IMG/VR virus record: IMGVR_UViG_3300047318_000425
Coordinates: 1-59,793 of that record
DNA: 59,793 bases
Source: a virus
Direction: 5' to 3' (one strand)
Below the pieces are notes generated by a model that worked only from the letters and a program-made list of their open reading frames with translations, made no database searches and was not told where the DNA came from. Below are positions 1 to 59,793 of this stretch, in pieces; position 1 is the first letter of the stretch, and every line of letters begins with the position of its first letter. Made by a program: the position numbers and the translations under genes.

Positions 1-143
1 GGCGAGAAGCCGAGGAAGGCGGAGATTTCGTGCTGGTCCATTGGCGACTCGATCAGGCGCTCGGCTAGGTTGACCAGGCGCTGGACGCGCTCGTTGGTCG
101 AGGTGGTGTGGCGGCGTTTTGGTTTGTCAGCAACTTTGGCCAT
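1..143 (-). CDS. Partial HTH-like protein, cut by window edge
   Basis: The first 47 codons of a minus-strand gene are visible; the rest lies outside the window. It starts with ATG at 143 behind an AGGAG box. The N-terminus is basic (KPKRRH) and is followed by a predicted helix, then a segment (DQHEISAFLGFS) that looks like the start of a helix-turn-helix. A DNA-binding role is inferred from that short stretch only. It lies directly downstream of the primase-helicase on the same strand, so it belongs to the leftward early transcript. Confidence 0.6.
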   Translation of the reverse strand, partial: MAKVADKPKRRHTTSTNERVQRLVNLAERLIESPMDQHEISAFLGFS

Positions 144-164
144 GGCTGCACTCCTGTGGTTGGT

Positions 165-219
165 GCTCGGGGCTTAGGGCTCGGGGCTTAGGGCTCGGGG
201 CTTAGGGCTCGGGGCTTAC
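165..219. repeat. 14-bp tandem repeat, about 3.9 copies
   Basis: The unit GCTCGGGGCTTAGG is repeated head to tail at 165, 179, 193 and 207 (last copy incomplete). The array overlaps the last codon and stop of the primase-helicase and fills the gap to the next gene. Each unit carries a TAA on the minus strand in one frame, so stop codons are repeated. Role unknown; slippage during replication is the simplest origin. Confidence 0.9.
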
Positions 220-2633
220 TTCACGGTTTTCAGCTTCGGCCCCGGTGCCGCTTGTGGCGGGTTCAGCGTTGCTGCGAACAGCGGGAACTGGGCCACGTCG
301 CCCCAGGTCGTGGCCAGCCCGTACACCGCCTTGTTGTCGACCCAGACCTTGGTGGTGTGCATGCGGTGGTGCTTGAGCAGCGAGGTGAACTTGTTGGGGC
401 TGTCGGGCACCCCGCCGACCGCGTAATGAAACACGGCGCGCAGTTCGTCGCGGCTGATGTTGCACGAGCCGTCGGGGCGGGTCCTGGCCAGGATTGCCTT
501 GAGCACGTCGGTGTAGTTCTCGACCTTGTTGAATTCGAGCGCGTTACTTTGATACGCCGTCGTGGTCGGCAGCAGGTCGACGAAGAATTCGAAGTTGCCT
601 TCGAGCAGGTGCGAACCGACTGTGTCGATCGAGCTCTCGGACAGCGAAATCATGTTGTCGCGTTCGCAGCTTTCGGCCGGCGTGTTGGCCTTGACGACGT
701 CGACCGCATAGGCGGCCAGGTAGTCGTGGAAGCTTTGGAGCTCGGTCGGCAGCACGACGTCGATCTCGTGGCCGCTGATGGCCAGTTTGATCGTCTGATA
801 CAGGCCGGTATTGAAGCGGCGGTCGTCCTTGTCGATGATGACTGGATCTGATTTATTGCTCGCGAACAGCCAGGACGTGTAGTTGCGCACTTCGTGGGCG
901 GCCGCGTACATCGCGCGCACCGTGATGAATTCCTCGGTGATGAAGTTTTTCAGGTTGGCCATCACGCCGCGCTCGTTGATCAAGGCGCGCGCCTCGATCT
1001 CGTCGACGAACACCAGGAAGCATTGTTCCAGGTAAGCGTTGTAGGGTTCATTCAAGTCTTCGGCGCGCCGCGCGGCGGTCTGGTTCTGGCCGAACAGCGG
1101 ACGCAGGATCTTGTTCATCAGGATTCCCTTGCCGGTGCCTGGCACGCCGTGCATGATCCAGGCGGTGCGCGCGCGGTCGCGGAACTGTAGGATATAGGCC
1201 AGCCAGTTGATGAAGCGCTCGGTGGTTTCATCGGAAGAACCGAGCGCATGGTGGATGATCTTGTGGACCGTCGGTGGGCAGGCGCGCGGCCTGGTTTTTT
1301 TTGCCGCGCGCGCGCCATTCTGCATGTAGATGCTCGGCTGGAACAGGTTGATTACCTTGCCTGCCGTATCGACGCGCGTCGGGATCGACGCGGCAGTGTT
1401 GCTCAGGCGCCCTGTATGGTCGTGGTCGGGCCCGTGCGGGTCGAACACCAGGTCCCATTCCGGGATGAAATCGCCCAGCGGCATGCCGTGCTGCTTGGCG
1501 AAATGGCGCACCTGGGTTTCGTTGCGGGCGATGTGCAGGTCCAGGTAATCGTCGGCGCTGTCGTAGGTGCCGCGCCAGTACAGCCCGGTTTTCCTGTCGC
1601 AAAAGGCCAGGTAGGTCACTCCGGCGGACGAGGTGCGTACCGCCTGGGCGGTCAGGGCCTGCCAGTAGTCGGGCAGCAGTTCGCGCGTCAGGTAGCTCGG
1701 CTCGCCCTTGAAGTTGTGGATGAACTCGGGGTTGTCCTCCGGGTGGTAGTAGCCCCAGCTGTCGCCGCCGTTCAGGTTGAAGTACACGAAGCCGCGTTCG
1801 GCTTTGATCGATGACACCAGGCAGGCGTCCGGCTTGACCATCACCTCGACATTGGCGGCCATCTTGTAGCTGATCTTGCGTGCCGGGTAACCCAGTTTCT
1901 CGCGCAGTTCGCCGATGCGCTTGTCGGTCAGCGCGCGGTTCTGCGCGGTTGAGTTGATCGAGGCCGGTGCGGCCAGCATGCTGTGTGCGCGCCGTACCAG
2001 GTTGATACGTTCCTTGCGCGCGAACGGGTCCTTGATGCCTTTCAGTTTCGGCGGTGCGATGTAAATGAGCTTGTCGTTCTGGCAGGCGGTGATGTCGAGT
2101 GCCCACAGCAGTGCGTTGCCGGTGCGGGTCAGCCCCATCGCGTCTTTCAGCAGCGACACGCTGTGGTTGAGTTGGATCAGCCATTGCTTGAGCAGCGGCG
2201 CGGCCAGGCGCGTGTCGACCTGCATGAACACATGTGCACGCAGGTCGAGGTTTTCGATGCCATACGATGCGCTCCACTGGACGATGTGCGAAGTGTCGTC
2301 GATGCGCAGCGCTTTGAGGAAGGCGTCGATGCTGGCGCAGTCTTTCAGGCCATCGATGTCGAACACGATCCAGTCGGTGGCCGCGGCGGCGTCGGTGGAC
2401 CCGGCGCGCGACTCCAGCACCAATGGCCGGGTCGGGTTGCCTTTCAACAGGCAGTGGCCCAGCGCCGCGTGTTTTTTCAGCAAGCGTTCCATCTGGCCCA
2501 GGTCGGTACAATCCTCGTCGATGCTGGTCACTTCATATACATGGGGATAGGACGACTTGGTGATGCTGCCGTCGGCGGCGCGGGTGTAGCTTTTGGTCAG
2601 CGGAATCGGGGCGGCAAGGAAGGTTAAATTCAT
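216..2633 (-). CDS. Primase-helicase (SF3/D5-like, DUF5906-type)
   Basis: An 805-residue replication protein. The C-terminal half is a superfamily 3-type helicase: Walker A GVPGTGKG at residues 496-503, a Walker B-like LVFVDEIE about 40 residues later, and a downstream FASNKSDPVIID...DRRF segment that fits the sensor and arginine-finger region of D5/DUF5906 helicases. The N-terminal half has an FDIDG acidic motif near residue 88, a later RAH and a later ALD, which resemble the three motifs of archaeo-eukaryotic primases; that part is inference. No separate primase gene is seen, so this protein probably primes and unwinds for the PolA-type polymerase at 53-55 kb. The 2640-2950 gap upstream should hold its promoter. 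Confidence 0.85.
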   Translation of the reverse strand: MNLTFLAAPIPLTKSYTRAADGSITKSSYPHVYEVTSIDEDCTDLGQMERLLKKHAALGHCLLKGNPTRPLVLESRAGSTDAAAATDWIVFDIDGLKDCASIDAFLKALRIDDTSHIVQWSASYGIENLDLRAHVFMQVDTRLAAPLLKQWLIQLNHSVSLLKDAMGLTRTGNALLWALDITACQNDKLIYIAPPKLKGIKDPFARKERINLVRRAHSMLAAPASINSTAQNRALTDKRIGELREKLGYPARKISYKMAANVEVMVKPDACLVSSIKAERGFVYFNLNGGDSWGYYHPEDNPEFIHNFKGEPSYLTRELLPDYWQALTAQAVRTSSAGVTYLAFCDRKTGLYWRGTYDSADDYLDLHIARNETQVRHFAKQHGMPLGDFIPEWDLVFDPHGPDHDHTGRLSNTAASIPTRVDTAGKVINLFQPSIYMQNGARAAKKTRPRACPPTVHKIIHHALGSSDETTERFINWLAYILQFRDRARTAWIMHGVPGTGKGILMNKILRPLFGQNQTAARRAEDLNEPYNAYLEQCFLVFVDEIEARALINERGVMANLKNFITEEFITVRAMYAAAHEVRNYTSWLFASNKSDPVIIDKDDRRFNTGLYQTIKLAISGHEIDVVLPTELQSFHDYLAAYAVDVVKANTPAESCERDNMISLSESSIDTVGSHLLEGNFEFFVDLLPTTTAYQSNALEFNKVENYTDVLKAILARTRPDGSCNISRDELRAVFHYAVGGVPDSPNKFTSLLKHHRMHTTKVWVDNKAVYGLATTWGDVAQFPLFAATLNPPQAAPGPKLKTVK

Positions 2634-2688
2634 GATGTGAAGTGTGTCTTTTAGCGAACCGGTCGGGGAATTTATTCTACGACAGTTC

Positions 2689-2707
2689 TTAGATCTAAAT
2701 TGATCTA
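2689..2707. promoter_or_regulatory. Degenerate copy of the phage-wide operator
   Basis: A perfect 10-bp palindrome TTAGATCTAA (2689-2698) runs into TTGATCTA, giving GATCTA-AAT-TGATC, one base short of the GATCTA-N3-TAGATC pattern seen at other operon starts. It lies 60 bases before the primase-helicase start in a gap without genes. Confidence 0.4.
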
Positions 2708-2761
2708 TTTTTTCGCGCCTTCAGTGCAGAAGAGCGGCAGGACAACGGAAGGCCCCTTTTC

Positions 2762-2862
2762 ACTCTACAGACCCCCTCTTCTTCTATTCTTCTAATCTAT
2801 ATATAAACTATTAGAGAAAAAAAAAGAAGGGTATAGAGTATATAGAGCTGTATATAAAGGAG
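2762..2862. other. AT-rich island, candidate promoter or unwinding region
   Basis: About 100 bases of strongly AT-rich sequence stand out in an otherwise GC-rich genome. It contains TATATATA, TATATA and TATAAA steps, a run of nine A, and an imperfect inverted repeat (CTTCTTCT...CTAAT on the left, ATTAG...AAGAAG on the right). Several minus-strand -10-like hexamers are present, but no single -35/-10 pair is convincing. It lies in the 363-bp gap between a strong terminator and the primase-helicase. Promoter or replication unwinding element are both possible. Confidence 0.4.
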
Positions 2863-2948
2863 TTTCTGCGCCGCCGGAAGGGGAAGTTTGGCAGGTGGTT
2901 TTTTCAGTGGTCAGTCCGGGTTTCAGCAGTCAGCCTGACGTAGTAAAA

Positions 2949-2991
2949 GACCCACGCCGCTTTGCTGGTGAGCAGCAAAGCGGCGTGGGTC
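2949..2991 (-). terminator. Strong intrinsic terminator
   Basis: A perfect 19-bp stem (2949-2967 with 2973-2991) closes a 5-base loop GTGAG, and TTTT follows on the minus strand. It starts 5 bases after the stop of the 518-residue gene, so it ends the leftward transcript arriving from 8.9 kb. Confidence 0.85.
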
Positions 2992-2996
2992 GGAGG

Positions 2997-4553
2997 TTAT
3001 GGCAGCTCGTCGTCCGGGTCGGCGTCGCTGATGTTGAACGTTGGTGCAGGCGCTGGTGGCGGCGGCGGTGCCCGGTGCATCACTGGCGCCTTGGGTGCTG
3101 CGTTCTTCGCCGGTGGCAGCTTGGCGCGGATGTCGTGCCGGCTGTCGAGCCGCTTCTGCTCGAACGCCGCCTGCACTTCGGCGCTGGCAAATGCCGCTTC
3201 GATCTCCAAGGTCATGTCGCGCGCGATGGCGCCGAGCTTTTCGAAGCGGATCAGGTCGGGTTCGCGTGCATTCATCTCGCTGCCGATCAGCTTGATGAGG
3301 CGCTTATGCACCATCGTGCTGTAGCGGTATTGCATGTACAGCGGGATCGCGTCCCACGCCGCATCGTCGAGCACACTGGGGATCGCGTGCTTCAAGGCGT
3401 CGAGCACGTAGGCTTTTTCGGCTGCGTGCGCCAGCTGGTCCGCTTCGCTGCGCTCGTCATGGATCTGCGACCGGGAGGCCAGGATCGCGGGCAGCGCCGG
3501 GTTGTCTTCGCCCAGCAGGTCCAGCATGATGCGCGAATACACTTCGGCCATCTGTTGCTGGTTGGCGCTGCCGGACTGCAGTGCGGTGAGGATTTCGGTT
3601 TCGCGCATCACTGGCCAGCGTCCGTTGAACTGGGGCTGCGCGCGCTGATCGTACAGCAGCTGCGTGAAGACGCCGGCGAATGACGCCGCCTTGAACTCGG
3701 GCAGCACCACGAAGCCCTGCTCCTCGACCCGCGAATTCTGGTCGAACAGTGCGCGGTGCTGGTCGAACAGGTCGTCGTCGTCGACCTCCGGGCTGCGTGG
3801 CTGTCTGGCATTGATCAGCTCCCAGCGGATCGCGCTGATGACCGAGTAGCCGAGGCTGGCGCAGATGCCGTTGCGCGCCAGGAAGGCCGCGCCCGGTGCC
3901 AGTGGTTCGAGCTGGTCGATGTAGCGCATCGGGTTGCTCAGCAGGCGGCTCGGCGTGTGTGCTGGACCGTAGTGCGCGCCGTCGCCATCGAACCCGGTCA
4001 TGATCTGTTCGCTGTCCGTGTTCGCATCCTGGTTCAGCGCATCGGTGGTGGCGTCGCCGGCATGGGCAATGTATTCGGACGTAGCCAGTGCGTTGGCGAT
4101 GCGCTGTTCGTCGCTCCACAGCTTGTTGTCGCCGCGTTCGGCGCTGCGCAGTTCGAGCGCGCGTACCGCGTTGCCTTCGCGCACTTGCACGCTCCAGCGT
4201 TGTTCATGCTCGCTGCGCAGGTGGGCGCGTCGTTCCGGGCCGTCGTAGCGCAGCATGCTTGGCTTGTCAGGCAGTGGTTGTTTGTCGTGGAGTTCGATCT
4301 GGCTCATGCCGTCGCCGGTCAAAGGCGGCAAGCTGGCTGCGCCGTCGGCGGTGGTGTCGCCTGGGTGGGATTTGGTTTTCATGTTGTCCTCGGGTGGTTG
4401 GGATTGTTCCCGCGCGATCAGGATGTCGGGCGGGGTTTTCAGGTCAAGTCGCTGCGGGTCGAGCAGCAGGACTTCGGGGATGTCGCCATTGGCGTCACGT
4501 TGTGGTTCAGCGCTTTCGTTGTCGTCGGGTTGGTCGTCGAAATCGTCATGCAT
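2997..4553 (-). CDS. Hypothetical protein with proline-rich linker and acidic tail
   Basis: 518 residues with no family I recognise. The first 170 residues are charged and look disordered. The middle (about 200-450) is helical. The end has a proline/alanine-rich linker (PPPPPAPAP), then an acidic tail finishing DADPDDELP. A disordered linker plus acidic terminus is also the layout of ssDNA-binding proteins, but no OB-fold signature is visible, so this is only a resemblance. A GGAG box precedes the ATG. It is the last gene before the 19-bp-stem terminator. Confidence 0.8.
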   Translation of the reverse strand: MHDDFDDQPDDNESAEPQRDANGDIPEVLLLDPQRLDLKTPPDILIAREQSQPPEDNMKTKSHPGDTTADGAASLPPLTGDGMSQIELHDKQPLPDKPSMLRYDGPERRAHLRSEHEQRWSVQVREGNAVRALELRSAERGDNKLWSDEQRIANALATSEYIAHAGDATTDALNQDANTDSEQIMTGFDGDGAHYGPAHTPSRLLSNPMRYIDQLEPLAPGAAFLARNGICASLGYSVISAIRWELINARQPRSPEVDDDDLFDQHRALFDQNSRVEEQGFVVLPEFKAASFAGVFTQLLYDQRAQPQFNGRWPVMRETEILTALQSGSANQQQMAEVYSRIMLDLLGEDNPALPAILASRSQIHDERSEADQLAHAAEKAYVLDALKHAIPSVLDDAAWDAIPLYMQYRYSTMVHKRLIKLIGSEMNAREPDLIRFEKLGAIARDMTLEIEAAFASAEVQAAFEQKRLDSRHDIRAKLPPAKNAAPKAPVMHRAPPPPPAPAPTFNISDADPDDELP

Positions 4554-4573
4554 TGCAGCTCCAAAGGAAGTGT

Positions 4574-4597
4574 GCGCCCCACAGAAGCCGGGGGCGC
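4574..4597 (-). other. Intergenic stem-loop
   Basis: Seven perfect base pairs, GCGCCCC with GGGGCGC, lie in the 52-base gap between two leftward genes. No U-tract follows, so a full terminator is doubtful; RNA processing or partial termination is possible. Confidence 0.5.
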
Positions 4598-4605
4598 GTC
4601 GGCGG

Positions 4606-5052
4606 TCAGGTAGTCTTGGGCGGCCCGAAGGCGTCGAGCAGGGCCTGGCGGGTGGCGGGCCACGAGGCAGGCGGGGCGTCGTCGGACGACGGACCGACCG
4701 GTTGCGCGGCCAGCCGGTCGATCGTGTTGATGTAGGCGCAAGTCTGTTCTTTGAACGAACGCTGGATCAGCGCGTCGATGACGCCGTAGGTGGTGTCGCT
4801 GTGCAGTGGCGGTGGCAGCAGGCCGGGGTAGCGCGCGAAGTAGTTGGGTTCGGCTGCGGCGAGCATGCGCAGCGCGCGGTCGCCGACGCCCTGGCACAAC
4901 GCATGGTAGCCGGCCGCTTCAAGGTCGCGGTCGAACGGCCATTCGATCCGGTTGAGCAGGGCGCCGTCGTTGCGCGACAGCAGCAGCGCGAGCTGGCTGT
5001 CGTGTTCGGTGAACCAGATGCTGACGGCCGGATGGGGCGTAGTGGTTTGCAT
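4606..5052 (-). CDS. Hypothetical protein, 148 aa
   Basis: Not recognised. A soluble, mixed alpha/beta-looking protein with no signal or membrane segment. A GGA-containing box (AAAGGATCCAAC) precedes the ATG. The C-terminal 35 residues are rich in proline and alanine. It lies in the leftward early cluster with stem-loops in the gaps on both sides. Confidence 0.7.
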   Translation of the reverse strand: MQTTTPHPAVSIWFTEHDSQLALLLSRNDGALLNRIEWPFDRDLEAAGYHALCQGVGDRALRMLAAAEPNYFARYPGLLPPPLHSDTTYGVIDALIQRSFKEQTCAYINTIDRLAAQPVGPSSDDAPPASWPATRQALLDAFGPPKTT

Positions 5053-5075
5053 GTTGGATCCTTTGCAAGGTGGAA

Positions 5076-5100
5076 CCTTGGCAGGAACGCCCTGCCAAGG
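5076..5100 (-). other. Intergenic stem-loop
   Basis: A perfect 10-bp stem CCTTGGCAGG / CCTGCCAAGG with a 5-base loop sits between the exported-protein gene and the gene downstream of it. No U-tract on either strand. Confidence 0.6.
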
Positions 5101-5120
5101 GTGAAGCTAGGTTGATGCGG

Positions 5121-6191
5121 TCATGGCACCGGGTTCTGGCCATTGTTGGTCAGCCTGCGCGCAGTGGCGTAGCAGGCGATCTTGCGTGCGGTGGCCTTGT
5201 CGAGGCAGGTGTTCAGGCTGCGCTGGTCGCGGATGACATTGACACGCCGGTTCAGGAAGCAGACCTGGCGTTCGACTTCTTCGACCGCCTCGCAGATGGC
5301 ATAGCACTCGGACATCGACTTGCCCGACAGCGCCGCATTGCCGCCGCGGTCGTTGTCTTCCGGGGTCTGGCCGTCTGAACACAGGATCTCGGCGAAGTTG
5401 CACCAGCTTTGCGGGAACCATGGCGCATGACTAGTGTCGTTCATGCGCGGTTCGGGTGAGCCGCCCATGCGCGGGGTGGTCCATGGGTCCTCCCAGGGCT
5501 GGCCGCGGCGGCCGGTGCACAGCCAGCCGAATGGCGTGGCCATGCAGCCGGTCGAGCTCGCGCCGCTCAGGTCGATGCCGGCGCCGCTGTCGCCGCCGAT
5601 GCCCCAGTCGCCGCCGGCGCCGGGGTAGTCGCCGCCGCCCCAGCTGCCGCCGCCTTCGCCGCCGCCTTCGCAGGTGGGAAAGCCGTCGTCGTCTTCATAG
5701 CCGCAGCCGCCGCCGATTGAGACGTTGGTGCGCTCGACGCGGGGCCGGGCGTTATGCCGGATCAGCGCGCGCTGGGCGCGTGCCAGGCCAGCCAGGAAGC
5801 TGGTGGCGGCGCGCTGCACGCCGGCCTTCGATGCCGTGCTGGCGGGCGTGGCATTGAACAGCAGGCCAATATCGAGTTGGGCGATGGCAAGTTCGTGGCT
5901 GTCGCCGGCGATGATCGGTACGCAGAACGACGAAATGGTTTTTCGGTTCGCGTAACACAGGCTATCGCGTTTGTCGCTGCGCACGATTTCACTGGTTTCG
6001 CCGGGGATGAAGTTGCCCGGCAGGCGTTCACGCACGATGCCGACCTGAAATGGCAATGGTGTCGTGATCGATGGTGCGTCGGCTGCGGCGATGGTGCCGG
6101 ATATGACCGTGGTCAGTGGGTCCGGCGGTGGTGCGGCCAGGGTGGTGGCGCACAGCATCAGCGCCGTGAGGATAAGCCAAGAGCGTTTCAT
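5121..6191 (-). CDS. Exported Gly- and Cys-rich protein
   Basis: 356 residues starting MKRSWLILTALML with a hydrophobic core and a likely signal-peptidase site after about residue 20 (TLAA-PPP), so it should leave the cytoplasm. Residues about 165-210 are dominated by glycine with scattered acidic and aromatic residues. The C-terminal 130 residues carry about ten cysteines, as expected for a disulfide-bonded periplasmic protein. No enzymatic motif is seen. A secreted protein among phage early genes could act on the envelope, for example in superinfection exclusion; that is inference. An AAAGGG box precedes the ATG. Confidence 0.75.
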   Translation of the reverse strand: MKRSWLILTALMLCATTLAAPPPDPLTTVISGTIAAADAPSITTPLPFQVGIVRERLPGNFIPGETSEIVRSDKRDSLCYANRKTISSFCVPIIAGDSHELAIAQLDIGLLFNATPASTASKAGVQRAATSFLAGLARAQRALIRHNARPRVERTNVSIGGGCGYEDDDGFPTCEGGGEGGGSWGGGDYPGAGGDWGIGGDSGAGIDLSGASSTGCMATPFGWLCTGRRGQPWEDPWTTPRMGGSPEPRMNDTSHAPWFPQSWCNFAEILCSDGQTPEDNDRGGNAALSGKSMSECYAICEAVEEVERQVCFLNRRVNVIRDQRSLNTCLDKATARKIACYATARRLTNNGQNPVP

Positions 6192-6240
6192 GATGAAGCC
6201 CTTTCATGGTGAAGTCCGGAATTGGACCAACGCCAGAAAG

Positions 6241-6266
6241 CCTGAGCCGCACGAAGGCGGCTCAGG
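6241..6266. other. Intergenic stem-loop
   Basis: A perfect 10-bp stem CCTGAGCCGC / GCGGCTCAGG with a 6-base loop, flanked by AAAG on the left and AAA on the right. It may work as a weak terminator on either strand. It lies in the 121-base gap upstream of the exported-protein gene. Confidence 0.6.
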
Positions 6267-6312
6267 AAACTGCGCGGATGCATGCATCGGGCGCAGGGGG
6301 AGAAACGTGGTC

Positions 6313-6672
6313 TCAGTCCGGTTCGTGGCTGATGTCGGCGCCGTTCAGGGCAGCATGCAATGCTTCGCGTTTGATGCCGCTGTGGATGAAGGCGTCGAAG
6401 CGTACCTGCATCGCCAGTGCGCCGCCGGGAAACGATGCGCGCAGCCAGTCGCTGAACTCGGTGGCAAAGCGCGGCGGCATGTCGCGCAGCGGCGGCGCTG
6501 ACACTGTGATGCACAGGTTGCCTTTGGCGTCGATGTCGTAGGTAAAGTTGTGAGTCGGCTCGAAGCGGAATTCGGTGTGGGTGTACATCGCGTGGCGCAG
6601 TTCGTCGTCGGCATGGATGCGCAGTTCGTCGATGACCGCTTTAGGGTGGTTGTTGAGATGTTGGTCAGGCAT
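6313..6672 (-). CDS. Hypothetical protein, 119 aa
   Basis: Not recognised. A mildly acidic soluble protein without membrane segments. Its start codon lies inside the end of the upstream 61-residue gene (8-base overlap) behind a GGAG box, so the two are translationally coupled. Confidence 0.7.
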   Translation of the reverse strand: MPDQHLNNHPKAVIDELRIHADDELRHAMYTHTEFRFEPTHNFTYDIDAKGNLCITVSAPPLRDMPPRFATEFSDWLRASFPGGALAMQVRFDAFIHSGIKREALHAALNGADISHEPD

Positions 6673-6850
6673 GGGGTTCTCCGTCGTCGGTGAGGGTGCA
6701 AGGGGGATGGCTGCCCGGTTGTTCGAGCGGCCAGTGTTCGTTCAGAATGTCGGCGTGCATCTGGGTGAACAGCTCGGTGCGCCGCTGGGCCGGGCTCTTG
6801 CGGTCTTTCAAATGATGGTACGGGAAGGTCGGGGCGGGTGGGCTGAGCAT
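6665..6850 (-). CDS. Small hypothetical protein, 61 aa
   Basis: A short ORF starting at ATG 6850 behind AGGAG. The product begins MLSPPAPTFPYHHLKDRK and is proline- and histidine-rich. The Shine-Dalgarno box and the overlap with the next gene support it as real. Function unknown. Confidence 0.65.
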   Translation of the reverse strand: MLSPPAPTFPYHHLKDRKSPAQRRTELFTQMHADILNEHWPLEQPGSHPPCTLTDDGEPHA

Positions 6851-6858
6851 GATGGCTC

Positions 6859-7236
6859 CTATGGGTGGGTGGGTACGGATGCCGGGGCCGGCAGGATTTC
6901 GGCTTCGCGGTTGAATACGCCATGGACATAGACACGGCGGGTGCGTTTGTCGCGCGGGTTGCCGGGGTTGACGCGTTGCAGGTCGACATAGCCGAACAGC
7001 CAGCGCAGTGTCATCAGCACTAGCGAGCACAGTAATGCGGCGGCGACGGCGGCAATCCCGCCGATCAGTACGCCGCCGTGGATCCAGGCCAGTCCGACCG
7101 ACAGAATCAAGTCGGTCTTGACCGGGTGCGACAGGATCAGCGCCCGGATTGGCCATTTGCATTTGCAGAACGTGATGGCCAGGCCGATGGCGATCAGTGT
7201 TGCGTAGATAATTGCTTGTGCGACGAATGCACCCAT
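6859..7236 (-). CDS. Membrane protein, 125 aa
   Basis: Two clear hydrophobic spans, about residues 5-25 and 50-80, the second long enough to count as one or two passes, followed by a polar C-terminal tail of about 40 residues. A GGAG box sits 9 bases before the ATG. Family not recognised; probably an inner-membrane early protein. Confidence 0.7.
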   Translation of the reverse strand: MGAFVAQAIIYATLIAIGLAITFCKCKWPIRALILSHPVKTDLILSVGLAWIHGGVLIGGIAAVAAALLCSLVLMTLRWLFGYVDLQRVNPGNPRDKRTRRVYVHGVFNREAEILPAPASVPTHP

Positions 7237-7260
7237 GGTGTCAGTCTCCAGAAAGGGGAT

Positions 7261-7292
7261 GCAGGCGGGGCGGATGTGAAGTCCGCTGCCTG
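7261..7292 (-). other. Intergenic stem-loop
   Basis: An imperfect hairpin: CAGGC with GCCTG outside and CGGA with TCCG inside, separated by a GGGG/CT internal bulge. It lies in the 64-base gap between two membrane-protein genes. Confidence 0.4.
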
Positions 7293-7300
7293 GGTCGGCG

Positions 7301-7786
7301 TTAGGCGGTGGTGTACTGCGTGTAGTGCGGCTGTGGTTTTGGGTCGGGGATGAACGGCCAGATTACGTTGTTGCGTACGTTGCGCAGGTCGTTGTCGATG
7401 CGCGGCGACAGCACGTAGCTGACGACTTTGAGGATCGCCCATGCGCCGGCTGCGGCGACCAGGAATGCGCCGAGGAACTGGGCGAAGCTCAGTGCGAAGC
7501 CGACCATGCCGATCGAGGTGGCGCCGGCGGCGAAGAAGCTCATCGCGCCGATGGCCAGGTGCACCAGGCCGAAGCCCATCGCCATGCCGATCAAGAGGCC
7601 GATGGCGACGCGCCAGGCGGTCGGGATGTGGTAGCCCATGCTGCGCAGCCAGTCGGCCGCTTCGGCCATGGTCGGGAAGCGGAAGCCTTGTGGTGGCACT
7701 TCGGCGCTGCTGGGGTGGGCGCCATAGAATGGTTTTTCGGTAAAGGAGGTGTGTTCTTTGGTTTCGGTGTCGGCGGAATGAGCCAT
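7301..7786 (-). CDS. Membrane protein, 161 aa
   Basis: The chosen start is ATG 7786 (MAHSADTETKEH), which has GGAG 7 bases upstream; the in-frame start at 7837 lacks a good box. A hydrophilic N-terminus of about 60 residues is followed by three hydrophobic spans between about residues 60 and 135 and a short charged tail. Family not recognised. It lies next to another membrane protein in the early cluster. Confidence 0.7.
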   Translation of the reverse strand: MAHSADTETKEHTSFTEKPFYGAHPSSAEVPPQGFRFPTMAEAADWLRSMGYHIPTAWRVAIGLLIGMAMGFGLVHLAIGAMSFFAAGATSIGMVGFALSFAQFLGAFLVAAAGAWAILKVVSYVLSPRIDNDLRNVRNNVIWPFIPDPKPQPHYTQYTTA

Positions 7787-7839
7787 GATGATCTCCATGT
7801 TTGGTTGAACGTCAGGGAACTGCAAAGAAGTGGGCATGA

Positions 7840-7867
7840 CAATCGGCGCGGCCTCATGCGCCGATTG
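7840..7867 (-). other. Intergenic stem-loop
   Basis: A perfect 10-bp stem CAATCGGCGC / GCGCCGATTG with an 8-base loop, directly after the stop of the 95-residue gene on the minus strand. No U-tract. Confidence 0.6.
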
Positions 7868-7880
7868 CAGGGTCAGGTCA

Positions 7881-8168
7881 TTAGGTGCGGGTGGTTTTGT
7901 CTTCGCCGTTGGGTTTGGAATTGGGATCTGGTTTCGAAGGCGGAGTCGGATGGCGGATGGCGTCGGTGGTGGCCAGGTGTTGGGCGAATTCGCGTTCGCC
8001 TTCGTGGCGCCATTGGGTGACCAGGCGTTTGATGATGTGTGAGGCGCTGATCAGGCCGTTGATATCGGTGGCTAATTTATAGTCCTTGACGTCGAGGTCG
8101 AGGATGATTTCGTCTGCGTTGTTGGCGATGACAAAATGCAGGTGTGGGATGTTCAGGTTCAGTTTCAT
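7881..8168 (-). CDS. Small hypothetical protein, 95 aa
   Basis: Starts at ATG 8168 (MKLNLNIPHLHFVI). The N-terminal part alternates hydrophobic and polar residues like beta strands; the last 25 residues are a disordered Pro/Lys/Thr tail. The ribosome site is weak. Function unknown. Confidence 0.6.
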   Translation of the reverse strand: MKLNLNIPHLHFVIANNADEIILDLDVKDYKLATDINGLISASHIIKRLVTQWRHEGEREFAQHLATTDAIRHPTPPSKPDPNSKPNGEDKTTRT

Positions 8169-8231
8169 GGTGTTGGCTCTAGGTTCAGGGGTGAGGTGGT
8201 GGGGTTCAGGGTGTGCTGTACCGCCGTGACA

Positions 8232-8247
8232 GCGCCCTCGCGGGCGC
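8232..8247 (-). other. Short intergenic stem-loop
   Basis: GCGCCC-TCGC-GGGCGC, a perfect 6-bp stem with a tetraloop, just after the small membrane-protein gene on the minus strand. Confidence 0.45.
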
Positions 8248-8256
8248 GCGCGACGC

Positions 8257-8397
8257 TCAGCGTGGGCGGTTGCGGTACCACTGCAGCATGTAGCTGCAGC
8301 CATGGCGCGCACCGCCGAGCAGCCCGCGCCCTAGGGCGCAGAGCAGCATGGCGAAGCTGCCGATGGTGGCGAGGGTGAGGAATTTGATCTGGACCAT
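8257..8397 (-). CDS. Micro membrane protein, 46 aa
   Basis: ATG at 8397 with GGAG 6 bases upstream. One hydrophobic segment (about residues 8-25), then a basic tail ending YRNRPR. A single-pass small protein of unknown function. The clean ribosome site and its place in the operon support it. Confidence 0.6.
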   Translation of the reverse strand: MVQIKFLTLATIGSFAMLLCALGRGLLGGARHGCSYMLQWYRNRPR

Positions 8398-8445
8398 GAT
8401 CGTCTCCGGTTGGTTAGCAAAGGGACAACACTGCTGCGTGCATGA

Positions 8446-8474
8446 CACTGCGCCCGGCATCACCGGGCGCAGTG
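8446..8474 (-). other. Intergenic stem-loop with 12-bp stem
   Basis: CACTGCGCCCGG pairs perfectly with CCGGGCGCAGTG around a 5-base loop, 15 bases after the stop of the acidic-tip protein. There is no U-tract, so an mRNA processing or attenuation element is as likely as a terminator. Confidence 0.6.
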
Positions 8475-8488
8475 CTGCTCTACGTGGC

Positions 8489-8869
8489 TTAGTACGGGAT
8501 GTCGTCGTCGTCGAGGTCGAGGACCGGGTTAGCCACAGGCTTGGCCTCCTCGGTCTCGCTCTTGGCCGCGCCCGGCATCGGGCGCAGCGTGTAGCCAGCC
8601 TGGGCAGGCTGCTCGGGCACCAGCTTCTCGAGCGTCTTGATGCGCATCTGCTGGCTGAGCAGCTTCTGGTCCTTGACCTTGGCCTCGGCCACGAGCTTCT
8701 CGTAGTCGGCGGCAACGGCGTTGCCCCACGCCTGCAGCTCGGCGACCTGCGCCTTGAGCGTGCCGACCTGGGCGTGCTTGGCCAGCCAGGCATAAGCCAG
8801 GTCGATGTGCATGGTGTTGAGGTCACGGGGTGCGACGTCTGCTGCTACTGCTGTAGGTTGCGTAGTCAT
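8489..8869 (-). CDS. Coiled-coil protein with SSB-like acidic C-terminal tip
   Basis: 126 residues, starting at ATG 8869 behind GGAG. Residues about 35-85 form a predicted coiled coil with regular hydrophobic spacing. A disordered stretch follows, and the protein ends LDLDDDDIPY. Bacterial SSB proteins end in DDDIPF, the peptide that recruits many repair and replication proteins. No OB fold is visible, so this is not an ordinary SSB. It may compete with host SSB for partners or recruit them; that is inference from the tail. It is the first gene of the leftward cluster after the divergent control region, so it is expressed early. Confidence 0.75.
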   Translation of the reverse strand: MTTQPTAVAADVAPRDLNTMHIDLAYAWLAKHAQVGTLKAQVAELQAWGNAVAADYEKLVAEAKVKDQKLLSQQMRIKTLEKLVPEQPAQAGYTLRPMPGAAKSETEEAKPVANPVLDLDDDDIPY

Positions 8870-9289
8870 GCTGTGCTCCGGTGTGGGCGGGGACGGGATG
8901 CCCCCTGATCCACCGACGCAGGCATGAGGCGCTGCGCGGCCCCATGCGCAGCGTCGCGCCGCCATGGACGCAGCCGCTGCCTGCCGCCGTTGTGCACGAA
9001 GAGACTCCTTACTGCGGATTCGCGTCGCGAATCCGAAGTGGGGAGGCGCGCAGTGCACGGGGTGAGGAGGGCCCCACACGCCGGTGGCTGCGAAAAATTC
9101 AGAAAATTATTTTTCCAGTACCAGGTTCGCCGGTGGCTGGCACTTTTTCAAAAATATTTCAAAAAAAATATTTCACAAAAAGTTCACAAATCCAAACCGC
9201 CGCGCGCGACAGTTTGGATTCGGCGCCTGTTCAGGCAAACAGAACGGTGCTAGACTCACTTTAATCTAACTTAGATCGAAGAAAAGACG
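8870..9289. promoter_or_regulatory. Divergent control region between early and late genes
   Basis: 420 bases without a convincing gene. In order it holds an inverted repeat with 10-bp arms and 1-base centre (9015-9035, CGGATTCGCG-T-CGCGAATCCG); the 12-bp direct repeat CGCCGGTGGCTG at 9079 and 9128, each followed by A/T-rich sequence; an A/T block with repeated AAATATTTCA (9143-9190); an inverted repeat AATCCAAAC/GTTTGGATT (9189-9197 and 9212-9220); GCCTG-TT-CAGGC (9225-9236); and the rightward promoter with its operator. Leftward promoter hexamers for the early genes are not clear. Confidence 0.65.
9248..9277 (+). promoter_or_regulatory. Late promoter with operator palindrome
   Basis: An extended -10 (TG-C-TAGACT, 9248-9256) is followed by the palindrome AATCTA-ACT-TAGATC (9263-9277), which would cover the transcription start. 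A -35 box is poor, as is usual with extended -10 promoters. Drives the terminase small subunit gene at 9290. Confidence 0.55.
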
Positions 9290-9871
9290 ATGGCACGCGT
9301 CAAAACCGGCAGCAACAAGATCACCTCGCCTGCCGCCCAGGCCCACCTGGCGCGCCTGAAGACCCGGCCAAACGCGGCCGGCCGCCCGGCCATGATCGCC
9401 CAGTACAACCCGAACCGCCCGCTGACCGACAAGCAGCGCCTGTTCGTCAAGGAGTGGGCCGCCGGCGAAACGATCCTGTCAGCCAGCATGCGCGCCGGCT
9501 ACGCCGACAACGGCCGCATGGCGTATCGCTTATCCAAGGATCCGGCGATCCTGAAAATCTACCACCACGAAAAGGCGCTGTACGAAGAAGCAGCCCAGAT
9601 GACACGCCAGAAGGTGATGGATGGCTTCCTGGAGGCGGCGGCGATGGCGCGCACCTTGGCCGACCCGGTGGCGCTGACCGGCGCCTGGCGCGAGGTGGGC
9701 AAGATGTGTGGCTACTACGAACCGGTCAAACGCATCCTGGACGTCAATTTCTCAGGGTCAGTGACGATGAAGAAGTTGGAAAGCCTGGACGACGCCGCCC
9801 TCCTAGCCCTGATCAAGGGCGAGGTCGAAGAAGTCGAGTTCAAAGAGATCGAAGAGGAGAGCGAAGCATGA
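9290..9871 (+). CDS. terS: Terminase small subunit
   Basis: 193 residues. The core (residues about 45-115) has LTDKQRLFVKEW followed by an alanine-rich RAGYAD segment and a later LSKDPAI, the layout of the Terminase_2-type small-subunit DNA-binding domain. The rest is helical with an acidic tail (EVEEVEFKEIEEESEA). It recognises the packaging site and hands DNA to the large subunit encoded 360 bases downstream. It is the first gene behind the operator-bearing promoter, and its stop overlaps the next start (ATGA). Confidence 0.85.
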   Translation: MARVKTGSNKITSPAAQAHLARLKTRPNAAGRPAMIAQYNPNRPLTDKQRLFVKEWAAGETILSASMRAGYADNGRMAYRLSKDPAILKIYHHEKALYEEAAQMTRQKVMDGFLEAAAMARTLADPVALTGAWREVGKMCGYYEPVKRILDVNFSGSVTMKKLESLDDAALLALIKGEVEEVEFKEIEEESEA

Positions 9872-9993
9872 ATGAAGACCAAGCCCTGATGATCGCTTTC
9901 GTGTTGATCGTCGTTGTTGTCGCCTTGTTCTGGGACCACGCCGAACAGCGCCGCAAGCGCTGGGACGACGACGAACCAGGAGACGGACGATGA
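9868..9993 (+). CDS. Micro membrane protein, 41 aa
   Basis: Begins at the ATG overlapping the terS stop. One hydrophobic span, about residues 7-22, then a very charged tail (DHAEQRRKRWDDDEP). Translational coupling on both sides supports it. Function unknown. Confidence 0.6.
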   Translation: MNEDQALMIAFVLIVVVVALFWDHAEQRRKRWDDDEPGDGR

Positions 9994-10064
9994 AAGACGA
10001 CCCGGAGCTGATCGTCGTGCTGATACTGGTGCTGGTCCTGGTCATCGCGCTGGCGTTCGCCTGA
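9990..10064 (+). CDS. Micro membrane peptide, 24 aa
   Basis: ATG overlaps the previous stop (ATGA). Only an acidic start (MKDDPE), then about 18 hydrophobic residues of Val/Leu/Ile/Ala. The tight coupling in an operon argues that it is translated, despite its size. Confidence 0.5.
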   Translation: MKDDPELIVVLILVLVLVIALAFA

Positions 10065-10065
10065 G

Positions 10066-10248
10066 ATGAGCAACCGGTTCATCCCAGAAACCCCCGGCGG
10101 GTCGGTGCTGGCCCACCTCGTCGCTAGTTCAGAAAAACGCGCCTGGCGCAACCTGGCCGAGGAACTGGCCGGCATTGGCATGTATCCGTCGATACAAGCG
10201 CTGAAAGCGCGCGGGTACAAGGTGGTAGGCTATGAGCCAGTCCGCTGA
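10066..10248 (+). CDS. Small hypothetical protein, 60 aa
   Basis: Starts 1 base after the preceding stop and overlaps the terminase large-subunit start by 17 bases in another frame. Soluble, with a helix about residues 17-37. Not recognised. The coupling suggests that it is translated with the terminase. Confidence 0.55.
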   Translation: MSNRFIPETPGGSVLAHLVASSEKRAWRNLAEELAGIGMYPSIQALKARGYKVVGYEPVR

Positions 10249-11794
10249 GCACGCCGCCAAGCGCGAAATGGCCAGCCGCGTGCTGGCCAGGCGGCGCCTG
10301 TTGCCCTTCATCGAGCGGATGAACCCGAAGTACACGGCCGGCTGGGTCCATGAAGACATCTGCCGGCGCCTGGAGCGCTTCTCCGACGCCGCAGCGGCCG
10401 GCCTGTCGCCGCGCCTGATGCTCTTGATGCCGCCGCGCGCGGGCAAATCGGAAATCGCCTCGAAGACCTTCCCGGCCTGGCACATGGGGCGCCACCCCGA
10501 CCACGAAATCATCGCCTGCTCGTACAACGTCGGCCTGGCGATGGATTTCTCGAAGAAAATCAAATCCCTGCTCGAAGACCCAGCCTACCAATCGGTGTTC
10601 GATATCCGGCTGGACCCGGACAACAAGTCGAGCGAATCGTGGGGCCTGCTCAGGCAACCAGGCTCGTATGTCGCGGCTGGCGTCGGCGGCGGCATCAATG
10701 GCAAGGGAGCTCATCTGTTACTGATCGACGACCCCCTGAAAAACGCTGAGGAAGCCGATTCGCCCACCACGAGGGAAGCCATCTGGAACTGGTACGGCTC
10801 GACCGCGTACACGCGGCTTGCCCCCGGCGGCGGCGTGCTGATCATCCAGACCTGGTGGCACGACGACGACCTGGCCGGCCGCCTGCAGCTGGAGATGGCC
10901 AACGCCAGTTTTGACGACCCGGACGTCGACCGTTTCGAAATCATCAAGTATCCGGCCATTGCCGAGCACGACGAATACCTAGACCTTGAAACCGACCTGA
11001 TCGTGTACGACACGGCGCCGGAGCAGGGTCGCTTACTCCGAAGGAAGGGCGAAGCGCTGCACCCGGCCAGGTTCGACTTGAAGAAGCTGCTCGGCATCAA
11101 ACGCACGATCCCGGCGCGCTTCTGGTCGGCCCTGTACCAGCAGAACCCGACCCCGGACGACGGCGCGTATTTCACACGCGACCAGTTCCGGCGCGGCGTG
11201 CTGCCACTGCGCCGCCACGCCAAGGTGTACATCGCCTGGGACTTCGCCATCTCCGAGAAAGCCCACAACGACTACACGGTGGGGTCCGTCGCGCTGCAGG
11301 ACAGCGACGACGTGCTGCACATCGCCGAAGTGCTGCGGTTTAAGTCCGCGGACGCCTTTTTCATCGTAGAATCTATTTTAGATCTAGCGAAGAGGTGGTA
11401 TCATCCGAGCCTATTACTGGGCTTCGAGGACGGCCAGATTTACCGATCGATTGAAGCATTGCTGAAGAAACGCATGCGCGAACTCAAATTCTATCCGTCG
11501 ATCGTGGTACTGCGGCCAATCACCGACAAGCTGGCGCGCGCGCGCGCGCTGCAGGGGCGCATGCAGCAGGGCAAGGTCAGCTTCGCCGCCGACGCCGAGT
11601 GGGTCGACACGGTGAAAAACGAGATGCTGCGCTTCCCGGCCGGCGTGCACGACGACTGCGTCGACTCGCTGGCCTGGATGGCGCAGATGGCGGTCGGCGC
11701 CGAGCCGCCGCACGAGAAGAAGCCGCAGGGCCACCGCTCCTGGCGCGACAAGCTGCGCGGCGGGCCGGGCGCCGCCTCCCACATGGCTGCCTAG
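10232..11794 (+). CDS. terL: Terminase large subunit
   Basis: 520 residues, normal for the family. The ATPase domain has Walker A PPRAGKS at residues 67-73 and Walker B LLLIDDP at 162-168. The nuclease domain starts near YIAWDFAIS (about residue 333), with further acidic residues at LLGFEDG and VHDDCVD. It cuts concatemers and pumps DNA through the portal. Residues 380-385 (ESILDL) are encoded by A/T-ending codons, including TTA and CTA, unlike the rest of the gene, and the DNA there is an operator palindrome (11370-11384). Confidence 0.95.
   Translation: MSQSAEHAAKREMASRVLARRRLLPFIERMNPKYTAGWVHEDICRRLERFSDAAAAGLSPRLMLLMPPRAGKSEIASKTFPAWHMGRHPDHEIIACSYNVGLAMDFSKKIKSLLEDPAYQSVFDIRLDPDNKSSESWGLLRQPGSYVAAGVGGGINGKGAHLLLIDDPLKNAEEADSPTTREAIWNWYGSTAYTRLAPGGGVLIIQTWWHDDDLAGRLQLEMANASFDDPDVDRFEIIKYPAIAEHDEYLDLETDLIVYDTAPEQGRLLRRKGEALHPARFDLKKLLGIKRTIPARFWSALYQQNPTPDDGAYFTRDQFRRGVLPLRRHAKVYIAWDFAISEKAHNDYTVGSVALQDSDDVLHIAEVLRFKSADAFFIVESILDLAKRWYHPSLLLGFEDGQIYRSIEALLKKRMRELKFYPSIVVLRPITDKLARARALQGRMQQGKVSFAADAEWVDTVKNEMLRFPAGVHDDCVDSLAWMAQMAVGAEPPHEKKPQGHRSWRDKLRGGPGAASHMAA
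11370..11384. promoter_or_regulatory. Operator palindrome inside terL
   Basis: AATCTA-TTT-TAGATC, with the same arms as the site in front of terS, embedded in the terminase coding sequence. No strong promoter hexamers are seen around it. Confidence 0.55.
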
Positions 11795-11809
11795 CCGAGG
11801 ACCCCCACC

Positions 11810-12019
11810 ATGATCTCCGAAGCGTACACCCAGCGCTGCACCTGCTACGACACCTGGGCCGGCGACATCCTGCCGTGCCCGCAGCACGGGCTGACGCGCA
11901 CCTGGCAGCCAGGCGACACCCTGCCGGCCATGCCTGCCGGTTCCGCCGACTACGACCGTGGCTTTCGCGCTGGCATCGAAGCGGCCATGAAAATGATGCA
12001 CCGCTCGCCAGGAGGATAG
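11810..12019 (+). CDS. Small hypothetical protein, 69 aa
   Basis: Lies between terminase and portal. Three cysteines and a histidine (CTCYDTW...CPQHG) in the first half could bind a metal; the second half is helical. Not recognised. It ends 2 bases before the portal start and contains the portal ribosome-binding site. Confidence 0.6.
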   Translation: MISEAYTQRCTCYDTWAGDILPCPQHGLTRTWQPGDTLPAMPAGSADYDRGFRAGIEAAMKMMHRSPGG

Positions 12020-12021
12020 CC

Positions 12022-14181
12022 ATGCCCGTCAACACCGAACTGGCCTCGCCCATCTGGTATCGCTACCAATATGTGCGCGACAACGGCCACAACCGCTACG
12101 TCGAGAAAGCCAATATCTGCGAAGCGTTCTTCCAGGGCGACCAGTGGAGCGCCGCCGACCTGGCGCGCCTGCGCGCGGCGCGCCGCCCGGCGCTGACGAT
12201 CAACAAGATCATCAGCACCATCGGCAACGTCATGGGCGAGCAGATCTACAACCGCAGCGAGATCGCGTTCCGTCCCAAGTCGGGCGCCGATCCCCAGACC
12301 GCCGACATCCTGACCAAGGTATTCAAGCAGATCTCCGACAACAACCAGCTCGACTGGAAGCGCAGCGACATGTTCGCCGACGGCGTGATCACCAGCCGCG
12401 GTTTCCTCGACATCCGCATGGAGTTCGACCCGGCCATGCGCGGCGAGGTCCGAATCGAGAACATCAACCCGAAAAACGTCATCATCGACAACGACGCCGA
12501 GGAACACGACCCGGATTCCTGGAGCGAGGTATTCACCACCAAGTGGATGACCGCCGACGACATCGCCGTGCTGTACGGCAAAGATGACGCCGAGCTGCTG
12601 AGAAACCGCGAAGCGTCCTACTACCCGTATGGTTTCGACTCGATCGACGCCCAGCGCGACCGTTTCGGGCTGCCATTCAACGCCTCGAACGGCAGCGGCC
12701 AGGACGCGCACGACATGAGCCCGGTGCTGCGCAGCGTGCGCGTGATCGAACGCCAGCACCGCGTGCTGGACCGCCAGCTGCACTTCATCGACCCGCGCTC
12801 GGGCGAGCACCGCCCGGTGCCGGAGAACTGGGACCGCAACCGCATCGCCTTGGTGACCCAGACCTTCGGCTACGAGGTCGTGCCGAAACTGGCGCGCCGG
12901 ATTCGCTGGACCGTCATCTCCGACAACGTCGTGCTGCACGACGACTGGTCGCCCTACACCCACTTCACGGTGGTGCCGTACTTCCCGTATTTCCGCCGCG
13001 GCAGCACGGTCGGGCTGGTCGAGAACCTGCTGGGCCCGCAGGAGCTGCTGAACAAAGTTTCGTCACAAGAACTCCACGTCGTCAACAGTTCGGCCAACGG
13101 CGGCTACAAGGTCAAGACCGGCGCCTTGACCACGATGAGCGTCGAGGAGCTCGAACAACGCGGTGCCGAAACCGGCCTGGTGATCGAGCTGAACGGCGCC
13201 TTGGACGAGATCGAGAAACTGCAGCCGAACAACACGCCGCAGGGCCTGGACCGGATCAGCTACAAGGCCGAAGAGCACATCAAGACCATCTCCGGCGTCT
13301 CCGACAGCCAGCAGGGCATGGACCGCGAGGACGTCGCCGCCAAGGCGATCCAGGTCAAGAAGCAGGCCGCCGCCACGAACATGGCGAAACCCTTGGACTC
13401 CTTGGTCCGCACCGACTACCTGATCGCGCGCAACGTACTCGACCTGGTGCAGACCTTCTACAGCGAGCAGCAGGTCTTGACCATCACCCATGACAAGGAC
13501 GGCGGCGGCACCGAGAACATCACGATCAACCAGATGACGCCGGAAGGCTACGTGCTCAACGACCTGACCCTGGGCTGCTACGACGTGACGATATCAAGCG
13601 TACCGCAGCGCGAAACGCTGGAGGACTCCCAGTTCGAGCAGGCCGTGGCGATGAAAAAAGACTTGGGCATGGACATCCCGGATGCGTTCATCATCAACGC
13701 CAGCCGCCTGCTCAACAAGAACGACCTGATCAAGCAGATGGCGGCGCGCACCGAGTCGCCCGAGGCCCAGGCGCAGGCGCAGCTGGCGCAGCGCGGTGCG
13801 CAAGCCGAAGTGGGCAAGACCGAAGCCGAAGCGGCCCAGAAACAGGCCGACGCGGCCCTGAAACAGGCAAAAACGGCTGAAACCGGTGTCGCCACCCAGA
13901 AGGACGCAGCGACGCCGCCGGAAACCCCGCAGCAGGAGACCGAAGCCGAGCGCGAAAAGATCCTGGCCGAAATCGAGCTGATGCGCGAGAAGTTCCAGCT
14001 CGAAGCGAAACTGAAATTGCAGGAATTTGAGCTGAAACGCCAGGAAATGCAGGAAAAGCAGGCACTGGCGCGCCAGGCCCAGGCCGACAAAGCCGTCAAC
14101 GACCGGATTATCGCCAACAAGACCCCCGCAGCCCAACCAGCAGCCCAACCAGCAGCCCAACCAGGAGGAGCAGGACCATGA
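12022..14181 (+). CDS. Portal protein, P22-like
   Basis: 719 residues, using ATG 12022 behind a perfect AGGAGG; longer in-frame readings run back into terL and are not needed. The N-terminus (FQGDQWS...RPALTINKI...GEQ) and the RIENINPKNVIID segment fit P22-type portal proteins, which are 650-750 residues. The last 160 residues are a long Gln/Ala/Glu coiled-coil region with a PAAQ repeat at the very end. It forms the dodecameric channel for DNA entry and exit. The order terminase-portal-scaffold-capsid is standard. Confidence 0.85.
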   Translation: MPVNTELASPIWYRYQYVRDNGHNRYVEKANICEAFFQGDQWSAADLARLRAARRPALTINKIISTIGNVMGEQIYNRSEIAFRPKSGADPQTADILTKVFKQISDNNQLDWKRSDMFADGVITSRGFLDIRMEFDPAMRGEVRIENINPKNVIIDNDAEEHDPDSWSEVFTTKWMTADDIAVLYGKDDAELLRNREASYYPYGFDSIDAQRDRFGLPFNASNGSGQDAHDMSPVLRSVRVIERQHRVLDRQLHFIDPRSGEHRPVPENWDRNRIALVTQTFGYEVVPKLARRIRWTVISDNVVLHDDWSPYTHFTVVPYFPYFRRGSTVGLVENLLGPQELLNKVSSQELHVVNSSANGGYKVKTGALTTMSVEELEQRGAETGLVIELNGALDEIEKLQPNNTPQGLDRISYKAEEHIKTISGVSDSQQGMDREDVAAKAIQVKKQAAATNMAKPLDSLVRTDYLIARNVLDLVQTFYSEQQVLTITHDKDGGGTENITINQMTPEGYVLNDLTLGCYDVTISSVPQRETLEDSQFEQAVAMKKDLGMDIPDAFIINASRLLNKNDLIKQMAARTESPEAQAQAQLAQRGAQAEVGKTEAEAAQKQADAALKQAKTAETGVATQKDAATPPETPQQETEAEREKILAEIELMREKFQLEAKLKLQEFELKRQEMQEKQALARQAQADKAVNDRIIANKTPAAQPAAQPAAQPGGAGP

Positions 14182-14267
14182 ACGATGCGCCGCTGAAAAT
14201 GAGCAAAACCGCGCCCAAACCAGCCAAGCCGATGCCGGGCCCGCGCCCACCCGGCCGCAAGTGCTAA
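14178..14267 (+). CDS. Micro basic peptide, 29 aa
   Basis: ATG overlaps the portal stop (ATGA) and has AGGAGGAG upstream. The product MNDAPLKMSKTAPKPAKPM... is rich in Pro and Lys and ends GRKC. Probably translated, function unknown. Confidence 0.45.
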   Translation: MNDAPLKMSKTAPKPAKPMPGPRPPGRKC

Positions 14268-14304
14268 AAAACCACACCCCCTTTAAACTACTAGGAGAAC
14301 CGAC

Positions 14305-14487
14305 ATGACCACCCGCGTAATCATCCTGTGCCCTGAAAACAACCACCTCGACGTCGAAATCAAGGTGCTCAACACCGTCGGCGTCGGCGCCAGCTACCAC
14401 CTGACCCACGGCCAGTCGAAAGAACTGTGCGTGTACGACTGCCAGCGCCTGGAAGTGACCGAAGTTCCCCGCAAGGTGGCGCAATGA
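14305..14487 (+). CDS. Small hypothetical protein, 60 aa
   Basis: An AGGAG box precedes MTTRVIILCPENNHLDVEIK. A compact beta-rich-looking protein. It sits between portal and scaffold and overlaps the scaffold start. Not recognised. Confidence 0.65.
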   Translation: MTTRVIILCPENNHLDVEIKVLNTVGVGASYHLTHGQSKELCVYDCQRLEVTEVPRKVAQ

Positions 14488-15431
14488 GTGCCGAGGACGT
14501 TGTTGAGGACCGCGGCGACACCCTGGACGCCGGCGCGCCGGCGCTGGAAGTGGCCGACGACCTCGTCGACCCGCTGAAAGACGAAAAAGAGGCCGAAACG
14601 AGCGAAAAAGAGGCCGAAACGGGCGAAAAAGAGGCCGAAACGGCTGAAACGGCCGAAACGGGAAAAAAGAAGGACACCCGGATTCCGCTGGCGCGCCACA
14701 AGGAAATGCTCGACAAGGCGCGTGCCGAGCGCGAAGCATTGGCCGCTGAAAACGCGCGCCTGAAGGCGGAAAAGAACGGCGCTGTCGTCGCCGCCGACCT
14801 CGACAAGGTTGAAGCGCGCCTGATCACGATGGAAACGGAGTACTCGAAGCTGCTCGCTGACGGCGAAATCGACAAGGCCACGGCCAAGATGACCGAGATC
14901 CGCCGCCTGGAGCGCACGATCGGCGAACAGAAGGCCGACATGCGCGCCCAGGAAGCCGAAGCGCGCGCCGTCGAGCGGGTGCGCTACGACACCGTGGTCG
15001 AGCGCATCGAGGCCGCCTACCCGGCGATGAACCCGGACCACGAAGACTTCGACACCACTGCGGTGGCCGAAGTACTCGACGTCAAGAGCGCGTTCGAGGC
15101 AAAGGGCGCCACGCCGTCGGCGGCGCTGCAGCGCGCAGTCAAATACGTGCTGGGGGCCGAGACGGGCCGCGAAAAGACCGCCACCGAGGTCACGCCACGA
15201 GTTGACAAGGACGCTGCGGTGGCGACGGCGGCAGAGCAGCGCAAAGCCGAGGCCTTGAAGCGCAACATCGCCGCCGCCAAGGCCACCCCGGCCGCCACCA
15301 CCAAGGTCGGCGTCAATTCGGACGAGAAAGGTGGCAGCCTGACCGGCGAAACCGCGATGAAAATGAGCCAGGACGAATTCGCCAAGCTCGACGAGAAGGC
15401 GTTGGCCAAGCTGCGCGGGGACGAGCTGTAA
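14484..15431 (+). CDS. Putative scaffolding protein
   Basis: 315 residues, very charged and alpha-helical. Residues 34-60 hold repeated EKEAET-type units. A coiled coil runs from about 75 to 165, and the C-terminus is basic to mixed. Size, composition and place between portal and capsid fit a capsid assembly scaffold. No sequence motif proves it. ATG overlaps the previous stop. Confidence 0.7.
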   Translation: MSAEDVVEDRGDTLDAGAPALEVADDLVDPLKDEKEAETSEKEAETGEKEAETAETAETGKKKDTRIPLARHKEMLDKARAEREALAAENARLKAEKNGAVVAADLDKVEARLITMETEYSKLLADGEIDKATAKMTEIRRLERTIGEQKADMRAQEAEARAVERVRYDTVVERIEAAYPAMNPDHEDFDTTAVAEVLDVKSAFEAKGATPSAALQRAVKYVLGAETGREKTATEVTPRVDKDAAVATAAEQRKAEALKRNIAAAKATPAATTKVGVNSDEKGGSLTGETAMKMSQDEFAKLDEKALAKLRGDEL

Positions 15432-15523
15432 TGTACGGCGACGACGCCTGGCGCTTCGGCGCGATAGTTGGGCTGGTCCTGGTGCTGCTGGCGTCGCGCT
15501 GTGCCTTGCGGCCGGCTACCTAA
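15431..15523 (+). CDS. Micro membrane protein, possibly frameshifted
   Basis: The ORF starts at the base shared with the scaffold stop (TAATG) and gives a 30-residue peptide whose hydrophobic stretch breaks into SRCALRPAT. If one G is added at the CTGCTGG near 15490, the reading continues as LLGVALCLAAGYLIGRLA and stops at 15540, which is a normal single-pass membrane protein. Either a sequencing deletion or a real frameshift is possible. Confidence 0.4.
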   Translation: MYGDDAWRFGAIVGLVLVLLASRCALRPAT

Positions 15524-15577
15524 TCGGGCGGCTGGCCTGACCGCGTACGCCGATACATACCTAAGTACCGCACTCTA

Positions 15578-15607
15578 AAATAGATCGCTTGCGCGGTCTA
15601 TTTTTTT
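15578..15607 (+). terminator. Intrinsic terminator before capsid gene
   Basis: An 11-bp stem AAATAGATCGC / GCGGTCTATTT (one T-G pair), TTGC loop, then seven T. It separates the terminase-portal-scaffold transcript from the capsid gene and should set their dosage. Its left arm contains a TAGATC half of the operator motif. Confidence 0.8.
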
Positions 15608-15727
15608 GCCATAGAATTGCCCCACGACTGGCGGCACGACACGCCCCACACCTTCGTACGATCGAACGACATCGATAGAGCAAGAGTTGTTTTCTCTCAA
15701 CGCTGTCTACGTGCGAAGGACGCCATC

Positions 15728-16840
15728 ATGGCACTTACCAACTTTGGTCTATTGACCAACGAGCAAAAAACTATCTGGTCGCGCGAGCTGTGGAAAAACG
15801 CCCGCAACCAGTCGTTCATCGGCAAATTCCTGGGCAACGGTCCCGGCGCGATGATCCAGCACATCACCGAACTGAAACAGTCCGAAAAGGGCGCCCGCGC
15901 GGTCATCACCTTGCTGGCCGACCTGACCGGCGACGGTATCGCGGGAGACCGCACGCTGGAAGGCAACGAAGAGCAAATGCAGACCTTCGACCAGGTGATC
16001 CGCATCGATCAGCTGCGTCACGCCAACCGCCACGAAGGCAAGATGGCCGACCAGAAGTCGATCGTCGAGTTCCGCGGCAACAGCCGCAACGTGCTGTCCT
16101 ACTGGCTGGCCGACCGCATTGACCAGATGGCCTTCCTGACCCTGGCCGGCATCGCGTACTCCAAGAAACCGGATGGCGCAACCCGCGTCGGCTCCGACCT
16201 GCCGTACCTGGAGTTCGCCGCCGACGTCTCGGCCCCGTCGACCAAGCGCCTGTTCCGCTGGAACAACACCAGCAAGGCGCTGGTCGCCAACGGCGCGTCG
16301 TCCGCTGTCACCGCCACCGACACCGTCGCCTGGGAGATGTTCGTGGCCCTCAAAGCGGCGGCCAAGAACCGCTACATGCGCGGCGTCATGGAAGGCTCGG
16401 AAGAGACCTACCACGCGTTCCTGACCCCGACCGCGATGGCCAACCTGAAGCTCGATTCGACCTACCTGCTGAACCTGCGCCACTCGCAGAACGCCGACAA
16501 GAATGGCACCCTGTTCACGGGCAGCTCGGTGAAAGTTGACGGCATCTACCTGCACGAGTTCCGCCACGTGCCCAACACCGCCGGCGCGGCGTCGGGCAGC
16601 AAGTACGGCGCCGCCGGCACCGTCGATGGCTGCCAGGTGCTGTTTTGCGGCGCCCAGGCGCTCGGCATGGCCGACATCGGCGCGCCGAACTGGGAAGAAA
16701 AGGGCTTCGACTACGAAAACTCGCAGGGCATCAGCGTCGGCAAGATCCTCGGCTTCTTGAAGCCGAAGTTCGGTTCGATCTACGAGTCGAACACGGTCGA
16801 AGATTTCGGCGTGATGAGCTGCTACGTCGCTACCGTTTAA
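15728..16840 (+). CDS. Major capsid protein, N4-gp56/DUF4043 type
   Basis: 370 residues from ATG 15728, behind GAAGGA. An N-terminal helix (LLTNEQKTIWSRELWK), the QTFDQVIRIDQLRHANRHEGKM region followed by SYWLADRIDQMAFLTLAGI, and the size are those of the DUF4043/N4-gp56 family of HK97-fold capsid proteins. The terminator ahead of it and a 204-base gap suggest separate, strong transcription, but I see no clear promoter hexamers in the gap. Confidence 0.85.
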   Translation: MALTNFGLLTNEQKTIWSRELWKNARNQSFIGKFLGNGPGAMIQHITELKQSEKGARAVITLLADLTGDGIAGDRTLEGNEEQMQTFDQVIRIDQLRHANRHEGKMADQKSIVEFRGNSRNVLSYWLADRIDQMAFLTLAGIAYSKKPDGATRVGSDLPYLEFAADVSAPSTKRLFRWNNTSKALVANGASSAVTATDTVAWEMFVALKAAAKNRYMRGVMEGSEETYHAFLTPTAMANLKLDSTYLLNLRHSQNADKNGTLFTGSSVKVDGIYLHEFRHVPNTAGAASGSKYGAAGTVDGCQVLFCGAQALGMADIGAPNWEEKGFDYENSQGISVGKILGFLKPKFGSIYESNTVEDFGVMSCYVATV

Positions 16841-16852
16841 AGGGAACACGCC

Positions 16853-17347
16853 ATGAAACTGCTCGCCTCGCGCACTGCGCAATACCCGATGTTCGCATCG
16901 TTCGTATTCAACTACAACAACTGGGTCATCGACTCGGCCGACTCGACGTCCAAGACGCTCGGTTCGACCGTTGCACTGTCGACCGACCCGTCCGCAACCG
17001 GGCTGACCGGCCCGGTGGCCAACACGATCGTTTTCGACTGCATCCCGCTGCCGGTCGGCGCCGTAATCGTCGGTGGCGCCGTGATTGTCGAAACCGCGTA
17101 CGCGGGCTGCACCGCCGCCACGCTCTCGCTCGGCATCGAGGGCACCACCACCGGGCTGGCCTCGGCGGTGTCGATCATGACGGCGGCACGCACCGCGCTG
17201 ACCCTGACCACGCCGCTGGTGGCCAATTCGGGCCAGAACATCCGCGCCACGATCGCCTACACGGTGGCCAACGCCACCGCCGGCAAGGTACGGGTGAACC
17301 TGGAGTACGTGATCGACAACCGCTCGCACGAAGTGCAGATCAGCTGA
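16853..17347 (+). CDS. Putative capsid decoration protein
   Basis: 164 residues, beta-rich, with a high content of Thr, Ala, Val and Gly and few charges. It follows the capsid gene by 12 bases with its own AGGGA box and is closed by a strong terminator, so capsid and this protein form a high-expression pair. Decoration or head-fibre protein is inferred from position and composition. Confidence 0.55.
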   Translation: MKLLASRTAQYPMFASFVFNYNNWVIDSADSTSKTLGSTVALSTDPSATGLTGPVANTIVFDCIPLPVGAVIVGGAVIVETAYAGCTAATLSLGIEGTTTGLASAVSIMTAARTALTLTTPLVANSGQNIRATIAYTVANATAGKVRVNLEYVIDNRSHEVQIS

Positions 17348-17364
17348 TTGATCAGCACCCCACG

Positions 17365-17406
17365 AGGGCGGTCCCGCGCTGACGCGGCGCCGCCCTTTTT
17401 TCTTTT
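17365..17406 (+). terminator. Strong two-tier intrinsic terminator
   Basis: An outer stem AGGGCGG/CCGCCCT and inner stem CCGCG-CTGA-CGCGG, then TTTTTTCTTTT. Ends the capsid-decoration transcript. Confidence 0.9.
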
Positions 17407-17425
17407 CAATGATTGGAGCTAAGAC

Positions 17426-17809
17426 ATGAAATTCACCCTGAACCGCGACAAGACAATCAGTTCGACGATGGGCTATTCGATCGCCTTCGTGAAAGGCGTG
17501 GCGACCCACGTGCCGCCGGCGATGTGGGCCGAAGTGCAGGCCATCGGCGCGGTGCCGGACAACGAGCTGCCCGAGGAAAAGAAAGCCGACACACGCGAGC
17601 CACAAGACCCGGTCGCGCGCAAGGCAGCCATCATGGCCGCCTTCGAGCAGATGATCCTGTCCGCCAAGCGCGAGGACTTCACCGGCACCGGCGTGCCGCA
17701 CGCGAAGGCGCTCGCCGTACTGATCGGGTTCACGATCGACGGCAAGGAACGCGACGCGCTGTGGCAGGAATACAAGGTCGCCGCCGCCGAAGCAGCCGGA
17801 GCCAACTGA
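17426..17809 (+). CDS. Hypothetical virion-region protein, 127 aa
   Basis: Starts MKFTLNRDKTISSTMGYSIAF. A beta N-terminus with a VPPAMW motif is followed by a helical, alanine-rich C-terminal half. It lies between the decoration and adaptor genes. Not recognised; small head-completion proteins often occupy this place. Confidence 0.65.
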   Translation: MKFTLNRDKTISSTMGYSIAFVKGVATHVPPAMWAEVQAIGAVPDNELPEEKKADTREPQDPVARKAAIMAAFEQMILSAKREDFTGTGVPHAKALAVLIGFTIDGKERDALWQEYKVAAAEAAGAN

Positions 17810-17810
17810 G

Positions 17811-18461
17811 ATGGACTCGACCGCCCTGTACGACCAGTTCCGGCTTGACGTCGACGACACGGTCGCGCCGTACCTGTGGGCGGACACCGAGGTGTATGGC
17901 TACATCGACGACGCCCAGAAGATGTTCTGCCGCCTCACCGGCGGCCTGGGCGACGCTTCTTCATCCCTGACCCTGCTTTCCTACACGGCCGGCGACAACG
18001 CGGTCGCCTTGTCGCCCCTGATCCTCAAAATCCGCGCCGCCTACGACAGCACCACCGGGGTTCCTGTTGAGCTCATCAACGTAGAGGATATGGCCAGCCG
18101 CGCACTGCGCTTCGACGGTGGCACCGGGCTCGTGCGATACCTGGTGACCGGCATGGAGGAGAACGCCGCGCGCGTGCACCCGGTCCCGGATGCTGCCGGC
18201 GCCGTGCAGCTGGTGGTCGAGCGCCTGCCGCTGCTGGAGGTTGACGACACCGACCAGGATCTCGAAGTGGCCGACCAGCACAAGCACGGCCTGTCGCTGT
18301 GGGTGCGTGCGTGCGCCTACGGCAAGCAGGACGCCGACACGTTCGACGCCAAGCGCGCCGACAATTTCGCCGCCCAGTTCCGCGCCTACTGCGAGGATGC
18401 CCGGCGCGAGAAGGAACGCACCCGCCACAAGACGCGCGTCGTCGCCTACGGTGGCGTCTAA
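17811..18461 (+). CDS. Putative head-tail adaptor
   Basis: 216 residues starting MDSTALYDQFRLDVDDTVAPYLWADTE, with a YIDDAQKMFCR helix soon after. Many podoviral adaptor (gp4/gp6-like, DUF6682-type) proteins begin with this short-helix pattern. The C-terminal 50 residues are basic and helical. It would dock under the portal. Family assignment is from pattern and position only. Confidence 0.6.
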   Translation: MDSTALYDQFRLDVDDTVAPYLWADTEVYGYIDDAQKMFCRLTGGLGDASSSLTLLSYTAGDNAVALSPLILKIRAAYDSTTGVPVELINVEDMASRALRFDGGTGLVRYLVTGMEENAARVHPVPDAAGAVQLVVERLPLLEVDDTDQDLEVADQHKHGLSLWVRACAYGKQDADTFDAKRADNFAAQFRAYCEDARREKERTRHKTRVVAYGGV

Positions 18462-18471
18462 GGAGAGCTCC

Positions 18472-18825
18472 ATGCCAGCGGCGACCATGAACATCACCAT
18501 CGAGCAGGGTGCGACTTACCGCAAGGTCCTGATCTGGAAAACCGGCACGCCAGAAACGCCGGTCGACCTGACCGATGTCACCGCGCGCGCGCAGATCCGC
18601 GCCGAGATCGACGCGGACGCCGTACTGCTGTCGATGACGACCGAGAACGGCGGCATCACCATCACGCCGCTGGCCGGCCAGATCGAGCTGTACATCAGCG
18701 CCGACGACACCGCCGAGATCAGCTGGGCGAGCGGCGTGTGGGACCTCGAACTGGTGCTCGCCGACGGCGATGTCGTGCGGCTCGTGAAAGGGCGCGTGCG
18801 GGTCTCGCGCGAGGTGACGCGATGA
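18472..18825 (+). CDS. Hypothetical virion protein, 117 aa
   Basis: AGGAGAG precedes ATG 18472; an internal ATG at 18487 is also possible. The product is a beta-rich domain ([18 protein letters not shown]...), resembling small phage proteins located before fibre genes. It overlaps the collagen-like gene by 4 bases. Confidence 0.65.
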
Positions 18826-19139
18826 GCACCACGGCGAACGATCCGACCATCATCGTGCGGATCGACGAGGTATTCGAGGTCATCACCGTAGCGGGGGCAG
18901 TCGGCCCGGCCGGTGCCACAGGGGCCACCGGCGCCACCGGCGCCACGGGGGCGACCGGTCCTGCCGGACCTGCCGGACCTGCCGGCGCCGCCGGCGCGAA
19001 TGGTACGAATGGTACGAATGGCACCAACGGCACCAACGGCGCCGACGGAGCGACCGGCGCCACCGGGGCGACGGGCCCGGCCGGTCCGATCGGATTGAGC
19101 TGCCTGTCCAATAACGCCGCGCTGGCGGTTTTCTTCTAA
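18822..19139 (+). CDS. Collagen-like fibre protein
   Basis: 105 residues. Residues about 27-92 are uninterrupted Gly-X-Y triplets in blocks: GAT repeats, GPA repeats, GTN repeats, then GAT again. Such stretches form trimeric stalks in phage fibres. The short N-terminal domain may attach to the virion or to the previous gene product, and the C-terminus ([13 protein letters not shown]) is small and hydrophobic. ATG overlaps the preceding stop. Confidence 0.85.
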
Positions 19140-19149
19140 AGGAACTGCC

Positions 19150-19572
19150 ATGGCCGATACCACCCTCAACACCAAGCCGATCTTCTCCAGCGTACCGGTG
19201 GTCGGCTTTTCGGGCCTGCTCAAGACGGCCAACACCAACATGGACGGCACCGGCACGGTACTGACCGCGTTCACCGCCGACGCCGCCAACGGTGGGCGCA
19301 TCGAGAAGCTGAAGGTGCGCGCGCTCGGCACCAACATCGCCACGGTGCTGCGCGTATTCATCAACAACGGCTCCGACCCCACGACCGCCACCAACAATGC
19401 GCTGTACAGCGAGATGACCTTGGCGGCCACCACTGCCAGCGCGACCACCGCGCTGGCCGACTCGGAGCTGGCGCTGAACCTGGCGCTGCCGGCGGGTTAC
19501 AAGATCAACGTCACGGTGGGTACGACGGTCGCGGCCGGCTTCCACGTGATCGGCGTCGGAGGGAAATACTGA
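19150..19572 (+). CDS. Hypothetical virion protein, 140 aa
   Basis: A beta-rich protein full of Thr, Ala and Asn, lacking charges, that fits a jelly-roll-like or fibre-base domain. It lies between the collagen-like and YadA-like fibre genes and its stop overlaps the next start. Not recognised by family. Confidence 0.65.
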   Translation: MADTTLNTKPIFSSVPVVGFSGLLKTANTNMDGTGTVLTAFTADAANGGRIEKLKVRALGTNIATVLRVFINNGSDPTTATNNALYSEMTLAATTASATTALADSELALNLALPAGYKINVTVGTTVAAGFHVIGVGGKY

Positions 19573-20711
19573 TGGCCTCCGACATGTCCGGCTTCGCCGC
19601 GCCGACCCCGTTCGCCGATTCGCGCACCACGGTCAACGGCGTGACCGTCGCCGCCAGCACCCCAGTTGGTGCAGCCCAGAACATCGACGTCGCAATCGTG
19701 CCCAAAGGCACCGGTGCGCTGGTAGCCACCGTGCCCGACCAGACTGATGTCGGCGGCAACACACGTGGTGCCAATGCGGTCGACCTGCAAACCTTGCGCA
19801 CCAGTTTCGATCAGATCGCGGCCAGCACCGGAAGCGTCATCGCCGGTGGCAGTGCGAACCGGGTCCTTGCAGCAGCCAGCTACGGTGCCATCGGGGGCGG
19901 CTTCAGCAATTCCATATCGGCCACTGGCTCAGTCGTCGGTGGCGGTAATGGCAACACGACCGGGTCCAGTGTCTCGTATGGCACGATCAGCGGCGGAGCG
20001 GGCAACACGATCGGCGGCAGTACCTCATACAGTGGCATCGGCGGCGGACAGAGCAACGCCATCTCCAGCAATGCCACTCATGCCGTTATCAGCGGCGGGC
20101 AATCAAATATCTGCAGCAGTACCGCAGACCACGCCGCCGTCGGCGGCGGGCAAGCCAACAACATCACCGCGGCCTTCGGCGCCATCGGCGGCGGCTATAG
20201 CAACACGGTGGCGGGCGACTACTCGTGCGCGCCGGGCGGAAGACTCACCTCGGCGCGCCTGATGGGGCAGATGGCCTTCGCGGCGGGCAACTTCAATGCG
20301 GCCGGCGACGCCCAGTGGAACCTGTGCGTGTGGCGCGTGCAAACCACCAACGCGACCCCGACCGCACTGACGTCCGATGGCGCCGCCCTGTCGAGCCTCA
20401 ACGGTCTTGGGCTGGCCTTAAATTTCGACCATATGTACCTCGTCAAAGGGCAGGTGACGGCGCGCGTGCCGGGCACGAGCGGCGCCACCTCGGCGTGGGA
20501 CATCGCCTGCCTGGTGCGGCGCGACGCGACCGTCAACACCATCATGGGCTCGACCGTCACGCTGCTGTGGCAGGACGCCGCCGCCGCCGCCTGGAGCGTC
20601 GCGCTGTCGCTCAACGCTACCTTTGGCGATCTGAGCATCGTCGCCACCGGCGCGGCGGCCACCACGATCCGCTGGGTGGCCGCGTTCACCGCCATCGAGC
20701 AGAACGGTTAG
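19572..20711 (+). CDS. Tail fibre with YadA-head-like repeats
   Basis: 379 residues. Residues about 95-220 contain repeated units of the form IGGG-SN-I or ISGG-SN-I spaced 14-17 residues apart, like the head repeats of trimeric autotransporter adhesins. The N-terminal 90 residues would be the virion anchor, and residues 230-379 a beta-sandwich tip (NLCVWRVQTTN...AFTAIEQNG) that may bind the host surface. It lies directly before the lysis genes. Confidence 0.75.
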   Translation: MASDMSGFAAPTPFADSRTTVNGVTVAASTPVGAAQNIDVAIVPKGTGALVATVPDQTDVGGNTRGANAVDLQTLRTSFDQIAASTGSVIAGGSANRVLAAASYGAIGGGFSNSISATGSVVGGGNGNTTGSSVSYGTISGGAGNTIGGSTSYSGIGGGQSNAISSNATHAVISGGQSNICSSTADHAAVGGGQANNITAAFGAIGGGYSNTVAGDYSCAPGGRLTSARLMGQMAFAAGNFNAAGDAQWNLCVWRVQTTNATPTALTSDGAALSSLNGLGLALNFDHMYLVKGQVTARVPGTSGATSAWDIACLVRRDATVNTIMGSTVTLLWQDAAAAAWSVALSLNATFGDLSIVATGAAATTIRWVAAFTAIEQNG

Positions 20712-20727
20712 CCCAAAGGAGAACAGC

Positions 20728-21009
20728 ATGGATAACCTGAAAGAAGACAGCACCTGGCGCGACGGCTACCGCCAGCATGAAGAGCGCCTGACGGAACTGG
20801 AAACCAAGATCGACGCCAACAGTGCGGCGACCGAACGGGTGGAGCAGTCGACCCGTGGCATTGTCGAAACCATGGCGTCGTGGAACGGGGCGATGAAGAC
20901 GATCGAAGGAATCGGCAAGGTGCTGCGCCCGCTGACCTGGATCATCGCCTTCTGCACCGCCATCGTCAGCCTGTGGGCGACGATCCGGCACGACTGGAGC
21001 GGGCGGTGA
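20728..21009 (+). CDS. XhlA-like holin partner, one C-terminal TM
   Basis: 93 residues: a coiled-coil N-terminus (RQHEERLTELETKIDANSAATERVEQ), then a single membrane span at about residues 69-87 (WIIAFCTAIVSLWA) and a short basic end. This is the layout of XhlA/hemolysin-type phage lysis proteins. It overlaps the muramidase start (GTGA). Confidence 0.7.
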   Translation: MDNLKEDSTWRDGYRQHEERLTELETKIDANSAATERVEQSTRGIVETMASWNGAMKTIEGIGKVLRPLTWIIAFCTAIVSLWATIRHDWSGR

Positions 21010-21491
21010 GCTTCGACGCCGCTTTCGCGGCGCTGATGGGCAACGAGGGCGGCTACACCAACAACCTGGCTGACCCCGGTGGAGAAACCATGTGGGGCGT
21101 AACCCTTCACGTGGCACGCCGGCATGGCTACACCGGGGCGATGATCGACCTGCCGCATGACACGGCCAGGTCGATTGCCAGGACCGAATACTGGGACCCG
21201 TACCAGTGCGACCAGTTCGATGCGCGCATCGCATTCCAGCTGTTCGACACCGCCTACAACGGTGGCCACCCGGTGCAGTGGCTGCAGAAGGCGGTCGGCG
21301 CGACGCAGGACGGCATCCTCGGCGCCCAGACCATCGGCGCGGTGCGGGCCACCGACCCGCTGCTGGTCGTGCAGCGTTTTTCCGCCTACCGGCTGCAGTA
21401 CCTGACCAGCCTGGCTGGCTGGGCCAGCTTCGGGCGCGGCTGGGCCCGGCGCATCGCCAATAACCTGTTGTTGGAAGGAGGGACGCTCTAA
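21006..21491 (+). CDS. Endolysin, GH108 N-acetylmuramidase
   Basis: 161 residues from a GTG start overlapping the upstream stop. The N-terminal MGNEGGYTNNLADPGGETMWG segment carries the EGGY catalytic signature of family 108 (catalytic Glu at residue 14). A C-terminal part with WLQKAVGATQDGILGAQT fits the partner peptidoglycan-binding (PG_binding_3) domain. It cleaves the glycan strands of the cell wall at lysis. No signal peptide, so export depends on a holin. Confidence 0.9.
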   Translation: MSFDAAFAALMGNEGGYTNNLADPGGETMWGVTLHVARRHGYTGAMIDLPHDTARSIARTEYWDPYQCDQFDARIAFQLFDTAYNGGHPVQWLQKAVGATQDGILGAQTIGAVRATDPLLVVQRFSAYRLQYLTSLAGWASFGRGWARRIANNLLLEGGTL

Positions 21492-21922
21492 TGGACCTGA
21501 CCGGACTCAGTTCGGTGGCCGACTTCGCCACCACCGTCATCAACAAGATCTTCCCCGACCCAGCGCAGCGCGACGCGGCCAAGCTGGCCATGTTCCAGGC
21601 CCAGCAAGCCGGCGAATTCAAGGAGATGGAACAGCAGTTCGAGCTGGCCAAAGCGCAGATCGGCGTGAACGCGATCGAAGCGGCGAGCGGCTCGCTGTTC
21701 GTCTCGGGCGGACGCCCGTTCATCCTGTGGATCTGCGGAGTATCACTGGCCTACGTCGGGCTGGTTGAGCCAGTCATGCGCTTCGTCGCCACGGTGGTCT
21801 ACAAATACGCCGGTACATATCCGCTTATCGACACCAGCATCACGATGCAACTGCTGTTTGGCATGCTGGGCCTGGCCGGCATGCGCTCGTTCGACAAAAG
21901 CAAGGGCGTCGCGGCGAAGTAA
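21491..21922 (+). CDS. Holin, 3TM GTA-type family
   Basis: 143 residues with a helical N-terminal half and hydrophobic spans at about 70-95 and 115-135 (ILWICGVSLAYVGLVEPVMRF; LLFGMLGLAGM), as in the Holin_3TM family. The RPFILWICGVSLAY stretch is typical. Its ATG overlaps the muramidase stop. With the XhlA-like protein it gives the cassette two membrane lysis proteins; no spanin pair is recognisable. Confidence 0.75.
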   Translation: MDLTGLSSVADFATTVINKIFPDPAQRDAAKLAMFQAQQAGEFKEMEQQFELAKAQIGVNAIEAASGSLFVSGGRPFILWICGVSLAYVGLVEPVMRFVATVVYKYAGTYPLIDTSITMQLLFGMLGLAGMRSFDKSKGVAAK

Positions 21923-22035
21923 CGATCGTTGGAAAGCTCCAGCGGGGGTGGGCTACGAGCGGTTTTCGTGTCACCGCACAACCTCCGCAGGGCCGCTGCG
22001 GCGCTCCAACGCCCGGCGGCCCACCTATGGCGTCT

Positions 22036-22080
22036 AGATCTAAGATAGATCTTGCATAGCTCTATTTTCGACTGTAGACT
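22036..22080 (+). promoter_or_regulatory. Promoter with perfect operator over the -35
   Basis: TTGCAT (22052-22057), 17 bases, TAGACT (22075-22080). The perfect 7-bp-arm palindrome AGATCTA-AGA-TAGATCT (22036-22052) abuts the -35. Downstream of the lysis genes and 34 bases before the next tail gene, it starts the tail transcript. TAGATCT...AGCTCTA-TTTT also resembles a weak copy of the terminator at 15.6 kb. The remaining 110 bases of the gap show only a 6-bp hairpin (21985-22001). Confidence 0.65.
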
Positions 22081-22113
22081 TACGGCCACACCCGACCTTT
22101 TTCGGCGCTTCCG

Positions 22114-23391
22114 ATGAACAACAGCCCAACCCGGCGGGGCGACGCAGATGTCATCGCTTTCTCCGCCTTCAATGGGCTGCGCGACGACGTCCCTGCCGAG
22201 CGCTTCAACGGCGCCGACACCGCCTCCGATAAGCGCAACGGCGCCGACCTGAACGTGGCCATCAACGTCGACATCGACGCCAGCGGCGCCGTCTCGCGCC
22301 GCGCCGGTTACGCCCAGGTGCTGAGCGGCGCGGCGCACTCGCTGTGGGCCAATCCGGCCGGCACGGTCTGCCTGCTGGCGCAGGGCGCCAATCTGCGCAT
22401 GCTGCAGCCCGACTACAGCAGCACTGCGCTGCGCACCCTGGCCGGCGTGGGCGAGCGCATCAGCTACGCCTGCGAGGGCGAACGCGTGTATTTTTCGAAC
22501 GGCGTCGATACCGGCGTCGTCGAGGCAGGCAGCGCACGCAGCTGGGGCCTGGCGGTGCCAAACCTGCCGGGTGTCGCCGCCACGGTGGGCACGCTGCCTA
22601 GCGGGCGCTACCAGTTCGCCATGACGCACGTGCGCGCCGGCGGCCAGGAGTCGGGTGCGCCGCTGGCCGGGGTGATCGACCTGGCGGCCGGCGCCGGCCT
22701 GGTCTTCACCCTGCCGGTATCAACCGATCCGGGTGTGGCGGCCAAGCGCGTGTACCTGTCGGCGCCGGACGGTGAGACCTTGTACCTGGCCTTCGAAGCG
22801 GCCAACGCCACCACCACGGCCAGCTACACGGGCGACACCTACGACCTGGTCGAGCCGCTGGCGACCCAGTTCATGGGACCGGCGCCGGCCGGCCAGCTGG
22901 TGGCCTACTACCGGGGCCGCATGTGGGTCGCCGCAGGCGACCTGCTGTACCCGTCCGAGCCGTTCGCCTACGAGCTGTTCGACTACCGCAACTACCTGCG
23001 GTTCGACGGGCGCATCACCCTGCTCGCGCCAATGACGGACAAAGAGCGCAGCGACGACACCGCGCTGCACAGCGGCTTTTTCGTCGGCACCGACACCAGC
23101 TGCGGCATTGTCGTCGGCGCCGCGCCGGACGACTTCGCGTATGTGCCGAAAACGACCTACGGCGCCGTGCTCGGCGCGCTCGACTACGTCGATGGCGCGC
23201 TGCTGACCGACGCGTCGTCCACCTCGCGCCAGCTGCCCATGTGGCTCACCACCGAGGGCGTCTGCGTGGGCCGGCCGGACATGGATATCGAGAACCTGAC
23301 GCGCTCGAAGTACGGCTTCACCGCACGCGGCCAGGGCGCCGCCTTGTTCATGCCCGGTCCTAACCGCTTCATCGCCACCGCCAATTTTTAA
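22114..23391 (+). CDS. Tail protein, beta-propeller-like
   Basis: 425 residues. A disordered start is followed by about six repeating beta segments with the feel of a propeller (WANPAGTVCLLAQG, ERVYFSNGVDTGVV, GRMWVAAGDLLYPSEP, FFVGTDTSCGIV). Podoviruses of this group carry a similar protein near the tail hub. Function assigned from position and fold impression only. Transcribed from the promoter at 22052-22080. Confidence 0.55.
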   Translation: MNNSPTRRGDADVIAFSAFNGLRDDVPAERFNGADTASDKRNGADLNVAINVDIDASGAVSRRAGYAQVLSGAAHSLWANPAGTVCLLAQGANLRMLQPDYSSTALRTLAGVGERISYACEGERVYFSNGVDTGVVEAGSARSWGLAVPNLPGVAATVGTLPSGRYQFAMTHVRAGGQESGAPLAGVIDLAAGAGLVFTLPVSTDPGVAAKRVYLSAPDGETLYLAFEAANATTTASYTGDTYDLVEPLATQFMGPAPAGQLVAYYRGRMWVAAGDLLYPSEPFAYELFDYRNYLRFDGRITLLAPMTDKERSDDTALHSGFFVGTDTSCGIVVGAAPDDFAYVPKTTYGAVLGALDYVDGALLTDASSTSRQLPMWLTTEGVCVGRPDMDIENLTRSKYGFTARGQGAALFMPGPNRFIATANF

Positions 23392-23401
23392 GGGGAATAC
23401 C

Positions 23402-24175
23402 ATGACGTTTCGCCTATCGACCGGGATCCGCAACTTCCTGAACAAGCAGGGCAGCATCGACGACGCGCTGCGCAACGGCTGGATCGAGATCTACAGCGGC
23501 AGCCAGCCGTCTTCCGCCGACGCGGCCGCCACCGGCACCTTGCTGTGCACCATCAGCAACGCCTCCGGCGCGCTGACCCACGAAGTGCTCTCAAGCGGCA
23601 CCGTCACGCTCAACACCGGCGCGTCCGGCTCGGTCACCTCGATCACCGTCAACAGCGTCGAGGTGTTGGGCGCGACGGTCGCGTTCAACACCACGCTGTC
23701 GCAGACCGCCACCGACGTGGCCGCGCAGATCAACCGCTACCGCTCGGTGCCCGACTACACCGCCAGCGCGTCCGGCGCGGTGGTGACGATCAATCCGCGC
23801 CCCGGCACCGGCACCGGCCCGAACGGCTACGTGGTGGCCACCACGGCCACCACGATCACCAAGACCGACGTCAACATGGCCGGCGGCGTGGCGGCGGTCA
23901 ACGGCCTGTCCTTCGATGTGTCGACTTCCGGCGTGATGCCCAAGCTGACCACCCAGACCTGGAGCGGCGTGAACGCCGCTTCCGGCACGGCGGGCTGGTT
24001 CCGCCAGTACGGTTCGGTCGCCGACGCGTCCGCGCTCGACAGCGCCGGCACCGTGCTGCGGGTCGACGGTTCGGTCGCCACGTCGGGCGCGGAAATGAAC
24101 CTGAACTCGACCGCGTTCACGGCCGCCGCGACCACCACGCTGTCGACCTGGGGCATGACCATCCCGGCGGCATAA
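23402..24175 (+). CDS. Hypothetical virion protein, 257 aa
   Basis: Starts MTFRLSTGIRNFLNKQGSIDDALRNGWIEIYSG, then becomes a Thr/Ala/Ser-rich beta protein. The N-terminal motif recurs in tail-associated phage proteins, but I cannot name the family. It lies 10 bases after the previous gene. Confidence 0.65.
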   Translation: MTFRLSTGIRNFLNKQGSIDDALRNGWIEIYSGSQPSSADAAATGTLLCTISNASGALTHEVLSSGTVTLNTGASGSVTSITVNSVEVLGATVAFNTTLSQTATDVAAQINRYRSVPDYTASASGAVVTINPRPGTGTGPNGYVVATTATTITKTDVNMAGGVAAVNGLSFDVSTSGVMPKLTTQTWSGVNAASGTAGWFRQYGSVADASALDSAGTVLRVDGSVATSGAEMNLNSTAFTAAATTTLSTWGMTIPAA

Positions 24176-24207
24176 GTAGCGGATAAACCCCTGAGCTGGG
24201 ACGCAGC

Positions 24208-26130
24208 ATGACGATCGCCGCCACCACCCTGACTTCCGGCAGCTCCTCATCGAACCTGTCGGCGTTCACGACGGCGTCGGTGAGGCCAAGCCCGAACCGG
24301 CTGCTGCTGCTGGCCGTGGCCCAGAAGCAGGTCGGCACCACCGCGACGTCACCGGCCACCGTCACCGGCAACGGCCTGACCTGGACCGCGGTGGCGACGG
24401 TCGACATGTGGCTCTCGGTCAAGGCCAACCTGACCTTGTACCGCGCGATGGGGACCGCGCCGACCACCGGCACCATCACCATCACGTCGACTTCCGGCAC
24501 CTACGATGCGTGCGCCTGGAGCCTGACCGAGTTCATCGGCCCGGTTGCGTCCGGCAGCGGCGGCGCCGACGCCATCGTCCAGTACGCCACTGCGAGCGCG
24601 GACGACGTCGATACGCTGGAAATCGCGCTCGCCGCATTTGCCAGCACCGCCAACGCCACCTACGCCGCGTTCGGTGCCGGCTCGGACCTGTCGGTGGTGC
24701 GCACCAACACGCCTGCGGACGGCTTTACCGAGCTGCACGACACCGGCGCGCAAAACACCAGCGTCGGCACCGCCTGGCGCAACAACAACAGCCTGACGGC
24801 CAGCACCACGCTCAACGACGTCGCCAGCGGCCTGGCCGGCATTGCGGTCGAGATCGCGTTCATGAAGGCGCTGCCGCTGCCGTCGCTGGCCATCACCGGC
24901 GAGGAGCCGGTGTTCATGCCGGTGCCGCTGCCAGTGCTGTCCTGCGGCAATCTCACCGTGCCGGAGGCGCTGCCGAATCAGGCGTTCCTGGCGCTGCCGG
25001 CCCCAAGCACCGACATCATCGGCTGGGAAAACACCGGCGCCATCGCCGGCGACATCGCCCTGGCGCTGCCGGCCCCGAGCACCGCCACCGGCGACATCGA
25101 CGGCGTCGCCCTGGCGCTGACGCCATCGCTCGCCATCGAGGCGCTGGCCGGCATCATCGACCTCTACACGGAGGTGCCGGTGGCGCCGGCGCCGCAGCTG
25201 GCAATAGAGGGCAGCTCCGGCGTGGTCGGCGACGTTGCGTTTGACGCGCCCGTCTTCCAGCTGCTCGCGTTCGACCCGGACGGCACCGCGCTGGCCGTGC
25301 CGGCGCCGCAGCTGGCGATCGAGGCGGACACCGGCCTGATCGGCACCATGGCGCTGGCGCCGCGCGCGCCGGCGCTGGCGGCCACCGGGCGGGTCCAGTT
25401 CGTTGGCACGATGGCCCTGCAGCTCATCAGGCCGAGCCTGGCGGCCGCGGCCGCGGCCGGCACCCGCGGCGCGGTCGTGCTGCGCCTGCGCGCGCCGGCC
25501 CTGGCCGGCGCCGGCGTCACCGGCATCAAGGGCGCGGTGGCAGCCGCACTGCCGGCGCCGGCCCTGGCCATCGGCGGCAGCGGCCCGCTGGTCGGCGCTG
25601 TCGTGTTCGCGCTGCCGCAGATGCTGCCGGCCATCCTCGGCCGCGAGTCGGCCGGGGCGACCTTCGCCACCCTGGCCATGCACACCGGGACGCTGGCCCT
25701 GTCGGCCTATGAGAACTACCCGTTCAACGCCTTCGCCCGGTTCAACGGTGTCTACCTCGGTGCGTCCGCCCAGGGCGTGTTCGCGCTGACCGGCGCCGAC
25801 GACGACGGCGCCGCGATCGACGCCACCGTCCGGCTTGGCAAGCTCGACTGCTCCACCTCCCACATGAAGCGGGTCGAACGCTGCTACGTCGGCTACCGCG
25901 CCGACGGCGACCTGGTGCTGTCGGTCGCCGCCGACGAGGGCACGGTGGCCAGCTATGCGTTAGCAAGCAACGCCAGCACCACGCTGCACGGCGCGCGCGT
26001 GGTGCTGGCCAAGGGCGTCTCCGGGCGCTACTGGCAGTTCACGCTGACCAACACCGATGGCGCCGACTTCCAGCTCGACGCGCTCGAAGCGGTGCCGGCG
26101 GTGCTGGCGCGCCGCGTCAAGGCGGCATGA
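24208..26130 (+). CDS. Repetitive tail or fibre protein
   Basis: 640 residues. Residues about 1-210 form a beta-sandwich-like domain. Residues about 220-480 carry at least seven degenerate modules of 25-35 residues centred on ALPAPxLAI or similar, followed by a short G-rich turn. The last 150 residues are another beta domain (FARFNGVYLGASAQGVFALTG). Modules of this kind probably build an elongated fibre. Its stop overlaps the next start (ATGA). Confidence 0.6.
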   Translation: MTIAATTLTSGSSSSNLSAFTTASVRPSPNRLLLLAVAQKQVGTTATSPATVTGNGLTWTAVATVDMWLSVKANLTLYRAMGTAPTTGTITITSTSGTYDACAWSLTEFIGPVASGSGGADAIVQYATASADDVDTLEIALAAFASTANATYAAFGAGSDLSVVRTNTPADGFTELHDTGAQNTSVGTAWRNNNSLTASTTLNDVASGLAGIAVEIAFMKALPLPSLAITGEEPVFMPVPLPVLSCGNLTVPEALPNQAFLALPAPSTDIIGWENTGAIAGDIALALPAPSTATGDIDGVALALTPSLAIEALAGIIDLYTEVPVAPAPQLAIEGSSGVVGDVAFDAPVFQLLAFDPDGTALAVPAPQLAIEADTGLIGTMALAPRAPALAATGRVQFVGTMALQLIRPSLAAAAAAGTRGAVVLRLRAPALAGAGVTGIKGAVAAALPAPALAIGGSGPLVGAVVFALPQMLPAILGRESAGATFATLAMHTGTLALSAYENYPFNAFARFNGVYLGASAQGVFALTGADDDGAAIDATVRLGKLDCSTSHMKRVERCYVGYRADGDLVLSVAADEGTVASYALASNASTTLHGARVVLAKGVSGRYWQFTLTNTDGADFQLDALEAVPAVLARRVKAA

Positions 26131-27536
26131 TGGACCCGCTGCGCAAGCGCTTCTTCGGCGACACCGCCGCCGCCCAGCACTACATCGGGCCGGCGGTCAA
26201 GCTGCTCGGCCAGGTCAAGCACCAGATGGGGTTCAACAGCCTGCAGCAGCTGTCGCGCCAGGTCGTGCTGGCCGGCGGCGTGGTGCTGTTCGCCCACAGC
26301 GCCTTTGGCCAGGACGAGATCCGGGTGTACGTGCCGCCGGCGCCTGCTGCTGCCGGGGGCGGCGCCCCCGCCCGGCCGCCGCGCTGGGTCAAGACAAAAA
26401 CAGTGCTCGCCTGCGTCAGCGTGTCCGAACCAGCGGACCAAACGGTAACAGGGTACCTGTGGCGCGAACAGGACGACAGCGTGACCCCGATCGTTCCCCC
26501 GCCGCCACCGGAAGCCCGCTTCAGCGTCACGCAGAGCTGGGTCGGCGCCGTCTCCGCGCAAGGCGAAGTGACCGGTTGGCTTGCGCACTTCGACCCGAAC
26601 CCCTCGGACGGGGATACTGAGAACACCACCCCGACTCCCTGGGTATGGACCGAACAAGGCGGCACGGTTTTGCTTGATACAACCGGCCTGGGCAACGCCC
26701 TGTCAATCTCCTATGATGGAACCACGATTGCCGGGCATAACGGAATCCCCTATGGCGAAGACGGCGGGTTCCTACTCGATGCGTGCATCTGGGTGCGCGA
26801 CGAGCACGGCAGCTATGTACGCGAGTCGCTGGGAGTGTCGGGCTGGCAATCATCGGCCACAGACGTGTCAGCCGATGGACGGGTCGTCGTCGGCTGGCTG
26901 TATTATTTCAGTGGCGAGGACGTGACGGGCGGCGCAGCCTGGCGCTGGACACGCGACAAAGGCGCGCAGATCCTCGCCGCCTACGACAGCGGTATCTTTG
27001 TTGATCAGCAAGTCAGGGTCTCCGGCGATGGCTCGGCGGTCGGCTGGTGGGTGTCAAATCTGGGCGGGCTCAGTTACTGGTGGACCGAGCGCAGCGGGGT
27101 CGTCGCGATTGAGGGCGCAGCTGTACTGACCGGGCTTTCATACACCGGCGCTACGGCGTACGGCTATACGCTCGTCAGCGGTACTGACCTTGCTGTCCGC
27201 CGCCCTTTTCGCTGGTGGCGTGATGCTGATGGCAAAGCCACGCTGCAGGAGCTGGAATTTAGCGCCCCCCAGTACACAGGGCTTGCCACCGGCGATTTGC
27301 CAGACGAGGGCAACGAGCGCTTCGACATCGACGGCGGCAGCGTCGTTACCGGCGACGATCCGGTGGAAGTGTACACATCCGCTTTTTTTGATGGCACGAT
27401 CGGCACCAGTATGGAAGTCGCGATCATACGCGGCGGCGGCGCCGAACCCGCCACTGTGAAGTCTTTCGATTTCGGCTACCCCGGCAAGCCGGCCATCGCC
27501 GTTACCGCGACCCGTATTGAAGATGGAAACGATTAA
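26127..27536 (+). CDS. Fibre protein with HAF-like beta-propeller
   Basis: 469 residues. The N-terminal 80 residues include a hydrophobic stretch (VVLAGGVVLFAHSAFG) and a Pro/Gly linker. Residues about 130-380 repeat a motif of the type VSADGRVVVGW...AWRWT, which resembles HAF-repeat propellers. The region 26650-27400 is less GC-rich than its neighbours, hinting at module exchange. A host-range or surface-binding role is inferred. Confidence 0.55.
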   Translation: MMDPLRKRFFGDTAAAQHYIGPAVKLLGQVKHQMGFNSLQQLSRQVVLAGGVVLFAHSAFGQDEIRVYVPPAPAAAGGGAPARPPRWVKTKTVLACVSVSEPADQTVTGYLWREQDDSVTPIVPPPPPEARFSVTQSWVGAVSAQGEVTGWLAHFDPNPSDGDTENTTPTPWVWTEQGGTVLLDTTGLGNALSISYDGTTIAGHNGIPYGEDGGFLLDACIWVRDEHGSYVRESLGVSGWQSSATDVSADGRVVVGWLYYFSGEDVTGGAAWRWTRDKGAQILAAYDSGIFVDQQVRVSGDGSAVGWWVSNLGGLSYWWTERSGVVAIEGAAVLTGLSYTGATAYGYTLVSGTDLAVRRPFRWWRDADGKATLQELEFSAPQYTGLATGDLPDEGNERFDIDGGSVVTGDDPVEVYTSAFFDGTIGTSMEVAIIRGGGAEPATVKSFDFGYPGKPAIAVTATRIEDGND

Positions 27537-27548
27537 GGAGCACACATC

Positions 27549-29504
27549 ATGAGCGTCTACGCCCCGGTAGGTGGCACCCAGGCAGTCGTACCGCCGGCCG
27601 ACAACGGTACCAAGGGCTTCGTCACCAGCGGCTTTACCAGCGCGAACCTGTATGCCAGCACCGCGATGCAGTCGGCGATGACGTTCCTGGGCCAGCTGGG
27701 CGCGGCCGGCAACTCGCTGCGCATGCCGTCGCTGCCGCCTGCGGCGCCGTCGCTGCCGACGCTGCCAGCCACGTTCGCCAAGCCGGTCGCGCCATCCTCC
27801 ATCGTCGGTTATTTCACCCTGCCGGCCGTGCCGGAGGAGCCGGCGCTGGGCGCGATCGCCCCGCTCGATGTGCCGTCCGCGCCCGAGTTTTCCGCCGTGC
27901 CGCTGCCGCTGGTCATCCCCGCCGCGCCGGACCCGTTTGCCGGCAGCGTGCCGGTCGCGCCGACCTTGCCGGACGTGGCCATGCCGGCCTCGCCGACCCT
28001 GGTGCTGCCGGACGTGCCGACCATGCTGGGGATTGCCATTCCCGGCGCGCCGGTGCTGAACCTGCCGTCGTTCGCCGCCACGCTGGCCGCGTCCCCGGAT
28101 GCGCCAGCCAACAGCTTCGCCTTCACCGAGTCGGCCTACACGTCGGACCTGCTCGACAGCCTGCGCACGCGCCTGCAGGACTGGATCGACGGTGACGCCA
28201 CCGGGCTGGCCCCCGCCGTCGAGCAGGCCCTGTGGGAGCGCGGGCGCGCCCGCGAGAACGCGCTGCTGGCGCGCAAAATGTCGCTGGCGGTGAAAAGCTT
28301 CGCCCAGCGCGGCTTCGCCAAGCCGCCTGGCGCGCTCGCGCTGGCACTGGCCGACGCCGCGCAGGAGACCCAGGGCACCTTGTCGGCGCTGTCGCGCGAC
28401 ATCATGATCAAGCAGGCCGAGCTGGAGCAAAGCAACCGCCACTTCGCCTTCGAGACGGCGTTCAAGGTCGAGGCCGAGCTGATCACCTACCAGAACCTGA
28501 TCGCCCAGCGCGGCTTCGAGACGGCCAAGTACGCGCAGCAGGTGGCCATCGACATCTTCCACGAACTGGTGCTGCGCTACCAGGCCGACACGGTTGCCTA
28601 CCAGACCGAGGCGAACGTATTCAAGACCCTGATCGAGGCCGAGCTGGCGAAGCTGGACGTGTACAAGAGCGAGCTGGAGGGCCAAAAGCTCATCGGTGAG
28701 CTGAACGTTCAGGCGGTGCAGATCTACCAGTCGCGCGTATCCGCCGGGCTGGCGCAGGTGGAGTTGTTCAAGGTTCAGGTGCAGGCGGCGACCGCGATGC
28801 TCGAAAGCAACAAAGTACGTATCGAGGGCTTCGCCGCCACCGTCTCGGCGTTCGATTCGACCGTGCGCGCCAAGGCCGCCGAGTACCAGGGCTACGCCAC
28901 CGCGGTCCAGGCCGAGTCGGTCAAGACCGACATCTTCAAGAGCCAGGCCGAGGCATTCCGCAGCCAGGCCGAGGCGTTCCGCTCGACGGTCGAGGCGGCC
29001 GTGGCGCAGAAGAACAGCGACATCGAGGTCAACCGCAAGCTGCCGCTGGAGCTGTTCCGGGTGCGCACCGAGGTGTTCCGCTCGCGCACCGACGCCGAGG
29101 CCGCGCGCATGAACACGGCGCTCAAGGCGGCCGATACCAACGCCCAGGTGTACGACAGCCAGGTGCGCGCCGAAGCGGCCAAGAGCGGCGCCGACACCGA
29201 GCGCTTCAGGAGCCAGACCGACAGCGCGATTGCGGCGGCCCAACTGCAGCTGGGGTGGGCCAAGGAAACGGTGCAGCTGGCGATCCAGCAGGCGGCGATC
29301 CTGACCGAGGCGATCAAGGCAGGCTCCCAGGTGTCGGCCCAGATCGCCGCGGCCGCGCTGTCGTCGGTGAACCTGTCGGCGCAGCTGTCGGATCACAACA
29401 GCAACAGCGCTTCGAACAGCGCTTCGAACAGCCGGACCGATCAGGCTTCGAGCCAGATCGGCGACATCACCCACCACAACGTCAGCAGCAGAGAGGGTGA
29501 GTGA
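27549..29504 (+). CDS. Virion protein: proline-rich stalk and long coiled coil
   Basis: 651 residues. Residues about 55-180 alternate Pro with Ala, Leu and Val (LPTLPATFAKPVAPS and many similar), giving an extended segment. Residues about 200-610 are almost continuous coiled coil rich in Ala, Glu, Gln and Lys, and the end is Ser/Asn-rich. Likely an elongated internal or tail component. Its stop codon supplies the TGA of the next promoter's extended -10. Confidence 0.6.
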   Translation: MSVYAPVGGTQAVVPPADNGTKGFVTSGFTSANLYASTAMQSAMTFLGQLGAAGNSLRMPSLPPAAPSLPTLPATFAKPVAPSSIVGYFTLPAVPEEPALGAIAPLDVPSAPEFSAVPLPLVIPAAPDPFAGSVPVAPTLPDVAMPASPTLVLPDVPTMLGIAIPGAPVLNLPSFAATLAASPDAPANSFAFTESAYTSDLLDSLRTRLQDWIDGDATGLAPAVEQALWERGRARENALLARKMSLAVKSFAQRGFAKPPGALALALADAAQETQGTLSALSRDIMIKQAELEQSNRHFAFETAFKVEAELITYQNLIAQRGFETAKYAQQVAIDIFHELVLRYQADTVAYQTEANVFKTLIEAELAKLDVYKSELEGQKLIGELNVQAVQIYQSRVSAGLAQVELFKVQVQAATAMLESNKVRIEGFAATVSAFDSTVRAKAAEYQGYATAVQAESVKTDIFKSQAEAFRSQAEAFRSTVEAAVAQKNSDIEVNRKLPLELFRVRTEVFRSRTDAEAARMNTALKAADTNAQVYDSQVRAEAAKSGADTERFRSQTDSAIAAAQLQLGWAKETVQLAIQQAAILTEAIKAGSQVSAQIAAAALSSVNLSAQLSDHNSNSASNSASNSRTDQASSQIGDITHHNVSSREGE

Positions 29505-29527
29505 TATACTTCGATCTGAATTAGATC
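29502..29527 (+). promoter_or_regulatory. Late promoter with operator
   Basis: An extended -10 TG-A-TATACT (29502-29510) overlaps the stop of the upstream gene. The palindrome CGATCTG-AAT-TAGATC (29512-29527) follows immediately and would lie on the transcription start. Same geometry as the terS promoter. The -35 is poor. Confidence 0.55.
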
Positions 29528-29546
29528 TTCGAGAAGAGGGCGAGCC

Positions 29547-32063
29547 ATGGACATCAACCTGCGGGCGGCGACGGCGGCGATCAAAAAGCGATTCGGTAGT
29601 GGCGCGCCGCCACCGGCAGAAACGCCGCTGCCAACCATCGAGCCGCAGCCGGCCGGCGCCACGCCGGCGCCGCAGACGCTGCGCCAAACCGGGCCGCTGC
29701 CGACGCCGACGCCAGCTGACGCGCGCAGCATGCCGCACCCCCAAGAGCCGCTGCCGCCGAACCCTGCGGCCGCTGCCAAGCCGGGGCCGGTCTCGGCCTC
29801 GACTGGGCTGAGTGCGGCCCCCGGTCCAGGGTACTCCCAGCCGAATTTCACCATGCCTAATCAAGGGGCGACTTTAAACGGCGACGCGCCGCCACGGGCT
29901 GCGCCAGGCAGTCCGGTGGTCGACCTGCGCTCGCCTTACCGGACCTACACGCCGGGTCAGCTGGAGCCTGAAACGCCCTATAGCCAGGTCGAGCCCGGCG
30001 CGCGGGCGCTGGCCAAGATCAACAAGGTCGTCGGCCCGGCCGCCGTCGCCCTCACCGGCGGGAAGATCGCCAACGACGCTTACCACCAGTCCCAGGCGCT
30101 CGACGATAACCTGGACCGCGTCGCGCTGGCCGGCGAGCAGGCCGGCCGCTTCAGCAGCACCACGCTGGGCGGCATCGCCGGGGCTAAGGCGGGCGCGCTC
30201 GCCGGCACCGCCATCTTGCCCGGTCCGGGCACCGTGGTAGGTAGCCTGGCCGGCGGGCTGATCGGTGGCGGGCTGGGCTATTTTGCACCGGAGGCGGTCA
30301 AGAAAACCACCGATTTCCTCGGGCTGACGGACGAGAGCACCCTGCTGCCGTCGGACAAAGCGAACGCGATCATCGCCAAGAATGCCAACGCCACGCCGGC
30401 CGAGCCGCCGGTCGACATGACGCCGAACGACACCCCGCGCGGCAGCGTGGCCGATAGCATCGCGCGCGGGGCGCCGGAACCGCTGCCAGAGCCAGAGGCA
30501 GCTCCGACGCCGACGCTGCGCCAGCCCTACGCACCGGGGCAGATCGCCATGTCCGGCTTCGATGCCCAGGGCTCGTACTACTACACCGGCGACGGGCGCA
30601 TGCTGCGGCCGGAGGCAAAAGGCGGCCTGAGCGAGGCCGACGCGCAGATCGTGGCCAACTACAACGCCAACCCGACGCTGCGCAGCCAGGAACAACAGCC
30701 GCAGGCGCCGCAGCAGCTGGCCGCGCCGGCGCAGCCTGCGAACCCGGCCGTTTCCGCTTTCCAGCAGCAGTACGGCGCAGCCGCCGAAAAAGCCGGCCAG
30801 GCGCTGGGGGTCGATCCGAAGCTGCTGCTGGCCAAGTGGGGCGGCGAGACGGCCTGGGGCAAGAGTGTGATCCCCGGCACCAACAACCTAGGCAACATCA
30901 AGGACTTCACCGGCGGCGGTGTGCGTGCCACCGACAACATGACCGGCAGCAGCGACAAATACCGCAAGTTCGACTCGGCCGACGCGTTCGCCGACCATTA
31001 TGCCGAGCTGATTAAACGCAAGTATCCAAACGCAGTGGGCGCCGGCACCGACCCGGCGAAATTCACTGCCGGGATCAAAGGCTATGCGGAGGATCCACAG
31101 TACGGCGACAAGATAAAGGCTGCGTATGCCATGCTGGGCGGGCAGGGCACCGCGCCCCAGGCCGCCGCCTCCCAGCAGGCAGCCCCGCGCAGCCTGCGTG
31201 ACCAGTCGGTCCATGTGGTCAATGCCGGCGGGCTGGACAACTACTACGAGGTGCCGAACGGGAGCGGCGGTTACTCCAACGTGCCGCACGGCGTGTTTGA
31301 CGCTGGTGTGGCTAAAGGCGACCTGAAGGGCGCGGTCAACGGCTTCCGGGCCGCCCAGGCCGAAGGCATGGCCGACCGCGTCGACCCGAACCGCCTGGAG
31401 CGCAGCAAGGCCGCCGCCCAGAACGAACTGGCCAAGGCCACGCGTGAGCATACCGCTGAAATAAACCGTTCCAACATGGCCAATGTGAAGGCCGATAACG
31501 AGCGCGCCGACCTGGCCGCGCGCGAGGCGTCGTCCAAGCACCTCGACGAGCGCCTGTCGCGCGTGCTGGTCAAGCGCAACGACAAGAACGAGACGGTCCC
31601 CGACGTCGCGCGGGTGGCCGAGGCCAACAGCCTGATCCACGCCGAGGTGGGTCACCAGATGCGCGCCCTGAACGCTAAATTCCAGCCTGGCGAACCGGGC
31701 TATGAAGAGGCCCAGGCGCGCATCAAGCTGCTCCATGACAAGGGCGTCGCCGCGTTTGGCGAAGACGACATGCAGGTGCTGATGTCGCAGTTCCAGATCA
31801 TGGAGCGGGCGAAGGCGCTGCAGGGCCCATGGACGCCGGGCGGCTCCGAGTTCGTCGAGAGCCCGCTGGCGGGCTATGCGATCGACGACAACGCCACCAA
31901 AGACCACGGCAGTAAATGGTTTGGCAGCAACATGGCTGTGCTGAAAAATGGCACCCGCGTCCGCAAGAACGACCTGCGCTTCGACACGCCCAGCAACCAG
32001 TTTGTGTGGGACTTCGGCAAGGTGGACACCCAGAAGTTCAACCCAGGCCTGCGGGGGCGCTAG
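29547..32063 (+). CDS. Virion protein with glucosaminidase domain
   Basis: 838 residues. Residues about 205-250 form a glycine-zipper hydrophobic segment (GGIAGAKAGALAGTAILPG), as in membrane-inserting ejection proteins. Residues about 400-530 match FlgJ/LytA-type glucosaminidase folds (KLLLAKWGGETAWGKS, NNLGNIK, YRKFDSADAFADHYAELI, YAEDPQYGDKI), which would open peptidoglycan during DNA entry. The rest is helical and charged. An AAGAGGG box precedes the ATG, and it sits directly upstream of the giant polyvalent protein, with which it is probably ejected. Confidence 0.75.
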   Translation: MDINLRAATAAIKKRFGSGAPPPAETPLPTIEPQPAGATPAPQTLRQTGPLPTPTPADARSMPHPQEPLPPNPAAAAKPGPVSASTGLSAAPGPGYSQPNFTMPNQGATLNGDAPPRAAPGSPVVDLRSPYRTYTPGQLEPETPYSQVEPGARALAKINKVVGPAAVALTGGKIANDAYHQSQALDDNLDRVALAGEQAGRFSSTTLGGIAGAKAGALAGTAILPGPGTVVGSLAGGLIGGGLGYFAPEAVKKTTDFLGLTDESTLLPSDKANAIIAKNANATPAEPPVDMTPNDTPRGSVADSIARGAPEPLPEPEAAPTPTLRQPYAPGQIAMSGFDAQGSYYYTGDGRMLRPEAKGGLSEADAQIVANYNANPTLRSQEQQPQAPQQLAAPAQPANPAVSAFQQQYGAAAEKAGQALGVDPKLLLAKWGGETAWGKSVIPGTNNLGNIKDFTGGGVRATDNMTGSSDKYRKFDSADAFADHYAELIKRKYPNAVGAGTDPAKFTAGIKGYAEDPQYGDKIKAAYAMLGGQGTAPQAAASQQAAPRSLRDQSVHVVNAGGLDNYYEVPNGSGGYSNVPHGVFDAGVAKGDLKGAVNGFRAAQAEGMADRVDPNRLERSKAAAQNELAKATREHTAEINRSNMANVKADNERADLAAREASSKHLDERLSRVLVKRNDKNETVPDVARVAEANSLIHAEVGHQMRALNAKFQPGEPGYEEAQARIKLLHDKGVAAFGEDDMQVLMSQFQIMERAKALQGPWTPGGSEFVESPLAGYAIDDNATKDHGSKWFGSNMAVLKNGTRVRKNDLRFDTPSNQFVWDFGKVDTQKFNPGLRGR

Positions 32064-35000
32064 ATGGGCATCCTGGCCGAGATCGACGAGCTTTACGCCA
32101 AGCACGGCAAGGCCGCGCCCGGCCAGGAAGACCCCGGTGCGCCGGACGCGGCCGGTCCGTTTTTCCCCGAGCCTGCGTTCCAGCGCGGCCTGCGCGCCGG
32201 TGGCGAAGACATCGCCGCCAACCTGCACGGGCTGGCGGGGCAGGCCGGCGAAGTGATGGGCGCCAACGATTTCGCGGCGAGCCAGCGCGCCCAGGCCAGG
32301 GCAGGCGGCCTGCGCGCCGAGCAGGCGGTGCAGGGCATCCCGCAGACGTACCGCGAAGCGCAGGGCGCCGGCGGCGTGTGGGACTACGCTACCGGCATGC
32401 TCGGGCGCGCGGGGCCGACGATGGGCGCCGGCCTGGTGGGCGCGGCCCTGGGGCCGCCGGGCTGGCTCGGCAGCATCGCCGGCATGACGGCGACCACCGC
32501 ACCGCTGATGATGGGCGCCAATTTCAACGAACAGCAGGCCGACCCGGTGCAGGCCGCAGCGCCGCTGCTGGACCGTACGGTGACGGGCGCGCTGGCCGGC
32601 ACCGGCGAGGCGGCGGCGATGAGCGTCGTGCCGGGGGTCGTCGGTGGCAAGCTGTTCGGCAAGGCGGCCGCGCAGCAAGCCATGCCATTCCTCAAGGCGG
32701 CGGCGGTGAACGTGCCCGAAGCGGTGCTGGGCAACGCCGCGGCCGGCAACGTCACCGCGCGCATCGGCCAGGCGGCTGCAAGCGAGCTGAACCCAGGGCG
32801 CGACACCTCGCACGACGAGCAGCAGCAGTGGGATGCGACCACCAGCGGGGGCATCCTGGGCGCCGCGTTCGCGCCTGCCGGCATCGCCGGCTCGATGCGC
32901 GGCGCCAAGGTGCCGAAGCCGTCGGTCGGCCTGGGTGCGGCGCTGAAAACGTTCGAGAAGGAAGCGGACAGCGGTATTGTGGATGCGACGGCCAAGGAAG
33001 TAGGCCAGGGCAAGAAGCCGGGCGAGGCGGCGTCCGAGAAAGCGAAGCCGCGCGCGGCGGCTTCATTCGACGACCAGCTGGCCGAGCTGACGACCCCGCT
33101 GCAGAAGCCTGACCTGACGACCGGGCGCGAGCATGCCGACGCCACCATCACCGGCGACGAGACCGTCGAGACGATGGCGGCCAAGGACGCCGCCGGCAAC
33201 GCCGCAGCGCAGGAGAAAGCGCGCGCCAGGGTCGACCAGCTGACGGGCGACCCGGCGGCAGCGCACCTGCATGACGAGCTCGGCGGGCTGGACCTGGCCA
33301 GCGAGGATGGCCAGCGCCGCGTCAGCGAACTGGGCAACCGGCACACGCAGGTGCAGGAGGCGAAGCAGACCATCGCCAAGGCCGAAGCCGCGCTGGACGT
33401 GGACTACACGCCGTTCACGGAGCCTGGACAGTCCGATTCCAGGGACTATTCGGGGGTCGAGGCCAAGATCCGCGCGATCATGGACGAGAAGTTCGACGCG
33501 CGCGGCCAGGCCGACACCGGTGCGCACGCAGACACGATCTGGCCCGACTTCGACGAGCCCACCAAGCAGGCCGCGACGCGCGTGGCGCGCAAGATGATCA
33601 CGCTGGGCGAACGCACCGGCAAGATCCCGATGCTCAATGAAGCGCGCGCCGTGTTCGGCACCAATAATCCAGAAGAGCGCCTGCTGCGCGTCTACAACGT
33701 GCTGAGGTCAAGCGACCCGCAGGCGCGCGAGAACTTCTTCGGCGCGCTGGAGCGCAGCCAGACCCGCCAGAAGCGCGACGACGGCCTGGCCTACGCGGTG
33801 TATTCCGCGCTGCCGACCAAGCAGCAGGGCTGGGTCCCGCGCAGCCAGATCAATGAGTTCGTCGAGGGCATGAAAGCCTTGTCGGCCGAGCACCTGTCGA
33901 AGACGATGGGCGCCAACGAGCTGAAGGTGGCCAAGACGCGCATCGACGACAAGCTGATCGATTACTTCGGTGCCGAACAGGCAGAGAAGCTGATCGCCGC
34001 GTTCGCCAAGCACGCGAAAGAGAGCGAGGAGCTGGTGCCGGCCGACGTCGAGGAAAACGCCAAGGTCAAGTCGGTGGACGAGACCCGCAGCGGGCGCGCC
34101 GCCGACGACTACGGCCACGAACTGAGCGTTACCAGCGACCACGTCCCGACCGACGACCTAGGCAAGCCGCTGTACGAAGGCGAAGCCCACAAATACTACG
34201 GGCGCACCCCGACCGCCGGCAACGCCTCGCCGTTCGAGCTGAACAATGAAGCGCACCGGGCGGCTTACCCGAACGCACCCGACGAGACGCGCCCGCAAAA
34301 CGTCAAGACGGCGCTGGCGCACAAGGAAAATCCCGAGTTCGACCAGTCCGGCCACCCCGGCGGCGAGGTGCGCTGGATGGGCGCGCGCGAGTTCGCCGAC
34401 CTGCACAACATGAGCCGCGAACAGCTCGATGCGCATACCAAGGGCCGCCCCGGCGACTACGGCCTGGCCGTGGTGCGCACCCGCAGCGCCGACGAACACG
34501 CGCTCACGAGCGAGGATGCCGAGGCGATGAAGTTCGCCAACCACGTCAAGTCAGTCGACAAGAAAACCGGCGAGATGACCGAGCGCCACCTGAAGGCGCC
34601 GGCGCACTGGTTCAACACTGAGACGAAGGAGTCCCTGATCACGGTCGGCCAGGAAGAGGACGCGCTGCACTTCGACGCCACCCGCATCGCGTCGTACATG
34701 AAGCGGGTCGACGGGCGCGGCAAGGGCATGAAGTACACCGAGGCCGACAACGACTTCGGTGAGCAGTACCGCACCGCGCGTGCGTTCTCCGAAGGCATCT
34801 CCGCGCTGTCGATCAAGCTGCGCCGCGACAGCGACGACGCCCAGCTGCGCGGCGAAGTGGCGGCCGCCAAGGCGCGCGGTGAAACGCTTGACGAGGCGCA
34901 GATCGAAGCAATGCGACGTGCGATCGAGCAGGCCAACGACGAGAAACGCGGCCAGTTCATCGACGTGCCGGACGACGTCGTCGTGGTAAAGGCCAAGGGC

Positions 35001-38000
35001 GACGAGAAAGCGCAGACCTGGGGCGAACTCAAGCAACGGCTGAAGGACGGCAACGCGACCCAGCAGGTGCGCGCCAGCCTGCACCCGCTGCGCGCCCAGC
35101 GCGATGCGCTGTTCGACAACCGCGCGCAGGCGCGCGAGAAGGTGCAGAACGACAACCCGGACGCCGACGCCAAGGAACTGCACGCGCTGATGAATGAGTC
35201 CGACGCGGCGTTCGCCAAGCCGCTCGCGGACATGAACAAGAAGATCGCCGCGCTGCGCGAAAAGCATGGCCTGATCGACAACAGCGAGCGGCTGCACAAC
35301 GAGCGGCTGGCCGAGGTCAATGGCCACCAGGACGCACTGGCGCGGCTGGCGGCGGCCAAGGACATCGACCAGGGCGAGCGCGCTGTCCAAGCCGCGCAGC
35401 TGGAAGAGAGCCACGCCGAGCGGCTGACCAAGCTCGACGCCAAGATCGACGACCTGACCAATTTCGAGATCGGCGGGCCGAAAACGCGCGCCGAGCAGAT
35501 CACCGCGCTGCGCGCCGCCACGGCCAGGGCAACCGCGGCGCTCGACACCATCTCGCCGGACGCCAGGGAACTGCTGCAGCGCAAAACGGCCCTGGCCGAG
35601 ATGCGCCGGGTGGCGGCGCAGGCGCTGGGCGGGCTCGACGACGAAGCCGGGCAGCCGGGGCGGCAGGACAACCCAAAGGCGAAGTGGCGCTACCAGGAGG
35701 ACGGCGACAACGCGCGCCCTGCAACGCAGCCACCACGCCAGGGCGACTTCGTACGCGACTTCGAGAAGGAAGCGCTGGGCCAGCGCGCCCAGGCCGCGTA
35801 CGATTTCGCCACCACGATGATGAAGAACGAGCGCGGCGCGCTGTCGATCCAGGACCGCGCCGCGATCAAGACCTTCGCCAAGCTGGAAAAGCGCCTGGAC
35901 GCCGCCCAGGCGCGCCTCGACCAGGGCGACCGCCCCGGCTCGGACCTGAAGGTCGAGCTGACCGGGCGCCAGCAAGTCGACGCCAACGACGCCAACATCA
36001 TCGAGGCGGCGGTCGAGCACTACAAGAAAGACAAACCGAACAACCTGGGCAACGTGTCGGCGGCGATGCGCCAGACCGCCGGCGAGTACACCGCCCCGGC
36101 GCGGCCGGGCGACGCGGCGCCGGTCACGCCCGACGCGCGCCGCGACACCTTGGCCAAGCTGGCCGACGACCTGGCCGCCAAGACCAACCCGGCCGCGCGC
36201 GCGGTCGGCGAAAAGCTGCGCCTGCTGATCGACAACCACGGCATTCTCAGCAAGGGCGACAAGGCGGTGCTGGGCGACCTGATCGGCGACGACGGCAAGA
36301 TGCGTTTGAAGAAGGTGTCCGAGTTGGCCCCAATCGTGGGCGGCATGGTCGAGCGGTACCAGCAACAACGCGGCTGGTCGACCGAAGGGGCGAATTCCTG
36401 GTCCAAGGTGGCCAGCGAAGGCGGCGGCCAGCACGTGGCGAACCTGAAGAACATCGACGCCGCCACCGACCCTAAATCGCTGCACACCAACCTGCTCGAA
36501 CTGCTGGCGATCAAGCACCCGAACCAGCATGCGCTCAAGGTGATCGACGCGACCAACGAACGGATCGGCATCCTGATGGCGGACGATCCGGCGGCCGCCT
36601 ACGCGATGCAGCTGAAAAGCCGGCAGGCCAGCGCCGCAGCCGAGGCCGCCGCCAAGCTGCCGACGCCGGCGCAGCAGGCCTTCATCGACCGCGCGGGCAA
36701 GGGCGGCGAATCGACCGATGCCGTCATCGCCGCGATCAGCAAGGACAGCAACACCGCCGCGCTGCAGCGCGCCCAGCGCACGCTGGCGATGGGCGACGCC
36801 AAGAACCCCGACGTCGCCAGGGTGGCCGCGGCGATCGCCGACCGGCTCGACACGCTGGACCTGCAGGGCGGGGAGGAGGCGCGCCAAGAATTGGCTTACG
36901 CGCTCAAGCACGACGAGGGGCCCACTTTTGGCCCCGGCGATGTGCTCGCATCGGGTGCCAAAGGCCCGCCGCTGGGCGAACGCATCAAGGGTGTCGATAG
37001 CACCAATCCCTACTTTTCCAAGGACATCGCCAAGGCCCAGGGCGCCGACAAGTTCATCGGGCGTGGCAGCGCGCGGTCGTCGACCGAGAAGTACCGCCAG
37101 GCCGCCGGCGGCCTGGCCAACACGGGCGTGTACGCGGCGGGCGAGCGGGTGTTCGTGTCGGTCGAAGGCAATCGGGGCGGGCGCATGGCGCTCGATACCA
37201 ACGAGGTGCAGAAGGCGCTCGACGCCGGCGCGACGATCATTGCCGACAGCAACGCCGACCGCGCGCGGCCCTACAACGTCGGCGAGCGCGAGCTGGCCGA
37301 CTACCTGGCCAAGAATGGCTACGAGGAAAAGGGCCAGGGTGTCTGGAAACCGGCCGACGACACCAAGTTCTCGCGCGAAAAGCAGGGCACCGGCACCTCG
37401 TCTGCCGCCGCCCAGGCCGGCGTGCACAACTACGTCAACAAGGTCACCGGGCGCGACGCGGCCGTCAACGCGGCCGCCAGCATGCTGTACGCGGGCTCGT
37501 ACCTCAAGGGCGGCAAGGACGCCGCCGGGGTCGACTACCGGCCCGCCATCAACGTGTCGGTGCATGCGCTCGACCCCTTGTCGACCGCCTACCACGAGTC
37601 GCTGCACTGGTTCGCCGACCACCTGCGCCAGCACGGCGACCCGGCCGTGTTCGCGGCACTGACCAAAGCGGCCGACTCGGCCTACGTGCGCAACTTCCTG
37701 CGCACCAAGTTCCGCGACCAGCCCGACGCCTTGAAGCAGGTCGACGGCAGCGCCGAGGAGCGGATCGCCTACATGTACCAGTTCCACAAGAACGGCGAGC
37801 TCAAGCTGGGCGACCGGGGCAAGACCATCCTCGACCACATCGCGGGATTCTTCGAGCGCGTGTTCGGCGTGTGGAGCAACGACGCCCGCGCGCTGCACAT
37901 CATGGACTACTTCGGCTCGGGCAAGTACGCCGACGCGATGGTCGGGCCCGACGTGAAGGGCAATGCGGCGATCGCGCACAAGGCGATGATGGAGGTGGGG

Positions 38001-40115
38001 CGCAACAAGGCGCTCGACCGCCTGCACGCACGCGTCAAACCGCTGCGCGAGGTGGCCGATGCGCTCGGTTCAATCGGCTCGGCGCGCATCCGCGACTACG
38101 GCATTCCGGCGCTGACAAAGATCGTCGACCTGACCCGCCTGCACGACACCAAGGAGGGGGTCGACCCCGGCTACCTGCCTGCCGCTGGCGTCGAGCGCCG
38201 CGCGCGCTCAATGGCGCTGGTCAAGGCGCTGGGCAAGTTCACGATGGAGCAGGCCGACGCGGCATTCGAGCGCATCGCGCTGGGCCACAAGGACGGCACC
38301 GACACCCACCAGACCGGCCTGATGGACGCGATGCGCCAGACGATGTTCAACATGCACGGCTACATGAAGGGCGCCGGCGTCGACATCGGCGAACGCGGCC
38401 TGAACACCAACTACACGCCGCGCGTGTGGAACCCGACCAAAGTGGCCGCGCGCCAGGACGCTTTCCGCACGATGATCCAGAAGTACATCGACAGCGGCCA
38501 GTTCAAGGGCACGGCCGACGACCTGATGAGCCGGCTGATGCGCGACGACGGCTCCGAGCTGCCGACCCCGCGCCCCGGCGACCAGCACGTCAAGGAGCGT
38601 TCGCTGCACTTCATCACGGCTGAAGATGCCCAGCCGTTCCTGGAAACCGATGCGCTGCGGATCCTGACCTCGTATATCGCCCAGGGCACCCGGCGCGCCG
38701 AATGGGCGCGCCGCTTCGAGGGCAAGAACGCGGACGGCGTGACCAAGCTCGACGAGCTGCGCACGGCCGCGGTCGAGCAGGGCGCCACGCCCGACCAGAT
38801 GAAGGTGCTCGACAATTACTTGCTGGGGGTGACCGGCCGGCTCGGCGCCGACATCAGCCCCGGCACGCGCAAGCTGTTTGGCCAGCTGCAGGTGTACCAG
38901 AACCTGCGCGTGCTGCCGCTGGGGTTCTTCTCGATGCTGATCGATCCGGGCGGCGTGAAGGTGCGCGGCGGCAGCTGGGGCGACGCATTCAACAACCTGA
39001 AGCGGGGCCTGCTGGAGATCCCGCGCGGCTTCCAGAAGGTCGAGAACCGCAAGAGCGACGCCGGCTACCAGTTCGCCGAGGACCTGGGCGTCATCGACGC
39101 GGCCGTGCTGCAGCACGTGCTGGGCGCCGCCTACGGGCTGGGCGGGCTGGGCGACACCGCGCGCACTGTCAACGAGGCGGTGTTCAAGTGGAACCTGATG
39201 GACCAGATGAACACGTCCCAAAGGGTCGGCGCGACCGAGGCGGCGATGCGCTTCCTGCTGCGCCACAAGGATGGCGACGCGTCCGAGCACTCGATGCGCT
39301 ACCTGTCCGAGCTGGGCATCAAGCCGGCCGACATCGAGCTGGCGCGCCAGGGCACGGGCCAGGGGGCGAAGCGAATCGGCGCGCCCCAGAAGGACGGGTT
39401 CGAGCGGATTCAGCGGGGCGAGCGCATCGCGGTGACCGAGCAGGACTTCCTCGACCTGGGTTACAACGCAAAACAGGCGCTGGCGGCGCACCTGCGGATG
39501 CGCCAGGCCGTCAATCGCTGGGTCGACGGCGCCGTGCTGCGGCCCGACCAGTCGAGCAAGGCGATCTGGATGAACGACCCGCTGTTCGCGCTGGTGGCGC
39601 ACATGAAGCAGTTCGCGTTCTCGTTCCAGGACACGGTGATCAAGCGCGTCATGCACGAAGCGCGTCATGGCAACTATGCGCCGGCCACCGCGCTGGCGTC
39701 CTACATCCCGATGATGCTGGCGGCCGACTTCGCCAAAGGCCTGGTCCAGGGTGGCGGCTCGCAGCCGAGCTGGAAGAAGGACTGGGACCTGACCGACTGG
39801 ATGGTCAACTCGACCCAGCGCGCCGGCCTGTTCGGCCAGAACCAGTTCGGCATCGACGCGTTCAAGGACATCCGCCGTGGCGGCACCGGCATCGGCGCGC
39901 TGGGCGGGCCGAGCGTGTCGCAGCTGACCGGGGTTATCTCGGCGGTGGGCGGGCGGCGCAGCATGCACTCGACCATCATCGATGCGCTGCCGGCCAACGC
40001 GCTGTGGAGTGGCTACATGGGCAAGACCGGCGGGTCGGCGGGTCGCAGCGACGGCCATCGCGGCGGCGAGACCACCGGCTTCGAGCCGCACGAAGTGGAC
40101 CGCGGGGATCCCTGA
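32064..40115 (+). CDS. Giant polyvalent internal virion protein with zincin motif
   Basis: 2683 residues, 13% of the window. Residues about 100-260 are Gly/Ala-rich hydrophobic segments; a long charged coiled-coil region follows. Residues about 1620-1790 form a conserved-looking domain (FIGRGSARSSTEKY...VFVSVEG...ARPYNVGERELADYL). Then comes a zinc-metallopeptidase signature HESLH at 1844-1848, with EER about 50 residues later as a possible third ligand. The C-terminal 650 residues are helical with hydrophobic stretches. This layout matches the polyvalent proteins of Bcep22-like phages and conjugative elements, thought to enter the cell with DNA and blunt host defences. Individual activities are inferred. 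Confidence 0.8.
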   Translation: MGILAEIDELYAKHGKAAPGQEDPGAPDAAGPFFPEPAFQRGLRAGGEDIAANLHGLAGQAGEVMGANDFAASQRAQARAGGLRAEQAVQGIPQTYREAQGAGGVWDYATGMLGRAGPTMGAGLVGAALGPPGWLGSIAGMTATTAPLMMGANFNEQQADPVQAAAPLLDRTVTGALAGTGEAAAMSVVPGVVGGKLFGKAAAQQAMPFLKAAAVNVPEAVLGNAAAGNVTARIGQAAASELNPGRDTSHDEQQQWDATTSGGILGAAFAPAGIAGSMRGAKVPKPSVGLGAALKTFEKEADSGIVDATAKEVGQGKKPGEAASEKAKPRAAASFDDQLAELTTPLQKPDLTTGREHADATITGDETVETMAAKDAAGNAAAQEKARARVDQLTGDPAAAHLHDELGGLDLASEDGQRRVSELGNRHTQVQEAKQTIAKAEAALDVDYTPFTEPGQSDSRDYSGVEAKIRAIMDEKFDARGQADTGAHADTIWPDFDEPTKQAATRVARKMITLGERTGKIPMLNEARAVFGTNNPEERLLRVYNVLRSSDPQARENFFGALERSQTRQKRDDGLAYAVYSALPTKQQGWVPRSQINEFVEGMKALSAEHLSKTMGANELKVAKTRIDDKLIDYFGAEQAEKLIAAFAKHAKESEELVPADVEENAKVKSVDETRSGRAADDYGHELSVTSDHVPTDDLGKPLYEGEAHKYYGRTPTAGNASPFELNNEAHRAAYPNAPDETRPQNVKTALAHKENPEFDQSGHPGGEVRWMGAREFADLHNMSREQLDAHTKGRPGDYGLAVVRTRSADEHALTSEDAEAMKFANHVKSVDKKTGEMTERHLKAPAHWFNTETKESLITVGQEEDALHFDATRIASYMKRVDGRGKGMKYTEADNDFGEQYRTARAFSEGISALSIKLRRDSDDAQLRGEVAAAKARGETLDEAQIEAMRRAIEQANDEKRGQFIDVPDDVVVVKAKGDEKAQTWGELKQRLKDGNATQQVRASLHPLRAQRDALFDNRAQAREKVQNDNPDADAKELHALMNESDAAFAKPLADMNKKIAALREKHGLIDNSERLHNERLAEVNGHQDALARLAAAKDIDQGERAVQAAQLEESHAERLTKLDAKIDDLTNFEIGGPKTRAEQITALRAATARATAALDTISPDARELLQRKTALAEMRRVAAQALGGLDDEAGQPGRQDNPKAKWRYQEDGDNARPATQPPRQGDFVRDFEKEALGQRAQAAYDFATTMMKNERGALSIQDRAAIKTFAKLEKRLDAAQARLDQGDRPGSDLKVELTGRQQVDANDANIIEAAVEHYKKDKPNNLGNVSAAMRQTAGEYTAPARPGDAAPVTPDARRDTLAKLADDLAAKTNPAARAVGEKLRLLIDNHGILSKGDKAVLGDLIGDDGKMRLKKVSELAPIVGGMVERYQQQRGWSTEGANSWSKVASEGGGQHVANLKNIDAATDPKSLHTNLLELLAIKHPNQHALKVIDATNERIGILMADDPAAAYAMQLKSRQASAAAEAAAKLPTPAQQAFIDRAGKGGESTDAVIAAISKDSNTAALQRAQRTLAMGDAKNPDVARVAAAIADRLDTLDLQGGEEARQELAYALKHDEGPTFGPGDVLASGAKGPPLGERIKGVDSTNPYFSKDIAKAQGADKFIGRGSARSSTEKYRQAAGGLANTGVYAAGERVFVSVEGNRGGRMALDTNEVQKALDAGATIIADSNADRARPYNVGERELADYLAKNGYEEKGQGVWKPADDTKFSREKQGTGTSSAAAQAGVHNYVNKVTGRDAAVNAAASMLYAGSYLKGGKDAAGVDYRPAINVSVHALDPLSTAYHESLHWFADHLRQHGDPAVFAALTKAADSAYVRNFLRTKFRDQPDALKQVDGSAEERIAYMYQFHKNGELKLGDRGKTILDHIAGFFERVFGVWSNDARALHIMDYFGSGKYADAMVGPDVKGNAAIAHKAMMEVGRNKALDRLHARVKPLREVADALGSIGSARIRDYGIPALTKIVDLTRLHDTKEGVDPGYLPAAGVERRARSMALVKALGKFTMEQADAAFERIALGHKDGTDTHQTGLMDAMRQTMFNMHGYMKGAGVDIGERGLNTNYTPRVWNPTKVAARQDAFRTMIQKYIDSGQFKGTADDLMSRLMRDDGSELPTPRPGDQHVKERSLHFITAEDAQPFLETDALRILTSYIAQGTRRAEWARRFEGKNADGVTKLDELRTAAVEQGATPDQMKVLDNYLLGVTGRLGADISPGTRKLFGQLQVYQNLRVLPLGFFSMLIDPGGVKVRGGSWGDAFNNLKRGLLEIPRGFQKVENRKSDAGYQFAEDLGVIDAAVLQHVLGAAYGLGGLGDTARTVNEAVFKWNLMDQMNTSQRVGATEAAMRFLLRHKDGDASEHSMRYLSELGIKPADIELARQGTGQGAKRIGAPQKDGFERIQRGERIAVTEQDFLDLGYNAKQALAAHLRMRQAVNRWVDGAVLRPDQSSKAIWMNDPLFALVAHMKQFAFSFQDTVIKRVMHEARHGNYAPATALASYIPMMLAADFAKGLVQGGGSQPSWKKDWDLTDWMVNSTQRAGLFGQNQFGIDAFKDIRRGGTGIGALGGPSVSQLTGVISAVGGRRSMHSTIIDALPANALWSGYMGKTGGSAGRSDGHRGGETTGFEPHEVDRGDP

Positions 40116-40125
40116 TTTTTCAGCG

Positions 40126-40160
40126 GCGCAGCCCCCTACAGACTACGGGGCTCTGCGCTC
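40126..40160. terminator. Candidate terminator between convergent operons
   Basis: GCGCAGCCCC pairs with GGGGCTCTGCGC (two-base bulge) in the 71-base gap between the giant gene and the convergent leftward operon. T-runs lie beside rather than after the hairpin, so termination strength is uncertain. Confidence 0.45.
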
Positions 40161-40186
40161 GGTGATAAACCGTAAAAAAAAAGACA

Positions 40187-40486
40187 CTAACCGATGTTCT
40201 CTCCTGGCTCCGTGTCGCCGATGCGGTGCGTCGTCGAACCGACAAAGCCGACCGGCAAGGTGCCCGGAGGGATCGTGGACTCGACTTCCTGGGTACCAAG
40301 GAAACCGGAGGCCCGGCCTTTGCCATTGGTCGCCTTGATGAATTCAACTTCCATCTTGGCCGAGTTGACGATGACCTGGGACAGGTCGGCCACGGTGCGG
40401 GCCTTCTCCAGCGAGATGTCGCCGATGCGCACGCCCTCGATCATGTTAAACAGCACGGTGCGCAAATCGTCTACATTTTTATTCAT
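40187..40486 (-). CDS. Conserved small phage protein, 99 aa
   Basis: Begins MNKNVDDLRTVLFNMIEGVRIGDISLEKARTVADLSQVIVNSAKMEVEF. This helical pattern occurs in small proteins next to HNH genes in phages; I do not know a function. The second half is Gly/Thr/Pro-rich and probably disordered. Last gene of the leftward operon. Confidence 0.65.
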   Translation of the reverse strand: MNKNVDDLRTVLFNMIEGVRIGDISLEKARTVADLSQVIVNSAKMEVEFIKATNGKGRASGFLGTQEVESTIPPGTLPVGFVGSTTHRIGDTEPGENIG

Positions 40487-40519
40487 GTCTTGCTTTCATT
40501 GGTGGTGGTGGATAAAGTT

Positions 40520-41146
40520 TTAGGGGCGCGGTGGCTCACCAGCGTTCTCGATTTCTTCGCGCTGGGCGATGGTACGCACCAGCTTCGCCTTGAGGCGCAT
40601 CAGCGACGCCAGTTCCGGTGGCAGAGAGCTGATCGAGTGGCGCAACATCCACGCGACCTTGTCGACCAGCTCCAGGTTCTCGATCACTACGTTGGCGCGG
40701 TTGCCGTCCCTGAACGTCACCAGGTGCTCGGGCGGGATCGGGCCGTGGGCCTGCTCCCAGACCACATGGTGCAGCGGGCGCCAGCCTTGTGGCCAGCTGC
40801 CGAGGTCAAGCACCTTAATCCACGCGTAACCGAGCGAGCCGCTGGTAATGACTGTGCCCAGTGCTGCGCGCCGAGGGTTACGTTTGCCGGTCTGCGAGCG
40901 GTTGCCCAGCGCGGCCTGGTGGCCGGGGAGGAAGCGCTGGCCACGGTGGTCGCCGCCGGGAGGAATCCGCCCTGCGGCCGGGCTGGCCATGAATTCGGGC
41001 GTCTTGACCAGCTCCAGGCGCATCGCGCACTGGTACACGGATTCCACGCTGCGCCCCAGTTCGGCTGCCAAGGTTGCGGTGCTCTCGTGCGGATAGCGCG
41101 TGTGCATCAGCGTCAGGTCGTCGCAGGTCCAGCGGGGTTTCTTCAT
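40520..41146 (-). CDS. HNH endonuclease with N-terminal HTH
   Basis: 208 residues. The N-terminus (WTCDDLTLMHTRYPHESTATLAAELGRSVESVYQCAMRLEL) is a helix-turn-helix that would contact DNA. Residues about 124-162 carry the HNH core: HHVVWEQAHGPIPPEHLVTFRDGNRANVVIENLEL, with His-His, central Asn and a final Asn-Leu. These enzymes nick or cut phage or host DNA; it may be a homing enzyme or a replication or packaging nuclease. The start overlaps the upstream stop (ATGA). Confidence 0.85.
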   Translation of the reverse strand: MKKPRWTCDDLTLMHTRYPHESTATLAAELGRSVESVYQCAMRLELVKTPEFMASPAAGRIPPGGDHRGQRFLPGHQAALGNRSQTGKRNPRRAALGTVITSGSLGYAWIKVLDLGSWPQGWRPLHHVVWEQAHGPIPPEHLVTFRDGNRANVVIENLELVDKVAWMLRHSISSLPPELASLMRLKAKLVRTIAQREEIENAGEPPRP

Positions 41147-41388
41147 ACACGGCTCCTGGGTACTGGGCCGAACTGGAAATTCCAGCGGCGCTTGTGGTGA
41201 CCCCTGGCGATGTGCACCGAACGCATCTTGAATGGAACACGTCTCGGCCTGCCGTTGACCTTGCCGAAAAAGTGGCCCTCGCGCTGGTTCCTGCTGGTGG
41301 ACGACTTGATGCCGCGCAGGATCGCACGCGCCAGCACTTCCTCGGTGACGACCTCGTTGTGTCCTTCTCGCGCCTTGATCGTCGTCAT
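41143..41388 (-). CDS. Basic hypothetical protein, 81 aa
   Basis: ATG 41388 overlaps the upstream stop (ATGA), which decides it over a GTG at 41427. The product is strongly basic, with many Arg and His in the last 45 residues (RNQREGHFFGK...HHKRRWNFQFGPVPRSRV), so nucleic-acid contact is plausible. Not recognised. Confidence 0.7.
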   Translation of the reverse strand: MTTIKAREGHNEVVTEEVLARAILRGIKSSTSRNQREGHFFGKVNGRPRRVPFKMRSVHIARGHHKRRWNFQFGPVPRSRV

Positions 41389-41714
41389 GTTCGGCTGATC
41401 CTCGTCATCTGGTTGCAGTGCTGGCACTTGGTGCGCTCGCGTGCGGCCAGGCGCGCCAGTTCATCGTGATAGCGCGCGTGCAGGTCGTGGAAGCGTGTTT
41501 CCTGGCGCGCCAGCTGGACCAGCGCGAACATCGGATTGAGCTTTTCCTTGCAGTCGCGGCACTCGACTTGCTGCAGCTTGTCGTCGATGGTGAAACGGCG
41601 GTGGAAGCACTGGTAACCTGGTGCTTCAGTCAGCACGCGTTCGGTGCTGTTGTCGCGTGGCTTGACCGGCAGGGTCAGCACCGGTGCTGTTTCGGGCGGG
41701 ATTTCGATATGCAT
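41385..41714 (-). CDS. Zinc-ribbon-like conserved phage protein, 109 aa
   Basis: Starts MHIEIPPETAP. The core YQCFHRRFTIDDKLQQVECRDCKEKLNP and a C-terminal CQHC give two CxxC pairs plus Cys/His, enough for a zinc site. The LVQLARQETRFHDLHARYHDEL helix separates them. Similar small proteins occur widely in phage genomes without a proven role. AGGA lies upstream of ATG 41714. Confidence 0.7.
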   Translation of the reverse strand: MHIEIPPETAPVLTLPVKPRDNSTERVLTEAPGYQCFHRRFTIDDKLQQVECRDCKEKLNPMFALVQLARQETRFHDLHARYHDELARLAARERTKCQHCNQMTRISRT

Positions 41715-41719
41715 GTCGC

Positions 41720-41908
41720 TCAGTCCTGATCGTCGTAGTCGCGGCGCCAGTCGGCCTTGATGGGCCAGAAGTCGGGGCACGCCGGCCCCTCGTCAAACAA
41801 AACAAACGACTGCCGGTACGGGTTCGGTACAGTGCCGCTCGCTTCATTGCGGTAGCAGCTTGTACGCTGTGAACAGGTGCGACTGGCGCACATCGAAATG
41901 TCGGGCAT
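41720..41908 (-). CDS. Cys-rich small phage protein, 62 aa
   Basis: Read from MPDISMCASRTCSQRTSCYRN (ATG 41908); an ATG 12 bases upstream is also possible. The MPDISMC...C...CYR start is common in short phage proteins and suggests a small metal-binding unit. A PDFWPI motif lies near the end. First gene of the leftward operon that ends at 40187. Confidence 0.7.
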   Translation of the reverse strand: MPDISMCASRTCSQRTSCYRNEASGTVPNPYRQSFVLFDEGPACPDFWPIKADWRRDYDDQD

Positions 41909-41947
41909 TGTTTTTCTCATATCAAAAGCTTCGGGCGATAGGCTGCC

Positions 41948-41981
41948 AAAAAGCTAGGGGTGAACCCGAAAATAGCTTTTT
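41948..41981. other. Nested hairpin, possible two-way terminator or operator
   Basis: AAAAAGCTA (41948-41956) pairs with TAGCTTTTT (41973-41981); GGG-TGAA-CCC forms an inner stem. It lies 40 bases upstream of the leftward operon and has T-runs on both strands. Confidence 0.5.
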
Positions 41982-42226
41982 GATCAACCGTTACGGCGCA
42001 CTGTACAGCAAACACTCGTTATCGCGGATGCCCTTTTTACAGGTGGGCCAGGCCTCGCTCCCCTTGCGGGTCTCGTACGTTCTTGTTCCGCTTCCTCGGC
42101 GGCGGTGGTGCGCGCCCCGATGGTCCCCTAGCCAGATTACACCAGAGTGTTTGTCGATCCTTTTCTTCCAAGCGGCCGGACGGCCCGTTGCTGTCGCGTG
42201 GAGTGCGTTCGTGAAAGCTTGAGACG

Positions 42227-42355
42227 AAAAAAAACCGCTTTAGGCAGTCTTCTTCACGCTGTCACATGAACGCCAGGGCGGACACCAAGGCATGAAGACT
42301 GTCTAAAACGGTTTCCAGTAAAGTCCCGTTGTGACAGCAACGATTCCCTACCTGA
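42227..42355 (-). ncRNA. Candidate small RNA with own promoter and terminator
   Basis: Read leftward, a -35/-10 pair (see 42362-42390) would start an RNA near 42355. It has a first hairpin CGTTG/CAACG (42327-42342) with loop CTGTCA, then a long stem (42294-42314 with 42232-42252, 19 of 21 positions paired plus a G-T) that ends in eight U (42227-42234), i.e. an intrinsic terminator. The 41-base loop of that stem contains GTGACAGC (42258-42265 on the minus strand), complementary to the first hairpin loop, so a kissing-loop or pseudoknot can form. Length about 129 bases. No ORF is implied. I do not recognise a known RNA family. Confidence 0.6.
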
Positions 42356-42361
42356 GATCGT

Positions 42362-42390
42362 ATTATACGCAATATTTCCCATCGGCACAA
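42362..42390 (-). promoter_or_regulatory. Promoter of the candidate small RNA
   Basis: On the minus strand TTGTGC (42385-42390), 17 bases, then a perfect TATAAT (42362-42367). The spacing is ideal and the -10 is consensus; the -35 matches three of six. Confidence 0.6.
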
Positions 42391-42578
42391 GGATTATCTC
42401 GACCCTGGTCCTGCCAAGCCTGCCGTGCTGGCATGCATTCCCCAGGGGGACCCGCCGGGGCGCCGGGTTTTGCTTTAGCGGCGTGACCCCCGAAGAGGGG
42501 GTCATCCCCCGCCTCGTGGCGGCCATCAAGGCCGGCCACCCAGGGAGCATGCAAGGGAGCTGGTTCTGGGGTTGACCT

Positions 42579-42655
42579 ATGGGCGAAGCCCATCACTTAG
42601 GGGAATCTTTCCCTATGCGCTGCGCGCATCACTTGTTGCCTGTTTTTTAGGCAAC
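42579..42655. repeat. Array of four short palindromes, candidate par site or origin
   Basis: Within 77 bases: ATGGGC-GAA-GCCCAT (42579-42593), AGGGGAA-TC-TTTCCCT (42599-42614, one mismatch), ATGCGC-TGC-GCGCAT (42615-42629), GTTGCCT-N7-AGGCAAC (42635-42655). The first and third are followed by the same CATCACTT (42591 and 42627, 36 bases apart). It lies 107 bases upstream of the ParA operon, where centromere sites usually lie. Confidence 0.6.
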
Positions 42656-42761
42656 CCGGCCAAAAAAAAATTCGCCCTGCTCGCGCCTGGCTGTGTATGA
42701 TGGCGCCCGGTACGCATCCGCGTACCTCCTCCGATACACCGATACATATCCTCTTACCGAC

Positions 42762-42953
42762 ATGACATTCAACCTCGAACTCCAATGTACCAATGCCGCC
42801 TTTGGCAACACCGACGAGGAGCGCGCCTTAGAGATCGCGCGCATCCTCAAGATCGCCATGATCGCCGTGCGCGCCGCGCCGTCGATCGGCAACACGGCGG
42901 CGATCCTGCGCGACGCCAACGGCAACGTGGTCGGCTCCTGGAGGCTCGCATGA
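42762..42953 (+). CDS. Small protein leading the partition operon, 63 aa
   Basis: Starts MTFNLELQCTNAAFGNTDEERALEIARILKIA; a strand-helix-strand pattern ending in LRDANGNVVGSWRLA. There is no strong ribosome box. Its stop overlaps the ParA start (ATGA), so it belongs to that operon. Not recognised. Confidence 0.6.
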   Translation: MTFNLELQCTNAAFGNTDEERALEIARILKIAMIAVRAAPSIGNTAAILRDANGNVVGSWRLA

Positions 42954-43660
42954 TCTACCTCGTAGGCTCCTCGAAAGGGGGCGCCGGCAAGTCCACCGTG
43001 GCGGTGAACCTGGCCGCATTGCTCGCTTCGCAGCTTGAACGCGACGTGCTGCTGGTTGACACCGACAAGAAGCAACCGAGTTCGACCTTGTGGAACCGCC
43101 TGCGCGGCGGTGCCGACGTCGCGCAGCTGTCGTCGATGATCATCGAAGCGGCCGACATCGTGCGCGAAGTCAAACGCCAGGCCCGCAAATACGACGACGT
43201 GGTGATCGACGCCGGCGGCCACGACTCGGCCGAGCTGCGCGCCGCGCTGTTAGTCGCCGACGTGGTCCTGATGCCGGCTGCGCCCGCGCTGTTCGATGTC
43301 GCAGCGCTCACCACCGACTGCGCGCTGCTGAACGTGGCGCATAACTTCAATCCGCACCTGAAGGCGTTCCTGGTCATCAATAATGCTTCGACCAACCACC
43401 AGGAGACCGGCACGCGCGACATGCGCGAGCAGCTGCCCAACCTGGTGCCCAACTACGTGGTGTTAGATTCGGTGCTGCGCCGCCGCGCCGCGTATGACGC
43501 CTGCAAGCAATCCGGCCTGGGCGTGGTCGAAGTGAGCAATGCGGCGAATGCGTCGTCGGCCACCGAGATGCGCAACGTGTTTAATGAACTGATCAAGAGG
43601 GTGTCAGGGGCCGAGATGACCGCCGTGTTCAACGTACTGCTCAAGGGGACAAACCCATGA
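42950..43660 (+). CDS. parA: ParA-type partition ATPase
   Basis: 236 residues. The deviant Walker A motif KGGAGKS at residues 9-15 has the signature lysine. VLLVDTDKK (motif A') and DDVVIDAGGHDS (Walker B region) follow. No N-terminal DNA-binding domain is present, so it is the short class seen with ribbon-helix-helix partners (type Ib, ParF/ParG-like). It would move or position phage DNA on the nucleoid and keep it stable as a plasmid-like element. The small DNA-binding proteins encoded directly downstream are its likely partners. The start overlaps the previous stop. Confidence 0.9.
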   Translation: MIYLVGSSKGGAGKSTVAVNLAALLASQLERDVLLVDTDKKQPSSTLWNRLRGGADVAQLSSMIIEAADIVREVKRQARKYDDVVIDAGGHDSAELRAALLVADVVLMPAAPALFDVAALTTDCALLNVAHNFNPHLKAFLVINNASTNHQETGTRDMREQLPNLVPNYVVLDSVLRRRAAYDACKQSGLGVVEVSNAANASSATEMRNVFNELIKRVSGAEMTAVFNVLLKGTNP

Positions 43661-43878
43661 ACGGCGCGGTGCAGGCGCGTCTGCGCTTCATCGACACCAT
43701 GCTCGAACACTACGGGTCGGTTGGCCGCGCGATCATCATGGATTACTTCGGCATGGGAGGGGCCAGCGCGTCGCGTGACTTGGCGCTGTATAACAAACTA
43801 GCCCCCCACAACATGGTGTTCGACAACAGCTCGAAGCTGTACTTGCGCGGCCCGAACTTCGAAAGGAAATTTCCATGA
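43657..43878 (+). CDS. Small winged-helix-like DNA-binding protein
   Basis: 73 residues: RLRFIDTMLEHYGSVGRAIIMDYFGMGGASASRDLALYNKLAPHNMVFD. The SASRDLALYNKLAP helix and preceding turn match the N-terminal winged HTH of WYL-type regulators, here without a WYL domain. Overlaps parA and the next gene by 4 bases each. It could regulate the operon or bind the centromere. Confidence 0.7.
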   Translation: MNGAVQARLRFIDTMLEHYGSVGRAIIMDYFGMGGASASRDLALYNKLAPHNMVFDNSSKLYLRGPNFERKFP

Positions 43879-44135
43879 CTAAGAAACCGAATAAATTCGC
43901 CGCCCTCACGTCCGAGGCTTTCGTGCTGGCCGCCCCGGAAAACGCGGGGGGCCGCAAGCCGCCGCCGTCCGATTCGCGCCTGACCGCCAACATCAACCGC
44001 GAGCTGCACCTGCGCCTGAAGCTGTACGCGGCGAAGAACTACACGTCGATGGGCGAGCTGATCGAAGAATGGATCGAGCAGCACATTCCGCAGGAGCCGG
44101 CGGCGCGGCCATCAACGTCGCGGGACAAGGCGTAG
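43875..44135 (+). CDS. Ribbon-helix-helix-like centromere-binding candidate
   Basis: 86 residues. A disordered, basic N-terminus is followed by RLTANINRELHLRLKLYAAKNYTSMGELIEEWIEQHI, a strand-helix-helix typical of ParG/CopG/Arc-type proteins. Together with the short ParA it makes a type Ib partition cassette. It is also one of the candidates for the factor that binds the dispersed palindromes. It ends against the stop of the convergent gene with no gap. Confidence 0.7.
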   Translation: MTKKPNKFAALTSEAFVLAAPENAGGRKPPPSDSRLTANINRELHLRLKLYAAKNYTSMGELIEEWIEQHIPQEPAARPSTSRDKA

Positions 44136-44612
44136 TCACCAGTCGAACAGCTGCAGCCCTTCGATGACGTCGCCATCCGCATCGAGGCGCACTACCTGCG
44201 CGCCGTGCCGGAGCGCATAAGTTAGTATCAGCTCCAGTTCCAGCGGCAGCGCGTTGCGCTGCTGCTGGCTGCAGCATTCCGGGTCGTCCAGGTTGGGCAC
44301 GGTGATGAACACGCCATACTCGTACGGCGCGATCGTCATCGCCGGCCAGCCGTGCTCGCGGCACGGATTGTCGATCGCGCCGGCGGACGATAACAGCTCC
44401 ATCGTGGCGCGCGAGACGTGGCCGGTCGAGATATCGACATAGGTATGTATCGTCATATCGGCGCTCCTTTCCTGCTGAGCCTTGAAGAAGTCGAGGATAG
44501 CGTTTCGTGCCTGTTCCTTATCAGGGTCGGCCCTGTCGTGTGCCCGACTCTCGCGTCCTTCTGCCCAAACAACATTGAAATATGCGTCGAGCAATTCATC
44601 AAGCGAAGCCAT
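44136..44612 (-). CDS. Two-module hypothetical early protein
   Basis: 158 residues. The first 50 (MASLDELLDAYFNVVWAEGRESRAHD...) are a helical module found at the start of various small phage proteins. The rest, from MTIHTYVDISTGHVSRATMELL, resembles a DUF5983-type domain with EYGVFITVP. The latter could also start by itself at an internal ATG. GGAGG precedes the first ATG. Function unknown. It is convergent with the partition operon with no spacer. Confidence 0.6.
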   Translation of the reverse strand: MASLDELLDAYFNVVWAEGRESRAHDRADPDKEQARNAILDFFKAQQERSADMTIHTYVDISTGHVSRATMELLSSAGAIDNPCREHGWPAMTIAPYEYGVFITVPNLDDPECCSQQQRNALPLELELILTYALRHGAQVVRLDADGDVIEGLQLFDW

Positions 44613-44616
44613 ATCA

Positions 44617-44976
44617 TCAACCTCCGAGTGGATAGTGTTCCTGTTCCCAGGCGACGACCAGGTCTACGACGCGCTCGAACGCCGGCGCCAAAGAATCGCG
44701 CCGGTACGTCGGGTCGTCAGGAATGATGTCCATCACGTAGCGCACAACTTCGAGTGCAGTGGCGTGCATATGCTTGCCGGTGATGCCCGTGATTTCTATT
44801 GCGGCCAGCTGCTCTGCCAGGTAGGCGCGGGTGCACTTCAGGATGCCGGCCGGCGCGCGCCGCGGCGTCGTGTCGATCGCATGCACCAGCACAATCCATT
44901 TTGTCAGGCTGCGGTAGTGGGTGCCACGCTGGTGGCCACGGTAGTGGCCTTCGCGCAGGTTACGGCTGGTTGTCAT
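44617..44976 (-). CDS. Hypothetical protein, 119 aa
   Basis: ATG 44976 has AGGAGG upstream. A basic, histidine- and arginine-rich first third, then mostly helical. Not recognised. It overlaps the upstream gene by 17 bases. Confidence 0.65.
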   Translation of the reverse strand: MTTSRNLREGHYRGHQRGTHYRSLTKWIVLVHAIDTTPRRAPAGILKCTRAYLAEQLAAIEITGITGKHMHATALEVVRYVMDIIPDDPTYRRDSLAPAFERVVDLVVAWEQEHYPLGG

Positions 44977-45334
44977 GCTCGGCCTCCTGTTCTTCACGTA
45001 GTTCGTCAATTGCATACTGCGGCACTTTGTAGCCCAGCTCGCGCAGCCACTGCAGGCGCTCGGCGCACTGGCCCGGCGTGGGGTCGTTAAACGACTCGCC
45101 GTCGTGCGCCAGGTCGATTGGTGCGCGCTGGGCGGTTTCCAGGTACGCCATCTGCGCATTGTATGCTGGCAGGAACAGTTCCGGCCATGCCGGGTCACCG
45201 GTCATCGGCGGGATTTTCGGGATCTCACCCAGCACCTTGAAGCGGGCGACGTGGGTGGTCCAGCCGCCGCTGACGTCTTCGTACACGTACACATCGCAGC
45301 CGAAGTCGTCGGAAGACCAGCGGCAGTAGCTCAT
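44960..45334 (-). CDS. Conserved early phage protein, 124 aa
   Basis: Begins MSYCRWSSDDFGCDVYVYEDVSGGW, an opening repeatedly seen in small phage proteins of unknown role. The start overlaps the downstream partner's stop region as part of an ATGA chain running from 45803 to 44960. A helical C-terminus (AIDELREEQEAEHDN) follows. Confidence 0.7.
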   Translation of the reverse strand: MSYCRWSSDDFGCDVYVYEDVSGGWTTHVARFKVLGEIPKIPPMTGDPAWPELFLPAYNAQMAYLETAQRAPIDLAHDGESFNDPTPGQCAERLQWLRELGYKVPQYAIDELREEQEAEHDNQP

Positions 45335-45573
45335 GGCGCGTCCCCCCGGTCGTGGGCCCTGGTGCCGACATACGCACGGGTGACGATGTTGTGTTCATCC
45401 GTATGCAGCACCAGTACGCCGGCGATGCTGTTGACCGAACGCAGCGGGGTCGGCCTGCCCTCGCACACTTCATAGCCGTACTTGATGCGGTGCGCGTTGA
45501 TCGCTTTTACTGCCGCATCGTCCGTCAGGCCGATGATCTGAGTGGCGATGCGTTTAGCTTGTGCTGTGCTCAT
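45331..45573 (-). CDS. Hypothetical protein, 80 aa
   Basis: A helix at MSTAQAKRIATQIIGLTDDAAVKAINAH, then short strands (GVLVLHTDEHNIVTRAYV). Coupled to both neighbours by ATGA overlaps. Not recognised. Confidence 0.65.
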   Translation of the reverse strand: MSTAQAKRIATQIIGLTDDAAVKAINAHRIKYGYEVCEGRPTPLRSVNSIAGVLVLHTDEHNIVTRAYVGTRAHDRGDAP

Positions 45574-45803
45574 CAGAAATCCTCGTAGTGCAGTACCGGT
45601 TCGTCCAGACTCGCCAGCATGCGGGTCAGTGCGTCGCGCAGGTCGGTCACGCTGTCGAAACTGGTCGTCATCGCTTCGGCGCTGATCGAGCCTGGTTCGG
45701 CGTTTGGGTTGTCGTAGTGGGCCTCGTGGATCGCATACGAAGCATACGGCTCGCGGTCGTCGGGGGTTTTGATGCGTACCACGCGATAGTTCCAGCCTGC
45801 CAT
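45573..45803 (-). CDS. Hypothetical protein, 76 aa
   Basis: Begins MAGWNYRVVRIKTPDDREPYASYAIHEAHYDN, a strand-rich start common in small phage proteins; ends in a helix and LDEPVLHYEDF. Its stop overlaps the next start. Function unknown. Confidence 0.65.
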   Translation of the reverse strand: MAGWNYRVVRIKTPDDREPYASYAIHEAHYDNPNAEPGSISAEAMTTSFDSVTDLRDALTRMLASLDEPVLHYEDF

Positions 45804-45806
45804 GTT

Positions 45807-46016
45807 TTACTCCTCGGGTAGTTTGGCGATCAGCAAAGCCATGTGTTCAGGGTGCATGTCGATCAGGGCCAGCAGCAGGGCAGAACCCGGATCGGGGATG
45901 CGCCGCCCCTGTTCCCAATTGCGGATATTCCACGCCGCAAAGTGGTAGCGCCTGGCGAACTGTTCTTGCGATAGTCCGAGCCTGGCGCGCAGCGCTTTAA
46001 GGGCATCGGGCGCCAC
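45807..46016 (-). CDS. XRE-family helix-turn-helix regulator, 69 aa
   Basis: GTG start behind a G-rich box in the end of the upstream gene. LRARLGLSQEQFARRYHFAAWNIRNWEQGRRIPDPGS is a Cro/CI-type helix-turn-helix. The remaining residues are a short helix, so it is Cro- or HigA-antitoxin-sized. Encoded with the winged-helix-like protein behind an operator-rich promoter, it is a candidate switch regulator of this phage. Confidence 0.85.
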   Translation of the reverse strand: MAPDALKALRARLGLSQEQFARRYHFAAWNIRNWEQGRRIPDPGSALLLALIDMHPEHMALLIAKLPEE

Positions 46017-46019
46017 GTG

Positions 46020-46400
46020 TTATCCCCCTAAGCGCTTTTTGATCGTGATCGTAAAATCGGGCAAGTCGATCCGCACCGAGTCGTGGGTTTCGGAAATGGC
46101 CAGGTTGGGGCGCGCCACCAGCACGCCGTGTTCCGGCAGCTGGCCACTCGGCCGCTCGACCGGGGTACTCTTCCTGGCGTTGTACGAGTAGGCAAAGCGC
46201 GACGCGCCGCCGTCAGCCGCGTGCGAGCGCGTGGCGCGCCCCTTGCGCCATAAATTGGCCAGATAGTCCGACACCCGGTTGCAGGAGCCGGCCAGCTCGC
46301 GCACCGCCGCGTCATCGTAGAGCGCGACCGCGGTCAGTGGATGCTTGGCCGCTTTCAAGCGCTGTTCGAGCAATGCATACAGCCCGCCTTCTTGCTTCAT
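46020..46400 (-). CDS. Winged-helix-like DNA-binding protein, 126 aa
   Basis: The segment TAVALYDDAAVRELAGSCNRVSDYLANLWRKGRATR resembles a winged helix (recognition helix VSDYLANLWRKG). A linker and a beta C-terminus (VLVARPNLAIS...DSVRIDLPDFTITIKK) follow. It is the first gene of a regulatory operon: GGGGAG ribosome box, consensus -10 upstream, and two copies of a 24-bp repeat. A regulator role is inferred. Confidence 0.6.
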   Translation of the reverse strand: MKQEGGLYALLEQRLKAAKHPLTAVALYDDAAVRELAGSCNRVSDYLANLWRKGRATRSHAADGGASRFAYSYNARKSTPVERPSGQLPEHGVLVARPNLAISETHDSVRIDLPDFTITIKKRLGG

Positions 46401-46411
46401 GGCGCTCCCCT

Positions 46412-46444
46412 ATCTAAAATGATTTGCGGATTCTATTATAGATT
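46412..46444 (-). promoter_or_regulatory. Promoter with overlapping operator-like palindromes
   Basis: A consensus TATAAT on the minus strand (46435-46440) lies inside the palindrome ATTCTA-TTA-TAGATT (46430-46444). A second, weaker site ATCTA-AAA-TGAT lies at 46412-46423, just downstream. No good -35; upstream sequence is taken by the 24-bp repeats. Confidence 0.6.
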
Positions 46445-46453
46445 GTGACGCGA

Positions 46454-46513
46454 AAGTGAATTTTCACGCAAAAAAAGCCGACACTGCGCAAGTGAATTTT
46501 CACGCAAAAAAAG
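46454..46513. repeat. Two 24-bp direct repeats carrying GTGAATTTTCAC
   Basis: AAGTGAATTTTCACGCAAAAAAAG occurs at 46454-46477 and 46490-46513. Each has the inverted repeat GTGAA-TT-TTCAC, 36 bases apart centre to centre. They sit directly upstream of the promoter of the winged-helix-like/XRE operon, the usual place of operators. The A-run of one copy forms the U-tract of the neighbouring terminator. Confidence 0.85.
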
Positions 46514-46532
46514 ACCGCGCGGGGGCGCGGTC
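46506..46532 (-). terminator. Intrinsic terminator of the leftward operon
   Basis: On the minus strand a perfect 8-bp stem (GACCGCGC/GCGCGGTC, 4-base loop) followed by seven T. It lies 24 bases after the stop of the nuclease gene at 46556. Confidence 0.9.
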
Positions 46533-46555
46533 CAAAGCTGCTGAGAAAAACCGGA

Positions 46556-46954
46556 TCAGATCGCCGACGTGGCCACGGTGATCCATTCGGCGATCTGGCG
46601 CCGTGTCAGCAGTTTGGCCTTGAACTGCGCGCACGTGAGCGGGCATTCCCAGTCGCCGTCGACCAGGATTACGCCGCCTTCTCGGCAGCCGATAATCACC
46701 GCCAGGGTGCGTCCTTCGGCCAGGCGCCCTTCACCCCAGGCCAGCTGCAAGCTTGACAAGCCCGGCTGCACCAGGGTGGCGTCGCGCTTTGGCAGCACGA
46801 CGAACTTGTACTCGACCCACAGGTCGCGCGCGCCTGAATACCAGCAGTCCCAGGTACCGCCCTGGTACGGGTTGCTCATCTTCTCGCGGTGCAGCGCGCG
46901 TGGCAGGTGGCTGTGCACGTTGCGGTAGAAGGTGGTCTCGGGCTTGGTGGACAT
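46556..46954 (-). CDS. PD-(D/E)XK nuclease-like protein, 132 aa
   Basis: MSTKPETTFYRNVHSHL... then GGTWDCWYSGARDLWVEYKFV: an acidic residue, a short loop, and E-x-K on a strand, which is the core of PD-(D/E)XK nucleases. LAVIIGCREGGVILVDG follows as later strands. The compact size recalls resolvase- or VRR-type nucleases. It is the last gene before the terminator and close to the DEDDh exonuclease, suggesting DNA metabolism. Confidence 0.65.
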   Translation of the reverse strand: MSTKPETTFYRNVHSHLPRALHREKMSNPYQGGTWDCWYSGARDLWVEYKFVVLPKRDATLVQPGLSSLQLAWGEGRLAEGRTLAVIIGCREGGVILVDGDWECPLTCAQFKAKLLTRRQIAEWITVATSAI

Positions 46955-46979
46955 GGCGTTTAGCGCAGCGCGGTCAGCG

Positions 46980-47540
46980 TCATGCGGCCCCCTGCAGCTG
47001 GCCGGCTTGTCCCTGTAAGGCGGCAAAATAGTGCTGCAGCTGGCGCGCCTGGTGGCGTGCGTCGGCCAGCGCGTGATGGTTGTCGTTCTGCGGCAGTGGC
47101 GTGACCAGGCGGTGCGCCATCTTGCGGATGGTGCGGTAGCAGCGGGTGTTCCTGTAGCTCCACGGGCACTCGATGCCGAAGCTGTCGAAGGCATGTTCGA
47201 GCAGCGCAATATCGAAGCTGGCGCCGTTGCTCCACACTTCGATATCGGGGTCGTTGATGAAGGACGCCAGCTGTTCGAGCGCGTAGCGCAAGGTGAATTT
47301 TTCTTCGATGAACACGCGCCGTGCGGCTGCGCTTTGGCCCATCCACCAGTTCAGGGTGGCTTCTGACACCTGGCGCGGTCCCGCTTCATGGTTCGAGTCG
47401 ATCGAGACCGAGCTGTAAAAGCCGTCGGCGTCGAGCGCGCTGGTGTAGGGGTCGAACTTGACCGCGCCGATCGAGATGATCACCGAGTCGGCGCGGGTGC
47501 CGAGGGTTTCGTTGTCGAGCATTACATGTTGCAGCGTCAT
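46980..47540 (-). CDS. DEDDh 3'-5' exonuclease
   Basis: 186 residues, close to the length of Rv2179c-type exonucleases. The motifs are LDNET (D9, E11), SNGASFDIALLEHAF (third acidic residue), and HHALADARHQA (His plus last Asp). It would trim single-stranded RNA or DNA 3' ends, for example in processing host RNA or replication intermediates. AGGAG precedes ATG 47540. The polymerase has its own DEDDy domain, so this is a separate activity. Confidence 0.85.
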   Translation of the reverse strand: MTLQHVMLDNETLGTRADSVIISIGAVKFDPYTSALDADGFYSSVSIDSNHEAGPRQVSEATLNWWMGQSAAARRVFIEEKFTLRYALEQLASFINDPDIEVWSNGASFDIALLEHAFDSFGIECPWSYRNTRCYRTIRKMAHRLVTPLPQNDNHHALADARHQARQLQHYFAALQGQAGQLQGAA

Positions 47541-47567
47541 GGGTCACTCCTTGTTCTTATTTGCCTG

Positions 47568-47607
47568 CCCCGCGTCGCGCGGTTTACAACGCCTCTGCGA
47601 CGCGGGG
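47568..47607 (-). other. Intergenic stem-loop
   Basis: CCCCGCGTCGC pairs perfectly with GCGACGCGGGG (11 bp, 18-base loop) in the 87-base gap before the exonuclease gene. It could reduce transcription into the exonuclease. Confidence 0.6.
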
Positions 47608-47627
47608 CCCCGTTGACGTCGCACTTG

Positions 47628-47879
47628 TCAGGCGACTGCTTTTTCCGCTGCTGCCAGGACCTTGGCCGTGGCCGCTGCCGCTTTGTCCAGTTCTTTAAGC
47701 GCCGCTGCGTGCGCCTTGGCCAAATTCTTCATGTTGGTATCGTGGAGTTTCTGCGCCGCGCTGATCGCGCCCTGCGCCACCTTGTGCTCGGCTTTCGCCG
47801 CCTTCAGCGCGGCGGCATTGGTTTTCTTAACAAAGTTCAGCTCTTGCTGGGACAGGATTTTTGACGGAGTGCGTGCCAT
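47628..47879 (-). CDS. Ala/Lys-rich helical protein, 83 aa
   Basis: Read from MARTPSKILSQQELN (ATG 47879, AAAGA upstream); ATG 47885 is the alternative. Nearly one continuous amphipathic helix of Ala, Lys, Glu and Asn. Composition is like small histone-like or coiled-coil proteins, but the charges nearly balance. Function unknown. Confidence 0.6.
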   Translation of the reverse strand: MARTPSKILSQQELNFVKKTNAAALKAAKAEHKVAQGAISAAQKLHDTNMKNLAKAHAAALKELDKAAAATAKVLAAAEKAVA

Positions 47880-47923
47880 GGTCATTCTTTCGTGAGAGGT
47901 GGATGGAGTGTTCCGGTGCTGCC

Positions 47924-48148
47924 TTACTGCTTACCGCAGTACTGCTGTTCAAGCTGTGCCTTGTAGGCCAGCTCGTTGATCCGCACAGCGCGCGAGATCA
48001 AGCGGTCGATGGTGCTCTTGCGCCGCCCGGTGGCCGTTTCGAGCTCCAGGGCGGCGATCACTTCCTCGCCGGTCAGCGCCGGCAGTACCTGGGTCAGTTG
48101 GGTAAAGCTGCCCAGTGCCTGGGCCAGGTGCCACTTGCGAACTGCCAT
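47924..48148 (-). CDS. Hypothetical protein, 74 aa
   Basis: Helical throughout (ALTGEEVIAALELETATGRRKSTIDRLISRAVRINELAYKAQLEQQ). Box GAGGG upstream. The 135-base gap before it carries a promoter candidate and a 13-bp direct repeat CGCCGCGAACCGC (48247 and 48267). Not recognised. Confidence 0.65.
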   Translation of the reverse strand: MAVRKWHLAQALGSFTQLTQVLPALTGEEVIAALELETATGRRKSTIDRLISRAVRINELAYKAQLEQQYCGKQ

Positions 48149-48193
48149 TTTTAGGGCCCTCGGGGAAATGATTGTGCGCCAGTTTCTGTGTAA

Positions 48194-48221
48194 AATCTAC
48201 TGCCGGTAAAAATATTGTCGA
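48194..48221 (-). promoter_or_regulatory. Candidate promoter
   Basis: On the minus strand TCGACA (48216-48221), 16 bases, TAGATT (48194-48199); five and four matches to consensus. It would drive the genes at 48148 and leftward. Confidence 0.5.
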
Positions 48222-48282
48222 TGCGCGGCGCGCAGTGTTGTATGGACGCCGCGAACCGCCGCTAAGCGCCGCGAACCGCTTC

Positions 48283-49059
48283 TTACACGCGGCGCCGTGC
48301 CGGCAGCGCCACCTTCTTGGCCGGGGCCGGCGCCGCGTAGGACGACACGTCGGGCTCGGTCATCAGGCGCGCCATGGCTTCCTTGCGGCGGCCGAAGCAG
48401 GCGTCGAAGTCTTCGTTCGGCTTCGGATCGCCGAAGCGCAAGCTGCCGTAGGTCTGGTTCGGGTCGAACGACACTTCGGTCACCACGCCGACCGGTGCCA
48501 CCTCGAACGCCGCGGCTACGCTTTTCACGTATGCGTCGAACGCCTTGATCCCCGTCGGCGACACTTTCATCACCCACAACGGTGTATCCTTGGTCGCACC
48601 CGGTGGCAGTACGGCCAGCACGCGCGTGTTCTTGCAGGCCTTGCTGTTGCCCTTGCCCGAGCCGAACTGGTTCTGCGGGCAGGCGCCGCAGGCGTCGGCT
48701 TGCTTGACCGGGCTGTGGTTCGACGGCACCAGCTCGGACGGGTTCAGGCCCATCGCGAAGCAGGCCGGCGGGGCGATGTTCTTCGGGTCGTAGTCTTCCT
48801 CATAGAAGCTGTTCATCGAGATGAAGTCGACGATGACGAGCGAAATCGGGCCGGGGCTGCGGCGCCCGTCGGGCAGCTCGAAGAACTTGTCCTGGGTGCA
48901 TTTGATCTGGTCGCCGCCGGCCGCGCCCAGGCGCTCGTTCAGCTTGGCGATCTCGCTGGCCATCTGGGCGCGCGCGTCGACCAGGGCCGAGGATGATGCC
49001 CCGCCGGCCGCTTTTTGCAGGTTGCCTTCCTGCTTTGCTGCTGCTTTCTTGGTTGCCAT
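48283..49059 (-). CDS. Conserved early protein with Cys cluster
   Basis: 258 residues. A basic coiled start (MATKKAAAKQEG) precedes a core in which ACFAMGLNPSELVPS is followed by ACGACPQNQFGSGKGNSKACKN, a Cys group able to hold a metal, then LAVLPPG...WVMKVSPTGIKAFDAYVKSVA strands and helix. Proteins of this type sit beside the polymerase in many podoviruses, and an ssDNA-binding role has seemed plausible to me, but nothing here proves it. AAGGAG box. Encoded behind the 49112 gene in the same transcript. Confidence 0.65.
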   Translation of the reverse strand: MATKKAAAKQEGNLQKAAGGASSSALVDARAQMASEIAKLNERLGAAGGDQIKCTQDKFFELPDGRRSPGPISLVIVDFISMNSFYEEDYDPKNIAPPACFAMGLNPSELVPSNHSPVKQADACGACPQNQFGSGKGNSKACKNTRVLAVLPPGATKDTPLWVMKVSPTGIKAFDAYVKSVAAAFEVAPVGVVTEVSFDPNQTYGSLRFGDPKPNEDFDACFGRRKEAMARLMTEPDVSSYAAPAPAKKVALPARRRV

Positions 49060-49111
49060 GGTAAAACTCCTTGAAAAAGTGACGAGGGTTTATAAGCTGC
49101 TTGGTTCGTCG

Positions 49112-49516
49112 TTACAAGCTGCGCAGGTTGACCCTGCGGCGGGTGAACGGGGTCAGCCCCGGTACTTTGCCTTTGCTCTGGAAAATTTCGCGCGCGGCCA
49201 AGTCGGTGACGCGCCGCTGGAACAGGTGGAAGTAGCCGCTCTTCTTGACGTACTTGGTAAATACGTCGAAGTCGGAAATCGAGAACACGGTGCTCTCGCT
49301 GATCGAGACCGACGCCTTCTTGCCGCGCCCGGTGTCGACTTCCTCGGCGTCGAGCCGCGCCAGGATGGTGCCCTCGATCTTGGCGATCTCGGCGTCCAGG
49401 CTGTCGAGCTGGGCCTGGACCGCGCGCTTTTTCTCGCGCACTTCCCAGGCCGCGTCGATCAGGCGGCCCAAAGTGGGCGCCGGGGCGACCACAGCGTTGT
49501 TTGCAGTGTCTGGCAT
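49112..49516 (-). CDS. Hypothetical early protein, 134 aa
   Basis: A coiled coil (AAWEVREKKRAVQAQLDSLDAEIAKIEGTIL) then a strand-rich part ending QSKGKVPGLTPFTRRRVNLRSL. It occurs as the first gene of an operon with a strong promoter and perfect operator, ribosome box AGGAGG. It forms a usual pair with the following Cys-cluster protein. Function unknown. Confidence 0.7.
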   Translation of the reverse strand: MPDTANNAVVAPAPTLGRLIDAAWEVREKKRAVQAQLDSLDAEIAKIEGTILARLDAEEVDTGRGKKASVSISESTVFSISDFDVFTKYVKKSGYFHLFQRRVTDLAAREIFQSKGKVPGLTPFTRRRVNLRSL

Positions 49517-49534
49517 GCATGCCTCCTTCTATTA

Positions 49535-49588
49535 CGATCTATCTTAGATCGAGTTACGAATCGTAGGCCAAAGAACAGCGCCGGTCAA
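49535..49588 (-). promoter_or_regulatory. Best promoter-operator pair of the window
   Basis: On the minus strand TTGACC (49583-49588), exactly 17 bases, TACGAT (49560-49565). The perfect palindrome CGATCTA-TCT-TAGATCG (49535-49551) follows and covers the expected start of transcription. The arrangement is that of a repressed sigma-70 promoter. Confidence 0.75.
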
Positions 49589-49608
49589 GCGGAACTTGAA
49601 CCGCGCGC

Positions 49609-50082
49609 TTATCCCAGGAAACGCCGCGTCTCGGCCATGACGTCGGCGGCCGCCGCCCGGATCTGTTCGGCGGGAGTGACGGCGGCGGGCGCTGCGTCGT
49701 GTGGGTACTGGCCACCGACCGACTGCTCGCGCGAGATGTGGCTGGCCGGCGCTGCCTGGTCCTGGCCTGGCATGCTGACCGCCCAGCCGCGCTGGCGCAT
49801 GATGTCGGCGACCTGCCTCAGCACATAGTCGGGCACGTCGGCGTCGTCGACTTCGATCAAGCTGCCGCACTCGGGGCACTGGCCAGCTGCCATCAGTTCG
49901 CCCATGCAGACGCGTTCGTCGGCGTCGTCGATCAGGTCCATGTCGTCGACCGTGCCTTCCCAGTCGCAGTCGCAGGCGTAGCGGGTGACCGGGTCGCAGC
50001 CCTCGCAGGTGCCGCTCGACTGCCCTTCATCGAGCATCGCGCCGCAGCGCTTGCACGATCCGCGTTCCATCGTCGTGCTCAT
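49609..50082 (-). CDS. Zinc-ribbon-type protein, 157 aa
   Basis: Three CxxC-type groups: SCKRCG...CEGC, CDCDWEG and QCPECGS, as in rubredoxin-like zinc ribbons. The second half is disordered and then helical. It could bind nucleic acid or a host protein. ATG overlaps the upstream stop (ATGA). Not recognised by name. Confidence 0.65.
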   Translation of the reverse strand: MSTTMERGSCKRCGAMLDEGQSSGTCEGCDPVTRYACDCDWEGTVDDMDLIDDADERVCMGELMAAGQCPECGSLIEVDDADVPDYVLRQVADIMRQRGWAVSMPGQDQAAPASHISREQSVGGQYPHDAAPAAVTPAEQIRAAAADVMAETRRFLG

Positions 50083-50294
50083 GGCGTCACCCGTGGCAGC
50101 CGGTCAATCGCCGCGTCCGACATGCGGTTGACCATGTCGATCGCCGTGTCCGGCGCCTCGGCCATCAGCTGCACCGTGATGTAGCCCGCAGGTGTTTTCA
50201 CCTTGACGTCGTGCAGGACTTCGGGTTGTGTGTCGCTGTCGTCGGTGTTGGGAAAGCTGACGCGGGCCGTGAAGGCCTGGTATTGGTGTTGCAT
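50079..50294 (-). CDS. Hypothetical protein, 71 aa
   Basis: AAGGAG precedes MQHQYQAFTARVSFPN. Strand-rich start, then PAGYITVQLMAEAPDTAIDMVNRMSDAAI as strand and helix. Coupled to the zinc-ribbon gene. Function unknown. Confidence 0.65.
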   Translation of the reverse strand: MQHQYQAFTARVSFPNTDDSDTQPEVLHDVKVKTPAGYITVQLMAEAPDTAIDMVNRMSDAAIDRLPRVTP

Positions 50295-50307
50295 GGTGTT
50301 TCTCCTT

Positions 50308-50379
50308 TTAGCGGTTAAAGTAAATGAAGCCGGCGAACATGCCGAGGTAAGCGAGAACGAATAGGGCCGGGACCAGCAT
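50308..50379 (-). CDS. Micro membrane peptide, 23 aa
   Basis: An ORF MLVPALFVLAYLGMFAGFIYF-NR with an ideal AAGGAG box 6 bases upstream, located in the gap between two small genes. It is almost wholly a single membrane span. The ribosome site and lack of any other use of the gap support translation. Confidence 0.5.
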   Translation of the reverse strand: MLVPALFVLAYLGMFAGFIYFNR

Positions 50380-50427
50380 GGTGCGCTCCTTCGCGGTGAG
50401 AAAATAAGACGGTACATACCTGTGTAT

Positions 50428-50523
50428 CTACAACGGCGCATCGTCTTCCTTCAGGATGATGATGCGGTACAGCAGCTTGGTGATGCCGGACGACAGCACG
50501 GCGAGCACGATGACCTCAATCAT
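50428..50523 (-). CDS. Micro membrane protein, 31 aa
   Basis: MIEVIVLAVLSSGITKLLYR then an acidic tail LKEDDAPL. ATG overlaps the upstream stop and has AGAGGAG. One short membrane span. Function unknown. Confidence 0.5.
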   Translation of the reverse strand: MIEVIVLAVLSSGITKLLYRIIILKEDDAPL

Positions 50524-50735
50524 GATGAATGCTCCTCTGGGTTGTCGGGCGGGTTGGGGTTGCCACGTGACAGGAAGGTGTCGAACGCCTCCATGCAGCC
50601 ATACAGCATGATGTTCTGGAAGGTGAGCAGGTCGACCTGGCGCAAGTGCAGCGTGCCGGTCGCTTCGCCGTTGATCAGCACGTCGACATCGCAATGCGTC
50701 GGGGTCGGATTGTTGAATTGAAGAACAATGTCCAT
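50520..50735 (-). CDS. Hypothetical protein, 71 aa
   Basis: AAGGAGGA precedes ATG 50735. Strands in the first half (IVLQFNNPTPTHCDVDVLINGE), then a helix (QVDLLTFQNIMLYGCMEAFDTFL), and a Pro/Asn tail. Not recognised. Confidence 0.65.
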   Translation of the reverse strand: MDIVLQFNNPTPTHCDVDVLINGEATGTLHLRQVDLLTFQNIMLYGCMEAFDTFLSRGNPNPPDNPEEHSS

Positions 50736-50748
50736 GATGCTGTCCTCC

Positions 50749-50964
50749 TTAGTGGCCACTGATGATGTAGCCGCTATACACGACCAGGTGCACGCAGTAC
50801 TCGTGCAGGCCGTGCCAGATGACCGGGTGGCCGAGCCAGACAATCCAGTGGTGCTGGCTGATGCGCTGGATCAGCGCGAAGTGGGCCAGTTTGCTGCACA
50901 TGAGTGGCAGGCATTTGGCGCCGAATTGCAGCGCGATGAAACTGATGGCGATGACCGCTTCCAT
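50749..50964 (-). CDS. Hydrophobic small protein, 71 aa
   Basis: ATG 50964 has AAGGAGG upstream. The sequence is hydrophobic and rich in His, Ile, Leu and Cys, with a possible membrane span at residues 3-25 and a second near 38-62. Unknown function. Confidence 0.6.
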   Translation of the reverse strand: MEAVIAISFIALQFGAKCLPLMCSKLAHFALIQRISQHHWIVWLGHPVIWHGLHEYCVHLVVYSGYIISGH

Positions 50965-50984
50965 GGCGGCCCTCCTTTCGTGGT

Positions 50985-51245
50985 TTAGTCTGTCGTATCG
51001 TTCCGCCACGTTGCCTGCGCGACGACCTCGGCGTAGCTGGTGCCTTCCCTGGCAATTGACTGATTAAGAATAATTTCCAGAACGCCTATCGTGAAGTTGC
51101 TGGCCAGCGCGTATCGAACGCATTGGTCCAGTACGTGCAAGACGTCGATCGCGGCAGGGTCCTCGCCCCACTTTTCGATGAGGGGTTTGACACTGGCGTC
51201 GAGCTGGCCGTCGGGAGCGGCAAGTAGCGCTTGTTTGATCGTCAC
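50985..51245 (-). CDS. Hypothetical protein, 86 aa
   Basis: GTG start overlapping the upstream stop (GTGA). Helical throughout (IDVLHVLDQCVRYALASNFTIGVLEIILNQ). Not recognised. Confidence 0.65.
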   Translation of the reverse strand: MTIKQALLAAPDGQLDASVKPLIEKWGEDPAAIDVLHVLDQCVRYALASNFTIGVLEIILNQSIAREGTSYAEVVAQATWRNDTTD

Positions 51246-51571
51246 GTGTGCACGCTCCAGTTGTGCGCCTCGGTGTCATAGTCCGGGTTAAGCGTGTCGA
51301 GCGACACCGTCAGCGCCGGGAACGAGCCGTCCAGGCGCACGCCCGGCCCGTTGTAGATCAAGCCGCCGTTGAACCAGTTCGAGCCGTCCGGGTGCTTCAT
51401 CAGGAACTGGAAACTGTGCGGCGCGAAGTCCTTGTAGAGTTCGCAGATGTTGTTGCCGTCGCCGTAGCCAGCCAGGTAGTTCAGCTGGGTCTGCAGCGCG
51501 GGCTGCGCGTTCACGCTGTGCGCAAAGGCGCGCACTTGTTCCATGTACTCGGGGCAGGTAATGCGGATCAT
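51242..51571 (-). CDS. Small protein resembling DUF4120
   Basis: 109 residues. The APHSFQF...DGSNWFNGGLIYNGP stretch and the ending NWSVHT match what I recall of the DUF4120 family, which has no known function. AAGGAG precedes ATG. Assignment is tentative. Confidence 0.65.
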   Translation of the reverse strand: MIRITCPEYMEQVRAFAHSVNAQPALQTQLNYLAGYGDGNNICELYKDFAPHSFQFLMKHPDGSNWFNGGLIYNGPGVRLDGSFPALTVSLDTLNPDYDTEAHNWSVHT

Positions 51572-51582
51572 GGCGTTCTCCT

Positions 51583-51822
51583 TTAGTCGGGGTTGTCAGC
51601 TTCCTGCGCGGCGACAGGGCTCGCACAGTCGATGTCTTCGTTCCATACCAGGTGGCGCGTCAGCTTGCGCACTACCCAGTCCCAGTAGCCGGCCACGGTG
51701 CACAGTGCGGCCACCTCGGCACGCCAGTCGGCGCGGGTGTGCTCGGGGTGCTCGCCGCGCGGGCCGTACTGGTGGACCAGTTCGCCTATCGAGCGCACAG
51801 CGGCGATGGTGTCGATCATCAT
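51583..51822 (-). CDS. Hypothetical protein, 79 aa
   Basis: Two ATG codons in a row at 51822 follow a GGAG box; a TTG 12 bases upstream is less likely because it overlaps that box. Helical, rich in Trp and Ala. Not recognised. Confidence 0.65.
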   Translation of the reverse strand: MMIDTIAAVRSIGELVHQYGPRGEHPEHTRADWRAEVAALCTVAGYWDWVVRKLTRHLVWNEDIDCASPVAAQEADNPD

Positions 51823-51840
51823 GGTGTTCTCCAAAAGAAA

Positions 51841-51880
51841 ATGCGCCGGTGGGTACCCGAGAAGGTACGTACCGGCGCAT
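51841..51880 (-). other. Intergenic stem-loop
   Basis: ATGCGCCGGT pairs perfectly with ACCGGCGCAT (10 bp, 20-base loop with inner GGTAC repeats), between two leftward genes. No U-tract. Confidence 0.6.
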
Positions 51881-51900
51881 CGGTGAAAAAGGCTAAGTTT

Positions 51901-52158
51901 TTAGTAGCGCACTTCGATGTTACTGTCCTTGTCGGTCCACGGTTTGGCGGTGCGAATATAGTACATCCGGTTGACCCGGTGCCAGCCGGGCACGATGTAC
52001 ATGGTGCCGTCGACGTCGACCATGGTCCAGATGAAGTGCTGGTCGAGCCCCGTGCCGGTCACCAGCGGGTCGCTGAAGTCGTATTGTTTCAAGGACTCGC
52101 CGGTTGCGTCCATCTCCGGCTGGTAGCGTTTGTAAAAAGTCTCGTAGCGCATTGCCAT
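51901..52158 (-). CDS. Hypothetical protein, 85 aa
   Basis: AAGGAG upstream. Aromatic-rich: MAMRYETFYKRYQPEMD..., then a strand-rich DQHFIWTMVDVDGTMYIVPGWHRVNRMYYI. Compact and conserved-looking, but family unknown. Confidence 0.65.
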   Translation of the reverse strand: MAMRYETFYKRYQPEMDATGESLKQYDFSDPLVTGTGLDQHFIWTMVDVDGTMYIVPGWHRVNRMYYIRTAKPWTDKDSNIEVRY

Positions 52159-52160
52159 GT

Positions 52161-52457
52161 TTACTCCTTGGTTTGAGTGCTAAGTTGTTGTTGTGCTTGC
52201 TGTTCGATCTCGGCGCGGTCGACATTTTCGAGTTCGCGCCTGCTGTCGAAGTGTGCGGTGTAGCCGGATACCACGCCATCCTCGGTGCGTGGACAGGTGA
52301 TGGACAGCCAGTGGCCGGGGCTGCAATGGCAGCCAGGCATGCCACAGCCGCCCTCCGGCGCGCTGTACCTGACTCCGCCGATAACTTCGACCGCGCCACC
52401 AGCGGCCAGCGTTCCATCCGGTGCGACGCCGGTGTGGCTAAAATGCGTAATTTTCAT
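52161..52457 (-). CDS. Hypothetical protein, 98 aa
   Basis: AGGGA box. GGCGMPGCHCSPGHWLSI in the middle brings three Cys and two His together, possibly a metal site. The C-terminus is a Gln/Glu helix. Ends 2 bases before the next gene. Confidence 0.65.
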   Translation of the reverse strand: MKITHFSHTGVAPDGTLAAGGAVEVIGGVRYSAPEGGCGMPGCHCSPGHWLSITCPRTEDGVVSGYTAHFDSRRELENVDRAEIEQQAQQQLSTQTKE

Positions 52458-52467
52458 GGCGTGTCCC

Positions 52468-52704
52468 TTAGTCAGGGATAGGTTTGTAGTGCACCGTCAG
52501 CGGGCTGTCGGTGATCCGGCTCCAATCGATCGGCCCGGACAGGTTGAGCGGCACCGGGCCGATGTAGGTCGGTTCGTCGATGGCCATGCGCTCGAAGTGC
52601 AGGCGCCAGTGCCATAGCGCCTCCTTGGCGCTGGAACAGCGTACCAGCAGGTCCTGGTCGCCGGCGCAGTCGCGCACGTACCACAGCGTGGGTTTTTCAA
52701 GCAT
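52468..52704 (-). CDS. Hypothetical protein, 78 aa
   Basis: MLEKPTLWYVRDCAGDQDLLVRCSSAKEALWHWRLHF: a strand-helix start common in small phage proteins. Ribosome site weak. Unknown function. Confidence 0.6.
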   Translation of the reverse strand: MLEKPTLWYVRDCAGDQDLLVRCSSAKEALWHWRLHFERMAIDEPTYIGPVPLNLSGPIDWSRITDSPLTVHYKPIPD

Positions 52705-52734
52705 GTCGTTTACCGTTGTTTAATTACTTAGTCA

Positions 52735-53028
52735 TCACGCCACCATGCGCAGCGTGACGCGGTCGGCAATCGAGCGCAGGATCATATCATTGACGCGCGC
52801 GTTGAAGGTGTCCTCGTCGTCGATTTCCAGGTAGTCCCTGACGTAGGTTTCGCGCATGTGGCGCCCGGTGGTCGGGCCCCAGTCGTTGTGGCGGCGGATC
52901 ATTTCGCCGCCGTAGCGCGCGGCGATGACGGTCTGGTACGAAATGATCAGCCGCACGTCGGCGATATACAGCTCGTAGCATTGGGTGTTGCGGTCGGTTC
53001 CCTTGCGAAACCGGACCAGGTCTTCCAT
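52735..53028 (-). CDS. Hypothetical protein, 97 aa
   Basis: AAGGAGG box. Strands YELYIADVRLIISYQTVIAARY, then a basic loop RRHNDWGPTTGRHMR and an acidic helix. Located 9 bases after the polymerase gene, so probably cotranscribed with it. Not recognised. Confidence 0.65.
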   Translation of the reverse strand: MEDLVRFRKGTDRNTQCYELYIADVRLIISYQTVIAARYGGEMIRRHNDWGPTTGRHMRETYVRDYLEIDDEDTFNARVNDMILRSIADRVTLRMVA

Positions 53029-53037
53029 GGGTCCTCC

Positions 53038-55161
53038 TTACTTCGAATAATTGGCCGCGAACCCTCCTTCGGCGTTGAGCGGCAGGTCCAGGCACCAGGG
53101 CAGCGGTGTTCTCAAAGCCGTCAGTAACTCTCTCAGCGCCTTCGGGCCCGAGCGGGTCGGCACCGCCAGCACCCCTTCGTCGTGGGTGATCATCACCAGG
53201 CGCCGGCGGTGCTGCTGCACCACCGACAGCAGCTGCTCGGCGACGATGATCCTGGCTAAGGCCTGCACGATGTTTTCGGTGACCAGCGCACCGTAGATCT
53301 TCTTGCGCGCTCCGTTCTTGCCGGCGTAGGTCCACTCCAGCCGGGCGTCCTCGTCCAGGCTTTGCCGCAGGTCCGGGTAGCGCAGCGCCATGCCGTTGGG
53401 CAGCCAGATGGTTTCCTTTTCCCAAGCGATGCATTTGTGCGCGCCGGCGCGCCCGCCAAACATGTCGATGATGATGTTGCCGCACATGGCCCAGCCGTTG
53501 TTGATCGCGTGGTTCTTGCGGCGGTACAGGCTGACGATGCGCTGGCATTCGGCCAGCTCGAAGTACACCGGCGCGCCGCCCAGCGCGCCTCTAGCCAATG
53601 TCATCTGCAAGGTTGTGGCTGACATACCGAAACCCAGGGCGAGCACGCAGACCTTGCCGACGAAACGCTCGAGCTTGTTCTGCTTGGTGATCGGCCGCTT
53701 GTAGATCTCGGTCGCGAACGCGCAGTAGGCGTCGACCCCGACCCCAAGATCGCTGTCGCGAAACGCGGCCAGCAAGTCGTGCTGGCCCCACAGCCAGCCG
53801 TTGACGCGGCATTCGATCTGGCCCGAGTCGCCGACCACCAGCACGCAGCCTTTCGGCGCCAGGATCGACAGCCGCAGCTCGCCGCCGCGCACCAGGTTCT
53901 GCAGGTTCATCTTGTTGTTGCCGCCCCAGCGATGGGTGTGCGCGCGCGCGTAGCTGTAGCCGGCCGGCAGTGGCATGCCTGCGCTGCCTGCGGTCAGGAA
54001 GCGTTCGGCGCGGGTGATGTTGGTGGTTGACTTTACCGCCAGCCGAACCTCGACAAGCGCGCGGAGACGCGCCTGGCGAGCCGCCAGTTCTTGCGCACCA
54101 GCAGCACTGTCAAGATCGAGATCGGCGCACCATTTTTCAGGCCGGTCTGGAAGTTCGGTGAAGTCCGCGTCGTCCTTGGCAAACGCATACGCATATTTTT
54201 CTTCGTCACGACGCGCCGCCGCAGGTTTTTTAAGCCAGGCCGGGCTAAGCTTGACAGGCGGCGTAACCCCGCACGCACGAAGTAGGTCGCTGAAGGCGTC
54301 ATTGGAGCCCACGATTTTCTTGGCCATGAGGAGGGTTTTTTCATGCGCTGGCAGCGTCCTTTCCGCCGGTTTGAGTTTCTTGTCGTCGAAGCCGGCCGTG
54401 TCGATCGACAGCAGCAGGGTTTCCTTCGCGGCCAGCTCGCGCGCCAGCTCGGCCTCGACGCGCACGATGTCCACGCGCAGCACCGGATCGCAGAACATGC
54501 GGATCGTCTGGTCGATCAGGGCCATTTCGACGGCCGGAAACGTCGCTGCCATCCGCTTGAAGATGGCCAGGGTCAGCTCGACGTCCTGTGCGCAGTAAGC
54601 GGCCATCTTCGCGTACAGCTCCTTGCTAAGAACGCGCACGCCCTTGGCCTGTTCCAGCACTCCGGCCAGTTTGTTGCCTACGCCATAGTAACGAGCCACA
54701 TCGTCCAGAGCAGCGCCAATGTCGTTACTATGCAGGCCGCGCGCCATCGATAGCGTGTCATAGTAAAAACGAGGCAGCACGCCCAGGTGATGGCTAAGGA
54801 TAAACCCATCAAAACTTGTGTTGTGACAGAGGAGGTCATGGCAGCTCCAGTCGATCGCTTGCAGGTACTTGGCCAGCTTGTGGCCCGGCACGACAATGGT
54901 CTTTTTGCGACCGATCTTGACGCCCACCATCTGCGCCAGGAAACGCTTATCGCGGATGTATTCCGAAGTCGACAGTTTCGACAGCGTGTACTCAAAGTCG
55001 TAGTAGGTTTCGAAGTCGAGCACCACCAAGTGCGCCCAGTCGACCGGGGCGATCGGCACCACCGGGCGCCCCAGTGGCCAGGCCGGTACTGATACGGCGG
55101 TACGTACCGGCGTACTGGGGTTGGGGCCCAAGGCATTGGCCCACGGGTCACCGTCCCTCAT
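53038..55161 (-). CDS. DNA polymerase, family A, with DEDDy exonuclease
   Basis: 707 residues behind AGGAGG. Exonuclease motifs: LDFET (D49, E51), CHNTSFDGF, and YCAQD (YxxxD). Polymerase motifs: A is VVGDSGQIECR, where most family members have DxSQIE, so a Gly replaces Ser; B is ERFVGKVCVLALGFGM; C is ITHDEGVLA. It is the phage replicase, with proofreading. It lies downstream of SNF2 helicase and Cas4-like nuclease genes in the same transcript. Confidence 0.95.
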   Translation of the reverse strand: MRDGDPWANALGPNPSTPVRTAVSVPAWPLGRPVVPIAPVDWAHLVVLDFETYYDFEYTLSKLSTSEYIRDKRFLAQMVGVKIGRKKTIVVPGHKLAKYLQAIDWSCHDLLCHNTSFDGFILSHHLGVLPRFYYDTLSMARGLHSNDIGAALDDVARYYGVGNKLAGVLEQAKGVRVLSKELYAKMAAYCAQDVELTLAIFKRMAATFPAVEMALIDQTIRMFCDPVLRVDIVRVEAELARELAAKETLLLSIDTAGFDDKKLKPAERTLPAHEKTLLMAKKIVGSNDAFSDLLRACGVTPPVKLSPAWLKKPAAARRDEEKYAYAFAKDDADFTELPDRPEKWCADLDLDSAAGAQELAARQARLRALVEVRLAVKSTTNITRAERFLTAGSAGMPLPAGYSYARAHTHRWGGNNKMNLQNLVRGGELRLSILAPKGCVLVVGDSGQIECRVNGWLWGQHDLLAAFRDSDLGVGVDAYCAFATEIYKRPITKQNKLERFVGKVCVLALGFGMSATTLQMTLARGALGGAPVYFELAECQRIVSLYRRKNHAINNGWAMCGNIIIDMFGGRAGAHKCIAWEKETIWLPNGMALRYPDLRQSLDEDARLEWTYAGKNGARKKIYGALVTENIVQALARIIVAEQLLSVVQQHRRRLVMITHDEGVLAVPTRSGPKALRELLTALRTPLPWCLDLPLNAEGGFAANYSK

Positions 55162-55333
55162 GCTGGTCCTCCTGTTCCTGCTGGTACAGCTCGCGCACGA
55201 AGCGTTCCTGCGCCTGGTACAGCAAGTCGTCGCTTTCGGCCAGCTGTGCCTTGTAGGCCAGGTGCAGCAGCAGCACCACCATGTCGATGATGAACTCGTT
55301 GGTCAACGGTACGTCGACATAGTGCGGCTTCAT
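55148..55333 (-). CDS. Small hypothetical protein, 61 aa
   Basis: Between helicase and polymerase, overlapping both (ATGA at 55333; 14 bases with the polymerase). An amphipathic helix FIIDMVVLLLHLAYKAQLAESDDLLYQAQERFVREL. Perhaps a small partner of one of the two enzymes; unknown. Confidence 0.65.
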   Translation of the reverse strand: MKPHYVDVPLTNEFIIDMVVLLLHLAYKAQLAESDDLLYQAQERFVRELYQQEQEDQHEGR

Positions 55334-56763
55334 GGCGCCACCTTCTCGAACAGGCCCAGCAGGCTGCTCATGCCGGCGCCCTTGGCCTGCATGCGCGCGA
55401 ACACGCGCTCGTCGATGGTTTGGCTTGCTAACACCACCAGCACTTCGGTCTTCCTGGCTTGGGTATTGCGGGCCTGGCGCCGGTTGCCCTGGGTCCACCA
55501 CTCTAAATCGTAGGTGGGACTGGCCCAGATCGTGGAACAGCCTCTTGTCAAGGTCAGGCCGTGCGCGGCCGACTTCGGGTGTGCCAGCAGCAGGTCGTAC
55601 CAGCCGTTTTGATAGGCTTGCACGATCGCGGTGCGCTCGGCATCGAGGCAGGCGCCGTCGTACACGGCGTAGCGCAAGCCGCGCAGCTTGGCCAGCTTGA
55701 CCAGTTCGTCGCGCTGGTGCTTCCACTGGAAGAACACCAGCGGGTGGTGGCCGCGGCGTTGCTCGACCAAATCAATGATTAACTCATACCGCCCGGTGTC
55801 GACCACGTGGTAGAGGTCGGGCGCCTCGTACACCGCGCCGGAGGCGATCTGCAAGAGTTTGGTGGTCACCGTGGCCGCGCTGTTGGCCAGGATCGTGGCC
55901 GTCTTGTTCTGGGCCGGGTCGTGCAGCCAGGCCACCTGGTCGCGTTCCATCGACAGGTAGGCCTTCAGTTGTTTCGCCGACAGGTGGTACTGGGTGGCCC
56001 AGGTCAAGGTTTCGGGGATGTCGATGCAGTCGTCGAAGCGGTGCCGGATCGTGATATCGGCAATCATCGCGGCCACCGTCTCGGCCGCGCCTTCCTTGTC
56101 CTGCCAGGCGATCATGTCGGCGCCGGCACCGGTGCGCGCCGGGCTGCACACGGCGCTGCGAAAGCCGAAGAACTGCTTGCCGAGCCGTTTGCCGTCGTCG
56201 AGGATGCCGACCGGGTTCCAGATGTCGAGGATGGTGTTGCTGTTCGGCGTGCCCGACAGCACCGAGCGGTAGTGGAAATAATGCTTGATGTGCTTGAGGG
56301 CCTTGCTGCGCGCCGACGTGTGGTGCTTGAAGCTGGACACTTCATCGACGATCAGGGTGTCGAACTTGCTGAAGAACTTCGGTTTTTGGCGGATCAGCCA
56401 GGTCACCGCGTCGGTGTTGGTGATGTATACGTCGGCGTTGGCGGCGAAGGCTTTTTCGCGGTGGTCGGCGTCGGCCACCACGCACACCAGCTCGGGGGCG
56501 AACTTGGCGAAGTCGTCGAACCAGGCGCTGCGCAACAACGAACGCGGCGCCACCACCAGTGCGCAGCCGCTATGCTTGGCCCGGTTGCGGCGCCGGCGCG
56601 CATAGGCCCAGATCTGCACTGCCGTCTTGCCGGTGCCGGGGTCGCTCATGTCGAACACGATCGGGGTGGTCAGCATCAGCGCCAAGGTTTCTTCCTGGTG
56701 CGTCATCGGCGCGTACTTCGCCGGCGCGTGCAGCATGGTCGGTGCGTGGGCCTGGCTCGTCAT
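55330..56763 (-). CDS. SNF2/superfamily 2 helicase
   Basis: 477 residues. Motif I DPGTGKT at 41-47, motif Ia VVAPRSLLRSAW, motif II DEVS at 140-143, motif III SGTP at 170-173, a second RecA-like domain from about 300, motif VI-like QGNRRQARNTQ. This is the compact phage SNF2-type protein, moving along DNA during replication or recombination. Coupled by ATGA overlaps to both neighbours. Confidence 0.9.
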   Translation of the reverse strand: MTSQAHAPTMLHAPAKYAPMTHQEETLALMLTTPIVFDMSDPGTGKTAVQIWAYARRRRNRAKHSGCALVVAPRSLLRSAWFDDFAKFAPELVCVVADADHREKAFAANADVYITNTDAVTWLIRQKPKFFSKFDTLIVDEVSSFKHHTSARSKALKHIKHYFHYRSVLSGTPNSNTILDIWNPVGILDDGKRLGKQFFGFRSAVCSPARTGAGADMIAWQDKEGAAETVAAMIADITIRHRFDDCIDIPETLTWATQYHLSAKQLKAYLSMERDQVAWLHDPAQNKTATILANSAATVTTKLLQIASGAVYEAPDLYHVVDTGRYELIIDLVEQRRGHHPLVFFQWKHQRDELVKLAKLRGLRYAVYDGACLDAERTAIVQAYQNGWYDLLLAHPKSAAHGLTLTRGCSTIWASPTYDLEWWTQGNRRQARNTQARKTEVLVVLASQTIDERVFARMQAKGAGMSSLLGLFEKVAP

Positions 56764-56924
56764 GCGTTCTCCCTCTCCTTGTCCTGCGTCAGCAGCAGGT
56801 CGAGCAGTGCTTCATTGATTGCCGCGTCGAACTCGACCAGCACCTCGTTGCGGCCCCAGCCGGTCTTGGCCATCATCCGCGCGCGGAACGCCGCCTTGAT
56901 CAGTTCTACCAGGTTCTTGTTCAT
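56760..56924 (-). CDS. Small hypothetical protein, 54 aa
   Basis: ATG 56924 with GGAG; ends overlapping the helicase start. Helical (NLVELIKAAFRARMMAKTGW; DAAINEALLDLLLTQDKE). Located between nuclease and helicase. Unknown. Confidence 0.65.
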   Translation of the reverse strand: MNKNLVELIKAAFRARMMAKTGWGRNEVLVEFDAAINEALLDLLLTQDKERENA

Positions 56925-56925
56925 G

Positions 56926-57681
56926 TCACACTCCCTTGGTGCAGTGGCCAGTGCCCTTCGGGCCATACGGACACCACTTGCAGTTGAAGATGTTGGGCGA
57001 CGGCGGGAACTGCGTGCAGGTGGTGAGCGCCATGCCCATCTTGGTGAAGCGGTCCTTGAAGCGCAGCGCCTGCGCGCGGGTAAAGGTGGCCTGGGTGATC
57101 GCCCCATCCTCGCCCGCCGGCAGGTCCAGGTACCACAGCTCGGTGTGGATGAATTCGAGCGACGGATAGCGCAGGAAGGTCGCCAGCGCGTAGAGCTGGG
57201 TTTGCTCGGCGTGCGCCACTTCGTTGCCGAACTTGCGCCCGCTCTTGTAGTCGATGACGGTCGCCTCGATCTCGGACAGCTGCACCATCGCGTCCAGTTT
57301 CAGGCGCAGCCAGACGTTTTTGTCGTTCCATCCAGTCGCCTCCCATCGGTCGTCGACTGCCCATTCGCCCTCCAGCGAGACCTTGCCGGCGATGTACAGC
57401 TGGCGCAAGGAGTCGAATTCGGCGCTAAAGCGCGACAATTCAGGGATCAATGGCTGGAGACCCTGCACGAAGCGTTCGGCCGCTGTGTGCAGGCGGGTGC
57501 CGCGGTCGTTTGCATGTTCTAGCTTGCCGGGCGGGAGCGGGCGTTCCGGTTCGGGGATCTTGGCGCCGTACTGCAGCTGGGCGCGCAGCTTGCACTGGCC
57601 GAATATCTTGGCTTTGGAGATCGACCACTGGTGGATGGGGACCGGGGCGGGCAAAATCGGGATCACGGGATGGTCGGGCAT
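56926..57681 (-). CDS. Cas4/RecB-like exonuclease with Fe-S cysteines
   Basis: 251 residues. Nuclease core: RLKLDAMV (D130), then VIDYKSG (D144, K146), and helix QTQLYALATFL as the QxxxY motif. Cysteines at 30, 234, 237 and 247 follow the 1+3 arrangement of the iron-sulfur cluster in Cas4 and AddB. It would resect DNA ends for recombination-dependent replication with the helicase. First gene of its transcript. Confidence 0.9.
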   Translation of the reverse strand: MPDHPVIPILPAPVPIHQWSISKAKIFGQCKLRAQLQYGAKIPEPERPLPPGKLEHANDRGTRLHTAAERFVQGLQPLIPELSRFSAEFDSLRQLYIAGKVSLEGEWAVDDRWEATGWNDKNVWLRLKLDAMVQLSEIEATVIDYKSGRKFGNEVAHAEQTQLYALATFLRYPSLEFIHTELWYLDLPAGEDGAITQATFTRAQALRFKDRFTKMGMALTTCTQFPPSPNIFNCKWCPYGPKGTGHCTKGV

Positions 57682-57690
57682 ATCTAAACC

Positions 57691-57742
57691 CTCTAAGTTG
57701 GATCGAGGATAGATAGTAGATTGAAAGCTGGGAAAAAGTAAA
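57691..57742 (-). promoter_or_regulatory. Promoter of the replication operon with degenerate operator
   Basis: On the minus strand TTTACT (57737-57742), 18 bases, TACTAT (57713-57718); four matches each. Downstream GATCC-AAC-TTAGAG (57691-57704) is a degenerate form of the phage operator in the same place as at 49.5 kb. The GAGGG of this site is also the ribosome box. Confidence 0.5.
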
Positions 57743-57784
57743 CCAGAATATTTTTACTCCACCATAGGGCTGGGGATGTTCTCC

Positions 57785-58507
57785 TTAAAGTTGGTTCCCA
57801 TCCTCGTCGAACAGGTAGTCGTTGCCGTGGATGCCCTCCTCGGCATGTTCGCTCGATGCCATGTAGTCCGCCTCGTCTTCGAGCGCGCTGTAAATCCAGT
57901 CGGCAAACGCGTCGACATAGGCGTTGGCCGCCTGCTCGATGGCCTCGGGCAGGCAGTAGTCGCCTGCCTCGATCGTGGTGCGGTAGCAGCGGTCGTTGCC
58001 ACTGATCCCCAGGCTGGTGGTTGGGCTGATTTCGACGACGCCTTCGTCGCCGTCCAGTTCAAGGCTCTGGCCCAGCATGCGGCGGGTGACGGCGCGCACC
58101 ACGATCTGTTCGTACAGCGCCTGGCCCTGGGTGGCGAGCTCGTTCAAGGCGTCGTTGTGTTCGCCGACTTCGGCCTGGACGCGCGCCAGGCAGTCTTTCA
58201 GCTGGTCGATGTGCAGCTCGCCCGAATAGCAGGCGCCGGAACCTTGTACATGCAGCTGGAAGTAGATGTCCGGTTCCTGAAGCTGCCCTGGGCCGCTGTA
58301 GCTATTGTAGCTGCGCGTGCCAATCTCGATGCCGAGCAGCGCGCCAATCTGCACCGCGTCCTGGTAGACGAAGTCCCACCATTGGTCGCTGGAACAGAGA
58401 TCGTTGTACTGTTCGCGCGCGGTCTGCTTGGCTGCGTCGCTCAGCTCGTTGTAGGTGAATTCGGTTTTTTCCTCGGCATCATCGGTGTCGGGCTCGGTTT
58501 TTTCCAT
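57785..58507 (-). CDS. Acidic hypothetical protein, 240 aa
   Basis: GGAG precedes ATG 58507. Very acidic. The segment TYNELSDAAKQTAREQYNDL...WWDFVYQDAVQIGALLGIEI and PDIYFQLHVQGSGACYSGEL recur in phage early proteins I cannot name. A strongly acidic fold could mimic DNA, as anti-restriction proteins do, but this is a guess. Confidence 0.65.
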   Translation of the reverse strand: MEKTEPDTDDAEEKTEFTYNELSDAAKQTAREQYNDLCSSDQWWDFVYQDAVQIGALLGIEIGTRSYNSYSGPGQLQEPDIYFQLHVQGSGACYSGELHIDQLKDCLARVQAEVGEHNDALNELATQGQALYEQIVVRAVTRRMLGQSLELDGDEGVVEISPTTSLGISGNDRCYRTTIEAGDYCLPEAIEQAANAYVDAFADWIYSALEDEADYMASSEHAEEGIHGNDYLFDEDGNQL

Positions 58508-58523
58508 GATGCTGTTCTCCGGT

Positions 58524-58778
58524 TCAGGGGAAGCACACTTCCCACAAGCCGTTGTAGCGCGCGGCCTCGCCGGTCTGGTCCTTGACGAAGCGGATCGCGC
58601 CGGGGGCTTGGTAGCCAAAGTCATAGCCTTCGGCTTCGGCCACTTCGGCGTTATGCAGGGCGATGATTGCCGCTGCCTGCGCTTCTTGTTCCGTCGCAAA
58701 ATACAGCCAGCTCACTTTGCAGCCGGAGCGCATCGCAACGCTCGCCGGCTCCGGCAAATAGGTCTTGGGCTCGCTCAT
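58524..58778 (-). CDS. Hypothetical protein, 84 aa
   Basis: ATG overlaps the upstream stop. Strand-helix-strand pattern (CKVSWLYFATEQEAQAAAIIALHNAEVAE) and an aromatic end. Not recognised. Confidence 0.65.
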   Translation of the reverse strand: MSEPKTYLPEPASVAMRSGCKVSWLYFATEQEAQAAAIIALHNAEVAEAEGYDFGYQAPGAIRFVKDQTGEAARYNGLWEVCFP

Positions 58779-59008
58779 GGCGACGGTTCCGGCGCTGTCA
58801 GGAACGACCCGGTGACGGTCACGCCGTCCCAGCCCAGTCCCTCGTCGATTTCGCAGCCGGTGGCGCGGTGGAAGGCCCACGGTCCGCAATGGATCAGGTC
58901 GTCGATTTGCGTGATCGTCACCGGCATCGCGATCGCCCCGCCTAGCAGGCGGATGACCGAGTCGCCCACTTTCAGTGCATCGAGCTGGGTCTTGTTCATA
59001 GGTGTCAT
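58775..59008 (-). CDS. Hypothetical protein, 77 aa
   Basis: MTPMNKTQLDALKVGDSVIRLLGGAIAMPVTITQID: a small beta-barrel-like start (VGDSVIRL) as in SH3-like phage proteins. ATG 59008 overlaps the upstream stop. Function unknown. Confidence 0.65.
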   Translation of the reverse strand: MTPMNKTQLDALKVGDSVIRLLGGAIAMPVTITQIDDLIHCGPWAFHRATGCEIDEGLGWDGVTVTGSFLTAPEPSP

Positions 59009-59511
59009 TCGCCGTCTTCCTCTTCCTTCGGTGGCAGAAAGTTGGTGAAGCGCCCGTCGGACTTGCCCGCCTTGACCACTTCCAGCGGACCGAAGCGCCG
59101 TGCGCGGCCCTCGGTGATGATCGGCGCGCGCCCCATCCAGACTCCGTCGTGGGTCTGGACGTTGACCGTCAGGATGTCCAGCCGTCCTGGGTACTCGCCG
59201 ATCGAGCCGTACTGCTTGATGATCTCGGCGTGGCGCGGGCTGTCCTGCTCGGACAGGGACCACGCCTCGGATACCGCGATGGTGGCGTCGGCCTTGGCGT
59301 TTTTTGCCATCCAGCGCGCGACGTCGGCGCTCATGTCTTTGGCCACCTCGGTGGGCATGTACATCTCGACCGGGGTGATGGTCTTCGCGCTCGAATTGAC
59401 GATGTAGGTGGTGGCGGTGACCGGGCCCTCGGTCAGCTGGGCGCGGCACGTGGTCAATACGTCCTCGACCAGCGGCGCCACGGCGGCGGGAAAGGTAGTG
59501 TCGTCTGACAT
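59005..59511 (-). CDS. Hypothetical protein, 168 aa
   Basis: Start chosen at ATG 59511 with AAGGAGG; a longer reading to 59559 lacks a ribosome site. Strand-rich middle (TATTYIVNSSAKTITPVEMY) and GRLDILTVNVQTHDGVWMGRAPI, acidic C-terminus. Not recognised. Confidence 0.7.
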   Translation of the reverse strand: MSDDTTFPAAVAPLVEDVLTTCRAQLTEGPVTATTYIVNSSAKTITPVEMYMPTEVAKDMSADVARWMAKNAKADATIAVSEAWSLSEQDSPRHAEIIKQYGSIGEYPGRLDILTVNVQTHDGVWMGRAPIITEGRARRFGPLEVVKAGKSDGRFTNFLPPKEEEDGE

Positions 59512-59536
59512 ACAGACCTCCTTGGTTGAAAATGGT

Positions 59537-59793
59537 TCAGTGCGTCGGTGTCGGCGCATCCTCCTGGATCGGTTCCAGCACGGCGACGTCGCCGTCGAAC
59601 AGATCGCGGTACACGCCGGCTTGGTCGCGCACCAGCGGCATCCTGCCTAGAAACGCGCCGTCCTGGGAGGTGCGCAGGATGTCGTCGAAAACGAGCATCA
59701 GGCTGGCGCCGTCCGGCGAAGCGTGCAGCACGCCGGCGTCGACCTGCTGGTCGCCGTAGGTCAGCCGCACGCGCTGCCCGGTAACGAAGGTGG
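59537..59793 (-). CDS. Partial hypothetical protein, cut by window edge
   Basis: The reading frame is open to the last base, and codons upstream of the GTG at 59770 continue sensibly (TFVTGQRV), so the true start is outside the window. Beta-rich, ending LEPIQEDAPTPTH. Joining the window ends directly does not extend it cleanly. Confidence 0.6.
   Translation of the reverse strand, partial: TFVTGQRVRLTYGDQQVDAGVLHASPDGASLMLVFDDILRTSQDGAFLGRMPLVRDQAGVYRDLFDGDVAVLEPIQEDAPTPTH

Follow-up and report, generated by a model that had tools for sequence, protein, structure and literature searches.

A free-standing noncoding RNA of approximately 126-132 nt is likely encoded on the minus strand beside the partition operon of a tailed phage genome, and we tentatively assign it, with somewhat less than even confidence, to a module for replication and maintenance of a plasmid state. 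The whole virus record IMGVR_UViG_3300047318_000425 (59.8 kb) was analyzed at the sequence level and is referred to as the window. The RNA gene is considered likely because a promoter and a long stem followed by U8 are combined on one strand, 130 nt apart. A structured element between the RNA promoter and the parA operon, termed R2, stands on firmer evidence than the RNA itself, and in our assessment these surroundings weigh more than the RNA. Features of the locus are listed in Table 1.

Table 1. Features of the RNA locus and its neighborhood, with positions in the window.
Feature	Position	Strand	Description
-35 element TTGTGC	42385..42390	-	read from sequence
-10 element TATAAT	42362..42367	-	17-nt spacer to -35; read from sequence
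Hairpin 1, CGTTG-CTGTCA-CAACG	42327..42342	-	5-6 bp, one extra U.G pair; loop has UGUC
Long imperfect stem	42230..42316	-	23 pairs and 2 mismatches, three-way junction on top
Side hairpin UCAUGU-GACA-GCGUGA	42254..42269	-	GACA tetraloop; one of two small hairpins atop the stem
U8 tail of intrinsic terminator	42227..42234	-	only on minus strand
GACAGCAACG, 10-nt complement of hairpin 1 (CGTTGCTGTC)	42186..42195	-	beyond terminator, same strand
R2	42444..42542	+	four-way junction and subsequent hairpin, loop motif GCTTTAGCGG; 7 copies, covariation
Two palindromes CCTATGSGC-n-GCSCATCACTT	42576..42634	+	36 bp apart; paired in G001 and G476 too
par operon	42717..44135	+	78-aa protein, ParA (42953-43660), 73-aa protein (43657-43878), ribbon-helix-helix protein (43875-44135)
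Minus-strand operon, first genes	41385..41920	-	66 aa and 105 aa; operon runs to ~40187
HNH endonuclease	40520-41146	-	within minus-strand operon

A probable compact RNA gene with its own promoter and terminator

An earlier note on this DNA, made from the letters alone, described a minus-strand TATAAT separated by 17 bases from TTGTGC, and both elements can be read directly at 42390-42362. With a simple sigma-70 matrix, this pair is the rank 1 promoter-like site of the window on both strands (score 10.9), placing the predicted start of the RNA at approximately 42359-42353. The best promoter scores in shuffled windows range from 9.2 to 12.3, so that the RNA promoter is within the chance range; because shuffled windows score as high, it counts only jointly with the terminator 130 nt downstream. 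No plus-strand promoter-like site scoring above 5.3 was found upstream of or inside the RNA element. Elsewhere in the window, a strong second promoter-like site, TTGACC-17-TACGAT at 49565 (-), is identical at 43109 (-) in the related phage contig G001 and is probably a conserved promoter.

The structural elements named in the earlier note were also recovered. The 5-bp hairpin with loop CTGTCA gains one U.G pair, and the 21-position stem with two imperfect pairs (arms 42314-42294 and 42232-42252, 90% complementary) is extended by G.U and A.U pairs to 23 pairs, with U8 at its foot as described. The predicted RNA fold has a minimum free energy of -56.2 kcal/mol (z = -4.9), and none of 200 shuffles was as stable. 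Stems of at least 18 pairs before T6 were absent from 60 shuffled windows; a further 40 yielded one 20-pair stem and none with 23. Taken together, at least 18 pairs were reached in 1 of 100 shuffled windows and 23 pairs in none. The strongest stem-plus-U-tract of the window sits 130 nt from its top promoter-like site, on the same strand. Open reading frames overlapping the RNA matched no protein family, in keeping with a noncoding transcript.

These comparisons make it very unlikely that the arrangement is inert, with a promoter-like site that happens to lie near a terminator whose sole function is to keep the par and minus-strand operons insulated from each other. Equally good promoter-like sites do occur in shuffled windows and the RNA element is not conserved, as would be expected of a chance arrangement, but no shuffle yields such a stem, whose length greatly exceeds what insulation needs, and promoter and terminator stand in the right order and at the right distance.

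At the DNA level, hairpin 1 is a 16-bp palindrome at about +14 to +29 and could possibly serve as an operator. Three GACAGC sites might likewise be bound by a protein; their genome-wide counts are ordinary.

Loop complements within and beyond the RNA

Hairpin 1 and the side loop of the terminator hold an exact 9-nt complement (GCTGTCACA / TGTGACAGC), in which the GACA tetraloop of the side hairpin and its flanks pair with the UGUC region of hairpin 1. The large loop to which the earlier note assigned this complementarity is a three-way junction, because the complement proves to be the GACA tetraloop of the side hairpin in the predicted fold; the complementarity itself is real and, at 9 nt, one longer. 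Kissing complements of at least 9 nt were seen in 30 of 5000 shuffles (0.6%), which makes the kissing loop statistically marginal.

A second complement of hairpin 1, GACAGCAACG, was overlooked in the earlier note. This 10-nt match is found in 17 of 3000 shuffled leaders, and the pairing is part of the fold predicted for the read-through leader. Its significance is modest: the duplex ranks 94th of 11952 windows genome-wide and is not outstanding there, and the site does not coincide with a recognized ribosome-binding site. Both the 9-nt and the 10-nt complements are therefore regarded as suggestive only.

The downstream complement bears on the main rival explanation, which we consider possible although on balance unlikely, namely that the RNA is the attenuated leader of the minus-strand operon (41920-40187). 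The promoter would drive this operon, most transcripts would stop at U8, and the short RNA would be the released leader. Hairpin 1 would pair with the terminator side loop or, in the read-through RNA, with GACAGCAACG 40 nt downstream, and the released RNA may act in trans on the leader, as c4-like phage immunity RNAs do. Promoter, terminator and operon indeed follow one another in that order on one strand, the 10-nt complement is rare in shuffled leaders, and a precedent is provided by the c4 RNA of P1/P7, in which loop-borne complements act on mRNA (PMC12197685). The ordinary genome-wide rank of the duplex and the lack of a c4 match in Rfam argue against a leader, as does a candidate promoter of the operon itself at 41926 (score 9.0), from which transcription would start just before the second ATG of the gene.

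A different role that we regard as clearly improbable is that of a small RNA acting in trans during infection by pairing with mRNAs of the host or with other mRNAs of the phage; U8 would be a handle for Hfq or ProQ and the proximity to par would be incidental. The size, the free promoter and the terminator with U8 fit this class, of which phage examples are known (PMC12197685), and a lack of conservation in relatives would be unsurprising for it. A duplex scan of the phage, however, gave only unspecific matches and identified no target.

Searches for relatives of the RNA

Rfam searches at gathering and relaxed thresholds returned no match for the RNA; RNAI, CopA and c4 were all absent from the results. 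Phages and plasmids showed no DNA similarity to the RNA region, and viral contigs contained no exact match to the patterns of hairpin 1 or the stem arms. When 1.7 Mb of sequence from relatives was searched along with 0.24 Mb covering other loci with parA or R2, a covariance model built from the single sequence matched only itself. The earlier note had proposed a free-standing regulatory RNA, perhaps for copy number or entry into the carrier state, and had pointed to kissing loops as typical of plasmid copy-control and other antisense RNAs. A free-standing RNA is supported by the compact unit with its own promoter and terminator; a plasmid antisense RNA like RNAI of ColE1 is unsupported, because neither a promoter-like site for an overlapping plus-strand RNA nor a match to the RNAI or CopA families was found.

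The RNA was not found in G001 or in the parA-bearing contig G476, although both hold the rest of the module. In G001 another hairpin takes its place, and T10 follows this hairpin on the opposite strand. A search for a reverse-strand promoter-terminator unit ahead of other parA genes gave no consistent pattern. Long stem-plus-U elements in the relatives G052 and G033/G034/G029 were considered as homologs and rejected, as they lie in other places or overlap genes and show no sequence relation. The element in G033 (L330 4862-4963, with the same sequence in G034 and G029) is a hairpin followed by 22-25 consecutive T that overlaps the start of an HNH-like open reading frame; it may represent a slippery tract, or else a terminator whose U tract is extreme.

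Genome organization and related phages

The phage belongs to a group distantly related to Pseudomonas phage KPP25 (terminase 45%). A 2683-aa gene closes the virion genes at 40115 and is followed by minus-strand genes reaching 41920, the RNA, a gene-free stretch of approximately 330 nt, and the plus-strand operon with ParA and a ribbon-helix-helix protein. The GC content of the RNA locus is 47%, vs 65% for the window. Among the window genes scanned (part of the open reading frames), no integrase or RepA-like protein was found. Just 5' of the first gene of the minus-strand operon, at 41947-41982, there is a perfect 10-bp inverted repeat (CAAAAAGCTA/TAGCTTTTTG) that overlaps the -35 region of the promoter-like site at 41926.

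For comparison, approximately 75 related-phage contigs were gathered via capsid or polymerase. A close homolog of ParA (67%) was present only in G001 (terminase 91%), and G476 carries a homolog (54%) of the 73-aa gene at 43657. The compared contigs are metagenomic, and G001 and G476 are single relatives. A pair consisting of a small protein and an HNH endonuclease lies before the par module in the window (40187-41146) and after it in G001 (38117-38440), as if either the module or the pair had moved. Phage BgManors32 has one small gene in common with the window and does not have the RNA/par locus.

A covarying structured element and paired palindromes next to the RNA

Compensatory changes mark the region immediately past the RNA promoter (42444-42640), which G001 has in conserved form. 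The first part of this region is R2, of which seven copies were collected: window 42444-42542 (+), L080 15121-15217, L378 4001-4100 and 1832-1734, L406 5853-5953, L407 272-173, and L408 1858-1757. They reside in the window, G001, G476, two filamentous phages (inoviruses) and, twice, a Massilia plasmid. Searches with blastn against plasmids revealed the two intergenic copies of the Massilia putida plasmid, and a model built from these and the window copy recovered G001 at 72.9 bits; some 30 relatives without this parA gave no match. A pattern scan combined with the model added three more. The first (L406, 108 bits) is in a 6.6-kb inovirus with 91-bp end repeats, coat protein B, Zot and G2P, where R2 is located approximately 100 nt upstream of the replication gene. 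The second (L407, 88 bits) stands alongside Zot, secretin and a G2P-like gene, and the third (G476/L408, 71 bits) is on a contig with a ParA gene and the homolog of the window gene at 43657. A weak partial match (26 bits) was also seen upstream of repB in plasmid pHB2a.

Across the seven copies, double changes occur in 12 of 28 pairs, with at least one in every helix, and 99% of pair cells are standard. None of 500 shuffles matched this covariation, and slid structures collapse. The seven-copy alignment was fitted to the model, which favors the structure; a model-free alignment of three sequences gives the same picture. Coding was considered as another source of the conservation, since a 77-aa minus-strand open reading frame shares GHAAKA with G001, and was rejected because the frame is not preserved, no protein family was matched and the covariation accounts for the conservation.

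All copies of R2 that were found lie in mobile replicons, some of them with a single-stranded DNA stage, and the folded strand is the coding (virion) strand in both inoviruses. No Rfam family corresponds to R2 at gathering or relaxed thresholds. In shallow searches, neither the model, with 10 candidates scored per genome, nor an exact-pattern scan detected R2 in 399 Burkholderiales genomes; the Massilia copies only hint at a Massilia-like host for the phage. Given a conserved hairpin structure of the kind expected for single-strand initiation (ssi) sites, R2 is likely a single-strand initiation or complementary-strand origin element, at which priming would take place.

The paired palindromes directly follow R2 in the window, in G001 (35248-35309) and in G476 (19032-18971), with a spacing of 36-39 bp, and do not occur elsewhere in the window. 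They are candidate partition or operator sites. R2 and parA co-occur in the window, G001 and G476. A further hairpin, CCGATTTGC..GCAAACCG, precedes R2 in G001 (~35010-35052, with T10 after it), in pHB2a (L409) at 4281 and in G476 at 19247. It is missing from the window, where the RNA stands instead.

Thus, hairpin DNA fills the region, as R2, the paired palindromes and the CCGATTTGC hairpin illustrate, and the long inverted repeat could be one more hairpin of a single-strand origin module, folded in single-stranded DNA or bound by protein, with hairpin 1 as an operator palindrome. We think this highly improbable: an origin hairpin needs neither a U8 tract that is confined to one strand and placed at the stem base nor a consensus promoter directed into the element.

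A possible role in a plasmid state

The location beside the partition operon, pointed out in the earlier note, is borne out by surroundings that resemble a plasmid-type replication and partition module, with a ParA operon, two palindromes and a covarying origin-like element. We tentatively favor a plasmid-state RNA because the predicted layout is that of parABS mycobacteriophages that lack RepA. A host-type sigma-70 promoter (42390-42362) would produce an RNA consisting of a 5' hairpin, the long terminator hairpin and U8. Together with the R2 single-strand-initiation-like element, the paired palindromes and the parA operon, the RNA gene would constitute one module. The RNA would be made mainly while the phage genome persists as an extrachromosomal, partitioned element, and would set or permit replication in this state, like the parA-proximal reverse RNAs of RedRock/Alma-type phages. 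The loops GCUGUCAC and GUGACAGC may serve dimer formation or target recognition.

The position of the ParA operon after the virion genes and the orientation of the RNA, in reverse to parA as in Alma and LadyBird, support the plasmid-state reading, together with the absence of integrase and RepA-like proteins from the genes scanned, the restriction of the R2 copies found to mobile replicons, and the co-occurrence of R2 with parA. Counting against it are the relatives G001 and G476, which have the rest of the module without a detectable RNA, the lack of a plus-strand promoter for a pair of the RNAI/RNAII type, and the lytic lifestyle of named distant relatives (KPP25-like). Plasmid-like persistence is not known in KPP25-like tailed phages, and a carrier state in the group is our inference.

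A more far-reaching version, which we hold to be speculative and rather unlikely, is that 42227-42640 and the par operon form a mobile origin-and-partition cassette, in which R2 would be an undescribed ssi element and the adjacent RNA an exchangeable, replicon-specific control RNA. The way in which this tailed phage group, lytic in appearance, persists as a partitioned plasmid would then be set by the control RNA.

If the plasmid-state reading is true, RNA-controlled plasmid states would extend from mycobacteriophages to the KPP25-like tailed phage group, and the carrier state could be tested with a segment of approximately 2 kb. R2 would then represent a new family of structured DNA/RNA that connects plasmids with both tailed and filamentous phages, and would mark replicons passing through single-stranded DNA.

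Comparison with known systems

Like RNA I of ColE1, the window RNA is about 110-130 nt long, has possible kissing loops and lies beside plasmid-maintenance genes. Unlike RNA I, it has no Rfam match and no opposite-strand primer promoter, and the complement is inside the same RNA. The c4 antisense RNA of P1/P7 is similar in being a short phage RNA upstream of a possible same-strand target with a loop-borne complement (10 nt here); the window RNA differs in its own terminator, as well as in the missing family match. The c4 RNA is cut from a longer transcript.

With ssi/Frpo sites and the complementary-strand origins of inoviruses, R2 shares a cluster of hairpins on plasmids or in filamentous-phage intergenic DNA, near a replication gene, although it has no Rfam sequence family. 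Sites of this general kind are found on various plasmids (PMC7690428).

The closest layout is that of parABS mycobacteriophages without RepA, where a noncoding RNA that starts directly before parA and is transcribed in the opposite direction is seen by RNA-seq (PMC7157519). In Alma/LadyBird-type prophages, the RNA region reading away from parA is needed for extrachromosomal maintenance, its deletion resulting in unstable lysogens, and the "ori" segments suffice for autonomous plasmid replication (PMC7157519). The deleted transcribed region in these phages is approximately 400-500 nt, whereas the window unit is compact, at about 130 nt, and ends in a strong terminator. They also have other hosts and belong to another phage group. 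The likeness is one of layout: as in RedRock, Alma, LadyBird, Gladiator and Et2Brutus, an RNA gene is located directly upstream of parA and is transcribed away from it (transcription here being predicted), in a central region after the virion genes and without a recognized integrase or RepA in the part of the window's open reading frames that was scanned.
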